Shown here: positions 1 to 64,000 of the stretch, in pieces
Layout of the letters: each line of letters opens with the position of its first letter
Position numbering within the stretch: position 1 is the stretch's first letter
Assembly (NCBI GenBank): GCA_009701885.1
Contig: WLJH01000004.1
Location: 1-64,000 of the forward strand
Source: Actinomycetota bacterium
Lineage (GTDB): Bacteria; Actinomycetota; Actinomycetes; Propionibacteriales; Nocardioidaceae
Reading direction: 5' to 3'
Length of the DNA: 64,000 bases
Translations under genes and position numbers: made by a program
Notes under the pieces: generated by a model
What the model was told of the DNA's origin: nothing
Database searches by the model: none
Seen by the model: only the letters and a program-made list of their open reading frames with translations

Positions 1-150
1 ACCGATGATCGCCGTCGCGAGCGGCACCAGGCGGGTGCGCTGGCAAGGCGCCGGCGCGAAGGCCTGCTGGGTGCCCGTCGAGCGTCGGCAACGCAGCCAG
101 GGCGCCCGCATGGTGTCGCGTAGCAGGCGAGGATCGGTGGATCTGGGCTG
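1..150. repeat. MITE-like dispersed repeat, copy 1 (left end cut by window)
   Basis: This stretch closely matches the element at 49440-49596: the first ~50 bases are almost identical, the middle has diverged, and the last ~50 bases again agree. The right terminal repeat ATCGGTGGATC is at 133-143, and the left arm is cut off so that only ACCGAT remains at 1-6. It holds no plausible gene. It lies about 10 bases beyond the stop codon of the DUF3592 gene, so on the minus strand it is the 3' flank of that gene, as copy 2 is for the GDPD gene. Confidence 0.8.
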
Positions 151-160
151 AGCCGCCGAC

Positions 161-622
161 TCACACGGCGTACTCGGTGATCGCCACGATGAGCGCCCAC
201 GCGACCGGCAGCGAGACCGCGAGCCCGAGCATGACGCGGGCCAGGCCCAGCTCCGTGGCCCCGGCGCCGCTCGTGTGGTCGACGTCGGCGAGCACGACCC
301 GGTCGGGGTGGCCGGGGTCGTAGCGCACCGCGACCCGCTCCCCCACCCGCGGCACGGGCGGCTGGGTTCCGGCCATGGTCTCCGCGGTCGCGGTGGTGCC
401 GTCCGGCAGCTCGAGCCGCACGAGGTGGAAGTAGATCGTGGCGGGCTCTCCCGCGACGGCGACGTCCTTGGGCCGGGCCTCGAGGACCTCGGCGGTGCCG
501 GCGACCGCGTGCTCGACGAACTGCGCGGCGATCCGCCGCTCGCGGGCGCCGCGCAGAGCCAGCAGCACCGAGACCACCAGCGCGAGCCCGGCGGCGCCGA
601 GCATGAGGATGCTCAGGACCAC
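161..622 (-). CDS. DUF3592-like membrane protein
   Basis: Predicted 153-residue protein with an N-terminal membrane segment (about residues 2-22), a soluble beta-rich middle with the pattern VGERVAVRYDPGHPDRVVL (about 90-112) and a second membrane segment near the C terminus (about 127-150). The middle resembles DUF3592 proteins, whose function is unknown. The GTG start lies one base after the adenosine deaminase stop, with GGGAGG inside the end of that gene as ribosome binding site, so the two are translationally coupled. A role in nucleoside salvage is suggested only by position. Confidence 0.65.
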   Translation of the reverse strand: MVLSILMLGAAGLALVVSVLLALRGARERRIAAQFVEHAVAGTAEVLEARPKDVAVAGEPATIYFHLVRLELPDGTTATAETMAGTQPPVPRVGERVAVRYDPGHPDRVVLADVDHTSGAGATELGLARVMLGLAVSLPVAWALIVAITEYAV

Positions 623-623
623 G

Positions 624-1718
624 TCAGCCTCCCAGCGCCGCGTACCCGGGCTTGATGACCTCGTCGATCAGCGCGAGCCGCTCGTCGAAGGGCAGGAACG
701 CCGACTTCATGGCGTTGACGGTGAACCACCGCAGGTCGTGCGCGCCGTAGCCGAAGGCCTGCACCAGCGACCACATCTCGTCGGTCATCGAGGTGCGGCT
801 CATCAACCGGTTGTCGGTGTTGACGGTGATCCGGAAGCGCAGCGACTTCAGCAGCCCGATCGGGTGCTCGGCGATCGAGGTGGCCGCGCCGGTCTGCACG
901 TTGGAGGCGGGGCACATCTCCAGCGGGATCCGCTTGTCCCGCACGTACGCCGCCAGCCGGCCCAGCTCGACGCTGCCGTCGTCGTGGACGGTGATGTCGT
1001 CCACGATCCGCACGCCGTGGCCCAGCCGGTCGGCCCCGCACCACTGGATCGCCTGCCAGATCGACGGCAGCCCGAAGCCCTCGCCAGCGTGGATGGTGAA
1101 GTGCGAGTTCTCGCGCTGGAGGTACTCGAAGGCGTCCAGGTGCCGGGTCGGGGGGTAGCCCGCCTCCGCACCGGCGATGTCGAAGCCGACCACACCGCGG
1201 TCTCGCCAGGCCACGACCAGCTCGGCGATCTCCATCGAGCGGGCCTGGTGCCGCATGGCGGTCAGGAGCTGGCGCACGACGATCCGCCCTCCCGCTGCCT
1301 CCTCGCCCTGCGCGAAGCCCTCGGCCACGGCGGCGACGACCTCGTCGAGGGAGAGCCCCTGCTCCACGTGCTGCTCCGGGGCGTAGCGCACCTCGGCGTA
1401 CACGACCCCGTCGGCGGCGAGGTCCTCGACGCACTCGCGCGCCACCCGCACCAGCGCCTCGCGGGTCTGCATCACCGCGACGGTGTGGGAGAAGGTCTCC
1501 AGGTAGCGCTCCAGCGAGCCGGAGTCGGCCGACTCGGCGAACCACGTCGCCAGCGAGTCCGCGTCGCCGGCCGGGAGCTCGTGCCCACAGTCAGCGGCCA
1601 GCTCCAGGATCGTCGCGGGCCGCAGGCCGCCGTCCAGGTGGTCGTGGAGCAACACCTTGGGCGCCGCCCGGACCTCGTCTCGGGAGAGGGCGGTAGGTTG
1701 CTCCGGCGTGGCGCTCAT
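624..1718 (-). CDS. add: Adenosine deaminase
   Basis: Predicted 364-residue metal-dependent hydrolase that converts adenosine or deoxyadenosine to inosine or deoxyinosine in purine salvage. Visible motifs are the N-terminal zinc-binding HDHLDGG (about residue 25), the catalytic HAGEGFG in the middle, and [14 protein letters not shown] near the C terminus, where the last metal-binding Asp sits. Length and motif order fit bacterial adenosine deaminases. I chose the ATG at 1718, which gives the family's normal N terminus; longer in-frame starts would run through the divergent MaoC gene. Only 52 bases separate the two starts, so both promoters are squeezed into that gap. DUF3592 follows one base downstream. 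Confidence 0.95.
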
Positions 1719-1770
1719 GGCGCCATCCAACCACCCGGCACACCCCACCCCCACGACAGGAGAGCCCCAG

Positions 1771-2226
1771 ATGCGCGTGTTCACCAGCCTCGACGAGGTC
1801 GCTGCCGCAGCCGGCGAGGACATCGGCGTCTCGGAGTGGGTCGAGATCACCCAGGAGCGGGTCGACACCTTCGCCGACGCCACCGACGACCACCAGTGGA
1901 TCCACGTGGACGCCGAGAAGGCGGCCGCAGGTCCCTTCGGCGGCACGATCGCGCACGGCTACCTCACGCTCTCGCTCGTCCCGTGGCTGGGCAGCAAGGT
2001 CTTCGACCTGGCCACCCCGGGGGCGAAGCTGAACTACGGCATCAACAAGGTGCGCTTCCCGAACCCCGTCCGGGTCGGCAAGCGCATCCGCGCCCACGTC
2101 GGCATCGGCGAGGTGGTCGACATCCCCGCGGGCAAGCAGATGACGCTGCGCTACACGATCGAGATCGAGGACGAGGCCAAGCCGGCCTGCGTCGCCGAGA
2201 CGGTCGTGCTGCTCCTCGACGCCTGA
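1771..2226 (+). CDS. MaoC-like (R)-specific enoyl-CoA hydratase
   Basis: Predicted 151-residue single hot-dog-fold protein. The hydratase signature is clear: an Asp at FADATDD (about 40-46), then HQWIHVD and [16 protein letters not shown] (about 62-77), which hold the catalytic Asp/His pair and the substrate loop. Proteins of this type hydrate short or medium enoyl-CoA thioesters, and actinobacteria encode many of them. ATG 1771 has AGGAGAG seven bases upstream. The gene is convergent with deoA (4-base gap) and divergent from add, so it is an isolated lipid-type gene inside a nucleoside locus. The exact substrate cannot be read from sequence. Confidence 0.88.
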
Positions 2227-2230
2227 CGGG

Positions 2231-3517
2231 TCAGTCGATCCGCTCGAGCACGATCGAGGACGGCTCGTACGCCGTGCCGGCCGGCTCCACGTCGTACCCG
2301 CCCTCGAGGCTGGCCAGCGCCCGCTCGAAGCGCGCGGGCTCGTCGGTGAGCAGGGTGAACAGCGGCTGCCCCTCGGTGACCTCGTCCCCGGGGCGGGCGT
2401 GCCACACGACGCCGGCGCCGGCCTGCACGGGGTCCTCCTTGCGGGCGCGGCCAGCGCCGAGCCGCCAGGCGGCCATGCCGACAGCCATCGCGTCGAGCCG
2501 GGTCAGCACCCCGGTGGCCGGCGCGGAGACGACGTGGGACTCCTTCGCCTCCGGCAGCGCCGCGTCGGGGTCGCCACCCTGCGCGCGGATCATCGCCTTC
2601 CACGCGTCCATCGCCGAGCCGTCGGCGAGCTTGTCGGCGGGGTCCACGCCGTCGACCCCCGCACCGGCGAGCATCTCGCGGGCCAGGGCGACGGTGAGCT
2701 CGACGACGTCGGCAGGACCGCCGCCGGCCAGCACCTCGACCGACTCCGCCACCTCGATGGCGTTGCCGGCGGTGAGGCCGAGCGGGGTGGACATGTCGGT
2801 GAGCAGGGCGGTGGTGCGCACGCCGGCGTCGGTGCCCAGCGCGACCATCGTGCGCGCGAGCTCGCGGGCCCGGTCGAGGTCCTTCATGAAGGCGCCCGTG
2901 CCGACCTTTACGTCCAGCACCAGGGCGCCGGTGCCCTCGGCGATCTTCTTGCTCATGATGGAGGAGGCGATGAGCGGGATCGCCTCGACGGTGCCGGTGA
3001 CGTCGCGCAGCGCGTAGAGCTTCTTGTCCGCCGGGGCCAGGCCGTCCCCTGCGGCGCAGATGACCGCGCCGACCTCCTCGAGCTGGCGCATCATCTCCTC
3101 GTTGGAGAGCGCCGCCCGCCAGCCGGGGATGGCCTCGAGCTTGTCGAGCGTGCCGCCGGTGTGGCCCAGGCCGCGGCCCGAGAGCTGCGGCACCGCGACG
3201 CCGCAGGCAGCGACGAGCGGCGCGAGCGGCAGGGTGATCTTGTCGCCCACGCCCCCGGTGGAGTGCTTGTCTGCGGTCGGGCGCGACAGCGCGGAGAAGT
3301 CCATCCGCTCCCCCGAGGCGATCATCGCGGCGGTCCAGCGGGCGATCTCGCGCTGCTCCATGCCGTTGAGCAGGATCGCCATCGCGAGCGAGGACATCTG
3401 TTCGTCGGCGACGTCGCCGCGGGTGTAGGCGTCGACCACCCAGTCGATCTGGCTGTCGCTCAGGCTCCCGCCGTCCCGCTTGGTGGTGATGACCTCGACC
3501 GCGTCGTGCGTGCTCAT
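2231..3517 (-). CDS. deoA: Thymidine phosphorylase
   Basis: Predicted 428-residue enzyme that splits thymidine or deoxyuridine with phosphate to the base plus deoxyribose 1-phosphate. The N-terminal helical domain is followed by KHSTGGVGDK (phosphate loop, about residue 82) and the pyrimidine-nucleoside phosphorylase signature SGRGLGHTGGTLDKLE (about 113-128); the C-terminal domain contains HARPGDEV. Length is typical. ATG 3517 overlaps the P450 stop by four bases (ATGA), making deoA the last gene of the minus-strand nucleoside operon that starts with the BMP lipoprotein. It ends 4 bases from the convergent MaoC gene. Confidence 0.95.
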   Translation of the reverse strand: MSTHDAVEVITTKRDGGSLSDSQIDWVVDAYTRGDVADEQMSSLAMAILLNGMEQREIARWTAAMIASGERMDFSALSRPTADKHSTGGVGDKITLPLAPLVAACGVAVPQLSGRGLGHTGGTLDKLEAIPGWRAALSNEEMMRQLEEVGAVICAAGDGLAPADKKLYALRDVTGTVEAIPLIASSIMSKKIAEGTGALVLDVKVGTGAFMKDLDRARELARTMVALGTDAGVRTTALLTDMSTPLGLTAGNAIEVAESVEVLAGGGPADVVELTVALAREMLAGAGVDGVDPADKLADGSAMDAWKAMIRAQGGDPDAALPEAKESHVVSAPATGVLTRLDAMAVGMAAWRLGAGRARKEDPVQAGAGVVWHARPGDEVTEGQPLFTLLTDEPARFERALASLEGGYDVEPAGTAYEPSSIVLERID

Positions 3518-4698
3518 GACTCCCTCTCCCCGTGTGGCTCGTCCCTCACCGGCACCCGGTGGTGCCCTCGCAGCACGAACGTGCCGCGGCTCTCCGGCTC
3601 CCCCGCCAGCGCCAGCCCCGGGAAGCGCTCCCACAGCAGCGCGACCGACTCCGCCAGCTCCATCCGGGCCAGCGGCGCACCCAGGCAGAAGTGCACGCCG
3701 ACCCCGAACGCCAGGTGCGGGTTGGGCGAGCGGTCCACCACGAGCTCGTCGGGCCGCTCGAAGACCGCGGGGTCGCGGTTGGCGGCGCCCAGCAGCGCGC
3801 TGACCTTCTGGCCCGGCTCGACCAGCACCCCGCCGGGCAGCTCGACCGGCTCGGTGGCGGTGCGCTCGAAGAGCTGGAGGGCTGAGTCGAAACGCAGCAT
3901 CTCCTCCACGCACGCGGGCACGTCCACACCAGGGCGCAGGCCCCGCCGCAGCATCGCGACCAGGCCGTTGCCGAAGACGTTGACCGAGGCCTCGTGACCG
4001 GCGTTGAGCAGCAGCACCACCGCAGCCACGACCTCGTCGTCGGACAGCTCGGTGGCCGCCAGGTCGGTGACCAGGTCGTCTGCGGGGGTGCGGCGTCGTA
4101 CGGCGACCAGGTCGCGCACCAGCGCCGCGAAGTCCTCCGACGCGCGCACCGCGGCGTCGACGACGGCCTCGGAGGGGCGCGGCTCGTACATCCGCACGAT
4201 CGCCTGCGACCAGTCGCGCAGGTCCCCGGCGTGGCTGGCCGGCACGCCCAGCAGCTCGGCGATGACCAGAACGGGCAGCGGCTCGGCGTAGGCCGCCACG
4301 ACGTCGAAGCCCTCCGCGCCCGAGACCTCCGCGAGGAGCCCGGAGGCGAGCTCGCGCACCCGCGGCCGCAACCGCTCCACGTGCCCGCGACTGAAGGCCG
4401 AGGCCACGGGACGCCGCAGCCGGGTGTGCTCCGGCGGCTCGTTCTCCATCATCTGGTTGCGGTGCAACAGGTTGAACGGCTCCAGGCGCTGCGCCGGCTC
4501 CCGGTCGGTCCACAGCCGACCCAGGCGCCGGTCGCGCTGCACGGCCGAGACCGCGGCGTGGCTGAAGGTCAGGAAGGACCCGGACTGCTCGTGCCAGGCC
4601 ACCGCGTGCTCGGCGCGCTCACGCGCGAAGAACGGGTAGGGGTCGGCGACGACTGCCGGGTCGGTCAGGTCAAGCGAGGTCGTCGGGGCCGAAGGCAT
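3514..4698 (-). CDS. Cytochrome P450
   Basis: Predicted 394-residue soluble bacterial class I P450. The I-helix motif AGHEAS, the ExxR motif in EEMLRFDS and the haem loop FGVGVHFCLGAPLAR, with its Cys thiolate, are all intact, so it should be active given a ferredoxin and reductase, neither of which is adjacent. It overlaps cdd by 29 bases and deoA by 4, so it is firmly embedded in the nucleoside salvage operon. The CYP family and substrate are not recognisable by eye. A nucleoside-derived substrate or simple co-transcription are both possible. Confidence 0.93.
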   Translation of the reverse strand: MPSAPTTSLDLTDPAVVADPYPFFARERAEHAVAWHEQSGSFLTFSHAAVSAVQRDRRLGRLWTDREPAQRLEPFNLLHRNQMMENEPPEHTRLRRPVASAFSRGHVERLRPRVRELASGLLAEVSGAEGFDVVAAYAEPLPVLVIAELLGVPASHAGDLRDWSQAIVRMYEPRPSEAVVDAAVRASEDFAALVRDLVAVRRRTPADDLVTDLAATELSDDEVVAAVVLLLNAGHEASVNVFGNGLVAMLRRGLRPGVDVPACVEEMLRFDSALQLFERTATEPVELPGGVLVEPGQKVSALLGAANRDPAVFERPDELVVDRSPNPHLAFGVGVHFCLGAPLARMELAESVALLWERFPGLALAGEPESRGTFVLRGHHRVPVRDEPHGERES

Positions 4699-5089
4699 CC
4701 GGCAGCACCTCGCTCATCCGCCGCAGGCCGGACACGGTCATGATCTCCATGTCCGCGCCGCCGTTCTCCCAGAGCAGCTGGCGGCAGCGTCCGCAGGGCA
4801 TCACGACGACCGGGTCGGTGCCGACCTTGCCGCCCACGCACACGAAGTGCGTGAGCCGTCCGCCGCCCTCGATGTGCAGCCGGCTGACCAGCCCGCACTC
4901 GGCGCACAGCGCCACGCCGTACGCCGCGTTCTCGACGTTGCAGCCGGTGACCAGACGCCCGTCGTCGACGATCGCGGCCGCACCGACGGCGAAGGAGGAG
5001 TACGGCGCGTAGGCGCGCCGCGACGCCTCGACGGCGTGGGCGGTGAGGGCGTCCCAGTCGAAGGTCTCGTCGGGGGCCACCGGGCTCAC
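4670..5089 (-). CDS. cdd: Cytidine deaminase
   Basis: Predicted 139-residue small homotetrameric-type cytidine deaminase, converting (deoxy)cytidine to (deoxy)uridine. The zinc site is visible as the CAE motif in YGVALCAECGLV and the PCGRC motif in VVMPCGRCRQLLWE, together with the substrate-binding NVENAAYG. GTG 5089 overlaps the preceding permease stop by four bases (GTGA), and the N terminus then matches the family; an upstream start would read through the permease gene in another frame. It acts on nucleosides delivered by the ABC transporter encoded directly upstream. Confidence 0.95.
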   Translation of the reverse strand: MSPVAPDETFDWDALTAHAVEASRRAYAPYSSFAVGAAAIVDDGRLVTGCNVENAAYGVALCAECGLVSRLHIEGGGRLTHFVCVGGKVGTDPVVVMPCGRCRQLLWENGGADMEIMTVSGLRRMSEVLPDAFGPDDLA

Positions 5090-6345
5090 CCGGCACTCCC
5101 CTTGCGGTAGACCTGTCCGTCGGCCGCGGGCATGCGTAGTCGTTGCGAGGCGAAGGCCAGGACCAGCAGCGTCACGACGTACGGCGTGATGTTGACGAAG
5201 TCGCCGGGCACGACATCGATCGCGGCGTAGACCGCGATGAGCGCGGCAGCGGCCACGAGGATGCCGACGGCCAGCGGGACCTGCTTGCGGTAGAGCTGAT
5301 AGCCGGCCAGGCCGATCGCGAGCACCGCGACCGCCAGCAGCAGGGCGTGCACCGAGGTGCCTCCCTGGCGCAGGCCCAGGGTCTGGGTGTAGCCGAAGAG
5401 GCCGGAGCCGGCCAGCAGGCCGCCCGGGCGCCAGTTGCCGAAGATCATCGCGGCGAGGCCGATGTAGCCGCGGCCGCCGGTCTGGCCGTCGCGGTAATTC
5501 GACGAGGCCACCATCGCCAGGAAGCCGCCGGCGAGGCCGGCCAGGGCGCCGGAGATGAGCACCGCGATGAACTTGTAGCGCAGCACCGCCACACCAAGGG
5601 ACTCGGCGGCCGAGGGGCTCTCGCCGGTCGAGCGCAGGCGCAGGCCGAAAGAGGTGCGCCACAGCCCCCAGTAGGTGACGAAGAGCAGCAGGAAGGCGAT
5701 CACCACGAGCCAGGACAGGTTGGTGACCAGGGCCCGGGCCACCGCGGCAACCTCGGAGACGAAGAAGATGTCCTGCTCCTCGACCTCACCGAGGGCGTCG
5801 CTGAGCGGGCCGATCGTGATCGAGCCGACGTTGGGCAGCTTCGGGGACTGGGTCGCACCGCCGCCGGGCAGGCCCACGAAGGTCAGCGAGGCGAGGTACT
5901 GCACCGCGCCGACGGCGATGATGTTGATCGCGACGCCGGAGATGATGTGGTCGACGCCGAAGACGACGGTGGCGGTGGCGTGGATGAGGCCGCCGATCAT
6001 GCCGAGCAGCAGGGCGCCGGCGACACCGGCCCAGGCGCCGTAGTGGTAGGCGAAGTAGCCCGCACCGAAGGTGCCGAGGACCATCATGCCCTCGAGGCCG
6101 ATGTTGACCACGCCTGCTCGCTCGGACCACAGGCCGCCGAGACCGGCGAGCATGATCGGGACGAGCGCGATCAGCGTGGCGCGGACGGTGCCAGACGAGG
6201 CGATGTCGTCGGCGCCGGTCACGACCCGCAGGGTCGAGATGGCGAGCATGACCAGCACCGCGGCAGCCAGCCACCACAGGCGGGGCAGCCGACGCTTGCG
6301 GGCGGTCCCGGGCGCGGGGGGCGTGGGGTGGGTCGCGACGCTCAT
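5086..6345 (-). CDS. Nucleoside ABC transporter permease (second of pair)
   Basis: Predicted 419-residue polytopic membrane protein of the branched-chain amino acid/nucleoside (BPD_transp_2) permease family. It has an N-terminal cytoplasmic tail with RKRRLPR, then about ten hydrophobic segments. The cytoplasmic loop FGLRLRSTGESPSAAESLGV is the expected coupling loop to the ATPase, and NIGLEGMMVLGTFGAGYFAYH is typical of NupC/YufQ-like subunits. ATG 6345 overlaps the first permease by four bases and the 3' end overlaps cdd by four. With the partner permease it would form the channel for nucleosides bound by the BMP lipoprotein. Confidence 0.93.
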   Translation of the reverse strand: MSVATHPTPPAPGTARKRRLPRLWWLAAAVLVMLAISTLRVVTGADDIASSGTVRATLIALVPIMLAGLGGLWSERAGVVNIGLEGMMVLGTFGAGYFAYHYGAWAGVAGALLLGMIGGLIHATATVVFGVDHIISGVAINIIAVGAVQYLASLTFVGLPGGGATQSPKLPNVGSITIGPLSDALGEVEEQDIFFVSEVAAVARALVTNLSWLVVIAFLLLFVTYWGLWRTSFGLRLRSTGESPSAAESLGVAVLRYKFIAVLISGALAGLAGGFLAMVASSNYRDGQTGGRGYIGLAAMIFGNWRPGGLLAGSGLFGYTQTLGLRQGGTSVHALLLAVAVLAIGLAGYQLYRKQVPLAVGILVAAAALIAVYAAIDVVPGDFVNITPYVVTLLVLAFASQRLRMPAADGQVYRKGSAG

Positions 6346-7439
6346 GCGCGGGCCTCCTGTCGGTCTGCCTCGAGGGCTCGGGCCACGGCGTGCTGCTCGA
6401 GGCGCACGCCGTAGCGGCGCACCACCTCGTAGGAGATGACCACCGTGAGGACGATGACGCCCTGGGTGATGGCCACGATGTCCGGCGAGACGCCCACCAG
6501 GATCTGCAGCGGGTTGGACTGCTCGTCGAGGTAGGCGAAGAGCAGCGCGCCGATGGCGATGCCGATCGGGTGGTTGCGGCCCAGCAGGGCGATCGCGATG
6601 CCCGCGAAGCCCAGGCCGGACTGGAAGGTCGAGCCGTAGCTGTAGGAGTCGCCGAAGAGCAGCGGCAGGCCCACGAGGCCGGCGACCGCGCCGGAGATCA
6701 GCATTGCGACGACGGTCATCTTCGTCACCGAGATGCCGCTGGCCACCGCGGCGGTGGTCGAGCGTCCGGTGGCCCGCAGGTCGAAGCCGAAGCGGGTGCG
6801 GTTGAGCACGAACCAGTAGACGAAGCCCGCCAGGGCGGCCAGGAAGATGAAGCCGTAGACCTCGGTCGGGCCGTCACCGATGCTGAAGCCCGGGATCCGC
6901 GAGCCCTCGGGGATCTCCTTGGTGCCGATGTCGTTGCTGCCCTCCTCGCGCACCGCGACCCGGCGCAGGAAGTAGGCCACGAGACCGGTGGCGATGAAGT
7001 TCAGCATGATCGTGGAGATGACCTCGCTGACGCCGCGGCGGGCGCGCAGCACGCCGGCGATGCCGGCCCAGGCCGCGCCAGCGAGCATCGCGGCGAGGAT
7101 CGCCAGGACGGTGTTGGCGGCACCGGGCAGCCACGCCTCGCCGGCGACGACGGCGGCCACGAAGGCCGCGACGCGGTACTGCCCGTCGACACCGATGTTG
7201 AACAGGTTCATCCGGAAGCCCACCGCCACGGCCAGGCCGGAGAGGTAGAGCACGGTGGCGTTGTTGAGGATGTTGGCGATGTTGCGCTCCTCGGGGACCC
7301 CGAGGATCGTCGACCAGACCTCCCCGACCGGGTCCCCGGCCACGACCAGCACCAGGCTGGTGATGAGGAAGGCGAGCAGCAGCGCGAGCACCGGGGCGGC
7401 CAGCCCCAGGCCCAGCTTCACCAGACGTGGGTCCTTCAC
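6342..7439 (-). CDS. Nucleoside ABC transporter permease (first of pair)
   Basis: Predicted 365-residue membrane permease (NupB/YufP-like) with about eight to ten hydrophobic segments. NIGVDGQYRVAAFVAAVVAG corresponds to the NIGxEGQ motif of the family, and FDLRATGRSTTAAVASGI is the coupling loop. The GTG start at 7439 overlaps the ATPase stop by four bases (GTGA) and gives an N terminus (VKDPRLVKLGLG) that leads directly into the first membrane helix. Longer upstream starts would encode a hydrophilic Arg-rich shadow extension and were rejected. It works with the other permease and the ATPase. Confidence 0.93.
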   Translation of the reverse strand: MKDPRLVKLGLGLAAPVLALLLAFLITSLVLVVAGDPVGEVWSTILGVPEERNIANILNNATVLYLSGLAVAVGFRMNLFNIGVDGQYRVAAFVAAVVAGEAWLPGAANTVLAILAAMLAGAAWAGIAGVLRARRGVSEVISTIMLNFIATGLVAYFLRRVAVREEGSNDIGTKEIPEGSRIPGFSIGDGPTEVYGFIFLAALAGFVYWFVLNRTRFGFDLRATGRSTTAAVASGISVTKMTVVAMLISGAVAGLVGLPLLFGDSYSYGSTFQSGLGFAGIAIALLGRNHPIGIAIGALLFAYLDEQSNPLQILVGVSPDIVAITQGVIVLTVVISYEVVRRYGVRLEQHAVARALEADRQEARA

Positions 7440-8962
7440 ACGGCACCTCCTGCACCGGTCATGGCCGAGCCGAGCTGCTCGGGCGTCACGTGCGAGGGGT
7501 CGAACGAGCCGACCATCCGCCCGCGCAGGATGACCTCGATCCGGTCGGACAGGCCGATCAGCTCGTCGAGGTCGGCCGAGATCAGGAGCACGGCCAGACC
7601 CGCGCGACGCGCGTCCTTGATGTGGCCCCAGATGGCGGCCTGGGCGCCGACGTCGACACCGCGCGTGGGGTGGGCGGCGATCAGCAGGATCGGCTCGCCG
7701 CTCATCTCGCGACCCACGATCAGCTTCTGCTGGTTGCCGCCGGACAGGGCACGGGCGAGCGTGTCGACACCGGGGGTGCGCACGTCGTAGTCGGCGACGA
7801 TCCGCTCGGTGTCGGCCCGAGCGGCCTTGCGGTCGATCAGCCCGAGGCGGGCCCAGGGCTTGCGGGTCTGGTGGCCCAGGACGCGGTTCTCCCACAGGGG
7901 CGCGTCGAGCAGCAGCCCGTGGCGGTGCCGGTCCTCGGGGATGTAGCCGATGCCGGCCTCGCGCCGGCGGCGGGTGGAGAGCTGGTCCAGGTCGACGCCG
8001 GCCAGCCGGATGCTGCCGGTGGCGCCCGGGCGCATGCCCATGATCGCCTCGACGAGCTCGGCCTGGCCGTTGCCCTCGACGCCGGCGATGCCCAGGACCT
8101 CGCCCGCGTGGATGTCGAAGGAGATCGCGTCGAGCAGGGGCCGGCCCTGCCCGGGACCCTCGGCGCCGGGCAGCGAGAGGTCGGCGACGTGCAGGGTCAC
8201 CCGGTCGGTGACGGTCGAGGACTCCGTGGAGGGGCTGGGCAGCTCCGAGCCGACCATGAGCTCGGCCAGCTGCCGCGAGGTGACCCCGGCCGGGTCGACG
8301 GTCGCGACCGTCGTACCGCGGCGGATGACGGTGATCTCGTCGGCGACCGAGAGCACCTCGTCGAGCTTGTGGGAGATGAAGATGACCGAGAGGCCCTCGG
8401 CCTTGAGCTCGCGCAGGTTGCCGAAGAGCTCGTCGACCTCCTGGGGCACCAGGACCGCGGTGGGCTCGTCGAGGATGACGACCTTCGCCCCGCGGTAGAG
8501 GACCTTGAGGATCTCCACGCGCTGCCGGGCACCGACGCCGAGGTCCTCGACGAGGCGGTCGGGCTCGATGCCCAGGCCGTAGGCGTCGGAGATGCGCGTG
8601 ATCTCGGCACGGGCTGCTGCACCGATGCCGTGCAGCTTCTCCGCGCCCAGGACGACGTTCTCGAGGACGGTGAAGTTGTCGGCCAGCTGGAAGTGCTGGA
8701 AGACCATGCCGACGCCGTGGCGGATCGCGTCCGCGGGCGAGGACAGGGAGACCTGCTCCCCGGCGATCTCGATGGTGCCCGAGTCGGGCGCCTGGACGCC
8801 GTACAAGATCTTCATCAGCGTCGACTTGCCGGCGCCGTTCTCACCGACGATCGCGTGGATCGTCCCGCGAGCGACGTCGATGTTGATGTCGTCGTTCGCG
8901 ATGACGCCCGGGAACCGTTTGCCGATCCCCCGCAGGCGCACCGCAGGTGCGACGTCTGGCAC
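7436..8962 (-). CDS. Nucleoside ABC transporter ATP-binding protein (two nucleotide-binding domains)
   Basis: Predicted 508-residue ATPase with tandem ABC domains. Domain 1 has Walker A GENGAGKST (about residue 40), a signature-like VGARQRVEIL and Walker B VVILDEPTAVL. Domain 2 has a degenerate Walker A (GVEGNGQAEL), an intact signature LSGGNQQKLIVGRE and AAHPTRGVD at the Walker B position. This asymmetry is typical of RbsA/NupA-type ATPases. I chose GTG 8962 because GGAAGGGG sits 5 bases upstream and the protein then starts at the family's usual point; a longer frame to 9067 would run through the hairpin at 9058-9094. Confidence 0.93.
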   Translation of the reverse strand: MPDVAPAVRLRGIGKRFPGVIANDDINIDVARGTIHAIVGENGAGKSTLMKILYGVQAPDSGTIEIAGEQVSLSSPADAIRHGVGMVFQHFQLADNFTVLENVVLGAEKLHGIGAAARAEITRISDAYGLGIEPDRLVEDLGVGARQRVEILKVLYRGAKVVILDEPTAVLVPQEVDELFGNLRELKAEGLSVIFISHKLDEVLSVADEITVIRRGTTVATVDPAGVTSRQLAELMVGSELPSPSTESSTVTDRVTLHVADLSLPGAEGPGQGRPLLDAISFDIHAGEVLGIAGVEGNGQAELVEAIMGMRPGATGSIRLAGVDLDQLSTRRRREAGIGYIPEDRHRHGLLLDAPLWENRVLGHQTRKPWARLGLIDRKAARADTERIVADYDVRTPGVDTLARALSGGNQQKLIVGREMSGEPILLIAAHPTRGVDVGAQAAIWGHIKDARRAGLAVLLISADLDELIGLSDRIEVILRGRMVGSFDPSHVTPEQLGSAMTGAGGAV

Positions 8963-9057
8963 GAGAGCCCCTTCCGGTCCCCGAGGACGAGTGAGTGGCG
9001 CGGACCCTCTCCGCACCGACGAGCACGCTATCCGACACCCCTGTCGGGGTGGGAAGC

Positions 9058-9094
9058 CGCAGGCCACGTCCGCTGCGTGCGGACGTGGCCTGCG
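9058..9094 (-). terminator. Hairpin between BMP gene and ABC ATPase gene
   Basis: A perfect 15-bp stem (9058-9072 with 9080-9094) encloses a 7-base loop, without a T-run. It lies between the BMP lipoprotein gene and the rest of its operon. Such intergenic hairpins commonly give partial termination or 3' protection so that the binding protein is made in excess over the membrane subunits; that role is inferred. Confidence 0.75.
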
Positions 9095-9130
9095 GGCCGT
9101 GCGAGGTGACGCTGCGTCACCGACGGGGGG

Positions 9131-10180
9131 TCACGGAGCGGTGGGCACCGTGATCTCGCCGTCGATGATCTGCTGCTTGAACTCGTCGAGCTGGTCCACG
9201 ATGTCGTCGACGAAGCCGCCGCTCGTGGAGTAGCCGACACCGTCGACCGCGAGGTCGTAGGTGGTGACGCCCGAGGGGACGTCGCCGGCCTCGACGTCGG
9301 AGAGGTACTCGTAGACCGCGACGTTCACGTTCTTGAGCATCGAGGTCAGGATGACGTCCTGCACCGACGGGTCGGCGGTGTTGTACTGGTCGGAGTCGAC
9401 ACCGATGGCGAGGTTGTCGGACTCCGAGGCGGCCTCGAAGACACCGCCACCGGAGCCACCGGCAGCGTGGTAGACGATGTCGGCGCCGTTGTCGAACATG
9501 CCCTGGGCGGCGGTCTTGCCCTTGGCCGGGTCGGCGAAGCCGGAGAAGTCCGGGACCTGGGTCAGGTAGGTGACGTCGACCTCGATGTCGGGGTTGACGG
9601 CCTCGGCGCCGGCGACGTAGCCGGCCTCGAACTTCTGGATGAGCGGGGTCTCGACGCCGCCGACGAAGCCGATCTGGTCGGTCTCGGTCTTGAGCGCGGC
9701 GGCCGCGCCGACCAGGAACGAGCCCTGCTCCTCGGCGAAGACCAGGCTGGCGACGTTGTCGGCCTCGACGCTGGAGTCGTCGATGATGGCGAAGTTGACG
9801 TCCGGGTACTCCTCGGAGACCTTCGCGATCGAGGCGGCGTAGGCGAAGCCCACCGCGATGATCGGGTCGTAGCCGGCGTCGGCGAAGGTGCGCAGGCGCT
9901 CCTCGCGGGCGGACTCGGCCTCACCGTCCTCGGCCTCGGACTCCTGGGCCTCCATGCCGAACTCCTCGACCGCCTGGTCGAGACCGGCGGCGGCGGAGTC
10001 GTTGAAGGACTGGTCGCCGCGGCCACCCACGTCGTAGGCCATGCCGACCTTGACGTCGCTGGTGGCGGCGGGAGCGTCCCCGTTGTCGGTGCCCTCGTCG
10101 GCGCCGTCGTCGGAACCGCACGCGGACAGGGTGAGGGCGGCGGCCATGGCCACCGCTGCAAATCGAGCCGTCTTCCTCAC
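9131..10180 (-). CDS. BMP-family nucleoside-binding lipoprotein
   Basis: Predicted 349-residue basic membrane protein (BmpA/PnrA/NupN-like), the extracellular binding component of the nucleoside importer. A signal peptide starts at GTG 10180 (VRKTARFAAVAMAAALTLSAC) with lipobox L-S-A-C, so Cys21 is probably lipidated; an acidic linker follows. The family features GGRGDQSFNDSA near the start of the mature domain, QIGFVGG and AAGGSGGGVFEAA (ligand-binding region) are visible. AGGAGGG lies 6 bases before the GTG. It is the first gene of the operon through deoA. Confidence 0.94.
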   Translation of the reverse strand: MRKTARFAAVAMAAALTLSACGSDDGADEGTDNGDAPAATSDVKVGMAYDVGGRGDQSFNDSAAAGLDQAVEEFGMEAQESEAEDGEAESAREERLRTFADAGYDPIIAVGFAYAASIAKVSEEYPDVNFAIIDDSSVEADNVASLVFAEEQGSFLVGAAAALKTETDQIGFVGGVETPLIQKFEAGYVAGAEAVNPDIEVDVTYLTQVPDFSGFADPAKGKTAAQGMFDNGADIVYHAAGGSGGGVFEAASESDNLAIGVDSDQYNTADPSVQDVILTSMLKNVNVAVYEYLSDVEAGDVPSGVTTYDLAVDGVGYSTSGGFVDDIVDQLDEFKQQIIDGEITVPTAP

Positions 10181-10334
10181 GGCAACCCTCCTGGTGAGAT
10201 CGTCTGCACCCCGGGGCGCGGGGCACACGGCGTCACCCTAGGGCCGCGCGGGCGGGGCGGTAGGGGCGCGGGCCGAAATAGTCACGGTTGTTATGCGTCG
10301 GTGACCTGGACCGGGGTGGGAGCCCGGTGCGGGG
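10181..10334 (-). promoter_or_regulatory. Upstream region of the nucleoside operon
   Basis: This 154-base gap between the M20 amidohydrolase stop and the BMP start must carry the operon promoter. Most of it is G/C, but 10271-10296 is an A/T-rich island (on the minus strand it reads CATAACAACCGTGACTATTT). I place the promoter there tentatively. I could not identify a confident -35/-10 pair or an operator. Confidence 0.35.
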
Positions 10335-11525
10335 TCAGGCGCGCAGCGCCCGCCAGGCGGCCTCGGCCATCAGTCGGGCGCCGACGGCGATCGCCCGCTC
10401 GTCGACGTGCAGGTTGCCCTGGTGCAGGTCGTACGTCGGCCCACCGGGCGTGCGGGTGCCGAGGCGCATCATCGCGCCGGGCACCTGGTCGAGGTACCAC
10501 CCGAAGTCCTCCCCGCCCAGGCTCTGCGGGGCCACGACCTGGCCGTCGGGACCCAGCACCTCGGTGACCGCCTCGGCGAGGATCCGGTTGGAGAGCGACT
10601 CGTTGACCACGGGGGGGACGCCGCGCTGGTAGTCCAGGTGCGCGGTGATGCCGTAGGGCCGGACGATCTCGGGGACCAGCTCCCGCACGAGCTTCTCGCA
10701 GTCGGCCCAGGCGACCGCGTCGAGGATCCTGACCGTGCCCGAGAGGAAGCCCCGGTCGGGGATGACGTTGGGCGCCGAGCCTGCCTGGATGTGCCCCCAC
10801 ACCACCGAGACGCCCGAGCGCGGGTCGAGTCGGCGCGAGAGGATCGCGGGCAGCTCGGTGGTGACCTTGGCCAGGGCGAAGGTGAGGTCGCCGGTCAGGT
10901 GCGGACGCGAGGTGTGGCCGCCCGAGCCCTCCAGCCGGACCTCCAGCCGGTCGGCGGCGCTGGTGAGGGGTCCCAGCCGCAGGCCGACCTGGCCGACGTC
11001 CACGCCGGGGTCGCAGTGCAGCGCGAAGACCCGCTCGACGTCGTCGAGCAGGCCCAGGCCCATGAGGTGCACGGCCCCGCCAGGCATGACCTCCTCGGCC
11101 GGCTGGAAGAACAGCCGGACCCGACCGCCCAGCTCGCCGCACGCGTGCAGGCGGGCCAGCGCGTGGGCGGCCCCGACCAGGGCGGTGGTGTGCACGTCGT
11201 GGCCGCAGGCGTGCGCGACCCCGGGGACCGTGGAGCGCCACGGGTCCTCCGACAGCTCCTCCACGGGCAGGGCGTCCAGGTCCGCCCGCAGGCCGACGGT
11301 GCGCCCGTGGGTGCCGATCTCGGCGACCAGCCCGCTGCGCGGGAGCCGCTCGATCCGCCAGCCCGCGACCTGCAGCCGGCGAGCCACCTCCTCGGTGGTG
11401 CGCGACTCCTCCCACGACAGCTCGGGGTGGGCGTGCAGGTCGCGCCGCAGCGCGACCAGCTCGTGCTCGTGCGACGCCACGGCCTGGGCGACCAGGTCGG
11501 AGGGTGTCAGGGGGGCGGAGGTCAT
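10335..11525 (-). CDS. M20-family amidohydrolase
   Basis: Predicted 396-residue metal-dependent aminoacylase/carboxypeptidase (AmhX/HipO-like). Metal-ligand motifs are visible: RADLDALPVEE, ACGHDVHTTALVGAA (Cys/His/Asp), FFQPAEE with the catalytic Glu pair, HCDPGVDVGQVGLR, and a C-terminal GGEDFGWYL. Such enzymes hydrolyse N-acyl amino acids or related amides in the cytoplasm. ATG 11525 gives the normal N terminus; TACCCT lies nine bases upstream of the ATG on the minus strand and may be a -10 box. It follows meaB after a 55-base gap and may be separately transcribed. The substrate is unknown. Confidence 0.9.
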   Translation of the reverse strand: MTSAPLTPSDLVAQAVASHEHELVALRRDLHAHPELSWEESRTTEEVARRLQVAGWRIERLPRSGLVAEIGTHGRTVGLRADLDALPVEELSEDPWRSTVPGVAHACGHDVHTTALVGAAHALARLHACGELGGRVRLFFQPAEEVMPGGAVHLMGLGLLDDVERVFALHCDPGVDVGQVGLRLGPLTSAADRLEVRLEGSGGHTSRPHLTGDLTFALAKVTTELPAILSRRLDPRSGVSVVWGHIQAGSAPNVIPDRGFLSGTVRILDAVAWADCEKLVRELVPEIVRPYGITAHLDYQRGVPPVVNESLSNRILAEAVTEVLGPDGQVVAPQSLGGEDFGWYLDQVPGAMMRLGTRTPGGPTYDLHQGNLHVDERAIAVGARLMAEAAWRALRA

Positions 11526-11580
11526 GTCCCGCCCAGGGTAGTGGGCAGGACGGGCGCGACCGGGTGGGTGGGCCGGGCGG

Positions 11581-12591
11581 TCAGTCGCCGTCGTACGCCG
11601 CGAGGATCCGGTCGGCGGCGACCGTGGCGGGCAGCTCGCCGGCCAGCACCTGGGTGCTGATCTCCTCGCGCACCGCGCGCACGCCCGGCGACGTGCGCAG
11701 CCGCTGGTCGAGCTCGTCGCGGACCATCGCCCAGGTGAACTCCAGCTGCTGCTCGGCGCGCTTGCGGGCCAGCCCGTCGGCACCGAGGTGCTCGCGGTGG
11801 GCCAGCACCCGCGCCCAGACGTCGTCGACGTCGAGGTCGTGCAGGCCGGAGCAGGTGACGACCGGCGGGGCCCACTCCCCCTTGCCCCGCACCAGCCGCA
11901 GCGCGCCGGCGAGGTCGCGGGCGGCCGCGCGGGCCTCCTGCGCCCGGTCGCCGTCGGCCTTGTTGACGGCGATGACGTCGGCGATCTCGAGGATGCCCTT
12001 CTTGATGCCTTGCAGCTGGTCGCCGGTGCGGGCGAGGGTGAGGAAGAGGAAGGTGTCGACCATGCCGGCGACGGTGACCTCGGACTGACCGACCCCGACC
12101 GTCTCGACCAGGATGACGTCGTACGCCGCCGCCTCGAGCACCGCCATGGCCTGCACCGTCGCGCGGGCGACCCCGCCGAGGGTGCCGGCCGACGGGGAGG
12201 GGCGGATGAACGCCTCGGGAGCGACCGACAGCCGGCCCATCCGGGTCTTGTCGCCCAGCACCGAGCCGCCGGTGCGCACGCTGGACGGGTCTACCGCCAG
12301 CACCCCCACCTTGTGGCCCTCGGCGACCAGCCGGGTGCCGAGGGACTCGATGAAGGTCGACTTCCCGACGCCCGGCACACCCGAGATGCCCACGCGCACG
12401 ACGTCGCGGCCCCCGGAGTCCTCGGCGAGCGCCGTGAGCAGCTCCCGCGCCTGGGCGCGGTGCTGCGGCCGCGAGGACTCCACCAGGGTGATCGCCTGCG
12501 AGACCGCGGCGCGCCGCTGCGCGCGGACGCCCTCGACCAGGCGGGACACCTTGTCGTCCGGCTGCTCCTCGGTTCCCGAGACCTCCGACAT
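11581..12591 (-). CDS. meaB: Methylmalonyl Co-A mutase-associated GTPase MeaB
   Basis: Predicted 336-residue G3E P-loop GTPase that loads and protects adenosylcobalamin in methylmalonyl-CoA mutase. GVPGVGKS (71-78) is the P-loop, VETVGVGQ (162-169) the switch region with Walker B Glu, and NKAD (210-213) the guanine-specificity motif. The C-terminal dimerisation arm is present. The start ATG overlaps the mutB stop by one base (TGATG), so it is translationally coupled to its client enzyme, the classical mutA-mutB-meaB order. Confidence 0.96.
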   Translation of the reverse strand: MSEVSGTEEQPDDKVSRLVEGVRAQRRAAVSQAITLVESSRPQHRAQARELLTALAEDSGGRDVVRVGISGVPGVGKSTFIESLGTRLVAEGHKVGVLAVDPSSVRTGGSVLGDKTRMGRLSVAPEAFIRPSPSAGTLGGVARATVQAMAVLEAAAYDVILVETVGVGQSEVTVAGMVDTFLFLTLARTGDQLQGIKKGILEIADVIAVNKADGDRAQEARAAARDLAGALRLVRGKGEWAPPVVTCSGLHDLDVDDVWARVLAHREHLGADGLARKRAEQQLEFTWAMVRDELDQRLRTSPGVRAVREEISTQVLAGELPATVAADRILAAYDGD

Positions 12592-14756
12592 CAGTGGCTG
12601 AGCTGGTCGCGCAGCTTGGCCAGCAGCGACAGCGCCGACTGGGCGATGACCGTGCCGGGCAGGAACACCTCGGCAGCACCCATCTCCAGCAGCGTGGGCA
12701 CGTCGTCGGGCGGGATCACGCCACCGATGACGACCATGATGTCGTCCCGGCCCTGCTCGGCCAGCGCTGCGCGCAGCGCCGGGAGCAGGGTGAGGTGGCC
12801 CGCGGCGAGCGAGCTGACACCGACGATGTGCACGTCGTTGTCCACCGCCTGCTGCGCGACCTCCTCCGGCGTGGAGAACAGCGGCCCCACGTCGACGTCG
12901 AAGCCCATGTCGGCGAAGGCCGAGACGATGACCTTCTGGCCGCGGTCGTGGCCGTCCTGGCCCATCTTGGCGACGAGGATGCGCGGACGGCGGCCCTCGG
13001 CCTCCTCGAACTCCGCGGTCTCGGCGAGCACCTGCTTGACGTGCTGGGCACCCTCGCCGTCGCCGGACTCGTCGCGGAACACGCCGCTGATCGTACGGAT
13101 GACGGCCTGGTGGCGACCGTAGACCTTCTCCAGCGCCTCGGAGATCTCACCGACGGTCGCCTTGTTGCGGGCCGCGTCGACGGCCAGCGCGAGCAGGTTG
13201 CCGTCCATGCCAGAGGCACCGGACTCGGCCGAGTGCGTGAGCGCGTCCAGCGAGCGGCGTACGGCGTCGTCGTCGCGCTCCGCGCGCAGCCGCTCGAGCT
13301 TGGCGAGCTGGCGGCGGTAGACGTCGTCGTTGTCGACCCGCAGGACGTCGAGCTTGTCCTCGGCGGCGAGCCGGTAGGTGTTGACGCCGATGACCTTCTG
13401 CGCGCCCGAGTCGATGCGCGCCTGGGTGCGGGCGGCCGCCTCCTCGATGCGCATCTTGGGGATGCCCTGCTCGATCGCCTTGGCCATGCCGCCGGCGGCC
13501 TCGGCCTCCTGGATGTGCGCCCAGGCGCGCTCCGCGAGGTCGTGGGTGAGGCGCTCGACGTAGTAGGAGCCGGCCCAGGGGTCGATGGTGCCGGTGGTGC
13601 CGGACTCCTGCTGCAGCAGCAGCTGGGTGTTGCGGGCGATGCGGGCCGAGAAGTCGGTCGGCAGCGCGATCGCCTCGTCGAGGGCGTTGGTGTGCAGCGA
13701 CTGGGTGTGGCCCTGGGTCGCCGCCATCGCCTCGATGCAGGTGCGGCCGACGTTGTTGAAGACGTCCTGGGCGGTCAGCGACCAGCCGGAGGTCTGCGAG
13801 TGGGTGCGCAGGGACAGCGACTTGGGGTTCTTCGGATCGAACTCACGCACCAGGCGCGACCAGAGCGCGCGGGCGGCGCGCATCTTCGCGACCTCCATGA
13901 AGAAGTTCATCCCGATGGCCCAGAAGAAGCTCAACCGCGGCGCGAACGCGTCGATGTCCAGGCCCGCCTCGAGGCCGGCGCGGATGTACTCGACGCCGTC
14001 GGCGAGGGTGTAGGCCAGCTCGAGGTCGTTGGTCGCCCCGGCCTCCTGCATGTGGTAGCCGGAGATCGAGATCGAGTTGAACCGCGGCATCCGCTCGGCG
14101 GTGAAGGCGAAGATGTCGGAGATGATCCGCATCGACGGCGCCGGCGGGTAGATGTAGGTGTTGCGGACCATGAACTCCTTGAGGATGTCGTTCTGGATGG
14201 TCCCGGCGAGCTGCTCGGGCTTGACGCCCTGCTCCTCGGCCGCGGCGATGTAGAGAGCCATGACCGGCAGCACGGCGCCGTTCATGGTCATCGAGACCGA
14301 CATCTGGTCGAGCGGGATGCCCTCGAAGAGGGTGCGGGCGTCGTAGATCGAGTCGATCGCCACGCCCGCCATGCCGACGTCGCCGCGCACGCGCGGGTGG
14401 TCGGAGTCGTAGCCGCGGTGGGTCGCGAGGTCGAAGGCGACCGAGAGGCCCTTCTGGCCGGCCGCGAGGTTGCGGCGGTAGAAGGCGTTGGACTCCTCGG
14501 CGGTGGAGAAGCCGGCGTACTGGCGCACCGTCCAGGGCTGGGTGGTGTACATCGTCGGGTAGGGACCGCGCAGGAACGGGCTCAGGCCCGGGTAGGTGTC
14601 CAGGGCGTCGAGGCCGGCGAGGTCCTCGGGCCCGTAGGACGTCTTGATCGCGATGCCCTCCGGCGCCGTCCACAGGTCGTGGGCCGGCGTGCCGGTCGAC
14701 GGGGCCGCGCCCTCACCGACCAGCGGCAGTCCGCTGAAGCTGCTGGGCACGCTCAT
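12591..14756 (-). CDS. mutB: Methylmalonyl-CoA mutase large subunit
   Basis: Predicted 721-residue catalytic subunit interconverting (R)-methylmalonyl-CoA and succinyl-CoA with adenosylcobalamin. The TIM-barrel domain includes [21 protein letters not shown] (about 65-85, substrate Tyr) and the [11 protein letters not shown] segment. The C-terminal B12 domain starts near residue 597 with DGHDRG, whose His is the lower cobalt ligand, followed by [11 protein letters not shown] 14756 overlaps the mutA stop by four bases. It links propionyl-CoA from odd-chain, branched-chain or sterol side-chain breakdown to the TCA cycle, whose sucCD and sdh genes are in the same window. Confidence 0.97.
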
Positions 14757-16480
14757 GCCAGGGCCTCCCTCGTGCGGGTCAGGAACGCGAGGGCGTCGAC
14801 ACCCATCGCGCAGTCGTCGTCGGCGCTCTGCTCGTCTCCGAGGGCGGTGGGCTTGCCCGCGATGATGACCCGGGTCGCCCCGGCCTCGCGGAGGGCGGCC
14901 GCGGCGGCCGCACCCCACTCCTCGTACGTCGGGTCGGAGCCGGCCAGGCAGACCACCGACTGGCCGGAGTACGCCGCCACCAGCTCCTCGGGGCCGGCGG
15001 TCGGCCCGGCGACGTCCACGGCGATGCCGCCGGCCGCCAGCAGGTTGGAGGCGAAGGTCGCCCGGGCGGTGTGCTGGGCGACCGGCCCGAGGGTGGCCAG
15101 GAAGACCCGGGCCGCGGGCGGTGCGGAGCGCATCGCCTCGAACGCCTGCCCGTAGGCGCGCACGCCCTGCCACCCGTCGTACGGCTCGCGGGCGGGGAGC
15201 TCCTCGGCGAGGTTCGGGAACTCGGTCAGCCCTGTGATCGGGCGCTTTCGGGTGGCGACCTCACGGTCGCGCTGCTCGACGGTGGCGGCGACGAGCCCGT
15301 CGAGCGCCGCGGCGTCGGGCCCGTCGGGGGTGTCGAGGCGGCCGAGGACCTCCCACCCGGCGCGGGCCAGGCGGTCGGTGAGCTCCTCGACGGCGTACGC
15401 GCCACCGGCCGGGTCGGCCACGTGCGCGACGTGCGACTCGTCGATGAGCAGGTGGTGGGTGTTGCGGGCGATGCGGCGGCCGAGCGCCTCGGGGCGACCC
15501 AGCGGCGCGTCGAACGGGACCACGGTGACGCTGTCGGCGCCGCCGACGCCGGCCGCGAAGGCGGCGACGGTCGTGCGGAGCATGTTGTTGTAGGGGTCGT
15601 AGGCACTCATCATCGGGCGGCTGGTCACGGCGTGGACCCGCGCCTCGACACCTCGCACGTCCGAGAGCTCCAGCACCCGGGCCCAGAGGCGCCGCACGGC
15701 ACGGAGCTTGGCGATGGAGGAGAACTGGTCGTCGGTGACCGCGAGCCGCAGCTCCACGAGGCCGGCGGCGTCGGCCGCGGGGATGCCCGCCTCCTCCAGC
15801 ACCCGGAGCACCCGGACGCCGGCGGCCAGGACCCAGCCGAGCTCGGTGGCGTCGGAGGCGCCGCGGTCGTGGACCCGGGTGCCGTCGACGACGACCCCGA
15901 GGACCGAGCGCTCGCGGGCGAGGCGGGCGACGGTGGCGAGGGTCTCGGCGTCGGCCGTGGCGGGCGCACCGAGGTTGGTGCCCGCGGCGAGGTCGGTATC
16001 GCCGGCGTGCGCCAGGAACGCCTCTGCCACCTCGCGGGCGGCGGTGCCGGCGTCGAGGACGACCGGGGCCAGGTCGAGCAGCACGCCCTCGAGCAGGACG
16101 GCGAGGTCGGTGCCACCGCCGGCCTGCACCCACAGCGAGGTGACGCCGCCCTCGAGGTCGACCAGGGCCGCCTCGTTGAGCTGCTTCTCCGGGCCGGCCT
16201 CCACCAGCGCGCGCACGTCCCAGTCGCCCGCGCGCGCGGGGCGGCCAGCGGTCTCCAGGCCCTCCAGCGAGGCCGGGGTGCCGAGCGGGGTGATCTCGAT
16301 GCCGTCGAGCGTGCGGCGGGTCAGCTTCTCCCACACCAGGGAGTCGGGGTCGTCCTCGCGCAGCCGGCGCGACTTGCGCAGCACGGCCGCGGTGGCCTTC
16401 TCCCAGTCGGCCCGGGTCCAGGCGTCGTCGGCGTGCGCGAGCTCCAGCGCACCCTCGGGTCCAGTCATGGTGCGAACCAT
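14753..16480 (-). CDS. mutA: Methylmalonyl-CoA mutase small subunit
   Basis: Predicted 575-residue non-catalytic partner of MutB. It has the same two-domain plan but has lost key residues: the B12 domain near the C terminus lacks the DxHxxG cobalt-ligand motif, as expected for MutA. Conserved segments include [30 protein letters not shown] and [29 protein letters not shown]. Two ATG codons are possible, 16480 and 16468; the first is listed. It opens the mutA-mutB-meaB operon, back to back with the sdh operon across 176 bases. Confidence 0.94.
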
Positions 16481-16555
16481 AGGGACGCGGCGTGACGGCG
16501 GCTACAGAGTGTGACGTGTTCGATCCCGCCGCCACGTCCCCGACCCGGACCAACG

Positions 16556-16573
16556 GGTAAGGGTACCCTCACC
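16556..16573. promoter_or_regulatory. Near-perfect palindrome upstream of sdhC
   Basis: GGTAAGGGTACCCTCACC is an 18-base inverted repeat with one mismatched pair, containing the perfect 10-mer AGGGTACCCT. It lies about 70 bases upstream of the sdhC -10 box and 76 bases upstream of mutA on the other side, so a repressor or activator bound here could act on either operon. I do not recognise the factor. Confidence 0.5.
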
Positions 16574-16642
16574 TGCGCCACGGCTGCGGTCCTAGGGGGA
16601 TTTGTCACACACCCGGGGATCCTGAGACTTCGCTGAGCGCGC

Positions 16643-16648
16643 TACCGT
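16643..16648 (+). promoter_or_regulatory. -10 box of sdhC
   Basis: TACCGT fits the actinobacterial TAnnnT -10 consensus and lies 8 bases before the GTG start. No ribosome binding site is visible, so the transcript is probably leaderless or has only one or two leader bases. This also supports the GTG as the start codon. Confidence 0.6.
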
Positions 16649-16656
16649 GACTCCTC

Positions 16657-17355
16657 GTGGCAACCCCGACTCTCGTCAGAGGAGCGCGCGCTTCGCGCTC
16701 GACGATCACGCTCAAGCTCGTCATGGCCGTCAGCGGCCTCGTCTTCATCGGCTTCGTGCTGTCGCACATGTACGGCAACCTCAAGGCGTTCAGCGGTGAG
16801 CTGGCGTTCAACGAGTACGCCGAGCACCTGCGCACGCTCGGCGAGCCGCTGCTGCCCTACAGCGGGCTGCTGTGGATCATCCGGGTCGGGCTGATCGTCT
16901 CGCTGGTCGTGCACGTCGGCTCCGCCGTGGTCCTGGCCCGCCGCGCGCACGCGGCCCGCCCGGTCAAGTACGCGAACCGGAAGTACAAGAACTCCTCCTT
17001 CTCCTCGCGCACCATGCGCTGGGGCGGCCTGACGATCCTGGTCTTCCTCACCTGGCACCTGCTGAACTTCACGATCGTCAAGATCAACCCGGCCGGCGGG
17101 GAGACCAACAACCCCTACCGCCTCATGGTCGACACCTTCGACCTGTGGTGGATGACGCTGATCTACCTCGCGGCCATGGCCGCGCTGGCGCTGCACCTGC
17201 ACCACGGCACCTTCAGCGCCCTGCAGACCCTCGGCCTCACCAACACCGCCGCGGCCCGCTCCCGGGCCCGCGCCGCCGGTTGGGTGCTCGCCGTCGTGGT
17301 CGCCGGCGGCTTCTCGCTGGTCCCGATCTTCACCCTCCTCGGCGTCATCAGCTGA
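16657..17355 (+). CDS. sdhC: Succinate dehydrogenase cytochrome b subunit
   Basis: Predicted 232-residue membrane anchor that carries haem b and passes electrons from succinate to the quinone pool (menaquinone in actinobacteria). It is the long single-subunit type, with five hydrophobic segments starting at about residues 20, 67, 115, 160 and 205. Candidate haem-ligand His residues are in [29 protein letters not shown] and [15 protein letters not shown]. It is first in sdhCAB; sdhA starts 31 bases after its stop. No separate SdhD is present, as expected for this type. Confidence 0.93.
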
Positions 17356-17386
17356 CGGCCCGACCGACCCGACACCTGGAGACCAC

Positions 17387-19407
<2,021 letters not shown>

Positions 19408-19411
<4 letters not shown>

Positions 19412-20151
19412 GACTGACCCTGAAGATCTGGCGCCAGCAGAACGCTTCCGCGCCGGGTGCGATGAAGACCTACGACCTCGACGGCGTCTCGACGGACATG
19501 AGCTTCCTGGAGATGCTCGACGTCCTCAACGAGCAGCTGCAGTCCCAGGGCGAGGAGCCGGTGGCCTTCGACCACGACTGCCGCGAGGGCATCTGCGGCT
19601 CGTGCTCGCTGATGATCAACGGCCAGGCGCACGGCCCCGAGGTCACCACGACCTGCCAGCTGCACATGCGCTCGTTCAAGGACGGCGACACCATCACCGT
19701 CGAGCCGTGGCGCGCCGCAGGCTTCCCGGTGGTCAAGGACCTGGTCGTGGACCGGTCGGCCTTCGACCGGATCATCCAGGCTGGTGGCTTCATCTCCGCC
19801 AACACGGGCTCGGCCCCCGAGGCGAACTCGGTGCCCGCGCCGCGTGACAAGGCCATGCGCGCCTTCGACGTCGCGACCTGCATCGGCTGCGGCGCCTGCG
19901 TGGCCTCCTGCCCCAACGGTTCGGCCTCGCTGTTCATGGGCGCCAAGATCACCCACCTCGGCGAGCTCCCCCAGGGTCAGCCCGAGCGCTACTCGCGTGT
20001 CGTCGACATGGTCGCCCAGCACGACGCCGAGGGCTTCGGCGGCTGCACCAACATCGGTGAGTGCGCCGCCGCCTGCCCCAAGGGGATCCCGCTCGACGTG
20101 ATCTCCCAACTCAACCGCGACCTGCGCGACGCGCTGCGCCAGGGACGTTGA
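19408..20151 (+). CDS. sdhB: Succinate dehydrogenase iron-sulfur subunit
   Basis: Predicted 247-residue electron-transfer subunit between SdhA and SdhC. The N-terminal ferredoxin domain has CREGICGSC plus a distal Cys in TTTCQLHM ([2Fe-2S]). The C-terminal domain has [15 protein letters not shown] and [15 protein letters not shown], which ligate the [4Fe-4S] and [3Fe-4S] clusters. The GTG at 19408 overlaps the sdhA stop (GTGA) and gives the normal N terminus. It is the last gene of the operon; a strong hairpin follows. Confidence 0.96.
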
Positions 20152-20185
20152 GCCAGGGTCGCTGACCCGCACCTGATCGACCGGC

Positions 20186-20221
20186 CGAGCCGGGTCCGCC
20201 CTCCGGGGTGGGCCCGGCTCG
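20186..20221. terminator. Terminator hairpin after sdhB
   Basis: CGAGCCGGGTCC at 20186-20197 pairs with GGGCCCGGCTCG at 20210-20221 (one mismatch) around a 12-base loop. It lies 34 bases after the sdhB stop and 15 bases beyond the convergent SCO4848 gene, so it can serve both strands. No T-run is present, as is usual in actinobacteria. Confidence 0.75.
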
Positions 20222-20236
20222 CTGCGTCGGGGGGCG

Positions 20237-20464
20237 TCAGCCGCGCGACGTGCCGCGCAGGGTGCGCCAGGCGTAGCGGGCGAAGAAGGCGGTGAGGACC
20301 AGGTTGACGACGATCAGCACGGTGTGGGCGACCCAGTAGCCCGTGGGGCGGTCCTCGCCGGCGGCGTACGCGGCCCCGAGGTTGCGGGCGAACATCGTCC
20401 AGGAGAAGACGCCCCACACGGTCACGGCGGCGAAGAACCAGCCGTCACGTCGCTCCAGCCTCAC
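20237..20464 (-). CDS. SCO4848-family membrane protein
   Basis: Predicted 75-residue integral membrane protein with two hydrophobic segments (about 9-27 and 44-65) and a basic start (MRLERRDGWFF). Sequence and position next to sdh and a YihY/BrkB gene match the actinobacterial SCO4848 family, whose role is unknown. The GTG start overlaps the preceding gene's stop by four bases (GTGA), so translation is coupled. Confidence 0.8.
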   Translation of the reverse strand: MRLERRDGWFFAAVTVWGVFSWTMFARNLGAAYAAGEDRPTGYWVAHTVLIVVNLVLTAFFARYAWRTLRGTSRG

Positions 20465-21543
20465 GTCTCGTCCTTCCTGCGGCGGCTCGCCGCGACCACG
20501 CCCAGCGCCGCTGCGGCCCCGGCGGCGAAGGGCTTGACCTTCGAGGTCCTGTCCCCGGCGTCGTCCTCGGCGGCTGCGTCGCCGACGGCCGTGAAGGCCA
20601 CCGCGTCCTCGCCGCTGGGCAGCGCCGGGCCCTGCACCGGGGCGACCGGCTCGAGGGCCGCCTCACGGGCGCGCGCCTCCCGGGCCTCGGGCGAGGTCCA
20701 CGACCAGCACGCGGCGTACAGGACGAGGCGGGAGAAGTAGCTGATCCACACCAGCATGACCAGGGCGATGCCGAAGGCCTGGAAGGCGGGCTGGCCCTGG
20801 GTCTGGGCGATGATCAGGCCGGCCGCCCGCTTGAGCACCTCGAAGACCACGGCCCCGAGGACAGCGCCGGAGACCAGCGAGCCGCGCGGCACGTGCTCGC
20901 CGCCGAGCAGGCGGAACATCGTGAAGAACAGCACGGCGTTGGCGGCCAGGCCCAGCGCGACGGTGAGCAGCTGGACCAGCCACGAGAGCTCCTGGTCCAG
21001 CCCCGCCCAGCCGAGCAGGTCGGCGGAGAAGCCGGAGACCAGGCCGCTCACGCCCACGGCGACCAGCAGGGTCAGCCCGATGCTGGTGAGCGCGACGAGG
21101 TCACGGAGCTTGCCCGCGACGAACCCGGGTTGCTCGTCCTCGGGCACCTCGAAGACGGTCGTCAGGGCCTGGCGCAGCGCCGAGATCCAGCCCAGGCCGG
21201 AGTACAGCACGCCGGCGAGTCCCACCAGACCGGCGAGACCGCTGAAGTTCCGGAAGTCCCGCAGCTGGAGCTGGCCCTGCTCCGGACCGATCATCTCGGG
21301 GAAGAGCGAGGTGATCGCCGTGCGCAGGGCATCGTCCGCGCCGTCGAGGACGGAGGACAGGAGCCCGACCGTGAAGAACGCGAGGGCCAGGACGGGGAAG
21401 AAGGAGAGGAACGCGAAGTACGTGATCGCCCCGGCCTGCTGCCCGGCGTGGGATGCGCCGTAGTGCTGCTGCATCCGCACGACGTGGTCGACCCAGCCGT
21501 GTCGCTCGCGCAGGGCCCCGAGCCGGTCCCCCACCGAGGCCAT
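20461..21543 (-). CDS. YihY/virulence factor BrkB family membrane protein
   Basis: Predicted 360-residue protein of the UPF0761 family: six hydrophobic segments between about residues 30 and 285, beginning with QQAGAITYFAFLSFFPVLALAFF, the hallmark motif. LYSGLGWISALRQALTTVFEV and ISYFSRLVLYAACW are also typical. The last ~75 residues form an acidic, Ala-rich cytoplasmic tail ending in RRRKDET. The family was once annotated as ribonuclease BN but its function is unsettled. It follows the 2H phosphoesterase gene by one base. Confidence 0.9.
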   Translation of the reverse strand: MASVGDRLGALRERHGWVDHVVRMQQHYGASHAGQQAGAITYFAFLSFFPVLALAFFTVGLLSSVLDGADDALRTAITSLFPEMIGPEQGQLQLRDFRNFSGLAGLVGLAGVLYSGLGWISALRQALTTVFEVPEDEQPGFVAGKLRDLVALTSIGLTLLVAVGVSGLVSGFSADLLGWAGLDQELSWLVQLLTVALGLAANAVLFFTMFRLLGGEHVPRGSLVSGAVLGAVVFEVLKRAAGLIIAQTQGQPAFQAFGIALVMLVWISYFSRLVLYAACWSWTSPEAREARAREAALEPVAPVQGPALPSGEDAVAFTAVGDAAAEDDAGDRTSKVKPFAAGAAAALGVVAASRRRKDET

Positions 21544-21544
21544 G

Positions 21545-22063
21545 TCAGCCGGCTCCCTCGAGGGCGTAGTCGCGGTAGGGACGCCAGCCGGTGGCCGCCT
21601 CGTGGACGTAGAGGTGGAACTGCTCGACCTCGAAGGTGCACTCGAAGCCCGCCAGCTCGGTGAAGGCCCGGTCCAGGCAGCGGGCCTCGACGTCGTGCGC
21701 GACGGTCACGTGCGGGTGGTAGGGGTAGTCGAGGTCCACGTCGAGCGGGCCCTGACGGAGGGCGTCGGCCAGCTGCTCGCAGTCGGCGATGCCCTCGGCC
21801 AGCGAGACGAAGACGACCGGCGAGACGGGGCGGAAGGTGCCGGTGCCCCGCAGGTGGACCCGGAAGGGCAGGCGCCGGCCGGCCACGCTCGCCAGGTGCT
21901 GCTCGACGACCTCCAGCTCGCCCTCGGCCAGCTCGGTGGGCGGGACGAGCGTGATGTGCGTCGGGATGAGCGAGGCCGAGGCGTCGCCGACGGACTCCCG
22001 GTAGTCCTGGAGCTGCTTGCCCCAGGGCTCCGGGATCGCGACGGCGACTCCGATCGTGGGCAC
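21545..22063 (-). CDS. 2'-5' RNA ligase/2H phosphoesterase family protein
   Basis: Predicted 172-residue protein with the two His-based motifs of the 2H phosphoesterase fold, HITLVPP (about 36-42) and HVTVAHD (about 117-123), spaced as in LigT/ThpR-type proteins. Members open cyclic phosphates or join RNA ends; the substrate here is unknown. GTG start; the trpS stop is 9 bases upstream and the YihY ATG one base downstream, so it is part of the MFS-trpS-YihY-SCO4848 run. Confidence 0.85.
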   Translation of the reverse strand: MPTIGVAVAIPEPWGKQLQDYRESVGDASASLIPTHITLVPPTELAEGELEVVEQHLASVAGRRLPFRVHLRGTGTFRPVSPVVFVSLAEGIADCEQLADALRQGPLDVDLDYPYHPHVTVAHDVEARCLDRAFTELAGFECTFEVEQFHLYVHEAATGWRPYRDYALEGAG

Positions 22064-22072
22064 CCCGCGACC

Positions 22073-24391
<2,319 letters not shown>

Positions 24392-24425
24392 TTACCGGTA
24401 CATCATGCTGGTCCGGGGCCAGAAC

Positions 24426-24460
24426 GACACAACCCGGGGAGATGTTCCCCGGGTCGTGTC
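24426..24460 (-). terminator. Terminator hairpin after icd
   Basis: A 15-base stem (24426-24440 with 24446-24460, one mismatch) closes a 5-base loop, with the core ACCCGGGGA/TCCCCGGGT. It lies 34 bases beyond the icd stop on the minus strand and ahead of the MFS gene promoter, so it insulates the two. Confidence 0.85.
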
Positions 24461-24493
24461 GGTGCTGGTCCGGCCGGCGGTGCGGCCGCTGCG

Positions 24494-27881
<3,388 letters not shown>

Positions 27882-27905
27882 CTCCTGACCCGTTCGGCCC
27901 CCACT

Positions 27906-27947
27906 GCGTCGCCCCCTCCCCTGTTCTCCACAGGCCGGGGGCGACGC
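27906..27947. terminator. Hairpin between mdh and DUF3017
   Basis: GCGTCGCCCCC (27906-27916) pairs perfectly with GGGGGCGACGC (27937-27947); inside, CCTG and CAGG can extend the stem around a short loop. It lies 65 bases after the mdh stop, between the two inverted motif arrays, and probably ends mdh transcription. Confidence 0.7.
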
Positions 27948-28079
27948 CGTTCCAGACGGACGCCGCAGCGAGCACCCTGGCTGCGGTGCGCCATCCGGGA
28001 CCGCCGGCGCTCGCCTGCTATGACGTACGCCCGCGGGGTCAACGCCGGAGTGCACCTGCGTCGACGAGGTGGCTGCTCC

Positions 28080-28116
28080 TGACGGCTCGGCGGTTCAGGA
28101 CTGACGGTTCGGCGGT
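28080..28116 (+). repeat. 22-bp-phased motif array A-right (3' of DUF3017 gene)
   Basis: Two copies of TGACSGNTCGGCGGT lie at 28080-28094 and 28102-28116, exactly 22 bases apart. The second ends 5 bases from the stop codon of the minus-strand DUF3017 gene (28122). Together with 27845-27881 it forms an inverted pair bounding a 272-base region without a gene. Confidence 0.75.
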
Positions 28117-28121
28117 GGGTG

Positions 28122-28508
28122 TCAGAGGCCGGGCTGGTTGGGGATCGTGCGGGCCAGGAAGAGGAGCGTCCCGCCCAGGGCTCCGAGCAGGAGCACGTCG
28201 ACGATGCGGTGGCGCACCGCGAGCATCCCGGCGTCGCGGCGCGGCAGGACCAGGCGCAGCCCGGCAGCCGCGAGCAGGGCCCCGGCGATCCAGGTGACCC
28301 CGAGGCGCCAGTCGTCCCCGAGCCAGGCCCAGGCCACCCCCAGGGCGGCCGCGGCCAGCACCCAGAGGTAGAAGAAGCCGCCGATCGTCGAGGGGTAGCG
28401 ACGCCCCTCCTCCTCGGCGATCTCCTCGGCGATCTCGGAGACCGTCGGGACCGGGTCCTCGAGCTCCTCGGGCGGCTGCGCCGGCTCCTCCTGGCTCACC
28501 CGGGCCAC
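28122..28508 (-). CDS. DUF3017 membrane protein
   Basis: Predicted 128-residue protein with an acidic cytoplasmic N terminus (about residues 1-37) and three hydrophobic segments (about 43-62, 69-89, 102-121). Sequence type and position directly after folD match the actinobacterial DUF3017 family, of unknown function. The GTG start is one base after the folD stop, so it is translationally coupled; a second GTG three codons later (28499) is also possible. Confidence 0.8.
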   Translation of the reverse strand: MARVSQEEPAQPPEELEDPVPTVSEIAEEIAEEEGRRYPSTIGGFFYLWVLAAAALGVAWAWLGDDWRLGVTWIAGALLAAAGLRLVLPRRDAGMLAVRHRIVDVLLLGALGGTLLFLARTIPNQPGL

Positions 28509-28509
28509 G

Positions 28510-29355
28510 CTACCGGGCAGCGCGCTCGGCCATGTCGACGATGTTGCTCAGCAGCATCGCGCGCGTCATCGGGCCCACGCCGCCGGGGTTGGGAGAGACC
28601 CAGCCGGCCACGTCCCACACGTCCGGCGCGACGTCGCCGGCGATCTTGCCGTCGACCCGCGAGACCCCCACGTCGAGCACGGCCGCGCCGGGCTTGACCA
28701 TGTCGGCGGTGATGATGCCGGGCACGCCGGCAGCCGCCACGACGACGTCGGCCTCGCGCACGTGCTTGGCGAGGTCGCGGGTGCCGGTGTGGCACAGGGT
28801 CGCGGTCGCGTTCTCGGTACGCCGGGTCAGCAGCAGCCCCATCGGACGACCGACCGTGAGGCCGCGACCGACCACGACCACCTCGGCCCCGGCCAGCTCG
28901 ATGCCGTGACGGCGCAGCAGCTCGATGCAGCCGACGGGCGTGCACGGCAGGGACCCGGGCACCCCGAGGGCCAGCCGGCCCAGGGAGACCGGGTGCAGTC
29001 CGTCGACGTCCTTGTCGGGGTCGACCCGCGACAGCAGGGCGTACTCGTCCAGGCCGGTCGGCTGCTGGATGAGGAAGCCGGTGCAGCCGGGGTCGGCGTT
29101 GAGCCGGTCGATCTCGGCCTCGACCTCGGCCTGGGTGGCGGTCGCGGGCAGGTCGACGCGGATCGACTCGATGCCGATCTCGGCGCAGTCCTTGTGCTTG
29201 GCACCGACGTACCAGTGGCTGCCCGGGTCGTCGCCGACCAGGACGGTGCCCAGGCCCGGGACGATGCCCTGCTCCTTGAGCGCGGCCACCCGGACCTTCA
29301 GCTCCTCCTTGATGGCCTTGAGCGTGGCGGTGCCGTCGAGCTTCTGTGCGGTCAT
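28510..29355 (-). CDS. folD: Bifunctional methylenetetrahydrofolate dehydrogenase/cyclohydrolase
   Basis: Predicted 281-residue FolD, which converts 5,10-methylene-THF to 10-formyl-THF. The active-site Lys lies in [12 protein letters not shown] (about residue 54), [11 protein letters not shown] follows the substrate loop, [16 protein letters not shown] binds NADP, and [18 protein letters not shown] is the C-terminal signature. The start has GAGGAGA upstream. It sits 22 bases after purH and close to purN, the two steps of purine synthesis that consume 10-formyl-THF, so the cluster couples supply to use. Confidence 0.96.
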
Positions 29356-29377
29356 CTGCGTGTCTCCTCGACGGTGC

Positions 29378-30958
29378 TCAGTGGAAGAAGTGCCGGGTGC
29401 CGGTGAAGTACATCGTCACGCCCGCGGCCTTGCAGGCCTCGATGGTGAGCTCGTCGCGCACCGAGCCGCCGGGCTGGACGATCGCGGTCACGCCGGCGTC
29501 GATCAGCACCTGCGGGCCGTCCTCGAACGGGAAGAACGCGTCCGAGGCCGCGACCGCTCCACGAGAGCGCTCCTCCCCCTCGGCGAGGGTGTTGGCGCGC
29601 TCGACGGCGAGCTTGCAGGAGTCGACCCGGTTGACCTGGCCCATGCCGATGCCGACCGAGGCGCCGTCCTTGGCGAGCAGGATCGCGTTGGACTTGGCCG
29701 AGCGGCAGGCGCGCCAGGCGAAGGCGAGGTCGGCGAGCACCTCGTCGGAGGCGGCCTCGCCGGTGGCGAGCGTCCAGCCCGACGGGTCGTCGCCCTCGCC
29801 CTGGAAGGAGTCGCGCTCCTGCATGAGCAGCCCGCCGGAGATCGGCCGGGTCTCGACGCCGCCGCGCTCGAGGTCCTCGCAGACCAGGATGCGGATGTTC
29901 TTCTTGCCCTGGAGGACCTCGACGGCGCCGTCCTCGTAGCCCGGGGCCACGATGACCTCGGTGAACACCTCGGCGACCTGCTCGGCCATCTCCTTGGTGA
30001 CCGGCCGGTTCGCTGCGATCACACCGCCGAACGCGGAGACCGGGTCGCAGGCGTGGGCGCGGCGGTGCGCCTCGGCGACGTCGGCACCGACGGCCACGCC
30101 GCACGGGTTCGCGTGCTTGATGATCGCCACGGCCGGCTGGTCGAAGTCGTACGCCGCGCGCCGGGCCGCGTCGGTGTCGACGTAGTTGTTGTAGGACATC
30201 TCCTTGCCGTGCAGCTGCTGCGCACCGGCCAGGCCCGCGGGCCCGTGGCCGGAGCGGTAGAGCGCCGCGGACTGGTGCGGGTTCTCGCCGTAGCGCAGGA
30301 CCGCGGAGCGCTCCCAGGTGGCACCGGCCCACGCGGGGTAGCCGGCGCCGTCGCTGGTGTCGGTGAGGACGTTGCCCATCCACGAGGCCACCGCCATGTC
30401 GTACGACGCGGTGTGCACGAACGCCTCCGCCGCGAGCCGCGTGCGCTGCTCGAGGGTGAAGCCGCCCTCGGCGACGGCGGCCAGCACGTCGGCGTAGCGC
30501 TCGGGAGAGGTCACGATGGCGACCGAGGGGTGGTTCTTGGCGGCCGCGCGGACCATCGACGGCCCGCCGATGTCGATCTGCTCGACGCACTCGTCGGGCG
30601 AGGCGCCGGAGGCGACCGTCCGGGTGAACGGGTAGAGGTTGGAGACGACCAGGTCGAAGGGCTCGACCTCGAGGTCGGCCAGCTGCTGGACGTGGGAGTC
30701 CAGGCGGCGGTCGGCGAGGATGCCGGCGTGCACGCGGGGGTGCAGGGTCTTGACCCGGCCGTCGAGGCACTCGGGGAAGCCGGTGAGGTCCTCGACCTTG
30801 GTGACCGGCAGGCCGAGGCCCTCGATCAGCTTCGCGGAGCCACCGGTGGACACCAGGGTGACGCCCGCGTCGTGGAGGCCGCGGACGAGGTCCTCGAGGC
30901 CGGACTTGTCGTAGACGGAGACCAGGGCTCGCCTGATCGGGACGCGGTTCTCGCTCAT
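29378..30958 (-). CDS. purH: Bifunctional AICAR transformylase/IMP cyclohydrolase
   Basis: Predicted 526-residue enzyme for the last two steps of IMP synthesis. The N-terminal cyclohydrolase (MGS-like) domain starts [15 protein letters not shown]; the C-terminal transformylase holds [30 protein letters not shown], the catalytic [11 protein letters not shown] and [11 protein letters not shown]. Length is standard. ATG 30958 has GCAGGAGTG upstream. It lies 108 bases after purN, then folD follows. Confidence 0.97.
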
Positions 30959-31066
30959 GACACTCCTGCAGGGCTCTGCGTCGGACGAGGGGCACCCAGG
31001 CGGACGATGCCCCGACTTGTCACTCCCCGGTGGTCACCCACCCGCGCCAGTCGTGTGGTGCGCAGA

Positions 31067-31684
31067 CTACCGGCCCGGGGCGCCGAGGAGGCCACGGCGT
31101 CCCTCGACCCGGAAGCCCTCGCGGGCCATCCGGCCGACGGTGTCGACGAGCATCGCGCGCTCGGCCACCTTGATCCGCTCGTGGAGGCTCTCGACGTCGT
31201 CGTCGTCCTGCACCGGCACGACGGACTGGGCCAGGATCACGCCGGTGTCCACGCCCTCGTCGACGACGAAGAGCGTGCAGCCGGTGACCTTCACGCCGTA
31301 CTCCAGGGCGTCTCGGGGGCCGTGCATCCCGGGGAAGGACGGCGACAGCGCGGGGTGCGTGTTGACGGCGCGTCCGCCGAAGGCACCCAGGAACCCCGGG
31401 CCGACCAGCTTCATGAAGCCCGCGAGCACGACCAGGTCCGGCTCGAAGGCCCCGACCTTGTCGGCCAGCGCCCGGTCCCAGTGGTCGCGGGAGGAGAAGT
31501 CCCCGACCCGGGCGACGAAGGTCGGCACCCCCGCGCGCTCGGCGCGCGCCAGGCCCTCGATGTCGTCGCGGTCGGCGCCGACGGCGACCACGGAGGCGCC
31601 GTACGCCGGGTCGGCGCACGCGTCCAGGAGGGCCTGGAGGTTGGTCCCGGAGCCGGAGACGAGGACGACGAGCCGTGCGGTCAC
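31067..31684 (-). CDS. purN: Phosphoribosylglycinamide formyltransferase
   Basis: Predicted 205-residue formyl-THF-dependent GAR transformylase. VSGSGTNLQALLD (about 9-21) binds the phosphate, NTHPALSPSFPGMHG holds the catalytic Asn and His, and VDEGVDTGVILAQ the catalytic Asp. GTG start at 31684; on the minus strand TAGTCT lies 7 bases before it with no ribosome binding site, so the transcript is probably leaderless. A 22-bp-phased array lies immediately upstream, abutting the DUF6350 stop. Confidence 0.95.
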   Translation of the reverse strand: MTARLVVLVSGSGTNLQALLDACADPAYGASVVAVGADRDDIEGLARAERAGVPTFVARVGDFSSRDHWDRALADKVGAFEPDLVVLAGFMKLVGPGFLGAFGGRAVNTHPALSPSFPGMHGPRDALEYGVKVTGCTLFVVDEGVDTGVILAQSVVPVQDDDDVESLHERIKVAERAMLVDTVGRMAREGFRVEGRRGLLGAPGR

Positions 31685-31691
31685 GCGCCGC

Positions 31692-31697
31692 AGACTA
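31692..31697 (-). promoter_or_regulatory. -10 box of purN
   Basis: On the minus strand TAGTCT matches TAnnnT and lies 7 bases before the GTG, implying a leaderless purN mRNA. The motif array at 31715-31773 begins just upstream, over the -35 region and beyond. Confidence 0.55.
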
Positions 31698-31714
31698 GGG
31701 CCCGCGCGAGGATG

Positions 31715-31773
31715 TGACTGCTCGAGGGTTCGAAAGTGACCGGTCGGCGGTGCAGAACTGACGGCTCGGCGGT
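31715..31773 (+). repeat. 22-bp-phased motif array B (3' of DUF6350 gene)
   Basis: Three motif copies start at 31715 (TGACTGCTCGAGGGT), 31737 (TGACCGGTCGGCGGT) and 31759 (TGACGGCTCGGCGGT), each exactly 22 bases apart. The last ends 2 bases from the stop of the minus-strand DUF6350 gene (31776). Because purN lies downstream on the same strand, the array is both the 3' flank of DUF6350 and the upstream flank of purN. Confidence 0.75.
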
Positions 31774-31775
31774 GC

Positions 31776-33008
31776 TCAGCGGGCGGCGCGGCGCTGCCAC
31801 GCGGTCATGGCGAGCGCGCCGACCAGCCCTCCGAGGGCGAAGGTGGTCAGCGACTGCACCAGGACGTCGCCGACCAGCGGGGAGACGTCGCGCATCCGAC
31901 CCGGACCGACCGCTCCCCCGGCCAGCGCGGTGAGGAGGGCGAAGGCGACCGCGGCCAGCGCGCCGCCGACGCAGCCGCGCAGGGCGGCCTCGTCCCAGCG
32001 AGGGGTCGGCGCAGCGCGCTGGGCCAGCGCGACGGCGACCGCCGCGACCAGCGGCGGCACGGCCACGAGCGCCGCGGTCCAGCCCGGAGGGTCGCCGGCG
32101 TCCGGCAGGGCCGCGAGCACCGGGAAGACAGGGAGCGGGCCGAGCAGGACCGCCGAGGGGCTGACCAGGGTGCCGGCGCCGACCGTGAACCCCGGACCGG
32201 CGAGGTAGGCACCGGAGAACGCGACGGTGTTGGGCAGCAGCACCAGCGCGACCAGCAGGACCAGGACGGCGTCGCCGGCGCCTGAGTGCAGCTGGGACAT
32301 CACGTTGAGCGCGGTGCCGAGGTCGACGAGGAAGGCACCGAGGAGCAGGAGCAGGGAGACCACCAGCCACAGCCGCAGCACCAGCCGCGCCGTGCGCAGG
32401 GTGTCCAGCAGCATCGGCGGCACGCCGGCGGCCCAGATCGCGGCGCGGCCCGAGCCGGTGGCCACGGCAGCGCCGCCGACCAGGGCGCAGAGCACCAGCG
32501 ACCAGCCGAGCACCGGTGCGGAGTCCGGCGCGCTCGCGCGCGTGGCGGCCAGGGAGTGCGTGACGACCCCGACGACGGCGTACCCCGCGGCGAGCAGGGC
32601 GACGGCGAGCGGCACGGTCCAGTCGCGCTCGCCGTCCTCGATGCCGTCGGCGTCCGGGCCGTGCCCGGAGACCAGGTCGCCGACCCGCAGGCCCGCCCGC
32701 CAGGTGCTCCAGGCGGCGAGCAGCGTCAGCCCGAGGGGTACGACGGTGAGCCGGACCCCCTCGACGGCCACCCCGGACCCGTGCGCGACCAGCCAGGCCG
32801 TGGCACCCACGCGCATCCCGTCGCTGGGCGAGCCGTGGGAGCCGGCGTCGGCCAGGAACCAGCCGACCACGCCGAGGGCCAGGCACACCAGCAGCGGGCC
32901 GAGCGCCGCCAGGACGCCCCCGGTGAACGCGACGGGCGCCAGCGGCAGCCGCCCGCGGGAGGGCCGGGGGCGGGACGGTCCGGTGGGGCGGGTCAGGAGG
33001 GAGGTCAT
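31776..33008 (-). CDS. DUF6350 polytopic membrane protein
   Basis: Predicted 410-residue protein with about ten hydrophobic segments, a basic N terminus rich in Pro/Arg (residues 5-21) and PNTVAFSGAYLAGPGFTVGAGTLVSPS in the middle, which fits the actinobacterial DUF6350 family often found beside purN/purH. Its function is unknown; a transport or cell-envelope role is only a guess from topology. It is divergent from the fused sigma-like gene across 50 bases. Confidence 0.75.
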   Translation of the reverse strand: MTSLLTRPTGPSRPRPSRGRLPLAPVAFTGGVLAALGPLLVCLALGVVGWFLADAGSHGSPSDGMRVGATAWLVAHGSGVAVEGVRLTVVPLGLTLLAAWSTWRAGLRVGDLVSGHGPDADGIEDGERDWTVPLAVALLAAGYAVVGVVTHSLAATRASAPDSAPVLGWSLVLCALVGGAAVATGSGRAAIWAAGVPPMLLDTLRTARLVLRLWLVVSLLLLLGAFLVDLGTALNVMSQLHSGAGDAVLVLLVALVLLPNTVAFSGAYLAGPGFTVGAGTLVSPSAVLLGPLPVFPVLAALPDAGDPPGWTAALVAVPPLVAAVAVALAQRAAPTPRWDEAALRGCVGGALAAVAFALLTALAGGAVGPGRMRDVSPLVGDVLVQSLTTFALGGLVGALAMTAWQRRAAR

Positions 33009-33058
33009 GACCCGCCCATCATCACCGCCCGTGGCCGCTCACGTAGGTTGGACTCGCC

Positions 33059-34918
33059 ATGAGCAGCGAAGAGGAGTTCGACGCGTTCTACCGGGACGCG
33101 CGTGACCGCCTGCTCGTGCAGACCTTCGCGCTGACCGGCGACGTGCGCGTGGCCCGCAGCGCCGTCCGCGACGCCTTCGTCGAGGCCTGGCACCACTGGC
33201 GCAAGGTGTCGCGGCACGCCGACCCCGAGGACTGGGTGCGGCCGCACGCCTGGCAGCACGCGCACCGTCGCCACGTCGCCCGCCCCTGGCACCGCGAGAA
33301 GGGCCTGGACCCCGAGGTCGCGGCCACCCTCGAGGCGCTCGCCAAGATCACCCACACCCAGCGTCGCGTGCTGCTGCTGACCCACCTGGCGAGCGTGCGG
33401 CTGGAGGACATGGCCCACGAGGTCGGGCTGACCGTCGAGGACACCACCCGCGAGCTGCAGACCGCCACGTCGCAGCTGGCCGTGCACCGCGGCAGCCCCA
33501 CCACCGCGGTCCCGCTGCTGCTGCGCAGCCTGCTCGAGACCCCGCCCGAGGTCCGCTGGCCCCGCGTCTCGATCATCCGCCGCTCCGGCGCCACCCGGCG
33601 GCGTACCCACACCACGATCGGGGCGGTGGCCGCGGTCGCAGCCGTGGCGCTCACGGGCGCCCTGGTCTCCGAGCCGGGCGGCGCGCGGCCCACGCTCGAC
33701 CGGGCCGCGGTCGGCAGCGTCTCGGCGCCCCGCCCGTCGAGCACGCCCGCACCCGAGGACGCCCAGGTGCTCCCCACCAGCGCGATGGTCGCGGTGGACC
33801 GGGTCGCCGAGCTGCTGCCCGGCCGTGGCTGGGAGGAGACCCGCACCCACGACAACACCCACGGGGACGGCCTGGTCATGCCGTGCCAGCAGGCGAGGTA
33901 CGCCGACCCGCGGCTCGTCGACGCGCTCGTCCGCGAGATCCGCACGCCCCGCGGCGCGGAGCCCCGGCGCAGCGTCGTCGCGACCACCGAGGCCTCCCGC
34001 AGCACCGCGGCCGCCCGCGCCGCGATGGCCCGGCTCGGCGACTGGTTCGCCCGGTGCGCCGACGGCGGACGCACGCAGCTCCTCGACACCAGCACCGTCC
34101 AGGGGCTCGGGGCCGACGCCGTGCAGCTCGTCCTGCGCGACTGGGACGACCCGGTGACCACCACCGTCGTCGGCATGGCCCGCTCCGGGCGGTTCGTCGT
34201 CACGACGGCATCCTCGGTGCGCAGCGCCCGCGTCGAGCTCCCCCGGCTGCAGGCCCAGCTCCTGGCGACGGCCGTGGCCGGCGTGTGCGACCTCGACGGC
34301 GGCGGCCGCTGCCCCGACGACTCCCGGGCACCCGAGCTGCGCCCCCGTGACCCGCTGCCGGCCGGCGACCCGGCGACGATGATCGTGGAGACCGACCTGC
34401 CCCCGGTCTCCGGCGTGGACGCGCCCTGGGTCGGCACCGACCCCGAGCCGGTCGGCGGCGACAACGTCGCCGCCACACGCTGCGACCGCACCTCCTTCGC
34501 CGGGCGCGTGGGCGGCCAGCCCTTCCGCCGCGCGACCACCCGCACCTTCCTCATCCCCGAGGCACGGCTCCCGGTGGAGTTCGGTCTGACCGAGACCGTC
34601 GGGCTGCTGCCCGCCCCGCAGGCCCGCACCTTCGTCTCCGACATCCGCCGCAAGATGAGCACCTGCTCCGACCGCGACCTCGGCACCGAGGTCCTCACCG
34701 CCGCCTCGCGCACCGGCGCGGCCGAGGAGCTCGCGGTCTGGCACGTCACCGTCGAGGTCTCCGAGACCCGCTCGGTGAAGTACTACATGGCCGTGGCGCG
34801 CTCCGGCGGCCAGGTGCTCCAGCTGGGCTTCATCCCCGCGCCCGGCGTGGAGATGGACCGTGGGGCCTTCCTCGCCCTGGCCGAGCGCGGCCTGCAGCGG
34901 CTCCGCTCCGGCGCCTGA
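33059..34918 (+). CDS. Sigma-like domain fused to a transmembrane helix and extracytoplasmic sensor modules
   Basis: Predicted 619-residue protein. Residues 5-145 look like a divergent ECF sigma factor: FYRDARDRLLVQTFALTGD... resembles region 2, and LEALAKITHTQRRVLLLTHLASVRLEDMAHEVGLTVEDTTRELQ resembles region 4 with its helix-turn-helix. After RRRT a single membrane helix follows (about 187-203), then two consecutive extracytoplasmic modules (about 225-400 and 405-619), each with Cys residues and the order 'Cys... alternating acidic... VVTT', reminiscent of PknH-type sensor domains. Near-leaderless start: TAGGTT nine bases before the ATG. Whether the sigma part still directs transcription is unknown. 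Confidence 0.7.
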   Translation: MSSEEEFDAFYRDARDRLLVQTFALTGDVRVARSAVRDAFVEAWHHWRKVSRHADPEDWVRPHAWQHAHRRHVARPWHREKGLDPEVAATLEALAKITHTQRRVLLLTHLASVRLEDMAHEVGLTVEDTTRELQTATSQLAVHRGSPTTAVPLLLRSLLETPPEVRWPRVSIIRRSGATRRRTHTTIGAVAAVAAVALTGALVSEPGGARPTLDRAAVGSVSAPRPSSTPAPEDAQVLPTSAMVAVDRVAELLPGRGWEETRTHDNTHGDGLVMPCQQARYADPRLVDALVREIRTPRGAEPRRSVVATTEASRSTAAARAAMARLGDWFARCADGGRTQLLDTSTVQGLGADAVQLVLRDWDDPVTTTVVGMARSGRFVVTTASSVRSARVELPRLQAQLLATAVAGVCDLDGGGRCPDDSRAPELRPRDPLPAGDPATMIVETDLPPVSGVDAPWVGTDPEPVGGDNVAATRCDRTSFAGRVGGQPFRRATTRTFLIPEARLPVEFGLTETVGLLPAPQARTFVSDIRRKMSTCSDRDLGTEVLTAASRTGAAEELAVWHVTVEVSETRSVKYYMAVARSGGQVLQLGFIPAPGVEMDRGAFLALAERGLQRLRSGA

Positions 34919-34971
34919 GCCGGCCGTCCGGGCGGACGCACCCCCTCGCCGAAGAAAGTCCGCGGCGGGGC

Positions 34972-34998
34972 GCAACCGACCCGCCTGCTCCGGCGTAC
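34972..34998 (+). promoter_or_regulatory. Candidate ECF-type promoter for the sigma/anti-sigma pair
   Basis: GCAACC (34972-34977) and CGTAC (34994-34998) are separated by 16 bases, an arrangement typical of actinobacterial ECF promoters (AAC and CGT cores). It lies 50 bases before the ECF sigma gene, so autoregulation is likely. A short hairpin, GGACGGC (35008-35014) with GCCGTCC (35022-35028), lies in the presumed leader. Confidence 0.5.
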
Positions 34999-35047
34999 AC
35001 ACTGCGAGGACGGCGACGACAGCCGTCCCGGAGACGAGAGCAGGACG

Positions 35048-35560
35048 ATGGACGAGGTCGAGTTCGACGACTTCTACACGAGCTCCTACGCCCGCGTCGT
35101 CGGTCAGGTGCACGCCATGATCGGCAGTCGCGACGAGGCCGAGGAGTGCGTGCAGGAGGCGTTCGTGCGGGCGTGGGCCCACCGGCGGTCTTTGGACCGT
35201 GCGGGCCACCCCGAGGCATGGGTGCGCACCACGGCGTACCGGTTGGCGGTCAGCCGCTGGCGGCGCGTCGTCAAGGGCCGGCGACCGGGCGACCGCGCCC
35301 TCGCTGCCGCCACCACCAGCGCGCCACCCAGCGAGGCCCACGTGGCACTGGTGGCCGCGCTCAAGGAGCTGCCCGAGGCCCAGCGGCGCGCGCTGGTGCT
35401 CCACCACCTCGCCGACCTACCGGTCCACGAGGTGGCCAGGGAGACCGGCGTGCCCGAGGGCACCGTCAAGGCGCGGCTCTCCCGCGGCCGCGCCGCCCTC
35501 GCCGCCCTGCTCACCGACCCCACGACCGACACCCTCCCGGGAGGAGCGACCAGTGTCTGA
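35048..35560 (+). CDS. ECF RNA polymerase sigma factor (SigE family)
   Basis: Predicted 170-residue sigma factor with only regions 2 and 4. Region 2 runs FDDFYTSSYARVVGQVHAMIGSRDEAEECVQEAFVRAW, with the DEAEE/VQEAF core-binding motif; region 4 runs ALKELPEAQRRALVLHHLADLPVHEVARETGVPEGTVKARLSRGRAAL, an intact helix-turn-helix. It overlaps the downstream membrane gene by eight bases. The pair has the usual layout of a sigma factor and its membrane-bound partner. Unlike the fused upstream gene, this sigma domain is canonical. Confidence 0.93.
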   Translation: MDEVEFDDFYTSSYARVVGQVHAMIGSRDEAEECVQEAFVRAWAHRRSLDRAGHPEAWVRTTAYRLAVSRWRRVVKGRRPGDRALAAATTSAPPSEAHVALVAALKELPEAQRRALVLHHLADLPVHEVARETGVPEGTVKARLSRGRAALAALLTDPTTDTLPGGATSV

Positions 35561-36338
35561 CCACGATCCCTTCGAGACCTTCAAGGCCACCATGTCCACC
35601 GACCTGCACCCCCTCCCCGCCCACGAGGTACGCCGTCGCGGTGACCGGCTGCGCCGCCGCAACACCGCCTTGGCGGTCGCCGGCGGCACGGTCGCGGCGC
35701 TGGTCGCCGTCGGCGTCCCGGTCGCGCTGACCCAGACCGGCGGCACCACCGACGGCGACTCCGGGCTGCTCGCGACCGACGGCACCGAGGCCGTCACCTG
35801 GCGCACCGAGATCCCGGCGGACTTCCCGCTGACGGCCGGGATGCCCGAGACCAACGGCCACGACGGCTCCCCCGTGGTGGCGCGCGAGGGCTACGAGCCG
35901 CAGGCCGTCGGGCCGTGCAGCGGCCCCGCGTGGGACGTCTCCGACGCGATCGACTCGCTCTCGGCCGTCTACACCGGCGAGACACAGGGCGGCCAGGACC
36001 GCGTCCTCTCGGTCTTCGAGGACGAGGCTGCCGCCCGGGCCCGCGTGGACGCCCTCGCCGCCGAGGCGGCCTCGTGCACCACCGACCGCGTCGAGGTCCT
36101 GGGCTATCAGCGAGTGGTCGAGGACGGAGCCGACGTGGTGCGCTTCGTCAACGGCTACGACACCGGCGAGGGAGTGCTGCACCAGGCGAGCCGGGTGGGC
36201 AACGCAGTGCTCTACGAGACGACGTACTTCAACGGGGCCCGCGACGACACCGCCGTCACCTCGACCCTCGAGAACGCGGCGGAGGACCGGGCGAGGGTGC
36301 TCGACGCGATGTGCGTCTTCGCCGCCGACCCCTGCTGA
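35553..36338 (+). CDS. Putative anti-sigma/sensor membrane protein
   Basis: Predicted 261-residue protein: a ~37-residue cytoplasmic segment (SDHDPFETFKATMSTDLHPLPAHEVRRRGDRLRRR), one membrane helix (about 38-58) and an extracytoplasmic domain with four Cys. GTG 35553 has GGGAGGAG upstream and lies inside the end of the sigma gene. The membrane boundary and the AAARARVDALAAEAASC stretch resemble the corresponding parts of the fused protein at 33059. It lacks the zinc-binding HxxxCxxC of ZAS anti-sigma factors, so the anti-sigma role is inferred from operon position only. Confidence 0.6.
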   Translation: MSDHDPFETFKATMSTDLHPLPAHEVRRRGDRLRRRNTALAVAGGTVAALVAVGVPVALTQTGGTTDGDSGLLATDGTEAVTWRTEIPADFPLTAGMPETNGHDGSPVVAREGYEPQAVGPCSGPAWDVSDAIDSLSAVYTGETQGGQDRVLSVFEDEAAARARVDALAAEAASCTTDRVEVLGYQRVVEDGADVVRFVNGYDTGEGVLHQASRVGNAVLYETTYFNGARDDTAVTSTLENAAEDRARVLDAMCVFAADPC

Positions 36339-36349
36339 GCCGCCGAAGA

Positions 36350-36388
36350 AGCACGACGCCCCCGGCCGCTGGCCGGGGGCGTCGTGCT
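36350..36388. terminator. Bidirectional terminator between the sensor gene and sucD
   Basis: AGCACGACGCCCCCGGCC (36350-36367) pairs perfectly over 18 bases with 36371-36388, with a 3-base loop. It lies between converging genes, 12 bases after the sensor gene stop and 10 bases beyond the sucD stop, so it can terminate both. Confidence 0.9.
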
Positions 36389-36398
36389 GATCCGAGGA

Positions 36399-37280
36399 TC
36401 AGAGGTTCTTCATGATCTCCCGCATGAGCTCGGCGGTCTCGGACGGCGTCTTGCCGACCTTGACCCCGGCGGCCTCGAGGGCCTCCTTCTTCGCCTGCGC
36501 GGTGCCCGAGGAGCCGGAGACGATGGCGCCGGCGTGGCCCATGGTCTTGCCCTCCGGGGCGGTGAAGCCGGCGACGTACCCGACGACGGGCTTGGTCACG
36601 TGCTCCTTGATGTAGGCCGCGGCCCGCTCCTCGGCGTCGCCGCCGATCTCGCCGATCATCACGATCGCCTTGGTCTCGGGGTCGGCCTCGAACGCCTCGA
36701 GGGCGTCGATGTGCGTGGTGCCGATGATCGGGTCACCGCCGATGCCGATGGCGGTGGTGAAGCCGAAGTCCCGCAGCTCGTACATCATCTGGTAGGTCAG
36801 CGTGCCGGACTTCGAGACCAGGCCGATGGGGCCCTTGCCCGCGATGGTGTGCGGGGTGATGCCGGCCAGCGACTCCTCCGGGCTGATGATGCCCGGGCAG
36901 TTGGGACCGATCATCCGGGTCTTCTTGCCCTGCAGGTAGGCGAACACCTCGGCGGTGTCCTGCACCGGGACGCCCTCGGTGATGACCACCAGGAGCGGGA
37001 TCTCGGCGTCGATGGCCTCGATGCAGGCGTCCTTCGTGAACGCCGGCGGCACGAAGGCGACCGAGACGTTGGCACCAGTCTCCTTCATCGCCTCCTCGAC
37101 GGTGCCGAAGACCGGGAGCTCCTTGCCGTTGAGCTCGACGGTGGTGCCGGCCTTGCGGGCGTTGACACCGCCCACGATGTCGGCGTCGGCCTGGAGCATG
37201 AGGGTGGTGTGCTTGGAGCCCATCCCACCGGTGATGCCCTGGACGATGATCTTGGAGTCCTTGTTCAGGTAGATCGTCAT
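36399..37280 (-). CDS. sucD: Succinyl-CoA synthetase alpha subunit
   Basis: Predicted 293-residue subunit that binds CoA and carries the phosphohistidine. [13 protein letters not shown] is near the CoA site, [15 protein letters not shown] and [16 protein letters not shown] are conserved, and the active-site His lies in [11 protein letters not shown], matching the GHAGA motif. ATG 37280 has GAGGAGA upstream and follows sucC by 17 bases. Together with SucC it makes ATP or GTP from succinyl-CoA, the product of MutAB. Confidence 0.97.
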
Positions 37281-37297
37281 GTCTGGTTCTCCTCGTC

Positions 37298-38464
37298 TCA
37301 GGCGTTCGCCAGCTCGGCGGCCTTGTCGGCCGCGCCGTCCATGGTGTCGACCACGGTCACGAGCGGGTGCGCCAGCTCGGCCAGGATCGCGCGGCCCTGC
37401 TCGACGTTGTTGCCGTCGAGGCGGACCACCAGGGGCTTGGTCGCGTTGTCGCCGAGGATCTCCAGGGCGCCCTTGATGCCGTTGGCGACCTCGTCACAGG
37501 CGGTGATGCCGCCGAAGACGTTGACGAACACGCTCTTGACCTGCTCGTCGTTGAGGATCACGTCGAGGCCGTTGGCCATGACGGTGGCGTTGGCGCCGCC
37601 GCCGATGTCCAGGAAGTTCGCCGGCTTCACGCCGCCGTGCTTCTCACCGGCGTACGCGACGACGTCGAGGGTGCTCATCACGAGGCCCGCGCCGTTGCCG
37701 ATGATGCCGACCTCGCCGTCGAGCTTGACGTAGTTGAGGCCGAGGTCCTTGGCCTTCGCCTCGAGCGGGTCGGCCTCCTCGCGGATCTCGAACTGCTCGT
37801 GGTCGGGGTGGCGCACCTCGGAGGCGTTCTCGTCGAGGGAGACCTTGCCGTCGAGCGCCTCGAGCTTGTCGCCCTCGAGGCGGGCCAGCGGGTTGACCTC
37901 GACGAGGGTCGCGTCCTCCTCGGTGTAGACCTTCCAGAGCTTCTGGACCATCTCGATGGCCTGGTCGCGCAGCTCGGCGGGGAACTTCGCCTCGTCGACG
38001 ATCGCGGCGGCCTTCTCCGGGGTCACGCCCTCGAGGGCGTCGATGCGGATCTGGCGCACGGCCTCGGGGTTGGTCTTGGCGACCTCCTCGATCTCCACGC
38101 CACCCTCGACCGAGGCGATGCAGAGGTGGCCGCGGTTGGCGCGGTCGAGCAGGAACGAGAAGTAGTACTCCTCGACCGGCGGGGTCGCCGGGGTGACGAG
38201 CACCCGGTTGACGGTGAGCCCCTTGATCTCCATCCCGAGGATGTTGCTCGCGTGCTCGAAGGCCTCGTCAGCGGTCTTGGCCAGCTTGACGCCGCCGGCC
38301 TTGCCGCGACCGCCCGCCTTGACCTGCGCCTTGACGACCGTGACGCCGCCGAGCTCCTCGGCGGCGGCCTTGGCGGCCTCGGGGGTCTCGACGACGACGC
38401 CGAGCGTCGTGGCCACACCGTGCTTGGCGAAGAGCTCCTTCGCCTGGTACTCCATCAGGTCCAC
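37298..38464 (-). CDS. sucC: Succinyl-CoA synthetase beta subunit
   Basis: Predicted 388-residue subunit with an ATP-grasp domain and C-terminal ligase domain. Typical segments are [15 protein letters not shown] at the N terminus, [19 protein letters not shown] (nucleotide loop), VEVNPLAR (metal ligands), [21 protein letters not shown] and [17 protein letters not shown] chose GTG 38464 ([10 protein letters not shown]); the ATG three codons later is an alternative. TAGTGT on the minus strand at 38552-38557 is a possible -10 box, giving a leader of about 80 bases. Confidence 0.96.
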
Positions 38465-38842
38465 TGGTCCACCAGTTCCTCTGTGTCGGATCTCGGGTTG
38501 AGCGCCGGCGTCCTGGGCGCGCGTCATCGAGGCGCGCGCGACGCCCCGGGCACACTAGTCCTGCACGGGCGTCCACGACGAGGCCCCGGGTGGGCGACGT
38601 GACCGACGTCATGTGACCGGCTGGTCACTTCCAACCCGCCGGAGCCGCCCGCCACCTACCCTCGAAGCGGTCCAGACCAGCGGCGGCGACCACTCCAGGC
38701 GGCATAACGGTTCGGCAACGAGACCCGTTGGTCCACCCCGAGGGGCGGTTTAGACCTCGGCTGCCCGGTCCGTTACAGTCCCTTTCTCGCCCGTCCCACC
38801 CCCTGGGGTGAACGCCAGCAAACCGTTCGGAGAGCGCACTTC
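38465..38842. promoter_or_regulatory. Divergent intergenic region sucC / M23 peptidase
   Basis: This 378-base gap has no plausible gene. It contains a possible sucC -10 box (38552-38557, minus), an inverted repeat GTGACC-4-GGTCAC (38613-38628) that could be an operator, and TACAGT (38774-38779), a -10 box for the peptidase gene with a weak TTTAGA 19 bases upstream. A/T-rich GCATAACGGTT at 38701-38711 may belong to a further promoter. I looked for a c-di-AMP-type riboswitch before the cell-wall hydrolase gene and did not find one. Confidence 0.45.
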
Positions 38843-40036
38843 ATGGGTCCCACCCGAGACGACAGCCAGGCCCCCGGCCCCAGCACCTCGGACGAAGTGA
38901 CCCCTCAGACCCCGTACGTCGGTCGCCGCCGCGCCGCGGTCAGCGCACCCGAGCCGCGCACCGCCGAGACCACGCCGTACGTCGGTCGCCGCCGCGCCGC
39001 GGCCACCACGCTCGAGCGCCCGGCTCCCGCCGCGCAGCAGGTCGCCCAGGAGGTCGCCGAGGTCGAGCGACAGGTGGCGGCGTACGTCGGTCGCCGCCGC
39101 GCCGCGGCGCCGGACTCCTCCTCCACGACCCCCGCTGCCGCTCCGTCCGCCGACGGGCCCGACACCGCGACGATCGCCCGCGTGCTGGCCGACCTCGAGC
39201 CGGCCGACGCCTCGACCTCTTTCGCCGGCGAGGACACCGTCGTGCTCCCGCTGTCGCTCACCCGCGAGGCCGTCGCCGGCCGCCGCCGGGCCGAGCGCCG
39301 GGCCACCCGCACCGCCCTCCTGCGCCGGGTGCCCTCGGTGCCCGTGCTGGTCGGTGTCGCTGCGATGGCCGTCTCCGTCGGCGGCGTCCTCACCACCACC
39401 TCCCCGGACCTCGCCTCCGCCGGTCAGGCCCGGATCGGCTCGGTCGGCGCGCTGAGCGGCTCCGACGGCATCGGTGCGGTGCGCCCTGGCGTCCTGAGCC
39501 GTGACAGCGACCGTGACGCCCTGTCCGACGCGGCCGGCATGGAGCTCGAGGCCCAGGTCGAGGCGCAGGCCGAGCAGCGCAACGCCGCCCTGGACCAGCT
39601 GGCCAAGAAGGCCGAGCAGCGTGCCGGCGTCCTGGCCGACAACCGCTGGGGGCTGCCGCTCTCCGGCTACCGCCTGACCGCGACCTTCGGCGAGTACGGC
39701 CTGTGGTCGAGCTACCACACGGGCCTGGACATGGCGGCCCCGGCGGGAACGCCGCTCGTCGCGATGGCGCGTGCGGTCGTGACCTCCGCCGGCTACGACG
39801 GCGCCTACGGCAACAAGACCGTCTTCACCCTCGAGGACGGAACCGAGTTGTGGTACGCCCACCAGACCTCGATTGCCGTGTCCGTCGGCGACGTCGTGGC
39901 ACCGGGGGACGTGGTCGGCACCGTCGGCTCGACCGGCAACGTCACCGGCCCGCACCTGCACCTCGAGGTGCGCCCCGGTGGCGGCGACCCGGTCGACCCG
40001 CGGGCTGCGCTCATCGCCAACGGGGTCACTCCCTGA
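38843..40036 (+). CDS. M23-family metallopeptidase with YVGRRRAA repeats
   Basis: Predicted 397-residue murein endopeptidase-type protein. The ~160-residue cytoplasmic N terminus contains three identical octapeptides YVGRRRAA at 25-32, 46-53 and 81-88, plus GRRRAERRA before the single membrane helix (about 166-184). The outside part has a short coiled coil (ELEAQVEAQAEQRNAALDQLAKKAEQ, about 232-258) and a C-terminal LytM domain with HTGLDMAAPAGTPL and GPHLHLEVRPGG, which hold the zinc-binding His and Asp. It should act in cell-wall remodelling at the membrane. The basic repeats are unusual (see findings). Confidence 0.88.
   Translation: MGPTRDDSQAPGPSTSDEVTPQTPYVGRRRAAVSAPEPRTAETTPYVGRRRAAATTLERPAPAAQQVAQEVAEVERQVAAYVGRRRAAAPDSSSTTPAAAPSADGPDTATIARVLADLEPADASTSFAGEDTVVLPLSLTREAVAGRRRAERRATRTALLRRVPSVPVLVGVAAMAVSVGGVLTTTSPDLASAGQARIGSVGALSGSDGIGAVRPGVLSRDSDRDALSDAAGMELEAQVEAQAEQRNAALDQLAKKAEQRAGVLADNRWGLPLSGYRLTATFGEYGLWSSYHTGLDMAAPAGTPLVAMARAVVTSAGYDGAYGNKTVFTLEDGTELWYAHQTSIAVSVGDVVAPGDVVGTVGSTGNVTGPHLHLEVRPGGGDPVDPRAALIANGVTP
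38912..39107 (+). repeat. Three 27-bp direct repeats inside the M23 gene
   Basis: An identical 27-base sequence starting CGTACGTCGGTCGCC occurs at 38913-38939, 38976-39002 and 39081-39107. It encodes the octapeptide YVGRRRAA each time. The identity includes synonymous positions, so the copies are recent or kept identical at DNA level. Confidence 0.9.
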
Positions 40037-40049
40037 CGGTGGTCGCCCT

Positions 40050-40130
40050 CGGTGACCGCGTCACCGGGTCTCGACACGCGAGTCGCGACTTCGTTCCTCA
40101 GTCGCGCCGCTCGCTCGACCACCGTCGACG
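40050..40130. repeat. Hairpin and palindromic extragenic repeat between M23 gene and pcrA
   Basis: CGGTGAC (40050-40056) and GTCACCG (40060-40066) form a tight hairpin. It is followed by GGTCTCGACACGCGAGTCGC... (40066-40125), which contains the perfect palindrome AGTCGCGACT and ends CTCGCTCGACCACCG. This wording resembles palindromic repeats I associate with convergent gene ends in Nocardioides-like genomes. It sits between two converging genes and probably also terminates transcription. Confidence 0.55.
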
Positions 40131-40150
40131 AGTCCGCTGACGCGTCCTCG

Positions 40151-42607
40151 TCAGAGCTTCTCGACGGGGGCGTAGCGCAACAGCAGCCGCTTGACCCCGT
40201 CGCTGCCGAAGTCGATGGAGGCGACGGCCCGCTCGGCCTCCCCCTCGACCGAGACGACGGTGCCGAGCCCGAAGGAGTCGTGGGTGACCCGGTCACCCGG
40301 GGCCAGCGACGGCACGGCCCGGTCGGCCCGCTTGGACTTCGCGGCCGCGTCGGCCCGCGCCGCGGCGGCCGAGAAGTTGCGGCGACCCGACGCCGTGGGC
40401 GCCCCCGAGCCCCAGGACCCGGACGGCCCGGAGGAGCCGGACAGGTCCGGGCGCGACCAGCTGGTCTGCGCGGCCTCGGTGCGGCGCCAGTCGACGAGGT
40501 CGACCGGCATCTCGTCGAGGAAGCGGGAGGCCGGGTTGTGCGACGGCGCTCCCCAGGCCGAGCGCACGACGGCGCGGGAGAGGTAGAGCCGCTCGCGGGC
40601 CCGGGTGACACCGACGTACGCCAGGCGCCGCTCCTCCTCCAGCTCGGTCTGGTCGCCGAGGGCACGGGAGTGCGGGAAGACGCCGTCCTCGAGACCGGTC
40701 AGGAAGACCGTGGGGAACTCCAGCCCCTTGGCGGTGTGCAGGGTCATCAGCGTGACGACCCCGACGTCCTCGCCCTCCGGGTCGTCGGGGATCTGGTCGG
40801 TGTCGGCCACCAGGGCGACCCGCTCGAGGAAGTCGGTCAGTCCCGGCTGCACGAGACCGGCGTCGACGTCGGCGGGGTCGGCCGACGGCCCGGCCTGGGG
40901 GTCCTCGGCGAACTCCCTTGCCACCGCCACGAGCTCGGCGAGGTTCTCCAGCCGGGTGGCGTCCTGCGGGTCGTCGGACTCCTCCAGCGCCGCGAGGTAG
41001 CCCGAGCGCTCCAGGGTCGTCTCGAGCACGACGTCGGCGCGCTCGCCCGCCTCCACCATGGACTGCAGCTCCTGGACCAGGCCGACGAAGCCCTGGATGC
41101 AGGTGAGCGAGCGGGTGGCCAGGCCGGGGGCGTGCTCGGCCCGCTGCAGGGCGGCCCAGAAGGAGATCCGCTCGCGCTCGGCGTACGCCGTCACGCAGGC
41201 CACCGCGCGGTCGCCGATGCCGCGCTTGGGGGTGTTGAGGATGCGTCGCAGCGACACCTGGTCCTCGGGGTTGGCCAGCATCCGCAGGTAGGCGAGCGCG
41301 TCGCGCACCTCGCGCCGCTCGTAGAACCGCACGCCGCCGACCACCTTGTAGGGCTGGCCGGTGCGGATGAAGACCTCCTCGAAGACCCGCGACTGGGCGT
41401 TGGTGCGGTAGAACACCGCGACGTCACCGGGCCGGGCCCCGCCGTCGACCAGGGTGTCGATCTCCCCCGAGACGAAGCGCGCCTCGTCGCGCTCGTCGTC
41501 CGCGACGTACCCCACGATCCGGGCACCGTCACCCGCGTCGGACCACAGGCGCTTGGGCTTGCGGCCCTTGTTGTGCCCGATGACCGCGTTGGCCGCGGTG
41601 AGGATGGTCTGGGTCGAGCGGTAGTTCTGCTCCAGCAGGATCGTCTGCGCGTCGGGGAAGTCCTGCTCGAAGTCGAGGATGTTGCGGATGTTGGCGCCGC
41701 GGAAGGCGTAGATCGACTGGTCGGCGTCACCGACGACCATCAGCTCCGCGGGCGGCACCCGCTCGGCCGGCGGACCGTCCAGGGACGAGGTGTCCTCGAG
41801 CGGGTCGGCGCACAGGGCGTGGATCAGGGCGTACTGCGCGTGGTTGGTGTCCTGGTACTCGTCGACGAGCACGTGGCGGAAGCGCCGGCGGTAGGTCTCC
41901 TTGATCTCCGGGAAGGCCTCGAAGAGGTGGACCGTGGTCATGATCAGGTCGTCGAAGTCCAGGGCGTTGGCCTCGCGCAGCCGCCGCTGGTAGAGCGAGT
42001 ACGCCGCCGCGTAGGTCTCCTCGAGCTTGTTCCTGGCGTCCGCGGTGGCCTGCTCGTGGTCGCGCAGCTCGTTCTTCTGGTTGCTCACCCAGTGCAGCAG
42101 CGCGCCCGGCTGGAACTTCTTCGTGTCCAGGTCGAGGTCCTGGGCCACCAGCGTCATCAGCCGCTTCTGGTCCTGGGCGTCGTAGATGGAGAAGTTGGAC
42201 TTCCAGGTGCCGCCCTCGCGCTCCAGCGCGGTGATCTCCTTGCGCAGGATGCGCACGCAGGCGGAGTGGAACGTGGAGACCCACATGATCCGGGCGCGCC
42301 GGCCCACGAGATCCTCGACCCGCTCCTTCATCTCGGCCGCGGCCTTGTTGGTGAAGGTGATCGCCAGGATCGAGCCCGGGTGCGCGCCGCGCTCGGAGAT
42401 GGTCCACGCGATGCGCCGGGTCAGGACGCGGGTCTTGCCGGAGCCGGCTCCGGCGACCACCAGCAGCGGGGCACCCTCGTGCACCACCGCCGCCCGCTGG
42501 GGGTCGTTCAGCCCCTCGAGCAGCACCTCCCGGGAGGGTCCTCCGCGGGCCGCTCGAACGGGCAGGTCGAGGTCGGGGAGGTCCAGGGTCGCGGGGGCGT
42601 CATCCAT
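40151..42607 (-). CDS. pcrA: ATP-dependent DNA helicase PcrA/UvrD
   Basis: Predicted 818-residue superfamily 1A 3'-5' helicase for DNA repair and replication restart. Motif I is AGAGSGKT (about 52-59), Ia TFTNKAAAEMKER, II VDEYQDTN, III VVGDADQSIYAFRGA, IV LEQNYRS, V TLHTAKGLEFPTVFLTGLEDGVFPH and VI EERRLAYVGVTRARERLYL. A Ser/Gly/Ala-rich linker leads to a C-terminal Tudor-like module (APGDRVTHDSFGLGTVVSVEG), which in PcrA binds RNA polymerase. Complete and ordinary. Confidence 0.97.
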   Translation of the reverse strand: MDDAPATLDLPDLDLPVRAARGGPSREVLLEGLNDPQRAAVVHEGAPLLVVAGAGSGKTRVLTRRIAWTISERGAHPGSILAITFTNKAAAEMKERVEDLVGRRARIMWVSTFHSACVRILRKEITALEREGGTWKSNFSIYDAQDQKRLMTLVAQDLDLDTKKFQPGALLHWVSNQKNELRDHEQATADARNKLEETYAAAYSLYQRRLREANALDFDDLIMTTVHLFEAFPEIKETYRRRFRHVLVDEYQDTNHAQYALIHALCADPLEDTSSLDGPPAERVPPAELMVVGDADQSIYAFRGANIRNILDFEQDFPDAQTILLEQNYRSTQTILTAANAVIGHNKGRKPKRLWSDAGDGARIVGYVADDERDEARFVSGEIDTLVDGGARPGDVAVFYRTNAQSRVFEEVFIRTGQPYKVVGGVRFYERREVRDALAYLRMLANPEDQVSLRRILNTPKRGIGDRAVACVTAYAERERISFWAALQRAEHAPGLATRSLTCIQGFVGLVQELQSMVEAGERADVVLETTLERSGYLAALEESDDPQDATRLENLAELVAVAREFAEDPQAGPSADPADVDAGLVQPGLTDFLERVALVADTDQIPDDPEGEDVGVVTLMTLHTAKGLEFPTVFLTGLEDGVFPHSRALGDQTELEEERRLAYVGVTRARERLYLSRAVVRSAWGAPSHNPASRFLDEMPVDLVDWRRTEAAQTSWSRPDLSGSSGPSGSWGSGAPTASGRRNFSAAAARADAAAKSKRADRAVPSLAPGDRVTHDSFGLGTVVSVEGEAERAVASIDFGSDGVKRLLLRYAPVEKL

Positions 42608-42668
42608 GCTGTCGCCAGCCTACGTCCGCCCGTCGACAGCGCCTGCCGCGGGCCGGACCACCCGGGCG

Positions 42669-43031
42669 TCAGACCCAGGCGTGCGCCGGGGACCAGAACA
42701 CCGCGAGCGCCACGTTGAGCACCGACAGCGCGAGGATCCCGGCCCACAGACCCTGCGGGATGCTGGGCTTGCGCAGGTTCGCCATGACCAGGACAAGGAC
42801 CACGAGCGCCACGACCAGCTTGACCGCGATCTTGGTGTTGTTCGGCTCCTGGTCCCCGGCCGACAGGATGCCGACCAGCGCGAGACCGGTGAGGAAGGCC
42901 GTGCCGGCACCGTCGCGCATGGCGGAGTTGACCCGCTTCTCCCCGGTGCCGGCCTGGGCCAGCAGGCCACCGATGAGCGCGGCGAAGCCGAGCACGTGCA
43001 GGAAGAGCAGGATCAGGCGCAAGGTCTCCAC
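42669..43031 (-). CDS. Small four-helix membrane protein
   Basis: Predicted 120-residue protein with four hydrophobic segments (about 4-24, 42-60, 68-86, 95-113). I do not recognise a named family. GTG 43031 places the first helix (ETLRLILLFLHVLGFAALIGGLLAQAG) at the N terminus, with conserved-looking His and Gly residues in it. It lies 61 bases upstream of pcrA on the same strand and is divergent from the dehydrogenase gene across 49 bases. Function unknown. Confidence 0.7.
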   Translation of the reverse strand: METLRLILLFLHVLGFAALIGGLLAQAGTGEKRVNSAMRDGAGTAFLTGLALVGILSAGDQEPNNTKIAVKLVVALVVLVLVMANLRKPSIPQGLWAGILALSVLNVALAVFWSPAHAWV

Positions 43032-43080
43032 GCGCTGATCGTAGCCAGCGCGACCGCGCCGGGTGCGGCAGCATGGCCGC

Positions 43081-44247
43081 GTGCGCGCCGTGACCTGCCA
43101 GGCAGGGGACTTGTCCGTCGTCGACCTCCCGGATCCCGAGCCCGGTCCGGGCCAGGTGGTGCTGCGGGTGCGCCGCACCGGCATCTGCGGCTCCGACCTG
43201 CACGCGCGGCACCACGCCGACGAGCTGGCCGCGGTGATGTCGGAGCTGGACTACCACCACAGCATCAGCTCGGCGACAGCCACGGTGCTGGGCCACGAGC
43301 TGTGCGGCGAGGTGCTGGCCCCCGGCCGCGGCACCGCCCGCGCCTTCCCCGAGGACACCCGTGTCGCGGTCTTCCCGCTGCTGCGCACCTCCTCGGGCGT
43401 GCACCCCCTGGGCCTCTCCCCCGAGGCGCCGGGAGGGTACGCCGAGCAGGTGCTCGTCGAGGCCTCGATGCTGCACCGGGTGCCGGACGGTCTCGACGAC
43501 GACCTGGCCGCCCTCACCGAGCCGATGGCGGTGGCCCACCACGCGGTCCGTCGCTCCGGGGCGCGTCGTCGTGACACCGCGATCGTGCTCGGCTGCGGCC
43601 CGGTCGGGCTCGCGGTCGTGCTGCTGCTCAAGGCGCGCGGGGTGCGCACCGTCGTGGCCAGCGACCTCTCCCCCGCCCGGCGCGACCTCGCGCGGGCGTG
43701 CGGCGCCGACGTCGTGGTGGACCCCCGCGAGCAGTCGCCCTGGACCGCCGCCCCGGGCCGCGGGTGGCGCAGCACCGCACCGGAGCTGCTGGACTTCGCG
43801 GTCTCGACCATGGAGCAGCTGCGCCGCGTCCCCGGCTGGCATCACGTCAACCGCGCGGCCGAGCTCGTCGGGGCCGCCGACCAGCCCGCTCCCGTGGTCT
43901 TCGAGTGCGTCGGCGTACCCGGGATGCTGGACCAGGTCATGGCGCAGGCGCCGCTGGCCAGTCGCGTCGTGGTCGTCGGGGTCTGCATGAGCGAGGACCG
44001 GGTGCGGCCCTCCCTCGCGATCAACAAGGAGCTCGACCTGCGCTTCGTCCTGGGCTACACGCCGCTGGAGTTCCGCGACACCCTGCACCTGCTGGCCTCA
44101 GGGCGCGTGGATCCCTCGCCGCTGCTCACCGGCACCGTCGGGCTCGAGGGCGTCGAGGCAGCCTTCGAGGCGCTGGGCTCCCCCGAGGAGCACGCCAAGA
44201 TCCTCATCGACCCGACGCTCCCGGGCGCGGGGATCACCCCGCGCTGA
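43081..44247 (+). CDS. Zinc-type medium-chain alcohol dehydrogenase
   Basis: Predicted 388-residue MDR-family oxidoreductase. The catalytic zinc site is present (GICGSDLHARHH and GHELCGEV) and the Rossmann loop is GCGPVGLAVVLLL. The four-Cys structural zinc loop is missing: the region reads FPLLRTSSGVHPLGLSPEAPGG. An insertion after SDLH (HADELAAVMSELDYHHS) is also notable. GTG 43081 is preferred to the earlier GTG 43063, since it gives the usual short N terminus (VRAVTCQAGDLSVV). It is tail-to-tail with the APC permease with no gap. Substrate unknown. Confidence 0.88.
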   Translation: MRAVTCQAGDLSVVDLPDPEPGPGQVVLRVRRTGICGSDLHARHHADELAAVMSELDYHHSISSATATVLGHELCGEVLAPGRGTARAFPEDTRVAVFPLLRTSSGVHPLGLSPEAPGGYAEQVLVEASMLHRVPDGLDDDLAALTEPMAVAHHAVRRSGARRRDTAIVLGCGPVGLAVVLLLKARGVRTVVASDLSPARRDLARACGADVVVDPREQSPWTAAPGRGWRSTAPELLDFAVSTMEQLRRVPGWHHVNRAAELVGAADQPAPVVFECVGVPGMLDQVMAQAPLASRVVVVGVCMSEDRVRPSLAINKELDLRFVLGYTPLEFRDTLHLLASGRVDPSPLLTGTVGLEGVEAAFEALGSPEEHAKILIDPTLPGAGITPR

Positions 44248-45660
44248 TCAGGCGTCGGTGAGCGGGCGGTCGCGGGTGCCGGTCAGCTGCTCGATGACGA
44301 AGAGCACCAGACCCACGGCGACCAGGCCTGCGCACCACAGCAGCGAGGTCGGGTCGTCGTAGATCGTCCACACGAGGATCGCGGCATTGCCGACGAGGCC
44401 GGCCACCAGCAGCGCCGTGTTGGCGCGGAAGGTGCGGTGGTCCTCGTCCTGGCCGCGCAGCCTCAGCGCGGAGACGATGACCAGGGCGTAGATGAAGAGC
44501 AAGAAGAGCACCGTCACGGTCGCCAGCCGGCCGACCAGGTCGAGCCCGGCGCCCGACTCGGTCACGAGCGTGCCGATGACCAGCAGGGCGACGACGACGA
44601 CGGCGCTGAAGACCAGTCCGACCCAGGGGCTGCGGCGCGAGGAGTGCAGGCGGCCGAAGGCGTCGGGGACGATGTCCTCGCGGGCCATGCCGTAGAGGAT
44701 GCGCGGCTGGGTGACCACCGCGACCAGGGTCGTGTTGAAGATGGCCACCATCGCGATGACCGAGAAGACCGTGCCGAGCAGACCCGTGTCGACGGGCAGG
44801 ATGCCGGACTTCACGACCTCGAGCAGGGCCGCGTCGGAGTTCGCGAGGTCGCCGGTGGACACGGTGAGCGCCGCGGCGATGGAGACCAGGACGTAGACGA
44901 CCCCGGCCACCGCCATGCCGCCGATGAGCGAGCGGGGGAACGACCGGTGCGGGTCGAGGGTCTCCTCGGCCACGTTGGCGGTGTTCTCGAAGCCGGTCAT
45001 CGCGAAGAACGACAGCGCCACGCCGGCCAGGATCGCCAGCGCCGGGCTGCCCTCGGCGCTGAAGTCCACCAGGCGCCCGAAGTCGGCGTCGCCCGAGGCG
45101 ACGTGCCAGACGCCGATCAGCATGATGATCAACAGGCCGGTCACCTCGACGAAGGTCATCAGCATGTTGACCACGACCGACTCGGTGATCCCGATGAAGT
45201 TGATGACCGTCAGCACCAGCACGAAGCCGATGGTCACCAGCAGCGCCGGCGGCGCGGACCAGATCTCGGCGAAGTACTGCGCGAAGCCGGTCGCCAGGGA
45301 GCCCGCGGCGGCGAAGCTGGCGGAGAGGAAGGAGACGGTGACGAGGAAGGTCAGCGCACGGCTGCCGAAGGCCTTGTTGACGTAGAGCGCGGCACCGGCG
45401 GCCCGGGGGTACTTCGTGACGAGCTCGGCGTACGCCGACCCGGTGATCGCCGCGATCGTCACGCCCACCGCGAAGGCGATCCAGAACGCCCCGCCGACGG
45501 CCGCGGCCACCAGGCCGATGAGCACGTAGATGCCCGAGCCCAGCACGTCGCCCAGGGTGTAGAAGAACAGCTGCTTGCCGGTGATCGACCGGGTCAGCTC
45601 GTGGTCCGTTGCGTCGGCCTGCGTGGTGACCGGACCCTCGGCCATGGCGTCGGTGCTCAT
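44248..45660 (-). CDS. APC-family amino acid permease
   Basis: Predicted 470-residue transporter with twelve hydrophobic segments. The first helix holds GDVLGSGIYVLIG, the unwound substrate-binding motif of APC carriers, and AYAELVTKYPRAAGAALYVNKAFG and FFAMTGFENTANVAEETLDPHRSFPRSLI are characteristic. ATG 45660 is used; an upstream in-frame GTG at 45699 would add 13 residues. Its stop abuts the stop of the convergent dehydrogenase. Substrate not predictable. Confidence 0.9.
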   Translation of the reverse strand: MSTDAMAEGPVTTQADATDHELTRSITGKQLFFYTLGDVLGSGIYVLIGLVAAAVGGAFWIAFAVGVTIAAITGSAYAELVTKYPRAAGAALYVNKAFGSRALTFLVTVSFLSASFAAAGSLATGFAQYFAEIWSAPPALLVTIGFVLVLTVINFIGITESVVVNMLMTFVEVTGLLIIMLIGVWHVASGDADFGRLVDFSAEGSPALAILAGVALSFFAMTGFENTANVAEETLDPHRSFPRSLIGGMAVAGVVYVLVSIAAALTVSTGDLANSDAALLEVVKSGILPVDTGLLGTVFSVIAMVAIFNTTLVAVVTQPRILYGMAREDIVPDAFGRLHSSRRSPWVGLVFSAVVVVALLVIGTLVTESGAGLDLVGRLATVTVLFLLFIYALVIVSALRLRGQDEDHRTFRANTALLVAGLVGNAAILVWTIYDDPTSLLWCAGLVAVGLVLFVIEQLTGTRDRPLTDA

Positions 45661-45753
45661 GAGGGGCCGCGTACCCGGCGTACGTCGGTGCTCAACCACC
45701 CCCGGGGGTGGGCCCCGTCACGTGCCCGGGTGGCGGTGCGTCGGTGCCGGGGC
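45661..45753. other. Intergenic region between response regulator and APC permease
   Basis: The gap contains a perfect 16-base palindrome CCACCCCCGGGGGTGG (45696-45711), which may terminate the upstream two-component operon or act as an operator for the permease. No -10 box was evident. Confidence 0.4.
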
Positions 45754-46434
45754 TCAGAGCAGCCGGCGGTCCGAGGCCCAGCGGGTGAGCTCGTGGCGCG
45801 AGGAGAGCTGCAGCTTGCGCAGCACCGACGACATGTGGGTCTCGACGGTCTTGATCGAGATGAACAGCTCCTTGGCGACCTCCTTGTAGGCGTAGCCGCG
45901 GGCGATCAGGCGCATCACCTCCCGCTCGCGCTCGGTGAGGCGGTCCAGGTCCTCGTCGACCGCAGCCACCTCGATGGAGCCGGCGAAGGCGTCCAGGACG
46001 AAGCCGGCCAGCCGCGGGCTGAAGACCGCGTCCCCGTCGGCCACCCGCCGGATCGCCGAGACCAGCTCGGGGCCGGTGATGGTCTTGGTGACGTAGCCCC
46101 GGGCCCCGCCGCGGATGGCGCCGATGACGTCCTCGGCGGCGTCGCTGACGCTGAGCGCGAGGTAGCGCGGTGACCCAGGCGCAGCGGCACCGGCCGAGGC
46201 GGACGTCCTCCGCATCACCTCGACGCCACCGCCGCCGGGCAGGTGCACGTCGAGGAGGACGACGTCGGGGGCGTGCTGGGCGATCGCGGCGACCGCGCTG
46301 TCGACGTCGGCGGCCTCGGCCAGCACCTCGACCTCCGCAGCCCCCGCGGCGACCAGCTCGGCACGCACCCCCGCACGGAACATGGCGTGGTCGTCGACGA
46401 CCACGACGCGGACGGGCCTGGGGTGCTCGGTCAC
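45754..46434 (-). CDS. LuxR-family (NarL-type) response regulator
   Basis: Predicted 226-residue regulator. The receiver domain has the acidic pair DD (14-15), the phosphoacceptor Asp62 in LLDVHLPGG and Lys in YVTKTITGPEL; the C-terminal HTH is LTEREREVMRLIARGYAYKEVAKELFISIKTVETHMSSVLRKL. The receiver has a slightly long loop (SASAGAAAPGSPRYLALSV). GTG 46434 overlaps the kinase stop (GTGA), so it is the direct partner of the PspC-kinase. It probably controls the divergent PspC membrane gene. Confidence 0.94.
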   Translation of the reverse strand: MTEHPRPVRVVVVDDHAMFRAGVRAELVAAGAAEVEVLAEAADVDSAVAAIAQHAPDVVLLDVHLPGGGGVEVMRRTSASAGAAAPGSPRYLALSVSDAAEDVIGAIRGGARGYVTKTITGPELVSAIRRVADGDAVFSPRLAGFVLDAFAGSIEVAAVDEDLDRLTEREREVMRLIARGYAYKEVAKELFISIKTVETHMSSVLRKLQLSSRHELTRWASDRRLL

Positions 46435-47723
46435 GGGCTCTCCTCGGGTGAGGTCTGCTCGGGCGTGCGGGGCAGGTGCAGGCGCACCTCGGTGCCCTCG
46501 CCCGGGGCGGTGCGGATCTCGGCGCGGCCGCCGTGGCGGAGCATCCGGTCGATGATGCTGCCACGGACCCCGAGCCGGTCCGCGGGCACCGCGCCCAGGT
46601 CGAACCCGGTGCCGCGGTCGCGGACGAAGACCTCGACCGCGGCGGGCCCGACCTCGGCGTACACGTCCACGCGGCCGGTGCCCGCGTGCTTGGCGGCGTT
46701 GGTGAGGGCCTCGCGGGTGGCCGCGACGAGAGGTCGCAGCGGCTCCTCGAGGGGGCAGTCCCCCACCGCGACGACGTCGATGCCGACCCCGTGGGCGTCC
46801 TCGACCTCGGCGGCGGCCGCCCGCAGCGCACCGGCGAGGCTGGTGGCGCCGGCTGCCTCGCCCTCGAAGAGCCACGAGCGCAGGTCGCGCTCCTGGGCGC
46901 GGGCGAGCCGCGCCACCGTGGGCGCGTCGTCGGCGGCCTTCTGGATCAGGGCGAGGGTCTGCAGCACGGAGTCGTGCAGGTGGGCGGCGACGTCGGCCCG
47001 TTCCTGGGAGCGGATGCGGGCCTCGCGCTCCGCGCTCAGCTCGCCGGCCAGGCGGTAGACCCACGGACCCACCACGACGGCCAGGGCGGCGATGCCCAGC
47101 AGCGCCGCCACCAGGACGCCCTGTGCCTGGCCGTCCCCGCCGGAGTCGAAGCCGACGATGAAGACCGCGGAGACGAGCAGCGCGGCCCCCGCGGCGACCC
47201 GGAGGTACGCCGCCCAGCCGCCCGGACCCATCAGCACCCGCAGCGGGTCGACCCGGCCGGTGGAGTCCAGCCAGCGCTCGCGCTGGGCCTCGTCCGCCTG
47301 CCGCCACAGCAGGGCCACCCCCGCCAGGCCGATGGCCATGGGCCAGAAGACCGCGCCGCGACCGAGGGTCGCCTCGAGCAGCAGCACCGCCCCCAGGCCC
47401 AGCGCCGCGAGGGCGACGACCGGGCCGAGGTCCTGGAGGCGGCGGGTGCGGCCGGGGCGGCGCCCGCCGCGGGTGGCGCTGGCCAGGCCGGGCGCCTCCT
47501 CGTGCGGGCGCGGGTCGGCCGGCAGGACCAGCCAGAGCCCGGCGTACATCGCCACGCCCATGCCGCCGAGCAGCGCCGCGACGAGGAACGCCACGCGCAC
47601 CCACAGGACCGGCACGGCCAGGTGGGTCGCGAGTCCGGCGCAGACCCCGCCGAGCACGGGCTCACGGGTGTCGCGGTAGGCCTTGCGGGGCACTCGGCTG
47701 GGCATCGGGCTGGTCTGGGTCAT
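46431..47723 (-). CDS. PspC-domain sensor histidine kinase
   Basis: Predicted 430-residue kinase. Residues about 14-75 form a PspC domain (REPVLGGVCAGLATHLAVPVLWVRVAFLVAALLGGMGVAMYAGLWLVLP), then four further hydrophobic segments up to about residue 220, then a HisKA_3 dimerisation domain with the phosphoacceptor His in HLHDSVLQTLALIQ (about 248) and a HATPase_c domain (TREALTNAAKHAG, VRDRGTGFDLG). This is the actinobacterial envelope-stress type (compare LiaS/DesK relatives). ATG 47723 has GAGGGAG upstream. It is divergent from another PspC gene. Confidence 0.93.
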   Translation of the reverse strand: MTQTSPMPSRVPRKAYRDTREPVLGGVCAGLATHLAVPVLWVRVAFLVAALLGGMGVAMYAGLWLVLPADPRPHEEAPGLASATRGGRRPGRTRRLQDLGPVVALAALGLGAVLLLEATLGRGAVFWPMAIGLAGVALLWRQADEAQRERWLDSTGRVDPLRVLMGPGGWAAYLRVAAGAALLVSAVFIVGFDSGGDGQAQGVLVAALLGIAALAVVVGPWVYRLAGELSAEREARIRSQERADVAAHLHDSVLQTLALIQKAADDAPTVARLARAQERDLRSWLFEGEAAGATSLAGALRAAAAEVEDAHGVGIDVVAVGDCPLEEPLRPLVAATREALTNAAKHAGTGRVDVYAEVGPAAVEVFVRDRGTGFDLGAVPADRLGVRGSIIDRMLRHGGRAEIRTAPGEGTEVRLHLPRTPEQTSPEESP

Positions 47724-47784
47724 GGCTCCCTCGTCGTCCGGCTCATCGTCACACAGCGCGGGCGCGCTGCGGGGCCGTGCGACC

Positions 47785-47841
47785 CCTGGCTCGACCCCGG
47801 TCGGACCCCGGCGTACCCCGAGCCAGGACCAGGGTCGACCC
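47785..47841. promoter_or_regulatory. Inverted repeats between the two PspC genes
   Basis: CCTGGCTCG (47785-47793) is repeated inverted as CGAGCCAGG (47819-47827), with three copies of a GACCCC(G) pattern in and around it; GGTCGACC (47833-47840) is a second, perfect palindrome. They lie in the 156-base divergent gap and are candidate binding sites for the LuxR-type regulator. Confidence 0.45.
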
Positions 47842-47879
47842 CGATGGTGCGCGGCCCGGCGGAGGTCCAGGCTGGTGCC

Positions 47880-49064
47880 ATGACCGAGACACCCCTGCCC
47901 CCGGCGCCCGGCGCCGAGGGTCCCCGATCCGACGGCCCGCGCACCACGGCCGAGGAGGCCCGCGACCTGGGCCGCATCCGCCGCTCCACCACCGACCGCA
48001 AGGTCGCCGGCGTCGCCGGCGGGTTGGGTCGCCACCTCGATGTCGACCCACTGCTGCTGCGCGTCGCCTTCGTGGTGCTGACGTTCTTCGGCGGTGCCGG
48101 CCTCATCGTGTACGCCGCGGGCTGGCTGCTCGTGCCCGAGGACGACGGCAGCGAGGCGGCGGTCCGGCTCGAGGACCGCACCCGCGGGGTGGTGCTGGCC
48201 GTGGTCGGCGTCATCGCCGGCGTCTCGATCGTCGCCGAGCTCGCCGGCAACGCGTGGGGCCCGTGGTTCCCGTGGCAGCTCGTGGTCGTGGCCGTGGTCG
48301 CAGCGGTGCTGCTGAGCCGCCGGGACGGGGGCTACCCCGCACCGACGCCGCCGGTCGGCGGACCGGCTGCTCCGGCGGGCGCCCCGATGGGCGGCCCTGC
48401 GAGCGCGGCCGGCCCGGCCTGGGCACCGCCGCCGGCGCCCGTGCCGGTGGTGCGCGACCCGCGCCGCCGCGGCCCGCTGCTGCTGTGGACGACGCTGGCG
48501 CTGGTCGCGATCGCGGAGGGCATCCTGATGTCCGTCGACCTCTCGGGGGTGGCCATCGCTGACGGCGCCTACCCGGCCCTGGCGCTCGGCATCATCGGCG
48601 CCGCCCTGGTGCTCGGCGCCTTCTTCGGGCGCGGCGGCGGCCTCGTGCTGGTGGGGCTGCTCGTGGTGCCGGTGCTGCTCATCAGCACCCTCGAGGACCG
48701 GATCGGCGGCGACCCGCTGCGCGAGACACCCGACACCGCGGCGTCGGTGGACCCGGAGTACCGCATGGGGGTGGGCGAGCTGGTCCTGGACGTCACCGAG
48801 GTCGCGGACCTCGAGGAGCTGGACGGCCGGGTCCTCGACATCGCCGTGCAGGTGGGGCGGATCGAGGTGGTGGTCCCGGAGGAGGGGCTCACCGTCGAGG
48901 CCTCGGCCCGGATCGGCGGGCCCGGCGAGATCACGGTCTTCGGCGAGGAGCGCGGCGGGATCGAGACCCTCGTGCGCGAGGACCACGACGGGGGCCCCGG
49001 CAGCCCGGTGCTGGTGCTCGACGCCGAGACCAACCTGGGCGAGATCGTGGTGAGGACGCAGTGA
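47880..49064 (+). CDS. PspC-domain membrane protein
   Basis: Predicted 394-residue protein. A PspC domain (IRRSTTDRKVAGVAGGLGRHLDVDPLLLRVAFVVLTFFGGAGLIVYAAGWLLVPEDD, about 33-90) is followed by two hydrophobic segments, a Pro/Ala-rich linker (about 150-185), three more segments (about 193-270) and a C-terminal outside domain of beta type (VGELVLDVTEV...LVREDHDGG), like LiaF-type C-terminal domains. It is head-to-head with its two-component system and probably senses or modulates envelope stress. CAGGCT six bases before the ATG may be a -10 box. Confidence 0.88.
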   Translation: MTETPLPPAPGAEGPRSDGPRTTAEEARDLGRIRRSTTDRKVAGVAGGLGRHLDVDPLLLRVAFVVLTFFGGAGLIVYAAGWLLVPEDDGSEAAVRLEDRTRGVVLAVVGVIAGVSIVAELAGNAWGPWFPWQLVVVAVVAAVLLSRRDGGYPAPTPPVGGPAAPAGAPMGGPASAAGPAWAPPPAPVPVVRDPRRRGPLLLWTTLALVAIAEGILMSVDLSGVAIADGAYPALALGIIGAALVLGAFFGRGGGLVLVGLLVVPVLLISTLEDRIGGDPLRETPDTAASVDPEYRMGVGELVLDVTEVADLEELDGRVLDIAVQVGRIEVVVPEEGLTVEASARIGGPGEITVFGEERGGIETLVREDHDGGPGSPVLVLDAETNLGEIVVRTQ

Positions 49065-49387
49065 GCGGACCGACCGACCACCCGACGTACGACGGTACGA
49101 CCCGCGGCGAGGAGCAGACGGTGACGGAGCAGACGGTGACGGAGCAGCAGCGCGACGGACGGCCCGGCCTGTGGGCCGCGGGCCGCCACCCGGTCAACAC
49201 CGGGCACCTCGTGATGGGGCTGGCCTTCCTCGGGATGGTCGGCGTCTGGGCCCTGGTGGCCAGCGGGGTCGCGGACGCCGAGGACCTGCGGTGGCTCAGC
49301 CCGCTGCCGTGGCTGCTGGCCGGGGCCGGCGGGCTCGTGGCCGCCACCGTGTCCAGCGCAGCCCGGCGCGACCGCTGGCGCGACTGA
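49061..49387 (+). CDS. Small two-helix membrane protein
   Basis: Predicted 108-residue protein: a hydrophilic N terminus with the duplicated peptide QTVTE (about 18-28), then two hydrophobic segments (about 45-68 and 81-98) and a basic tail. The GTG start overlaps the PspC gene stop by four bases (GTGA), so it belongs to that operon. A 15-bp tandem DNA duplication at 49112-49141 encodes the repeated peptide. No named family recognised. Confidence 0.75.
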   Translation: MSGPTDHPTYDGTTRGEEQTVTEQTVTEQQRDGRPGLWAAGRHPVNTGHLVMGLAFLGMVGVWALVASGVADAEDLRWLSPLPWLLAGAGGLVAATVSSAARRDRWRD

Positions 49388-49392
49388 CCCGC

Positions 49393-49430
49393 CGAGCCGC
49401 CCCGTCCTTCCGGAAAGGTGGGGCGGCTCG
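49393..49430. terminator. Terminator after the PspC operon
   Basis: CGAGCCGCCCC (49393-49403) pairs with GGGGCGGCTCG (49420-49430) over 11 bases. It follows the small membrane gene by 3 bases and is itself followed by the MITE-like element. Confidence 0.85.
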
Positions 49431-49434
49431 ACCG

Positions 49435-49601
49435 CTCAGCCTCGATCCACCGATGGTCGCCGTCGCGAGCGGCACCAGACGGGTGCGCTGGCAAGGCGGA
49501 GCGCCCAAGGCGGGCCCCCAGGCCCGTCGAGGCGTGACAACGCCGCCAGGGCGCCCGGATGGTGACGCGTAGCAGGCGAGAATCGGTGGATCGAGGCTCA
49601 G
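49435..49601. mobile_element. MITE-like element with terminal inverted repeats, copy 2
   Basis: Perfect 15-bp terminal inverted repeats CCTCGATCCACCGAT (49440-49454) and its complement (49582-49596) enclose a 127-base G/C-rich interior with no gene. CTCAG occurs directly at both outer ends (49435-49439 and 49597-49601), consistent with a 5-bp target duplication. The right-hand CTCAG includes the stop codon of the minus-strand GDPD gene, so the stop is rebuilt by the duplication. The element matches 1-150. No transposase for it is in the window. Confidence 0.75.
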
Positions 49602-50662
49602 GCGGGGGCGGGGAGGTCGGCGGGCCGGTCGTCCCGGGCGGCCCGGCAGACCTCGGGGTGGTCGGTGATGAGCCCGTCGACGCCCAGGTCGAGGAGCAGC
49701 GCGGCGTAGCCGCGCAGGTCGCCGTGGCCGGTGCGGTCGTGGCCGCGGTACGGGCGCGGGAGGAAGCGGTCCTCCGCGCGGAGCGTCCAGGTCCGCACCT
49801 GCAGCCCGTGGCGGTGGGCCCGGTCCAGGAGTCCCGTGGGCACGACCCGGTCGCCGAGGTCGCGGGCGAGCAGGGAGTGCCGCGGGCCCAGACCGGTCGC
49901 GTAGGAGGCGACGGCCGCCAGTCCGCTCGGGGAGACCAGGTCGGCGAAGGTGCGGGGGTCGCCGGCGGCGGCCAGGTCGGCGGGGCGGGCGCGCAGGTCG
50001 TCGACCAGCTGCACCAGCGGCACCCGCGTCCGGCCCGCGAGCGAGACCAGGCCGGTCGGCTCGAAGCCCATCACGGTCGCCGGGGAGCCGGGGCGGTCCA
50101 GGTCGTGACGACGCAGGTCGTCCAGGAGCGGCTCCGTGGGATCCAGGCCCCGCGCGGCCGACAGCGCCACGTCCTTGAGCTCGACGAGCACCCCCACCTC
50201 ACGCCCGTGCGAGCGCGCGCTCTCCGCGACCAGCCCGAGGACCTCGTCCAGGGTCGGGACCGCCAGCAGACCGTCGTACGCACCCGAGGCGGGGCGCTGG
50301 AGCGGCCACCGCTCCCGCGCCCGGAGCAGCCGGACCTGCTCGAGCGTCAGGTCCTCGACGAACCAGCCCTGGACCCGCCGCCCGGCGACCACGCGCTCGC
50401 TGCGGAGGTGCGCCAGCTCGGCGCGCCGCGCGACGTCGGTGGTGGCCGACAGCTCGCTCTCGTGCCGGGCGACGAGGACGCCGTCGGCGGTGCTGACGAC
50501 GTCGACCTCGATCGCGTCGGCTCCGAGCGCGAGGGCGTGGCGGTAGGCCTCGAGCGTGTGCTCCGGCCGGTGGCCGCTGGCACCGCGGTGCGCCGCCACG
50601 GAGGCGGCGAGGACGGAGGAGGTGGTGGTCGGTCGGGCGTGCGGCACGAGCGTCACGACCAC
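49598..50662 (-). CDS. Glycerophosphodiester phosphodiesterase family protein
   Basis: Predicted ~354-residue GDPD-type TIM barrel that hydrolyses glycerophosphodiesters to glycerol 3-phosphate and an alcohol. The catalytic pair is visible in VAAHRGASGHRPEHTLEAYRHALALGADAIEVDVVSTADGVLVARHESEL (the HRG His and the later RHE His, plus metal-binding ExD). The C-terminal GLITDHPEV matches the family end. No secretion signal is evident. Several GTG codons are possible; 50662 has GGAGG six bases upstream, 50677 does not. Its stop codon lies inside the target duplication of the MITE-like element. Confidence 0.85.
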   Translation of the reverse strand: MVVTLVPHARPTTTSSVLAASVAAHRGASGHRPEHTLEAYRHALALGADAIEVDVVSTADGVLVARHESELSATTDVARRAELAHLRSERVVAGRRVQGWFVEDLTLEQVRLLRARERWPLQRPASGAYDGLLAVPTLDEVLGLVAESARSHGREVGVLVELKDVALSAARGLDPTEPLLDDLRRHDLDRPGSPATVMGFEPTGLVSLAGRTRVPLVQLVDDLRARPADLAAAGDPRTFADLVSPSGLAAVASYATGLGPRHSLLARDLGDRVVPTGLLDRAHRHGLQVRTWTLRAEDRFLPRPYRGHDRTGHGDLRGYAALLLDLGVDGLITDHPEVCRAARDDRPADLPAPA

Positions 50663-50763
50663 CACGTTCCTCCGCACGGGTGTCCCAGCGGTGCACGGCG
50701 GAGCGACACGCGGGTGAACGTCCCGTGAGGACCGGGTGGACCAGTCCGGCGGAGGATGCCTCC

Positions 50764-51258
50764 GTGGACGAGGACGGGCGGCGGGAGACCGAGGACCAGA
50801 GGTCGGACCGGAAGTGGGGCGACCTGCTCCAGGAGATGCGGGTCATGCAGACCGGGACCCAGCTCATCGCCGGGTTCCTGCTGACGCTGCCCTTCCAGGG
50901 CCGCTTCGAGGAGCTCGACGGCTACCAGCGCGGGCTCTACCTGGCGGTGGTGCTGGTCGCGCTGGTCACCACGGCCCTGGTCATCTCACCCATCGCGGTG
51001 CACCGGCGACTGTCGGGCCACCACGCCAAGCACCGCCTGGTGGCGCTGGCCGACGTCGCCGTGCGCGGCGTGCTGGCCGGGATCGGGCTGCTCATCGTGG
51101 GCATCACCGTGCTGGTCGTCGACGTCGTGGTGGGCCGCGCCACCGGCCTGCTGGCAGGCGGCACACTCCTCGCGATCGTCGTGGTCCTGCTCGTGCTGCT
51201 GCCCGAGTGGGCGTTGCGGCACGTGCGGCCGCGCGTCAGTGCGCGTCGAGACCGGTGA
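50764..51258 (+). CDS. DUF6328 membrane protein
   Basis: Predicted 164-residue protein: a hydrophilic start, then RKWGDLLQEMRVMQTGTQLIAGFLLTLPFQGRF, the conserved motif of the actinobacterial DUF6328 family, and four hydrophobic segments. GTG 50764 has GGAGG eight bases upstream; an earlier GTG (50725) would add 13 residues. It converges on the F420 reductase gene and overlaps its 3' end by 23 bases. Function unknown. Confidence 0.82.
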   Translation: MDEDGRRETEDQRSDRKWGDLLQEMRVMQTGTQLIAGFLLTLPFQGRFEELDGYQRGLYLAVVLVALVTTALVISPIAVHRRLSGHHAKHRLVALADVAVRGVLAGIGLLIVGITVLVVDVVVGRATGLLAGGTLLAIVVVLLVLLPEWALRHVRPRVSARRDR

Positions 51259-51925
51259 TCCGTACGCCCGCGTGCGTCTTGTACTTGCGGTTGATGGAGA
51301 TGAGGACCGCGGTGAACGGCTCCAGCTGACGGGCCAGGCGGAGCTTGCCGCCGTCGATGCCGCGGCGACCGGTCACCGAGGCGGCGAGGTCCATCGCGAC
51401 CTCCTTGGCCTCCAGCACGTCGCCGACGACGAGCACGTCCTCGTCGAGGAACTCGTCCTCGCCCCAGAGCAGCACCGCCGAGACGTTGTGGAACGCGCCG
51501 ACCACGGTCGCCTCGGGCTGCAGGCGCTGGGCCTCCTCGGCGGCCGAGCCCTCGCCGCCGTCGACGACGCGGCCGTGGGCGCCGCGCTTGTCGAAGGCCA
51601 GCGGGTTGACGCAGGAGATGACGGTCTTGCCCGCGAGCGGCAGCGAGGCGACGAGCTCGTCGTGACCGTCGTAGGGCACGGCCAGCAGCACGACGTCGGC
51701 CTGCTCGCAGGCCTCGGCGTTGCTCGCGCCCGTGACCGCACCGGCACCGCTGACGTCGGCGAGACGGGCGGTGACCTCCTCGGCCACCGGGACGGCCTTC
51801 TCGGCCGCACGCGAGCCCAGGACCACCGTGTGCCCGGCCTTGGCGAAGCGGTAGCCCAGGCCCTTGCCCTGGGGGCCGGTGCCCCCGATGACGGCGACGC
51901 GGTAGGAGGTCGGGGCCTCGCTCAC
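51236..51925 (-). CDS. npdG: NADPH-dependent F420 reductase
   Basis: Predicted 229-residue Fno/NpdG-type enzyme that exchanges hydride between NADPH and coenzyme F420. The N-terminal Rossmann loop is VIGGTGPQGKGLGYRFAKAG, followed by GSR (NADP 2'-phosphate binding), VVLLAVPYDGH and AFHNVSAVLLWG, all characteristic. GTG start with GAGAGGA upstream. It supplies F420H2 for the luciferase-like oxidoreductases at 54232 and 59969 and fits with fbiC at 55.9 kb. Confidence 0.93.
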   Translation of the reverse strand: MSEAPTSYRVAVIGGTGPQGKGLGYRFAKAGHTVVLGSRAAEKAVPVAEEVTARLADVSGAGAVTGASNAEACEQADVVLLAVPYDGHDELVASLPLAGKTVISCVNPLAFDKRGAHGRVVDGGEGSAAEEAQRLQPEATVVGAFHNVSAVLLWGEDEFLDEDVLVVGDVLEAKEVAMDLAASVTGRRGIDGGKLRLARQLEPFTAVLISINRKYKTHAGVRITGLDAH

Positions 51926-52014
51926 GGGGTGGTCCTCTCGAGGGGGCGGGTGCCGAGGTCGAGACGGATCCTCCCACCCGCGGTCAACAGCGGTCCGGGA
52001 CCCTCGCCTGTTGG

Positions 52015-52020
52015 TACCGT
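52015..52020 (+). promoter_or_regulatory. -10 box of the acyltransferase gene
   Basis: TACCGT lies six bases before the GTG at 52027 with no ribosome binding site, indicating a leaderless mRNA. Confidence 0.55.
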
Positions 52021-52026
52021 CGGGCC

Positions 52027-54141
52027 GTGGCGAGCGGTTTCCGTGGGGACGTCCAGGGGCTGCGCGCCGTCGCGGTCCTGGTCGTCATCGCCGCGCACGC
52101 CGGTGTCCCCCTCCTCCCCGGCGGCTTCGTCGGGGTCGACGTCTTCTTCGTCATCTCCGGCTTCCTGATCTCCGGGCTGCTCTACGCCGAGCTCCGCGAG
52201 GGCGGCACGGTGTCGCTGGTCGACTTCTGGAGCCGACGGGCCCGGCGCATCCTGCCGGCCGCCACGCTGGTGCTGGTCGTGACGGTGGTGATGTCGCTGT
52301 TCTGGACGACGCTCATCGACGCCCGCGACCTGCTGGACGAGGCGGTGTGGTCGGCGCTGTTCCTTGCCAACGTCCACGCAGCCCAGCAGGGCGTCTACTA
52401 CTTCGCCGCCGAGACCGGGCCCTCCCCGCTCCAGCACTACTGGTCGCTGGCGGTGGAGGAGCAGTTCTACCTCGTCTGGCCGTTGCTCCTGCTCGCGCTC
52501 GTCGCGGCCACCCGGGTCGTCACCCGGCGGGGCAAGCAGCAGCGGCTCCCCCGCCGCACCGTGCTGGTCGCGCTGGTCGTCGTCGCGGGCGCGTCCTTCG
52601 CGTGGTCGGTCCACACCACCGCGACCTCGCCGGCCGCGGCGTACTTCTCCACACCGGCGCGGGTGTGGGAGCTGGCCGTCGGCGCGATCACGGCACTGGT
52701 GGCGCCGCTCGTCGCGCCGCGACTGCCCCGGGCGGTGGGCTGGGTCCTCTCGGTCGGCGGCCTCGTCGCCGTCGCGGCGGCGGTCGTGGTGATCGACGAG
52801 GCCACGCCCTTCCCCGGGTACGCCGCAGCGCTGCCGGTCCTGGGCACCGCGGCCGTCCTGCTCGCCGGCTCCGGCACGGGCCTGCTCGCCGCACCCGTGC
52901 GGTGGCTCCTGGAGAACCCGGTCATGCGCCGCGTGGGCGACTGGTCCTACTCCCTCTACCTCTGGCACTGGCCGGCCCTCGTGCTGACCGAGCGCAACGC
53001 CGGTCGACCGCTCACCGCCGTTGAGACCGCCGTCGTCGTGCTGGTCGTCGTCAACCTGGCGGCCCTGACCTACCGGTTCGTCGAGCAGCCCTTCCGCACC
53101 GGTGCCCCGGCCCGCCGCCTGCGCTCGCGCCGCCGCCTGTCCCTGGCGCTCTACCCCGCCAGCCTGGCCGTGGTGGCCCTGGCGTGCGCGGGCAGCTGGT
53201 GGTGGACCGGCGTGCAGGGCGGCGAGCGCGGCGACAACCCCGCGATCGCGGCGGCCGCCGACGTCGCCGTCCTCGACGACCACGAGCGCACCGTGGCCCT
53301 GGTGCGGGCCTCCGTGGAGGCCGCCCGCAACCAGGTCGACGTCCCCAGCGACCTCACCCCGAACCTGCTCGACCTGCGCAGCTCGATCGCCGACGTCGGT
53401 GCCTGCGACTACGAGGACGACGACGTGCGGGCGCTCTGCCCGCGGGGCGACGTCGACGGCGACCGCACCCTGGTGCTGCTGGGCGACTCGCACGCCCGGG
53501 CCTGGATCCCCGCGCTGGACCGGATCGCCACCGACAACGGCTGGCGCGCCTACTACCTCGTCAAGCCCCAGTGCCCGGCCGCGCACGTGGTCGTCGCCCC
53601 GGTGCGCGAGGACGTCGTGTTCACCGCGTGCGAGGAGTTCCGTGCGTGGAGCACCGCGACGGTCGCGGGCCTCCGGCCGGACCTGGCGATCGTCGCCTCC
53701 TCCCCGCCGGTCAACGGAGTGTGGGTTGACGGCGAGCACCGCGAGTCCCTCGACGACGTCGCCGACGTGCTGGAGGAGGGCTACGACGCGCTCTTCGACG
53801 ACCTGCAGGACTCCGCCGACCGCACCGTCCTCATTCGCGACGTCCCCAAGGCCGGACACGACCCGGGCGACTGCCTGACCAGCTCGCGACCCAGCCTGCT
53901 GGACTGCATGTTCACCCCGGTCGAGCGCTCGACCCTGCTGGGCGACGTGGCGGTGAAGTCGGCCCTGCTGCACTCCGCCGACGTCGTCGACCCGACTCCC
54001 TGGCTCTGTTGGCAGGACCTCTGCCCCGTCGTCATCGGCGGGACGCTGTCCTACCGCGACACCGACCACCTCACCACCGAGTACGCCGCCGCCCTGGCCG
54101 GCGCCCTGGGTCGGGCCATCGGGCTGGACGAGGGCTCCTGA
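52027..54141 (+). CDS. Acyltransferase 3 / SGNH-domain membrane protein (OafA/YrhL-like)
   Basis: Predicted 704-residue protein. The N-terminal membrane domain (about residues 1-400, ten to eleven helices) starts FRGDVQGLRAVAVLVVIAAHAG, whose Arg/His are the acyl-transfer residues, and contains the FFVISGFLISGLL motif. The C-terminal extracytoplasmic SGNH domain (about 440-704) has GDSHARAW near 485 and a terminal DTDHLTTEYA. Such proteins O-acetylate cell-surface glycans or secondary metabolites. It is divergent from npdG across 101 bases. Acceptor unknown. Confidence 0.92.
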   Translation: MASGFRGDVQGLRAVAVLVVIAAHAGVPLLPGGFVGVDVFFVISGFLISGLLYAELREGGTVSLVDFWSRRARRILPAATLVLVVTVVMSLFWTTLIDARDLLDEAVWSALFLANVHAAQQGVYYFAAETGPSPLQHYWSLAVEEQFYLVWPLLLLALVAATRVVTRRGKQQRLPRRTVLVALVVVAGASFAWSVHTTATSPAAAYFSTPARVWELAVGAITALVAPLVAPRLPRAVGWVLSVGGLVAVAAAVVVIDEATPFPGYAAALPVLGTAAVLLAGSGTGLLAAPVRWLLENPVMRRVGDWSYSLYLWHWPALVLTERNAGRPLTAVETAVVVLVVVNLAALTYRFVEQPFRTGAPARRLRSRRRLSLALYPASLAVVALACAGSWWWTGVQGGERGDNPAIAAAADVAVLDDHERTVALVRASVEAARNQVDVPSDLTPNLLDLRSSIADVGACDYEDDDVRALCPRGDVDGDRTLVLLGDSHARAWIPALDRIATDNGWRAYYLVKPQCPAAHVVVAPVREDVVFTACEEFRAWSTATVAGLRPDLAIVASSPPVNGVWVDGEHRESLDDVADVLEEGYDALFDDLQDSADRTVLIRDVPKAGHDPGDCLTSSRPSLLDCMFTPVERSTLLGDVAVKSALLHSADVVDPTPWLCWQDLCPVVIGGTLSYRDTDHLTTEYAAALAGALGRAIGLDEGS

Positions 54142-54169
54142 GCCGCGTCGCACCCCTCCCCAGCGAACT

Positions 54170-54188
54170 GTGACACTGCTACTGTCAC
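54170..54188. promoter_or_regulatory. Inverted repeat over the -10 box of the LLM oxidoreductase gene
   Basis: GTGACA (54170-54175) and TGTCAC (54183-54188) are inverted around seven bases; TACTGT (54180-54185), a TAnnnT -10 box, lies within the right arm. A repressor of TetR type could bind here. The transcript would have a ~40-base leader with GGAGG before the ATG. Confidence 0.5.
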
Positions 54189-54231
54189 GGTCGATCCCGC
54201 ACCGTCCACCACCTGCACGGAGGTCCACCCG

Positions 54232-55269
54232 ATGAAGCTGTCGATGCCCCTGGTCTACGCCGGCAACCCGCGCGAGACCGCCGACCAGGTCGCGGGCCTG
54301 GAGAAGGCCGGCCTGGACATGATCTGGGTCGCCGAGCCCTACGGCTTCGACGCACCGACCCTCATGGGCTACCTCGCGGCCAAGACCGAGACCGTGCAGA
54401 TCGCGGCCGGCATCCTCAACGTCTACTCCCGCACCCCGGGCGCCCTGCTGCAGACCGCGGCGGGCCTGGACAACGTCTCCGGCGGCCGCGCGGTGCTCGG
54501 CCTCGGCGCCTCCGGCCCGCAGGTGATCGAGGGCTTCCACGGCATGGCCTACGACCGCCCGCTCACCCGCACCCGCGAGGTCATCGAGGTGCTGCGGATG
54601 GGGCTGCGCGGCGAGAAGCTGGACTTCCAGGGCAAGACCTTCTCCGTGCCGCTCCCCGAGGGCCAGGGACTGGGCCTGGGCAAGCCGCTGAAGCTGCTGA
54701 ACAAGCCCGAGCGCGCCGATGTCCCGATCTGGGTCGCGGCCCTCGGCGACAAGAACGTCGCGATGACCGCCGAGGTGGCCGACGGCTGGCTGCCGTTCCT
54801 CTACTACCCGGAGAAGGCCCAGGAGATCTGGGGCGAGCCGCTGGCTCGCGGTGCCGCCAAGCGCTCCGCCGACCTCGCGCCCCTGGAGATCTGCGCCGGC
54901 GGCATGGTCGCCATCGGCGAGGGCCCGGAGACCAAGGCCCTGCTGGACTTCATCCGCCCGATGTATGCGCTGTACGTCGGTGGCATGGGCGCGCGCGACA
55001 AGAACTTCTACAACCAGCTCGCCTGCGAGTACGGCTTCGAGAAGGAGGCCAAGGAGATCCAGGACCTCTACCTCTCGGGCAAGAAGAAGGAGGCCGAGGC
55101 GCTGGTGCCGATGGAGTGGCTCGAGGCCGGCAACCTGGTGGGCCCCGCCTCCTACGTCAAGGAGCGGATCGCGGCCTTCCGCGAGTCGGGCGTGACCAAC
55201 CTGTCCGTGACCCCGGCCAGCGACGACCCGGCCGCCACGATCGCCCAGGTCAAGGAGTGGGTCAGCTGA
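54232..55269 (+). CDS. LLM-class F420-dependent oxidoreductase
   Basis: Predicted 345-residue luciferase-like TIM-barrel enzyme using F420H2. AAGILNVYSRTPGALLQTAAGLDNVSGGRAVLGLGASGPQVIEGFHG is the family's cofactor-binding core, and PIWVAALGDKNVAMTAEVADGW the second strand region. It resembles the mycobacterial Rv3520c group. ATG with ACGGAGGT nine bases upstream. Substrate unknown; the operator-like repeat in its promoter suggests induction. It overlaps the convergent membrane gene by 8 bases. Confidence 0.9.
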   Translation: MKLSMPLVYAGNPRETADQVAGLEKAGLDMIWVAEPYGFDAPTLMGYLAAKTETVQIAAGILNVYSRTPGALLQTAAGLDNVSGGRAVLGLGASGPQVIEGFHGMAYDRPLTRTREVIEVLRMGLRGEKLDFQGKTFSVPLPEGQGLGLGKPLKLLNKPERADVPIWVAALGDKNVAMTAEVADGWLPFLYYPEKAQEIWGEPLARGAAKRSADLAPLEICAGGMVAIGEGPETKALLDFIRPMYALYVGGMGARDKNFYNQLACEYGFEKEAKEIQDLYLSGKKKEAEALVPMEWLEAGNLVGPASYVKERIAAFRESGVTNLSVTPASDDPAATIAQVKEWVS

Positions 55270-55642
55270 CCCGCTGCGGGGCCGTCGCCTCCGCGCGGGG
55301 CGACGGCATCCGCATCTGGGAGTGGACCGCCGGCGCGACCGCCTGCTCGGCCTGCAGCTCGGGCTGCGGCTCGGCCGGCTGCTCGACCGGTTCCTGCTCC
55401 GGCGTACGACGCCCGGGCAGCGCCGCGCGTGCCCGCTGCACCAGCGACCAGAGACCGCTGAGCAGCACCAGCCACGCCGCGATCCCGAGCAGGTAGGCCG
55501 GGACCACCAGCAGCGGGTGCACGCTCCAGGCCCAGACCAGGCCGACAGGGATGGGTCCGAGCACCACGAGAGCGGCGAGCAGGATCAGGACGGCTCGGCG
55601 CAGGCGCGCCCCGCGCCCCTGACGCTGTGCGGTGTCGGTCAT
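55262..55642 (-). CDS. Small two-helix membrane protein with Glu/Pro-rich tail
   Basis: Predicted 126-residue protein: a basic start (MTDTAQRQGRGARLRR), two hydrophobic segments (about 17-40 and 45-66) and a tail rich in Glu, Pro and Gln (about 80-126). ATG 55642 is preceded by GGGGCCAGAAG. The gene overlaps the LLM oxidoreductase 3' end by 8 bases. No named family; coding is supported mainly by the clean two-helix topology. Confidence 0.55.
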   Translation of the reverse strand: MTDTAQRQGRGARLRRAVLILLAALVVLGPIPVGLVWAWSVHPLLVVPAYLLGIAAWLVLLSGLWSLVQRARAALPGRRTPEQEPVEQPAEPQPELQAEQAVAPAVHSQMRMPSPRAEATAPQRVS

Positions 55643-55873
55643 CTTCTGGCCCCATGTGTTCGTGTCCCGCTGCCGGGAGAGGTGCTCACGGTGCCAAACG
55701 AACGCGCGAAGGTAAAGACACGGTCCCGCTGTCCGGTACGGACCTCCAGACCAGAGTGGACAGCGGCTCCCCGGAGTGGTCCACCGCCGACGCGGCCCCG
55801 CGCGGGGTTGAGCAGGTGTCTTGGTCGCCGGGCGGTGCGCCTGGTGCTGTGGTTGCGTCGTTAGCCTGTGCCG
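55643..55873 (+). promoter_or_regulatory. fbiC upstream region with -10 box
   Basis: This 231-base divergent gap carries TAGCCT (55862-55867), a -10 box six bases before the fbiC ATG, implying a leaderless mRNA. Nothing else recognisable; the A/T-richer GGTAAAGACACGG at 55711-55723 could hold the promoter of the small membrane gene. Confidence 0.45.
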
Positions 55874-58399
55874 ATGGACGCGCAGCCCACCCCGCACCAG
55901 GTACGCCGGGCCCTGGCCCGGGCCGAGCGGGGCGCCCGGCTCGACGAGGCCGAGGCCACGGCGCTGCTCGCCGCCACCGGCCCCGACCTCGACCGCCTCT
56001 GCGCGGCCGCGGCCCGCGTCCGCGACGCCGGCCTGGTCGCGGCCGGTCGCCCCGCGACGGTGACCTACTCCCCCAAGGTCTTCATCCCCGTGACCCGGCT
56101 GTGCCGGGACCGGTGCCACTACTGCACCTTCGTCGAGACCCCCGCGCAGGCCGCCCGGGAGGGCCGCGCCCCCTACCTCTCCCCCGACGAGATCCTGGCC
56201 ATCGCCTCCCAGGGCGCGGCCATGGGCTGCCTCGAGGCGCTCTTCACCCTCGGCGACCGGCCCGAGGACCGCTGGCCCGAGGCCCAGGCCTGGCTCGACG
56301 AGCAGGGCTACGACTCGACCCTGGCCTACGTCCGGGCGATGGCCGTGCGGGTGCTGGAGGAGACCGGGCTGCTGCCGCACCTCAACCCCGGCGTCATGTC
56401 GTGGGAGGAGATGAACCGGCTCAAGCCCGTCTCCCCCTCCATGGGGATGATGCTCGAGACGACCTCACGCCGGCTCTTCGAGGAGAAGGGGCAGCCTCAC
56501 TTCGGCTCCCCCGACAAGGACCCGGAGGTCCGGCTGCGGGTGCTCGAGGACGCCGGTCGACTCTCCATCCCCTTCACCACCGGTCTGCTCGTCGGCATCG
56601 GGGAGACCCTGGCCGAGCGCGCCGAGACGATCTTCGCGCTGCGCGCGACCCTGACCGCCTACGGCGCCGTCCAGGAGGTCATCGTCCAGAACTTCCGCGC
56701 CAAGCCCGACACCGCGATGCGCCACACCGACGACCTCGAGCTCGAGGAGTACCGCGCCGCGATCGCCGTCACGCGGCTCGTCCTGGGTCCCCGGGCCCGC
56801 GTGCAGGCGCCGCCCAACCTGGTCGACCTCGAGGAGTGCCGCACCCTGCTCGAGGCCGGCGTCGACGACTGGGGCGGGGTGTCGCCGCTGACCCCCGACC
56901 ACGTCAACCCCGAGCGACCGTGGCCCTCGCTGGAGCGGCTGCGCGCAGTGACCGCCGAGTGCGGCTTCGAGCTGGCCGCGCGGCTCACGGTCCACCCCGA
57001 GCACGTCCGGGCCTCGCTGGCCGGCGACGCCGCCTGGATCGACCCGCGCGTGCGCGGCCACGTCGCGGCGCTGGCCACGCCCGAGGGGCTCGCGCGCCCC
57101 GGCGTACGGCCCGTGGGGCTGCCGTGGCAGGAGCCCGACGGCGGCCAGGAGTCGGCAGGTCGCACCGACCTGTTCGCCGCGGTCGACACCGAGGGGCGCT
57201 CGGCCGACCGACGCTCGGACTTCGCCGAGGTGTACGGCGACTGGGAGACCGTCGGCGCGGCCGCTGCGCGCACGGGTGCTCCCGCGGTGCTGCACAGCGA
57301 GGGACGAGACGCGCTCGCTGCGGCCGAGGCCGACCCCGGGGGGCTCTCGGACGAGCACGCGCTGACCCTCATGACCGCCGAGGGTCCGCTGCTGGAGCAG
57401 GTCTGCCGGCTGGCCGACGACCTGCGCCGCGAGGTCGTCGGCGACGACGTCACCTACGTCGTCAACCGGAACATCAACTTCACCAACGTCTGCTACGTCG
57501 GCTGCCGCTTCTGCGCCTTCGCGCAGCGCAAGACCGACGCCGACGCCTACTCCCTGTCGGTCGACGAGGTCGCCGACCGGGCCGCGGAGGCCTGGGACCT
57601 GGGTGCGACCGAGGTCTGCATGCAGGGCGGCATCGACCCGGACCTCCCGGCGTCGGCGTACTTCGACCTGGCCGCGGCGGTGAAGCGGCGGGTGCCCGAC
57701 ATGCACGTGCACGCCTTCTCCCCGATGGAGGTCGTGAACGGCACCGCCCGCACCGGGCTCTCGGTCGAGGACTTCCTCATCAAGGCCCGTGAGTCCGGGC
57801 TCGGGTCGCTGCCCGGCACCGCCGCCGAGATCCTCGACGACGAGGTGCGCTGGGTGCTGACCAAGGGCAAGCTGCCGGCGCGCACCTGGATCGACATCGT
57901 CTCCACCGCGCACCGGGTCGGGCTGCCGACCACCTCGACGATGATGTTCGGCCACGTCGACAACCCGCGGCACTGGGTCGGGCACCTGCGGGTCCTCTCC
58001 CGGATGCAGGACCAGGCCCTCGAGCACGGGGCCGCCCGGTTCACCGAGTTCGTGCCGCTGCCCTTCGTGCACACCTCGGCGCCGATCTACCTCGCCGGTG
58101 TCGCCCGCCCCGGCCCGACGCTGCGCGACAACCTGGCGGTGCACGCGATGGCACGGATCCTGCTGCACGGGCGGATCGACAACATCCAGACCTCGTGGGT
58201 CAAGCTCGGCGTCGAGGGCACCCGCGCGATGCTGCGCGCCGGGGCCAACGACCTCGGGGGCACGCTGATGGAGGAGACCATCTCCCGGATGGCCGGCTCC
58301 GAGCACGGCTCGGCCAAGACCGTCGAGGAGCTGGTCGAGATCGGTGCCGGCATCGGCCGCCCGGTCCGCGAGCGCACCACGTTGTACGGCGCTCGCTGA
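55874..58399 (+). CDS. fbiC: FO synthase (bifunctional FbiC)
   Basis: Predicted 841-residue bifunctional radical SAM enzyme that makes FO, the deazaflavin part of coenzyme F420, from tyrosine and a flavin-pathway intermediate. The N-terminal CofG-like half has CRDRCHYC (Cys 77, 81, 84); the C-terminal CofH-like half has CYVGCRFC (Cys 540, 544, 547). Both [4Fe-4S] sites are intact. ATG 55874 is preferred over the GTG two codons earlier because a -10 box lies exactly six bases before it. A tandem repeat array starts 1 base after the stop. Confidence 0.97.
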
Positions 58400-58400
58400 C

Positions 58401-58574
58401 CCCGCCGACCAGTCAGGTCCTCGGGGCCGACCAGTCAGGTCCTCGGGGCCGACCAGTCAGGTCCTCGGGGCGCCGGTTGCGGACGCGCTCGAGGCGCCAG
58501 TCCGACGAGCGGACTGACGCCTCGAGCCCGAGAAACGTGACCGGTCGGCTGCAAGGAGCTGACCGGTCGGCGGT
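58401..58574. repeat. 22-bp-phased motif arrays C between fbiC and the xylH remnant
   Basis: Left side: three perfect 22-bp tandem units (58405-58426, 58427-58448, 58449-58470), each holding the complement of the motif (CCGACCAGTCA), begin right after the fbiC stop. Right side: TGACCGGTCGGC at 58538 and TGACCGGTCGGCGGT at 58560, 22 bases apart, preceded by a degenerate TGACGCCTCGAG at 58515. The last ends 2 bases from the stop of the minus-strand xylH remnant. The two sides are inverted relative to each other, as in locus A. Confidence 0.8.
58487..58527. terminator. Long hairpin between the two array halves
   Basis: 58487-58504 pairs with 58510-58527 (17 of 18 pairs; arms start GCTCGAGGCG) around a 5-base loop. 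It lies 88 bases after the fbiC stop and can terminate transcription from either side. Confidence 0.75.
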
Positions 58575-58576
58575 CG

Positions 58577-59249
58577 CTAGCCCCGCCCGGAGGACGACCT
58601 CGCCTTGCGCGACACCGAGTCGATGGCCACCGCGAGCAGCAGCACGAGGCCGGTGACGATGAAGCGGACCGAGGAGTCCACGTTCATCAGGTTCAGCCCG
58701 GACTGGATCGACTGCAGGACCACGATGCCCAGCAGGGCCGCCCACGCCGAGCCCCGGCCGCCGAAGAGGCTGGTGCCGCCGATGACGGCTGCCGCGATGG
58801 CGGTGAGGTTGGTGTCGGTGGTGCCCGAGCTCTGCGAGACCGAGGTCAGCTGGCCGGCGATGAGGATGCCGCCCAGGGCTGCGAAGGTCGAGCAGAGCGC
58901 GAAGACCGAGACGTAGATGCCGCGCACGTTGATGCCCGAGCGGCGCGCCGCCTCCTCGTTGCCGCCGACGGCGAAGACGTGCCGTCCCCAGCGCGTGCGG
59001 CGCAGCGCCAGGTCCATCACGACGACGAGCGCGGCGAAGAGGACGAAGAGGTAGCCCCAGCCCCGGTCGATGCCGAGGTAGTAGGTCAACCAGCCCAGCC
59101 CGACCAGCAGCAGCCCGGCCTTGACCAGGACCACGGTGAGCGACGGCGGGGTCAGCCCCGCGGCCCGCCGGCGGCGGGTCGTGAGCAGGTTGACCGCGAC
59201 GTACGCCGCCACGACCAGCGCGAGCAGCGCGTAGGCCCCGGTGCGCCGC
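58577..59249 (-). pseudogene. Truncated sugar ABC permease (XylH-like C-terminal part)
   Basis: About 220 residues match the C-terminal half of XylH-type permeases: TRRRRAAGL, then GRHVFAVGGNEEAARRSGINV (coupling loop), LAAVGGILIAGQL-like helix, IAAAVIGGTSLFGGRGSAWAALLGIVVLQSIQSGLNLMN and the final helix. A full XylH has about 400 residues, so the first five or so helices are missing. No ATPase or binding-protein gene is nearby. The frame continues rightward to 59335 into Ser/Arg-rich sequence unlike a permease, so the homology stops near 59249. Non-functional remnant. Confidence 0.75.
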
Positions 59250-59252
59250 AGC

Positions 59253-59330
59253 GCGCACGGCGGTCGCGCGAGCCTCCTCGGGGCGCTGCTGCTGGCCGCC
59301 GAGTCCACCGACCTGCTCGCCCAGCACTGA
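59253..59330 (+). pseudogene. C-terminal remnant of a ROK-type regulator or sugar kinase
   Basis: In this frame the sequence encodes about 25 residues ending at a TGA (59328-59330): AHGGRASLLGALLLAAEST... This wording resembles the extreme C terminus of ROK-family regulators (a G-RA-LLGAL-LA-E pattern). It faces the xylH remnant so that both 3' ends survive and both 5' ends are lost. The identification rests on a short stretch and could be chance. Confidence 0.4.
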
Positions 59331-59411
59331 CCCACACCGAGAGACGTCTCACCCGGCAGCCCCCCTGACAGGGTGGGTCGAGCCGTCCCGCCCTCTGCCT
59401 ACGGTGGCGCC

Positions 59412-59897
59412 ATGAGCCAGAGCGAGCCCAGCGACCTCGACCCCACGACCGCCGCGGAGTCCTACCACGACTACAGCGTCGACGACGAGGACCAGCCCGT
59501 CGGCCTCGACAATCTCACCGACGTCGAGGGCGACGTGGAGGACGAGCTGGACCGCGGGTACTCCCCGCCGGAGAAGTACTCCCCCGCCCAGGGCTTCGGC
59601 AACACGCCGTACGAGGAGGCCGTCGGGGAGTCCCTGGACCAGCGGATCGCCCAGGAGGAGCCCGAGCCGGACCCCTACGTCGAGGCGGCCCAGCGCGAGG
59701 CGGCCGAGGCCCTCGACGACGGCGAGGTCGGCGCCGAGCGTGCCGGTTGCCTGGTCGATCCCGACATGGGCTCGGGCGAGGACCTGGAGAAGGACCTCGT
59801 GGGCACCGACGTCGGCATCGACGGCGCCGCCGCGTCCGCCGAGGAGGCGGCCGTGCACGTGGTCTCCGACGACCCGGACCCGAGCCCTCTCGACTGA
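59412..59897 (+). CDS. DUF5709 protein
   Basis: Predicted 161-residue, very acidic soluble protein without membrane segments. YHDYSVDDEDQPVGLDNL and DRGYSPPEKYSPAQGFGNTPYEEAVGESLDQRIAQEEPEP are characteristic of the actinobacterial DUF5709 family, and DPDMGSGEDLEKDLVGTDVGIDG ends the domain. TACGGT at 59400-59405 lies exactly six bases before the ATG, so the mRNA is probably leaderless. Function unknown. Confidence 0.85.
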   Translation: MSQSEPSDLDPTTAAESYHDYSVDDEDQPVGLDNLTDVEGDVEDELDRGYSPPEKYSPAQGFGNTPYEEAVGESLDQRIAQEEPEPDPYVEAAQREAAEALDDGEVGAERAGCLVDPDMGSGEDLEKDLVGTDVGIDGAAASAEEAAVHVVSDDPDPSPLD

Positions 59898-59922
59898 TCC
59901 CCTCCCCCGCCGCACGACCTCC

Positions 59923-59956
59923 CGCGCGCCCCTAGAACGCGTTCTAGGGGCGCGCG
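59923..59956. promoter_or_regulatory. 34-bp perfect palindrome with KstR-like core
   Basis: 59923-59956 is a perfect inverted repeat centred on ACGCGT. Its core TAGAACGCGTTCTA fits TnnAACnnGTTnnA, the motif described for the TetR-family sterol-catabolism repressor KstR. TAGTCT (59957-59962) directly abuts it and is a -10 box six bases before the GTG of the next gene, so the palindrome occupies the -35/-10 spacer: a repressor position. It could also end transcription of the DUF5709 gene 26 bases upstream. Confidence 0.7.
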
Positions 59957-59968
59957 TAGTCTGCGCCC

Positions 59969-60862
59969 GTGCGCTTCTCGATCAGCACCGCCTACCTGCC
60001 CCTGACCGAGCTCCCCGCCCTCGCGGCGGCTGCCGACCGGCTGGGGTACGACGCCATGGCCGTCCCCGACCACGTGGTGGACCTCGAGACACTCCAGACG
60101 CCGTACCCCTACACCCGTGACGGCGCCCGGCGCTGGGACCACGACGCCGCCTGGCCGGATCCCTGGGTGCTGGTCGGGGCGCTCGCAGCCGTGACGACCC
60201 GGCTGCGCTTCTTCACCTCGGTCTACGTGCCGGCGCTGCGCAACCCCTTCCAGGTGGCGAAGTCCGTCGGGACCGCGGCGGTGCTCTCGGGCAACCGGGT
60301 GGCCCTGGGCATCGGCATCGGCTGGTGCCGCGAGGAGTTCGAGCTCCTGGGGCAGGACTTCTCCACCCGCGGCAAGCGGACCGACGAGGCCCTGGCGCTG
60401 ATGGAGCAGCTGTGGCAGCCCGGTTGGACGGAGTTCGAGGGCACCCACTACGCGGCGCCGCGGCTGGTCATGGAGCCGACCCCCACCGCACGCATCCCGG
60501 TGTACGTCGGCGGGCTGAGCGAGGTCGCGATGCGCCGCGCCGCGCGGCACGACGGCTGGGTCGGGGACCTCTACACGGTCGAGGAGGCCGCCGGGCACGC
60601 CGCGACCCTGGCCCGGATGCGCGAGGAGGCCGGCAACGAGCGCGACTTCTCCTTCATCACCGCGCTCACCGACGCCTTCCTGCCCGAGCAGTTCGCGGCC
60701 GCGGAGGAGCGCGGGGTGACCGACGTGATGACCATGCCGTGGGCCTACTACCACGGCCTCGACGTGGGCCTGGAGCAGAAGCTCGACGGGATGGAGCGCT
60801 TCGCCGCCGACGTGCTGCGCCCGCTGGGCATCGCGCCCGGCACGACGACCCCGGAAATGTAG
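59969..60862 (+). CDS. LLM-class F420-dependent oxidoreductase
   Basis: Predicted 297-residue luciferase-like enzyme. RLRFFTSVYVPALRNPFQVAKSVGTAAVLSGNRVALGIGIGWCREEFELLGQDFSTRGKRTDEALALMEQLW is the core of the TIGR03619-like F420 group, with PVYVGGLSEVAMRRAARHDGWV following. The GTG start coincides with the expected transcription start (leaderless). The KstR-like palindrome in its promoter suggests control by a TetR repressor responding to steroid- or lipid-type CoA thioesters. A perfect hairpin follows its stop. Substrate unknown. Confidence 0.9.
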   Translation: MRFSISTAYLPLTELPALAAAADRLGYDAMAVPDHVVDLETLQTPYPYTRDGARRWDHDAAWPDPWVLVGALAAVTTRLRFFTSVYVPALRNPFQVAKSVGTAAVLSGNRVALGIGIGWCREEFELLGQDFSTRGKRTDEALALMEQLWQPGWTEFEGTHYAAPRLVMEPTPTARIPVYVGGLSEVAMRRAARHDGWVGDLYTVEEAAGHAATLARMREEAGNERDFSFITALTDAFLPEQFAAAEERGVTDVMTMPWAYYHGLDVGLEQKLDGMERFAADVLRPLGIAPGTTTPEM

Positions 60863-60863
60863 A

Positions 60864-60895
60864 GAACCGCTGGGGTCTCGGGTCCCCAGCGGTTC
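60864..60895 (+). terminator. Terminator after the LLM oxidoreductase gene
   Basis: GAACCGCTGGGG (60864-60875) pairs perfectly with 60884-60895 around an 8-base loop, 2 bases after the stop codon. Confidence 0.9.
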
Positions 60896-60999
60896 GAGGT
60901 CAACAGTAGGCGCCTGCCGGGCACCTGTCAGCAGAAACGTCGCGATCGCCCACCATCCGGGCGAACTGGTCCAGGCCACCGCGGCGCTACATTCACCCG

Positions 61000-61365
61000 G
61001 TGAGCACCCCGCACGAGCCCGTCACCGACCCGCAGGCCGGCCACTCCCCGGAGTCGACCGGCGCGACCCCCGAGCCGTCCGCCACCAGCCCGGCGCGGGG
61101 CGACGACCCGCTGCGCGGCTCGCGCACCAGCGGCGTCTGGGTGGCCACCGTCGGCCTCGGGCTGCTGCTCGTGCTGCTCGTCGTCTTCATCGCGCAGAAC
61201 ACCGACACGACCACCGTGCGCTTCCTGGCGCTCGAGGGTGAGGCACCGGTCGCAGTCGCCCTCCTCATCGCCACCGCGGCGGGCATCCTGATCACCGCCA
61301 GTGCCGGCACGCTGCGGATCCTCCAGCTGCGCCGCCGGACCCGCCGGGACCTCAAGCGCCGCTGA
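61000..61365 (+). CDS. LapA-domain membrane protein
   Basis: Predicted 121-residue protein: a ~45-residue Pro/Ser/Thr-rich N terminus, two hydrophobic segments (about 46-65 and 82-106) separated by QNTDTTTVRFLALEGEAPVAVALL, the LapA (DUF1049) signature, and a basic tail (RRRTRRDLKRR). TACATT at 60988-60993 lies six bases before the GTG, so the mRNA is probably leaderless. LapA-type proteins are linked to envelope assembly in other bacteria; the role here is unknown. Confidence 0.85.
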   Translation: MSTPHEPVTDPQAGHSPESTGATPEPSATSPARGDDPLRGSRTSGVWVATVGLGLLLVLLVVFIAQNTDTTTVRFLALEGEAPVAVALLIATAAGILITASAGTLRILQLRRRTRRDLKRR

Positions 61366-61401
61366 CCCGGCGCGGTCCGGGCTTGGGCCTGGGCCTGGGC
61401 C

Positions 61402-61917
61402 TCAGCCCAGCGTCAGGTCGACCATCAGCTCGTCGGCGAGCTGCTCCAGCGCGCTGCGCAGCGACTCGAGGTCGCCGTCGACCGGCGCGACCAGCTCGGC
61501 GGTGACCTCGAAGAGCAGGCCCCCGGCCATCGGCGCCTCGCGCAGCCCGGTGGTCAGCGACTCGATGCCCACCCCGTGCGCGGCGATCGTGCGGGAGATC
61601 TCCGCGACGATGCCGGGGCGGTCGGTGCCGAGCAGGTGCAGCCCCACGGCAGCCACCTGCTGATCGGCCGGTTCGTCGGTGCGGCGCACCTCGACCCGCA
61701 GGCCGTCCGCCTCGAGGGCCGCCAGGTCACGCTCGAGACCCTCGACCTCGCCGGTCGGGACGCTCACCAGCACGATGCCGGCGAACTCGCCCGCCAGGCG
61801 GGCCATCTGGCTGTGCTGCCAGCTGCCGCCGCGCGCCTCCACCGGCGCGGAGACGGCCGAGACCAGACCCGGCCGGTCGCGGCCGATGACGGTGAGCACC
61901 AGGGTCGAGTGGGTCAT
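61402..61917 (-). CDS. Tandem ACT-domain protein (GcvR-like)
   Basis: Predicted 171-residue protein with two ACT domains: LTVIGRDRPGLVSAVSAPVEARGGSW (about 7-32) and LHLLGTDRPGIVAEISRTIAAHGVGIESL (about 94-122). Both have the DRPG ligand-binding loop. The arrangement resembles GcvR, the glycine cleavage repressor accessory protein. ATG 61917 overlaps the HTH-membrane gene stop by four bases. Ligand and partner unknown. A short run of tandem GGGCCT (61379-61399) lies just beyond its stop. Confidence 0.88.
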   Translation of the reverse strand: MTHSTLVLTVIGRDRPGLVSAVSAPVEARGGSWQHSQMARLAGEFAGIVLVSVPTGEVEGLERDLAALEADGLRVEVRRTDEPADQQVAAVGLHLLGTDRPGIVAEISRTIAAHGVGIESLTTGLREAPMAGGLLFEVTAELVAPVDGDLESLRSALEQLADELMVDLTLG

Positions 61918-62900
61918 GGCCCGGAGCGTACCGACGCGTGCTGGGGCGCCGCCGCCAGCGGCATGAGCGGCCGCACCGGGGCCGTCACGGCGCGGGGCAG
62001 CACGTCGACGGCGAGCAGGGCCACGAAGCCGGAGATGGTCTTGTCGGCCAGCGAGGTCAGGATGTTGGCCGACGCCACGGCCACCCACAGGGACTGCACC
62101 GTCTCCTGGATCGCTGCGATCACGTCGTCGGCACCGTTGCCGGTCTCCCCACCGAGGGCGAGGATGATCGGGACCGCCAGGCTCGTGCAGACGATGGCGG
62201 TCAGGCAGTTGAGGGCGAAGAAGCGCGGCAGCGTGAGACCCATCCGCCACCGTCGTACGCCGTAGCCCCAGATCAGGGCGCCGGCGACGTTGACGATCGC
62301 GAACGGGATCGAGTCGCCGCCGGACACGGCCACGCCGAGCAGGTTCGTGCTCAGGCCGACACCGGCACCCCACCAGGGCCCCAGGATCACCGCGGCCACG
62401 GCCGTGCCGACCATGTCGAGGTAGAGCGGGATCTCCGGGATCACCACCACCAGGATCCGCCCGACCAGGTTGACCGCGACGCAGCCCAGGGCCACCAGCA
62501 GGCCGGCCCCGGCCGTCACGGGCGGCGGCGGCTCGGCGGGCACCGGCGGCGCCGAGGGTGTCGGGGGCGGTGGGGACCCGGGGTCGGCGTCGTCGACGGC
62601 ACGCGACGGGGTGACGTCGGCCAGCCGTGCCGCGCGGCACCGCTCGGCCCAGTCCGCGACCTCCTCCTCGTCGGCGCCCAGCGCGCGCACGATGTCGAGG
62701 ACCAGCGCGGTGTCCATCCGCCTGCGGCCGGTGCGGAACGCGTCGTACACCGTGGTGCGGGCGGGGCGCGCGGTGGCGTCGGCGCCCCCGCGCTCCTCGC
62801 GCAACCGGCCGATCCGGAGGGCGATCTCGGCGTACGACGGACTTCCGGCCTCGGCGCGTCGGACCTGCAGGTCCTCCGCTATCCGGTCGAACGCTGTCAT
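61914..62900 (-). CDS. Helix-turn-helix domain fused to an ECF-transporter S-like membrane domain
   Basis: Predicted 328-residue protein. Residues 1-92 look like an XRE-type DNA-binding module (SYAEIALRIGRLREE... ARTTVYDAFRTGRRRMDTALVLDIVRALGADEEEVADW). A Pro-rich linker (about 107-128) leads to a membrane domain of about six helices (about 131-300) with YLDMVGTAVAAVILGPWWGAGVGLSTNLLGVAVSGGDSIPFAIVNVAGALIWGYG, reminiscent of ECF-type vitamin transporter S components. A regulator that senses a small molecule through the membrane domain is inferred, not shown. Confidence 0.7.
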   Translation of the reverse strand: MTAFDRIAEDLQVRRAEAGSPSYAEIALRIGRLREERGGADATARPARTTVYDAFRTGRRRMDTALVLDIVRALGADEEEVADWAERCRAARLADVTPSRAVDDADPGSPPPPTPSAPPVPAEPPPPVTAGAGLLVALGCVAVNLVGRILVVVIPEIPLYLDMVGTAVAAVILGPWWGAGVGLSTNLLGVAVSGGDSIPFAIVNVAGALIWGYGVRRWRMGLTLPRFFALNCLTAIVCTSLAVPIILALGGETGNGADDVIAAIQETVQSLWVAVASANILTSLADKTISGFVALLAVDVLPRAVTAPVRPLMPLAAAPQHASVRSGP

Positions 62901-62917
62901 GCCCCGATCACGAGAGG

Positions 62918-62952
62918 AAGCCTAAAGGTGACAGGCGACTGAAACGAGGCTT
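62918..62952. promoter_or_regulatory. Inverted repeat upstream of the HTH-membrane gene
   Basis: AAGCCT (62918-62923) and AGGCTT (62947-62952) are inverted around 23 bases in the 120-base gap before guaA's 3' end. As the adjacent gene has an HTH domain, this is a candidate autoregulatory site. Evidence is short-sequence only. Confidence 0.35.
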
Positions 62953-63020
62953 TACCTGAACCAGGGGTCAGGAGCATCTCCGATCGAACCCGGACAAGTC
63001 CGACAGCACGCGTCCCCAGG

Positions 63021-64000
63021 TCACTCCCACTCGATGGTGCCCGGTGGCTTGCTCGTGACGTCGAGCGTGACCCGGTTGACCTCGGGGACCTCGTTGGTGA
63101 TCCGGGTCGAGATCCGCTCGAGGACGTCGAAGGGCAGGCGGGCCCAGTCCGCGGTCATGGCGTCCTCGGAGGTGACCGGGCGCAGGACGACCGGGTGGCC
63201 GTAGGTGCGGCCGTCGCCCTGGACGCCGACGGAGCGGACGTCGGCGAGCAGGACGACGGGCATCTGCCAGATGTCGCGGTCCAGGCCGGCTCGGGTCATC
63301 TCCTCGCGGGCGATGGTGTCGGCCTCGCGCAGGATGTCGAGCCGCTCGCGGGTGACCTCGCCGATGATCCGGATGCCGAGGCCGGGGCCGGGGAAGGGCT
63401 GGCGGTGGACGATCTCGGCGGGCAGGCCGAGCTGCTCGCCGACCGCGCGCACCTCGTCCTTGAACAGGGTGCGCAGGGGCTCGACCAGCTCGAACTCCAG
63501 GTCCTCGGGAAGGCCGCCGACGTTGTGGTGGCTCTTGATCGTCGAGGCGCCGGCTCCCCCACCGGACTCCACGACGTCGGGGTAGAGCGTGCCCTGCACC
63601 AGGAAGGCGACCTTGTCGCCGTCGTCGCCGCTGACGGCGTCGGCGAGGATCTCGCGCTCGGCGGCCTCGAAGGTGCGGATGAACTCGCGGCCGATGATCT
63701 TGCGCTTCTCCTCGGGGTCGCTGACCCCGGCGAGCGCGTCGAGGAACTGCTTCTCGGCGTCCACGACCCGCAGGTCGACGCCGGTCGCGGCCACGAAGTC
63801 CCGCTCGACCTGCTCGGTCTCGCCCTTGCGCATCAGGCCGTGGTCGACGTAGACGCACGTCAGCCGGTCGCCGATCGCGCGCTGCACGATCGCCGCCGCC
63901 ACCGCGGAGTCCACACCGCCGGACAGACCGCAGATGGCCTGGCCGCGGTCGCCGATCTGGGTGCGGATCTTCTCGATCTGCTCCTCGACGATGTTGACCA
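63021..64000 (-). CDS. guaA: GMP synthase (glutamine-hydrolysing), 3' part
   Basis: About 326 C-terminal residues are in the window; the amidotransferase domain lies beyond its right edge. The ATP-pyrophosphatase P-loop GLSGGVDSA is encoded at about 63900-63926, followed by [46 protein letters not shown] and the C-terminal dimerisation domain with [16 protein letters not shown] and a final KPPGTIEWE. The enzyme converts XMP to GMP, completing the purine theme of purN/purH. Confidence 0.96.

Follow-up and report, generated by a model that had tools for sequence, protein, structure and literature searches.

A MITE with IS1380-type ends and a conserved folded core at the stop codon of a GDPD-like gene in an actinobacterial genome

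The element at the window locus

The window analyzed here is a stretch of 64,000 nucleotides from a genome of the Nocardioidaceae, below called G000, which is assembled as 3.96 Mb in 78 contigs. Positions 49440-49596 of the window are occupied by an element of 157 bp with the pentamer CTCAG on either side, at 49435-49439 to the left and at 49597-49601 to the right. The ends of the element are inverted repeats of the sequence CCTCGATCCACCGAT, perfect over 15 bp (49440-49454 on the plus strand and 49582-49596 on the minus strand) and also found on IS1380 elements of relatives. Between them, at 49459-49577, lies a conserved folded core of 119 nt, which is assigned to the plus strand as the one that folds more stably. 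The element is thus short, bounded by terminal inverted repeats and without a transposase gene, as a MITE is. To its right a glycerophosphodiester phosphodiesterase-like (GDPD-like) gene occupies 49598-50677 on the minus strand; its best NCBIfam match scores 101.6 bits, under the model cutoff of 254. The stop codon of this gene is the target site, the TGA being complementary to 49598-49600 inside the right-hand CTCAG. A second copy is present at 1-152 on the plus strand, where its left end is cut by the first base of the contig (C34) and its right flank is CTGAG at 148-152; the arm subtype of this copy, inferred from the right arm, is CCCAGATCCACCGAT.

The whole element forms a long imperfect hairpin. 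The minimum free energy of the plus strand folded as RNA is -123.9 kcal/mol (z -13.6), a value that none of 200 shuffled sequences reached, while the minus strand gives -107.4 kcal/mol (z -8.2).

A sequence-only reading of the window had taken this segment for a MITE-like transposon with perfect 15-bp inverted ends, CTCAG direct repeats at both outer ends and a second copy at the start of the window. The repeats and the second copy are real, and the transposon itself is confirmed by its ends, its flanks, its copies and an empty site. Our results support that interpretation as correct, and also as incomplete.

Copies, target duplications and empty sites

A BLAST search of G000 gave 31 places at E<=0.001 (40 of the 97 first-look candidates were scored), 11 of which repeated a listed copy on its opposite strand, so that the copies number 20. 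The window's end type is present on 14 of these, several being cut by contig edges, and the further copies that the sequence-only reading had proposed to look for were thereby found, with matching flanks. Flanks were compared in those 28 window-type copies whose two ends a single search rule could read. The pentamers on the two sides were identical in 20 of the 28 and at most one base apart in 27. In the 21 copies with CTNAG on both sides the middle base was equal in 19 and complementary in one, an agreement that none of 10,000 permutations reached and that tells a direct duplication apart from an extension of the inverted repeat.

The orthologous site is empty in the close relative G037, where the GDPD protein is 93% identical. 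There, a single CTCAC holds an in-frame TGA and the protein ends in ...ADVPA*. The expectation of an empty site was borne out, but the site reads CTCAC, one base from the predicted CTCAG. Likewise, the proposal that the duplication had rebuilt the stop codon needs to be amended: the GDPD stop does lie in the right-hand CTCAG, but the empty site of the relative already carries an in-frame TGA at the corresponding position, so a stop that was there beforehand was kept through the insertion. Two more G000 insertions, with other arms, are likewise empty in G037. One of them is CTAG-element-CTAG in G000 vs a single clean CTAG in G037, and for the other the duplication is not clear-cut. In all three empty sites inspected base by base the arms are absent together with the core. 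As judged from these comparisons of sequences, the element is mobile. Searches of plasmid and phage collections gave no match to the element at E<=1e-3.

Some individual copies are of interest in themselves. At 118187-118515 of the window's contig in G000 (C34; L003, L006, L091) a tandem pair of elements has one CTGAG in common between them, as if the second element had inserted into the duplication of the first. Very short elements that keep the ends and are without most of the core occur in G009 (L088:5355-5419) and in G020 (L084, L085); the breakpoints of the G009 element may share GTCGCG, suggesting an internal deletion. An older copy is found with near-identical flanks in three genomes (L020 on contig C47 of G000, L247 in G037 and L261 in G016), between apparently convergent genes whose last codons and stops, by eye, lie in its arms.

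Insertion at stop codons

The 28 legible copies have 56 flanks, 23 of which read as genes running towards the element. The stop of such a gene was in the duplicated pentamer in 17 cases, before it in six and inside the element in none, and altogether 16 of the 28 window-type insertions are at a gene's stop. As background we used 381 kb made up of the window and 40 Nocardioides or Nocardioidaceae loci, themselves core-bearing, on which a crude gene finder placed 337 CTSAG sites at 60 gene stops, at 108 intergenic positions and at 169 positions inside genes. The excess of stops among the insertions is strong when set against all CTSAG sites (p 3e-6) and modest when set against the sites outside gene interiors (p 0.017); most of it comes from the target motif containing TGA/TAA, together with the loss of insertions inside genes. 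Insertions at CTAG show a similar picture, with 7 of 11 at stops, or 6 of 9 if two misassigned rows (the left side of L189, and L259) are left out. The insertion at the GDPD-like gene is a typical case of the family.

The gene whose stop is hit runs sense to the element in eight cases and antisense in nine, counts that do not support a role in host read-through transcripts. A coarse coding score applied to 110 core copies suggests that neighboring genes are antisense to the plus strand in 84 cases vs sense in 54; by the same score right-hand genes point to the core in 54 cases vs 18, left-hand genes in 36 vs 30, and neighbors in a tandem arrangement are antisense in 18 vs sense in six. We do not claim that the neighboring genes are oriented at random. 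For the IS1380 elements described below, none of 28 flanks was called as coding towards the element, a count that is uninformative because the coding model was trained on three genes of the window.

An IS1380-type partner

The transposase gene bounded by the same ends, which the sequence-only reading had named as a thing to look for, turned up in relatives of the genus. G050 carries elements of about 1.68 kb with the ends of the window element and a CTNAG duplication, and the two copies that were translated encode IS1380 transposases, with scores of 350 and 337 bits where the cutoff is 180. Among 14 partner copies from four genomes with both ends recognized (taken from 30 loci plus two), the 5-bp flanks were identical in 13 and one base off in one; the left flanks were CTNAG in 12 and TTAAG in two. 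The end variants CCCGG and ATCCGTGGA are present both on IS1380 elements and on MITEs. Very probably an IS1380-type transposase has moved the window element in trans.

A protein query with the IS1380 transposase detected a related transposase in 12 of 59 genomes of the genus, and the element was matched in 34 of the 59, G000 included, some of these matches being to the ends only. In the 78-contig assembly of G000 the IS1380 transposase had no protein match, a result that does not decide on past mobility; accordingly the element of this genome either has been left without a mover or is served by one that the assembly does not contain. In 13 of the 14 IS1380 partners the middle target base was A/T, vs C/G in 22 of 23 CTNAG left flanks of MITEs, and because of this difference the true mover may be another IS1380 lineage.

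Covariation and strand preference of the core

A core of about 118 nt was recovered in 113 sampled copies from the genus and the family, all distinct, scoring at least 30 bits and with at least 30 nt on either side, so that copies cut by contig edges fell out. For the consensus fold, columns with 60% gaps or more were left out; thinning of near-identical cores then gave an alignment of 84 sequences. The 26 core pairs are paired in 96.8% of cases, compared to 83.4% after shuffling and 23-47% when slid. Two-sided changes are found in 19 of the pairs and amount to 228 cells vs 61.6 expected, and the covariation is 0.409 vs 0.166, values reached in none of 500 shuffles; these shuffle controls ignore relatedness, and the alignment tested is also the one that yielded the structure. 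The arms are 79.8% paired, with 476 two-sided cells vs 169.9, although the number of arm pairs in which any such change occurs is no different from that in the shuffles. The pairing of the core is kept by compensatory changes, which is a structural constraint. A conserved structured RNA or a terminator had been offered by the sequence-only reading as the alternative to a transposon; the structured RNA holds in part, in that compensatory changes mark the interior as a conserved folded core, but the element that carries it is also mobile. Rfam gave no match within the element at E<=1, and none at E<=2 for the core of 20 other loci.

The fold favors one strand. The consensus has an energy of -75.8 on the plus strand and of -35.3 on the minus strand. 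With orientation assigned by homology alone, all 113 of 113 cores fold more stably on the plus strand (mean -72.3 vs -55.2 kcal/mol), as do 112 of 112 extended copies (one N-containing copy left out). The raw core count of 376 G-U vs 12 A-C cells is inflated, the pairs having been taken from the plus-strand fold. For the 12 core pairs that both strands predict the ratio is 37 to 9, for the 16 arm pairs of this kind it is 122 to 58, and for the minus strand's own 19 core pairs it is 38 to 161. A U-G wobble at one pair is shared by 64 of the 84 sequences. Taken together, the fold data suit a folded RNA or a folded single-stranded DNA better than a neutral palindrome.

Covariation and strand asymmetry, by which a structured RNA would be recognized, are both present, and single-stranded DNA would show them equally. 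The strand preference is the same with RNA and with DNA energy parameters, the latter giving it in 112 of 112 copies, so it does not single out RNA. A single-stranded DNA, such as a replication-fork hairpin or an origin of second-strand synthesis, could thus be the molecule under selection, and such a folded strand would in addition pair both ends of the element with each other. We hold this to be a real, if somewhat doubtful, possibility, as the frequent G-U wobbles suit RNA better. On the basis of the wobbles we would perhaps prefer RNA, leaving a sizeable minority share to single-stranded DNA and a small remainder to neither.

The same core with different arms

MITEs are usually regarded as shrunken transposons with passive interiors, and on this view the window element would be an ordinary deletion derivative of an IS1380 element with filler in the middle. 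Its ends, duplication, copy number and empty site fit such an origin. The interior does not: compared with four IS1380 copies it has nothing in common with them beyond the ends, the core model scores at most 15.8 bits on these copies, and the core recurs with unrelated ends and shows compensatory change. By this comparison the middle approximately 118 nt are not IS1380-derived, and we find an ordinary MITE improbable.

The recurrence with other ends is seen throughout the sample. A crude match rule divided the 113 copies into 51 with window-type arms and 62 with others, a division to be read with the reservation that L186 and L236 at least, which it puts with the 62, seem to be window-type with a shifted register. 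The other arms differ widely, yet they are nearly always complementary to each other, and many are flanked by CTAG/CTNAG. In G056 no two of the nine sampled copies have the same arms, though L215 and L228 are window-type. The core itself keeps a conserved internal-loop sequence, GCAAGGCG ... CAACGC. One arm type, CTAG followed by GGCGTGTCTC, also bounds elements of 969-980 bp in G022, G044 and G013, and the two of these that were translated (G022, G044) encode IS5-family proteins. This exact end pattern adjoins the core in 10 of 30 loci (nine copies), and three IS5-sized elements scanned held no core. Transposase matches were obtained for two arm types only. For a third, an exact 20-base pattern run against 341 genomes of the family found no transposon; five of the genomes had pairs of MITE size or lone ends. 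Judging by the ends, a single core goes with two transposase families or more.

Could the core then be a mobile element of its own, which enters the loops of pre-existing hairpins such as terminators or short MITEs, the arms belonging to the target? The nine G056 copies without shared arms would be expected from such a habit, as would complementary arms on nearly all sampled copies. In that case, however, the empty allele should retain the arms, and at the three sites checked base by base it has none; insertion by the core alone is refuted there. The two sites on contig C7 that are empty in G037 moreover look empty in G016, G013 and G040 too, by match coordinates alone. We consider insertion into loops very unlikely as a general account.

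Equally hard to credit is that the palindrome is kept by template-switch (quasi-palindrome) correction instead of by selection on the fold, since arm homogenization, to which long inverted repeats are prone and which is the reason to think of it here, should be strand-neutral, while the plus strand is the more stable in every core, G-U exceeds A-C on the common core pairs, and one U-G wobble is present in most sequences. Correction of this kind may contribute in the arms, where the common pairs give 122 to 58.

Spread in the phylum

Of the 84 thinned sequences, 68 were used to build a covariance model of the core (R1). It matches at least 27 of 396 genomes across the phylum, G000 included, the weakest matches being near the threshold; the number is a lower bound, as eight candidates were scored per genome under strict filters. 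When 40 of at least 80 loci from a pattern scan were tested with the model, it supported records from Nocardioides, Kribbella, Propionibacteriaceae, Pseudonocardiales and Acidimicrobiales. The non-actinobacterial loci among the same 40 scored at most 21.1 bits, and the scan's records from Burkholderia, Pseudomonas, Verrucomicrobia and other sources outside the phylum are accordingly taken as chance matches. The core family is widespread in the phylum, with matches of the model in other orders. Fourteen members outside the training set were folded, and with the strand chosen by the model the plus strand was the more stable in all of them; GCAAGGCG is kept in 13 of the 14 and CAACGC in 11, and most have complementary arms of their own. 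In the open-licence literature, viewed at the level of abstracts, we recognized no prior description of the core family.

Among the same loci, a match of 28.1 bits to the core model is found at L400:869-984, in an unplaced MAG titled 'bacterium', with arms that do not look complementary.

A proposed two-module organization

The explanation that we propose with good confidence, from comparison of the sequences, is that the window element is a non-autonomous MITE of two modules. The outer module consists of the terminal inverted repeats and the CTNAG duplication, as in IS1380-family elements, on which an IS1380-type transposase would act in trans. The inner module is the long-hairpin core of about 118 nt, common to elements with unrelated ends, one group of which has ends matching IS5-family elements. 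In its folded state, whether RNA or single-stranded DNA, one particular strand would aid the propagation or persistence of the element, and the fold would have been retained by selection while the ends were exchanged between transposase systems. As the CTNAG/CTAG target holds a stop triplet, insertions at gene ends duplicate the stop and leave the protein intact. The dispersal of many copies as insertions with intact duplications leads us to infer selection at the level of the mobile lineage, as opposed to individual chromosomal loci. The role of the core that we favor is in the element's own propagation, because its strand-specific folding is under constraint and because it outlasts changes of the ends. 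More tentatively, and with somewhat less than even confidence, we suggest a selfish folded core, an RNA or a single-stranded DNA hairpin, that is phylum-wide, repeatedly acquires unrelated transposon ends (IS1380, IS5 and others) as vehicles and inserts at stop-codon motifs, in which case the passenger would define the lineage.

Like other bacterial MITEs, the window element is short, lacks a transposase gene and has inverted ends, a target duplication, many copies and an autonomous partner with the same ends, but it differs from them in that its interior is a conserved folded core common to elements with unrelated ends. With the IS1380 family (NF033539) it shares the ends and the 5-bp CTNAG duplication, whereas it has no transposase, none was found in the assembly, and the middle base of the target differs between the partners and the MITEs. 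The IS5 family (NF033580) matches other core-bearing MITEs in its ends and CTAG duplication; its ends are not those of the window copy, and the IS5-sized elements scanned were without the core. REP/BIME palindromes and RAYT-mobilized elements are likewise repeated extragenic palindromes, but the window element is much larger, with true inverted ends and target duplications.

The usual picture of a MITE is thus turned around, with the interior as the conserved part and the ends as the variable one. If the fold drives mobility, some stage of bacterial DNA transposition, or of the host's tolerance towards it, would depend on a folded strand and be open to unrelated transposases. This large family can be recognized by a covariance model, and the stop-codon target helps to explain how such elements may build up at low cost in gene-dense genomes.

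The end repeat of the MITE has visitors of its own. An IS110-family transposon, of the RNA-guided type, lies inside it at the same position in three copies, at the junction between GGTGGAT and TCTCAATGAC. One is in G037 (L181:1379-~2812), with a match of 240.7 bits to NF033542, and the other two, for which the junction alone was compared, are on contigs C68 and C4 of G000 (L004, L012). The IS110-family transposon appears to use the MITE end as its target.
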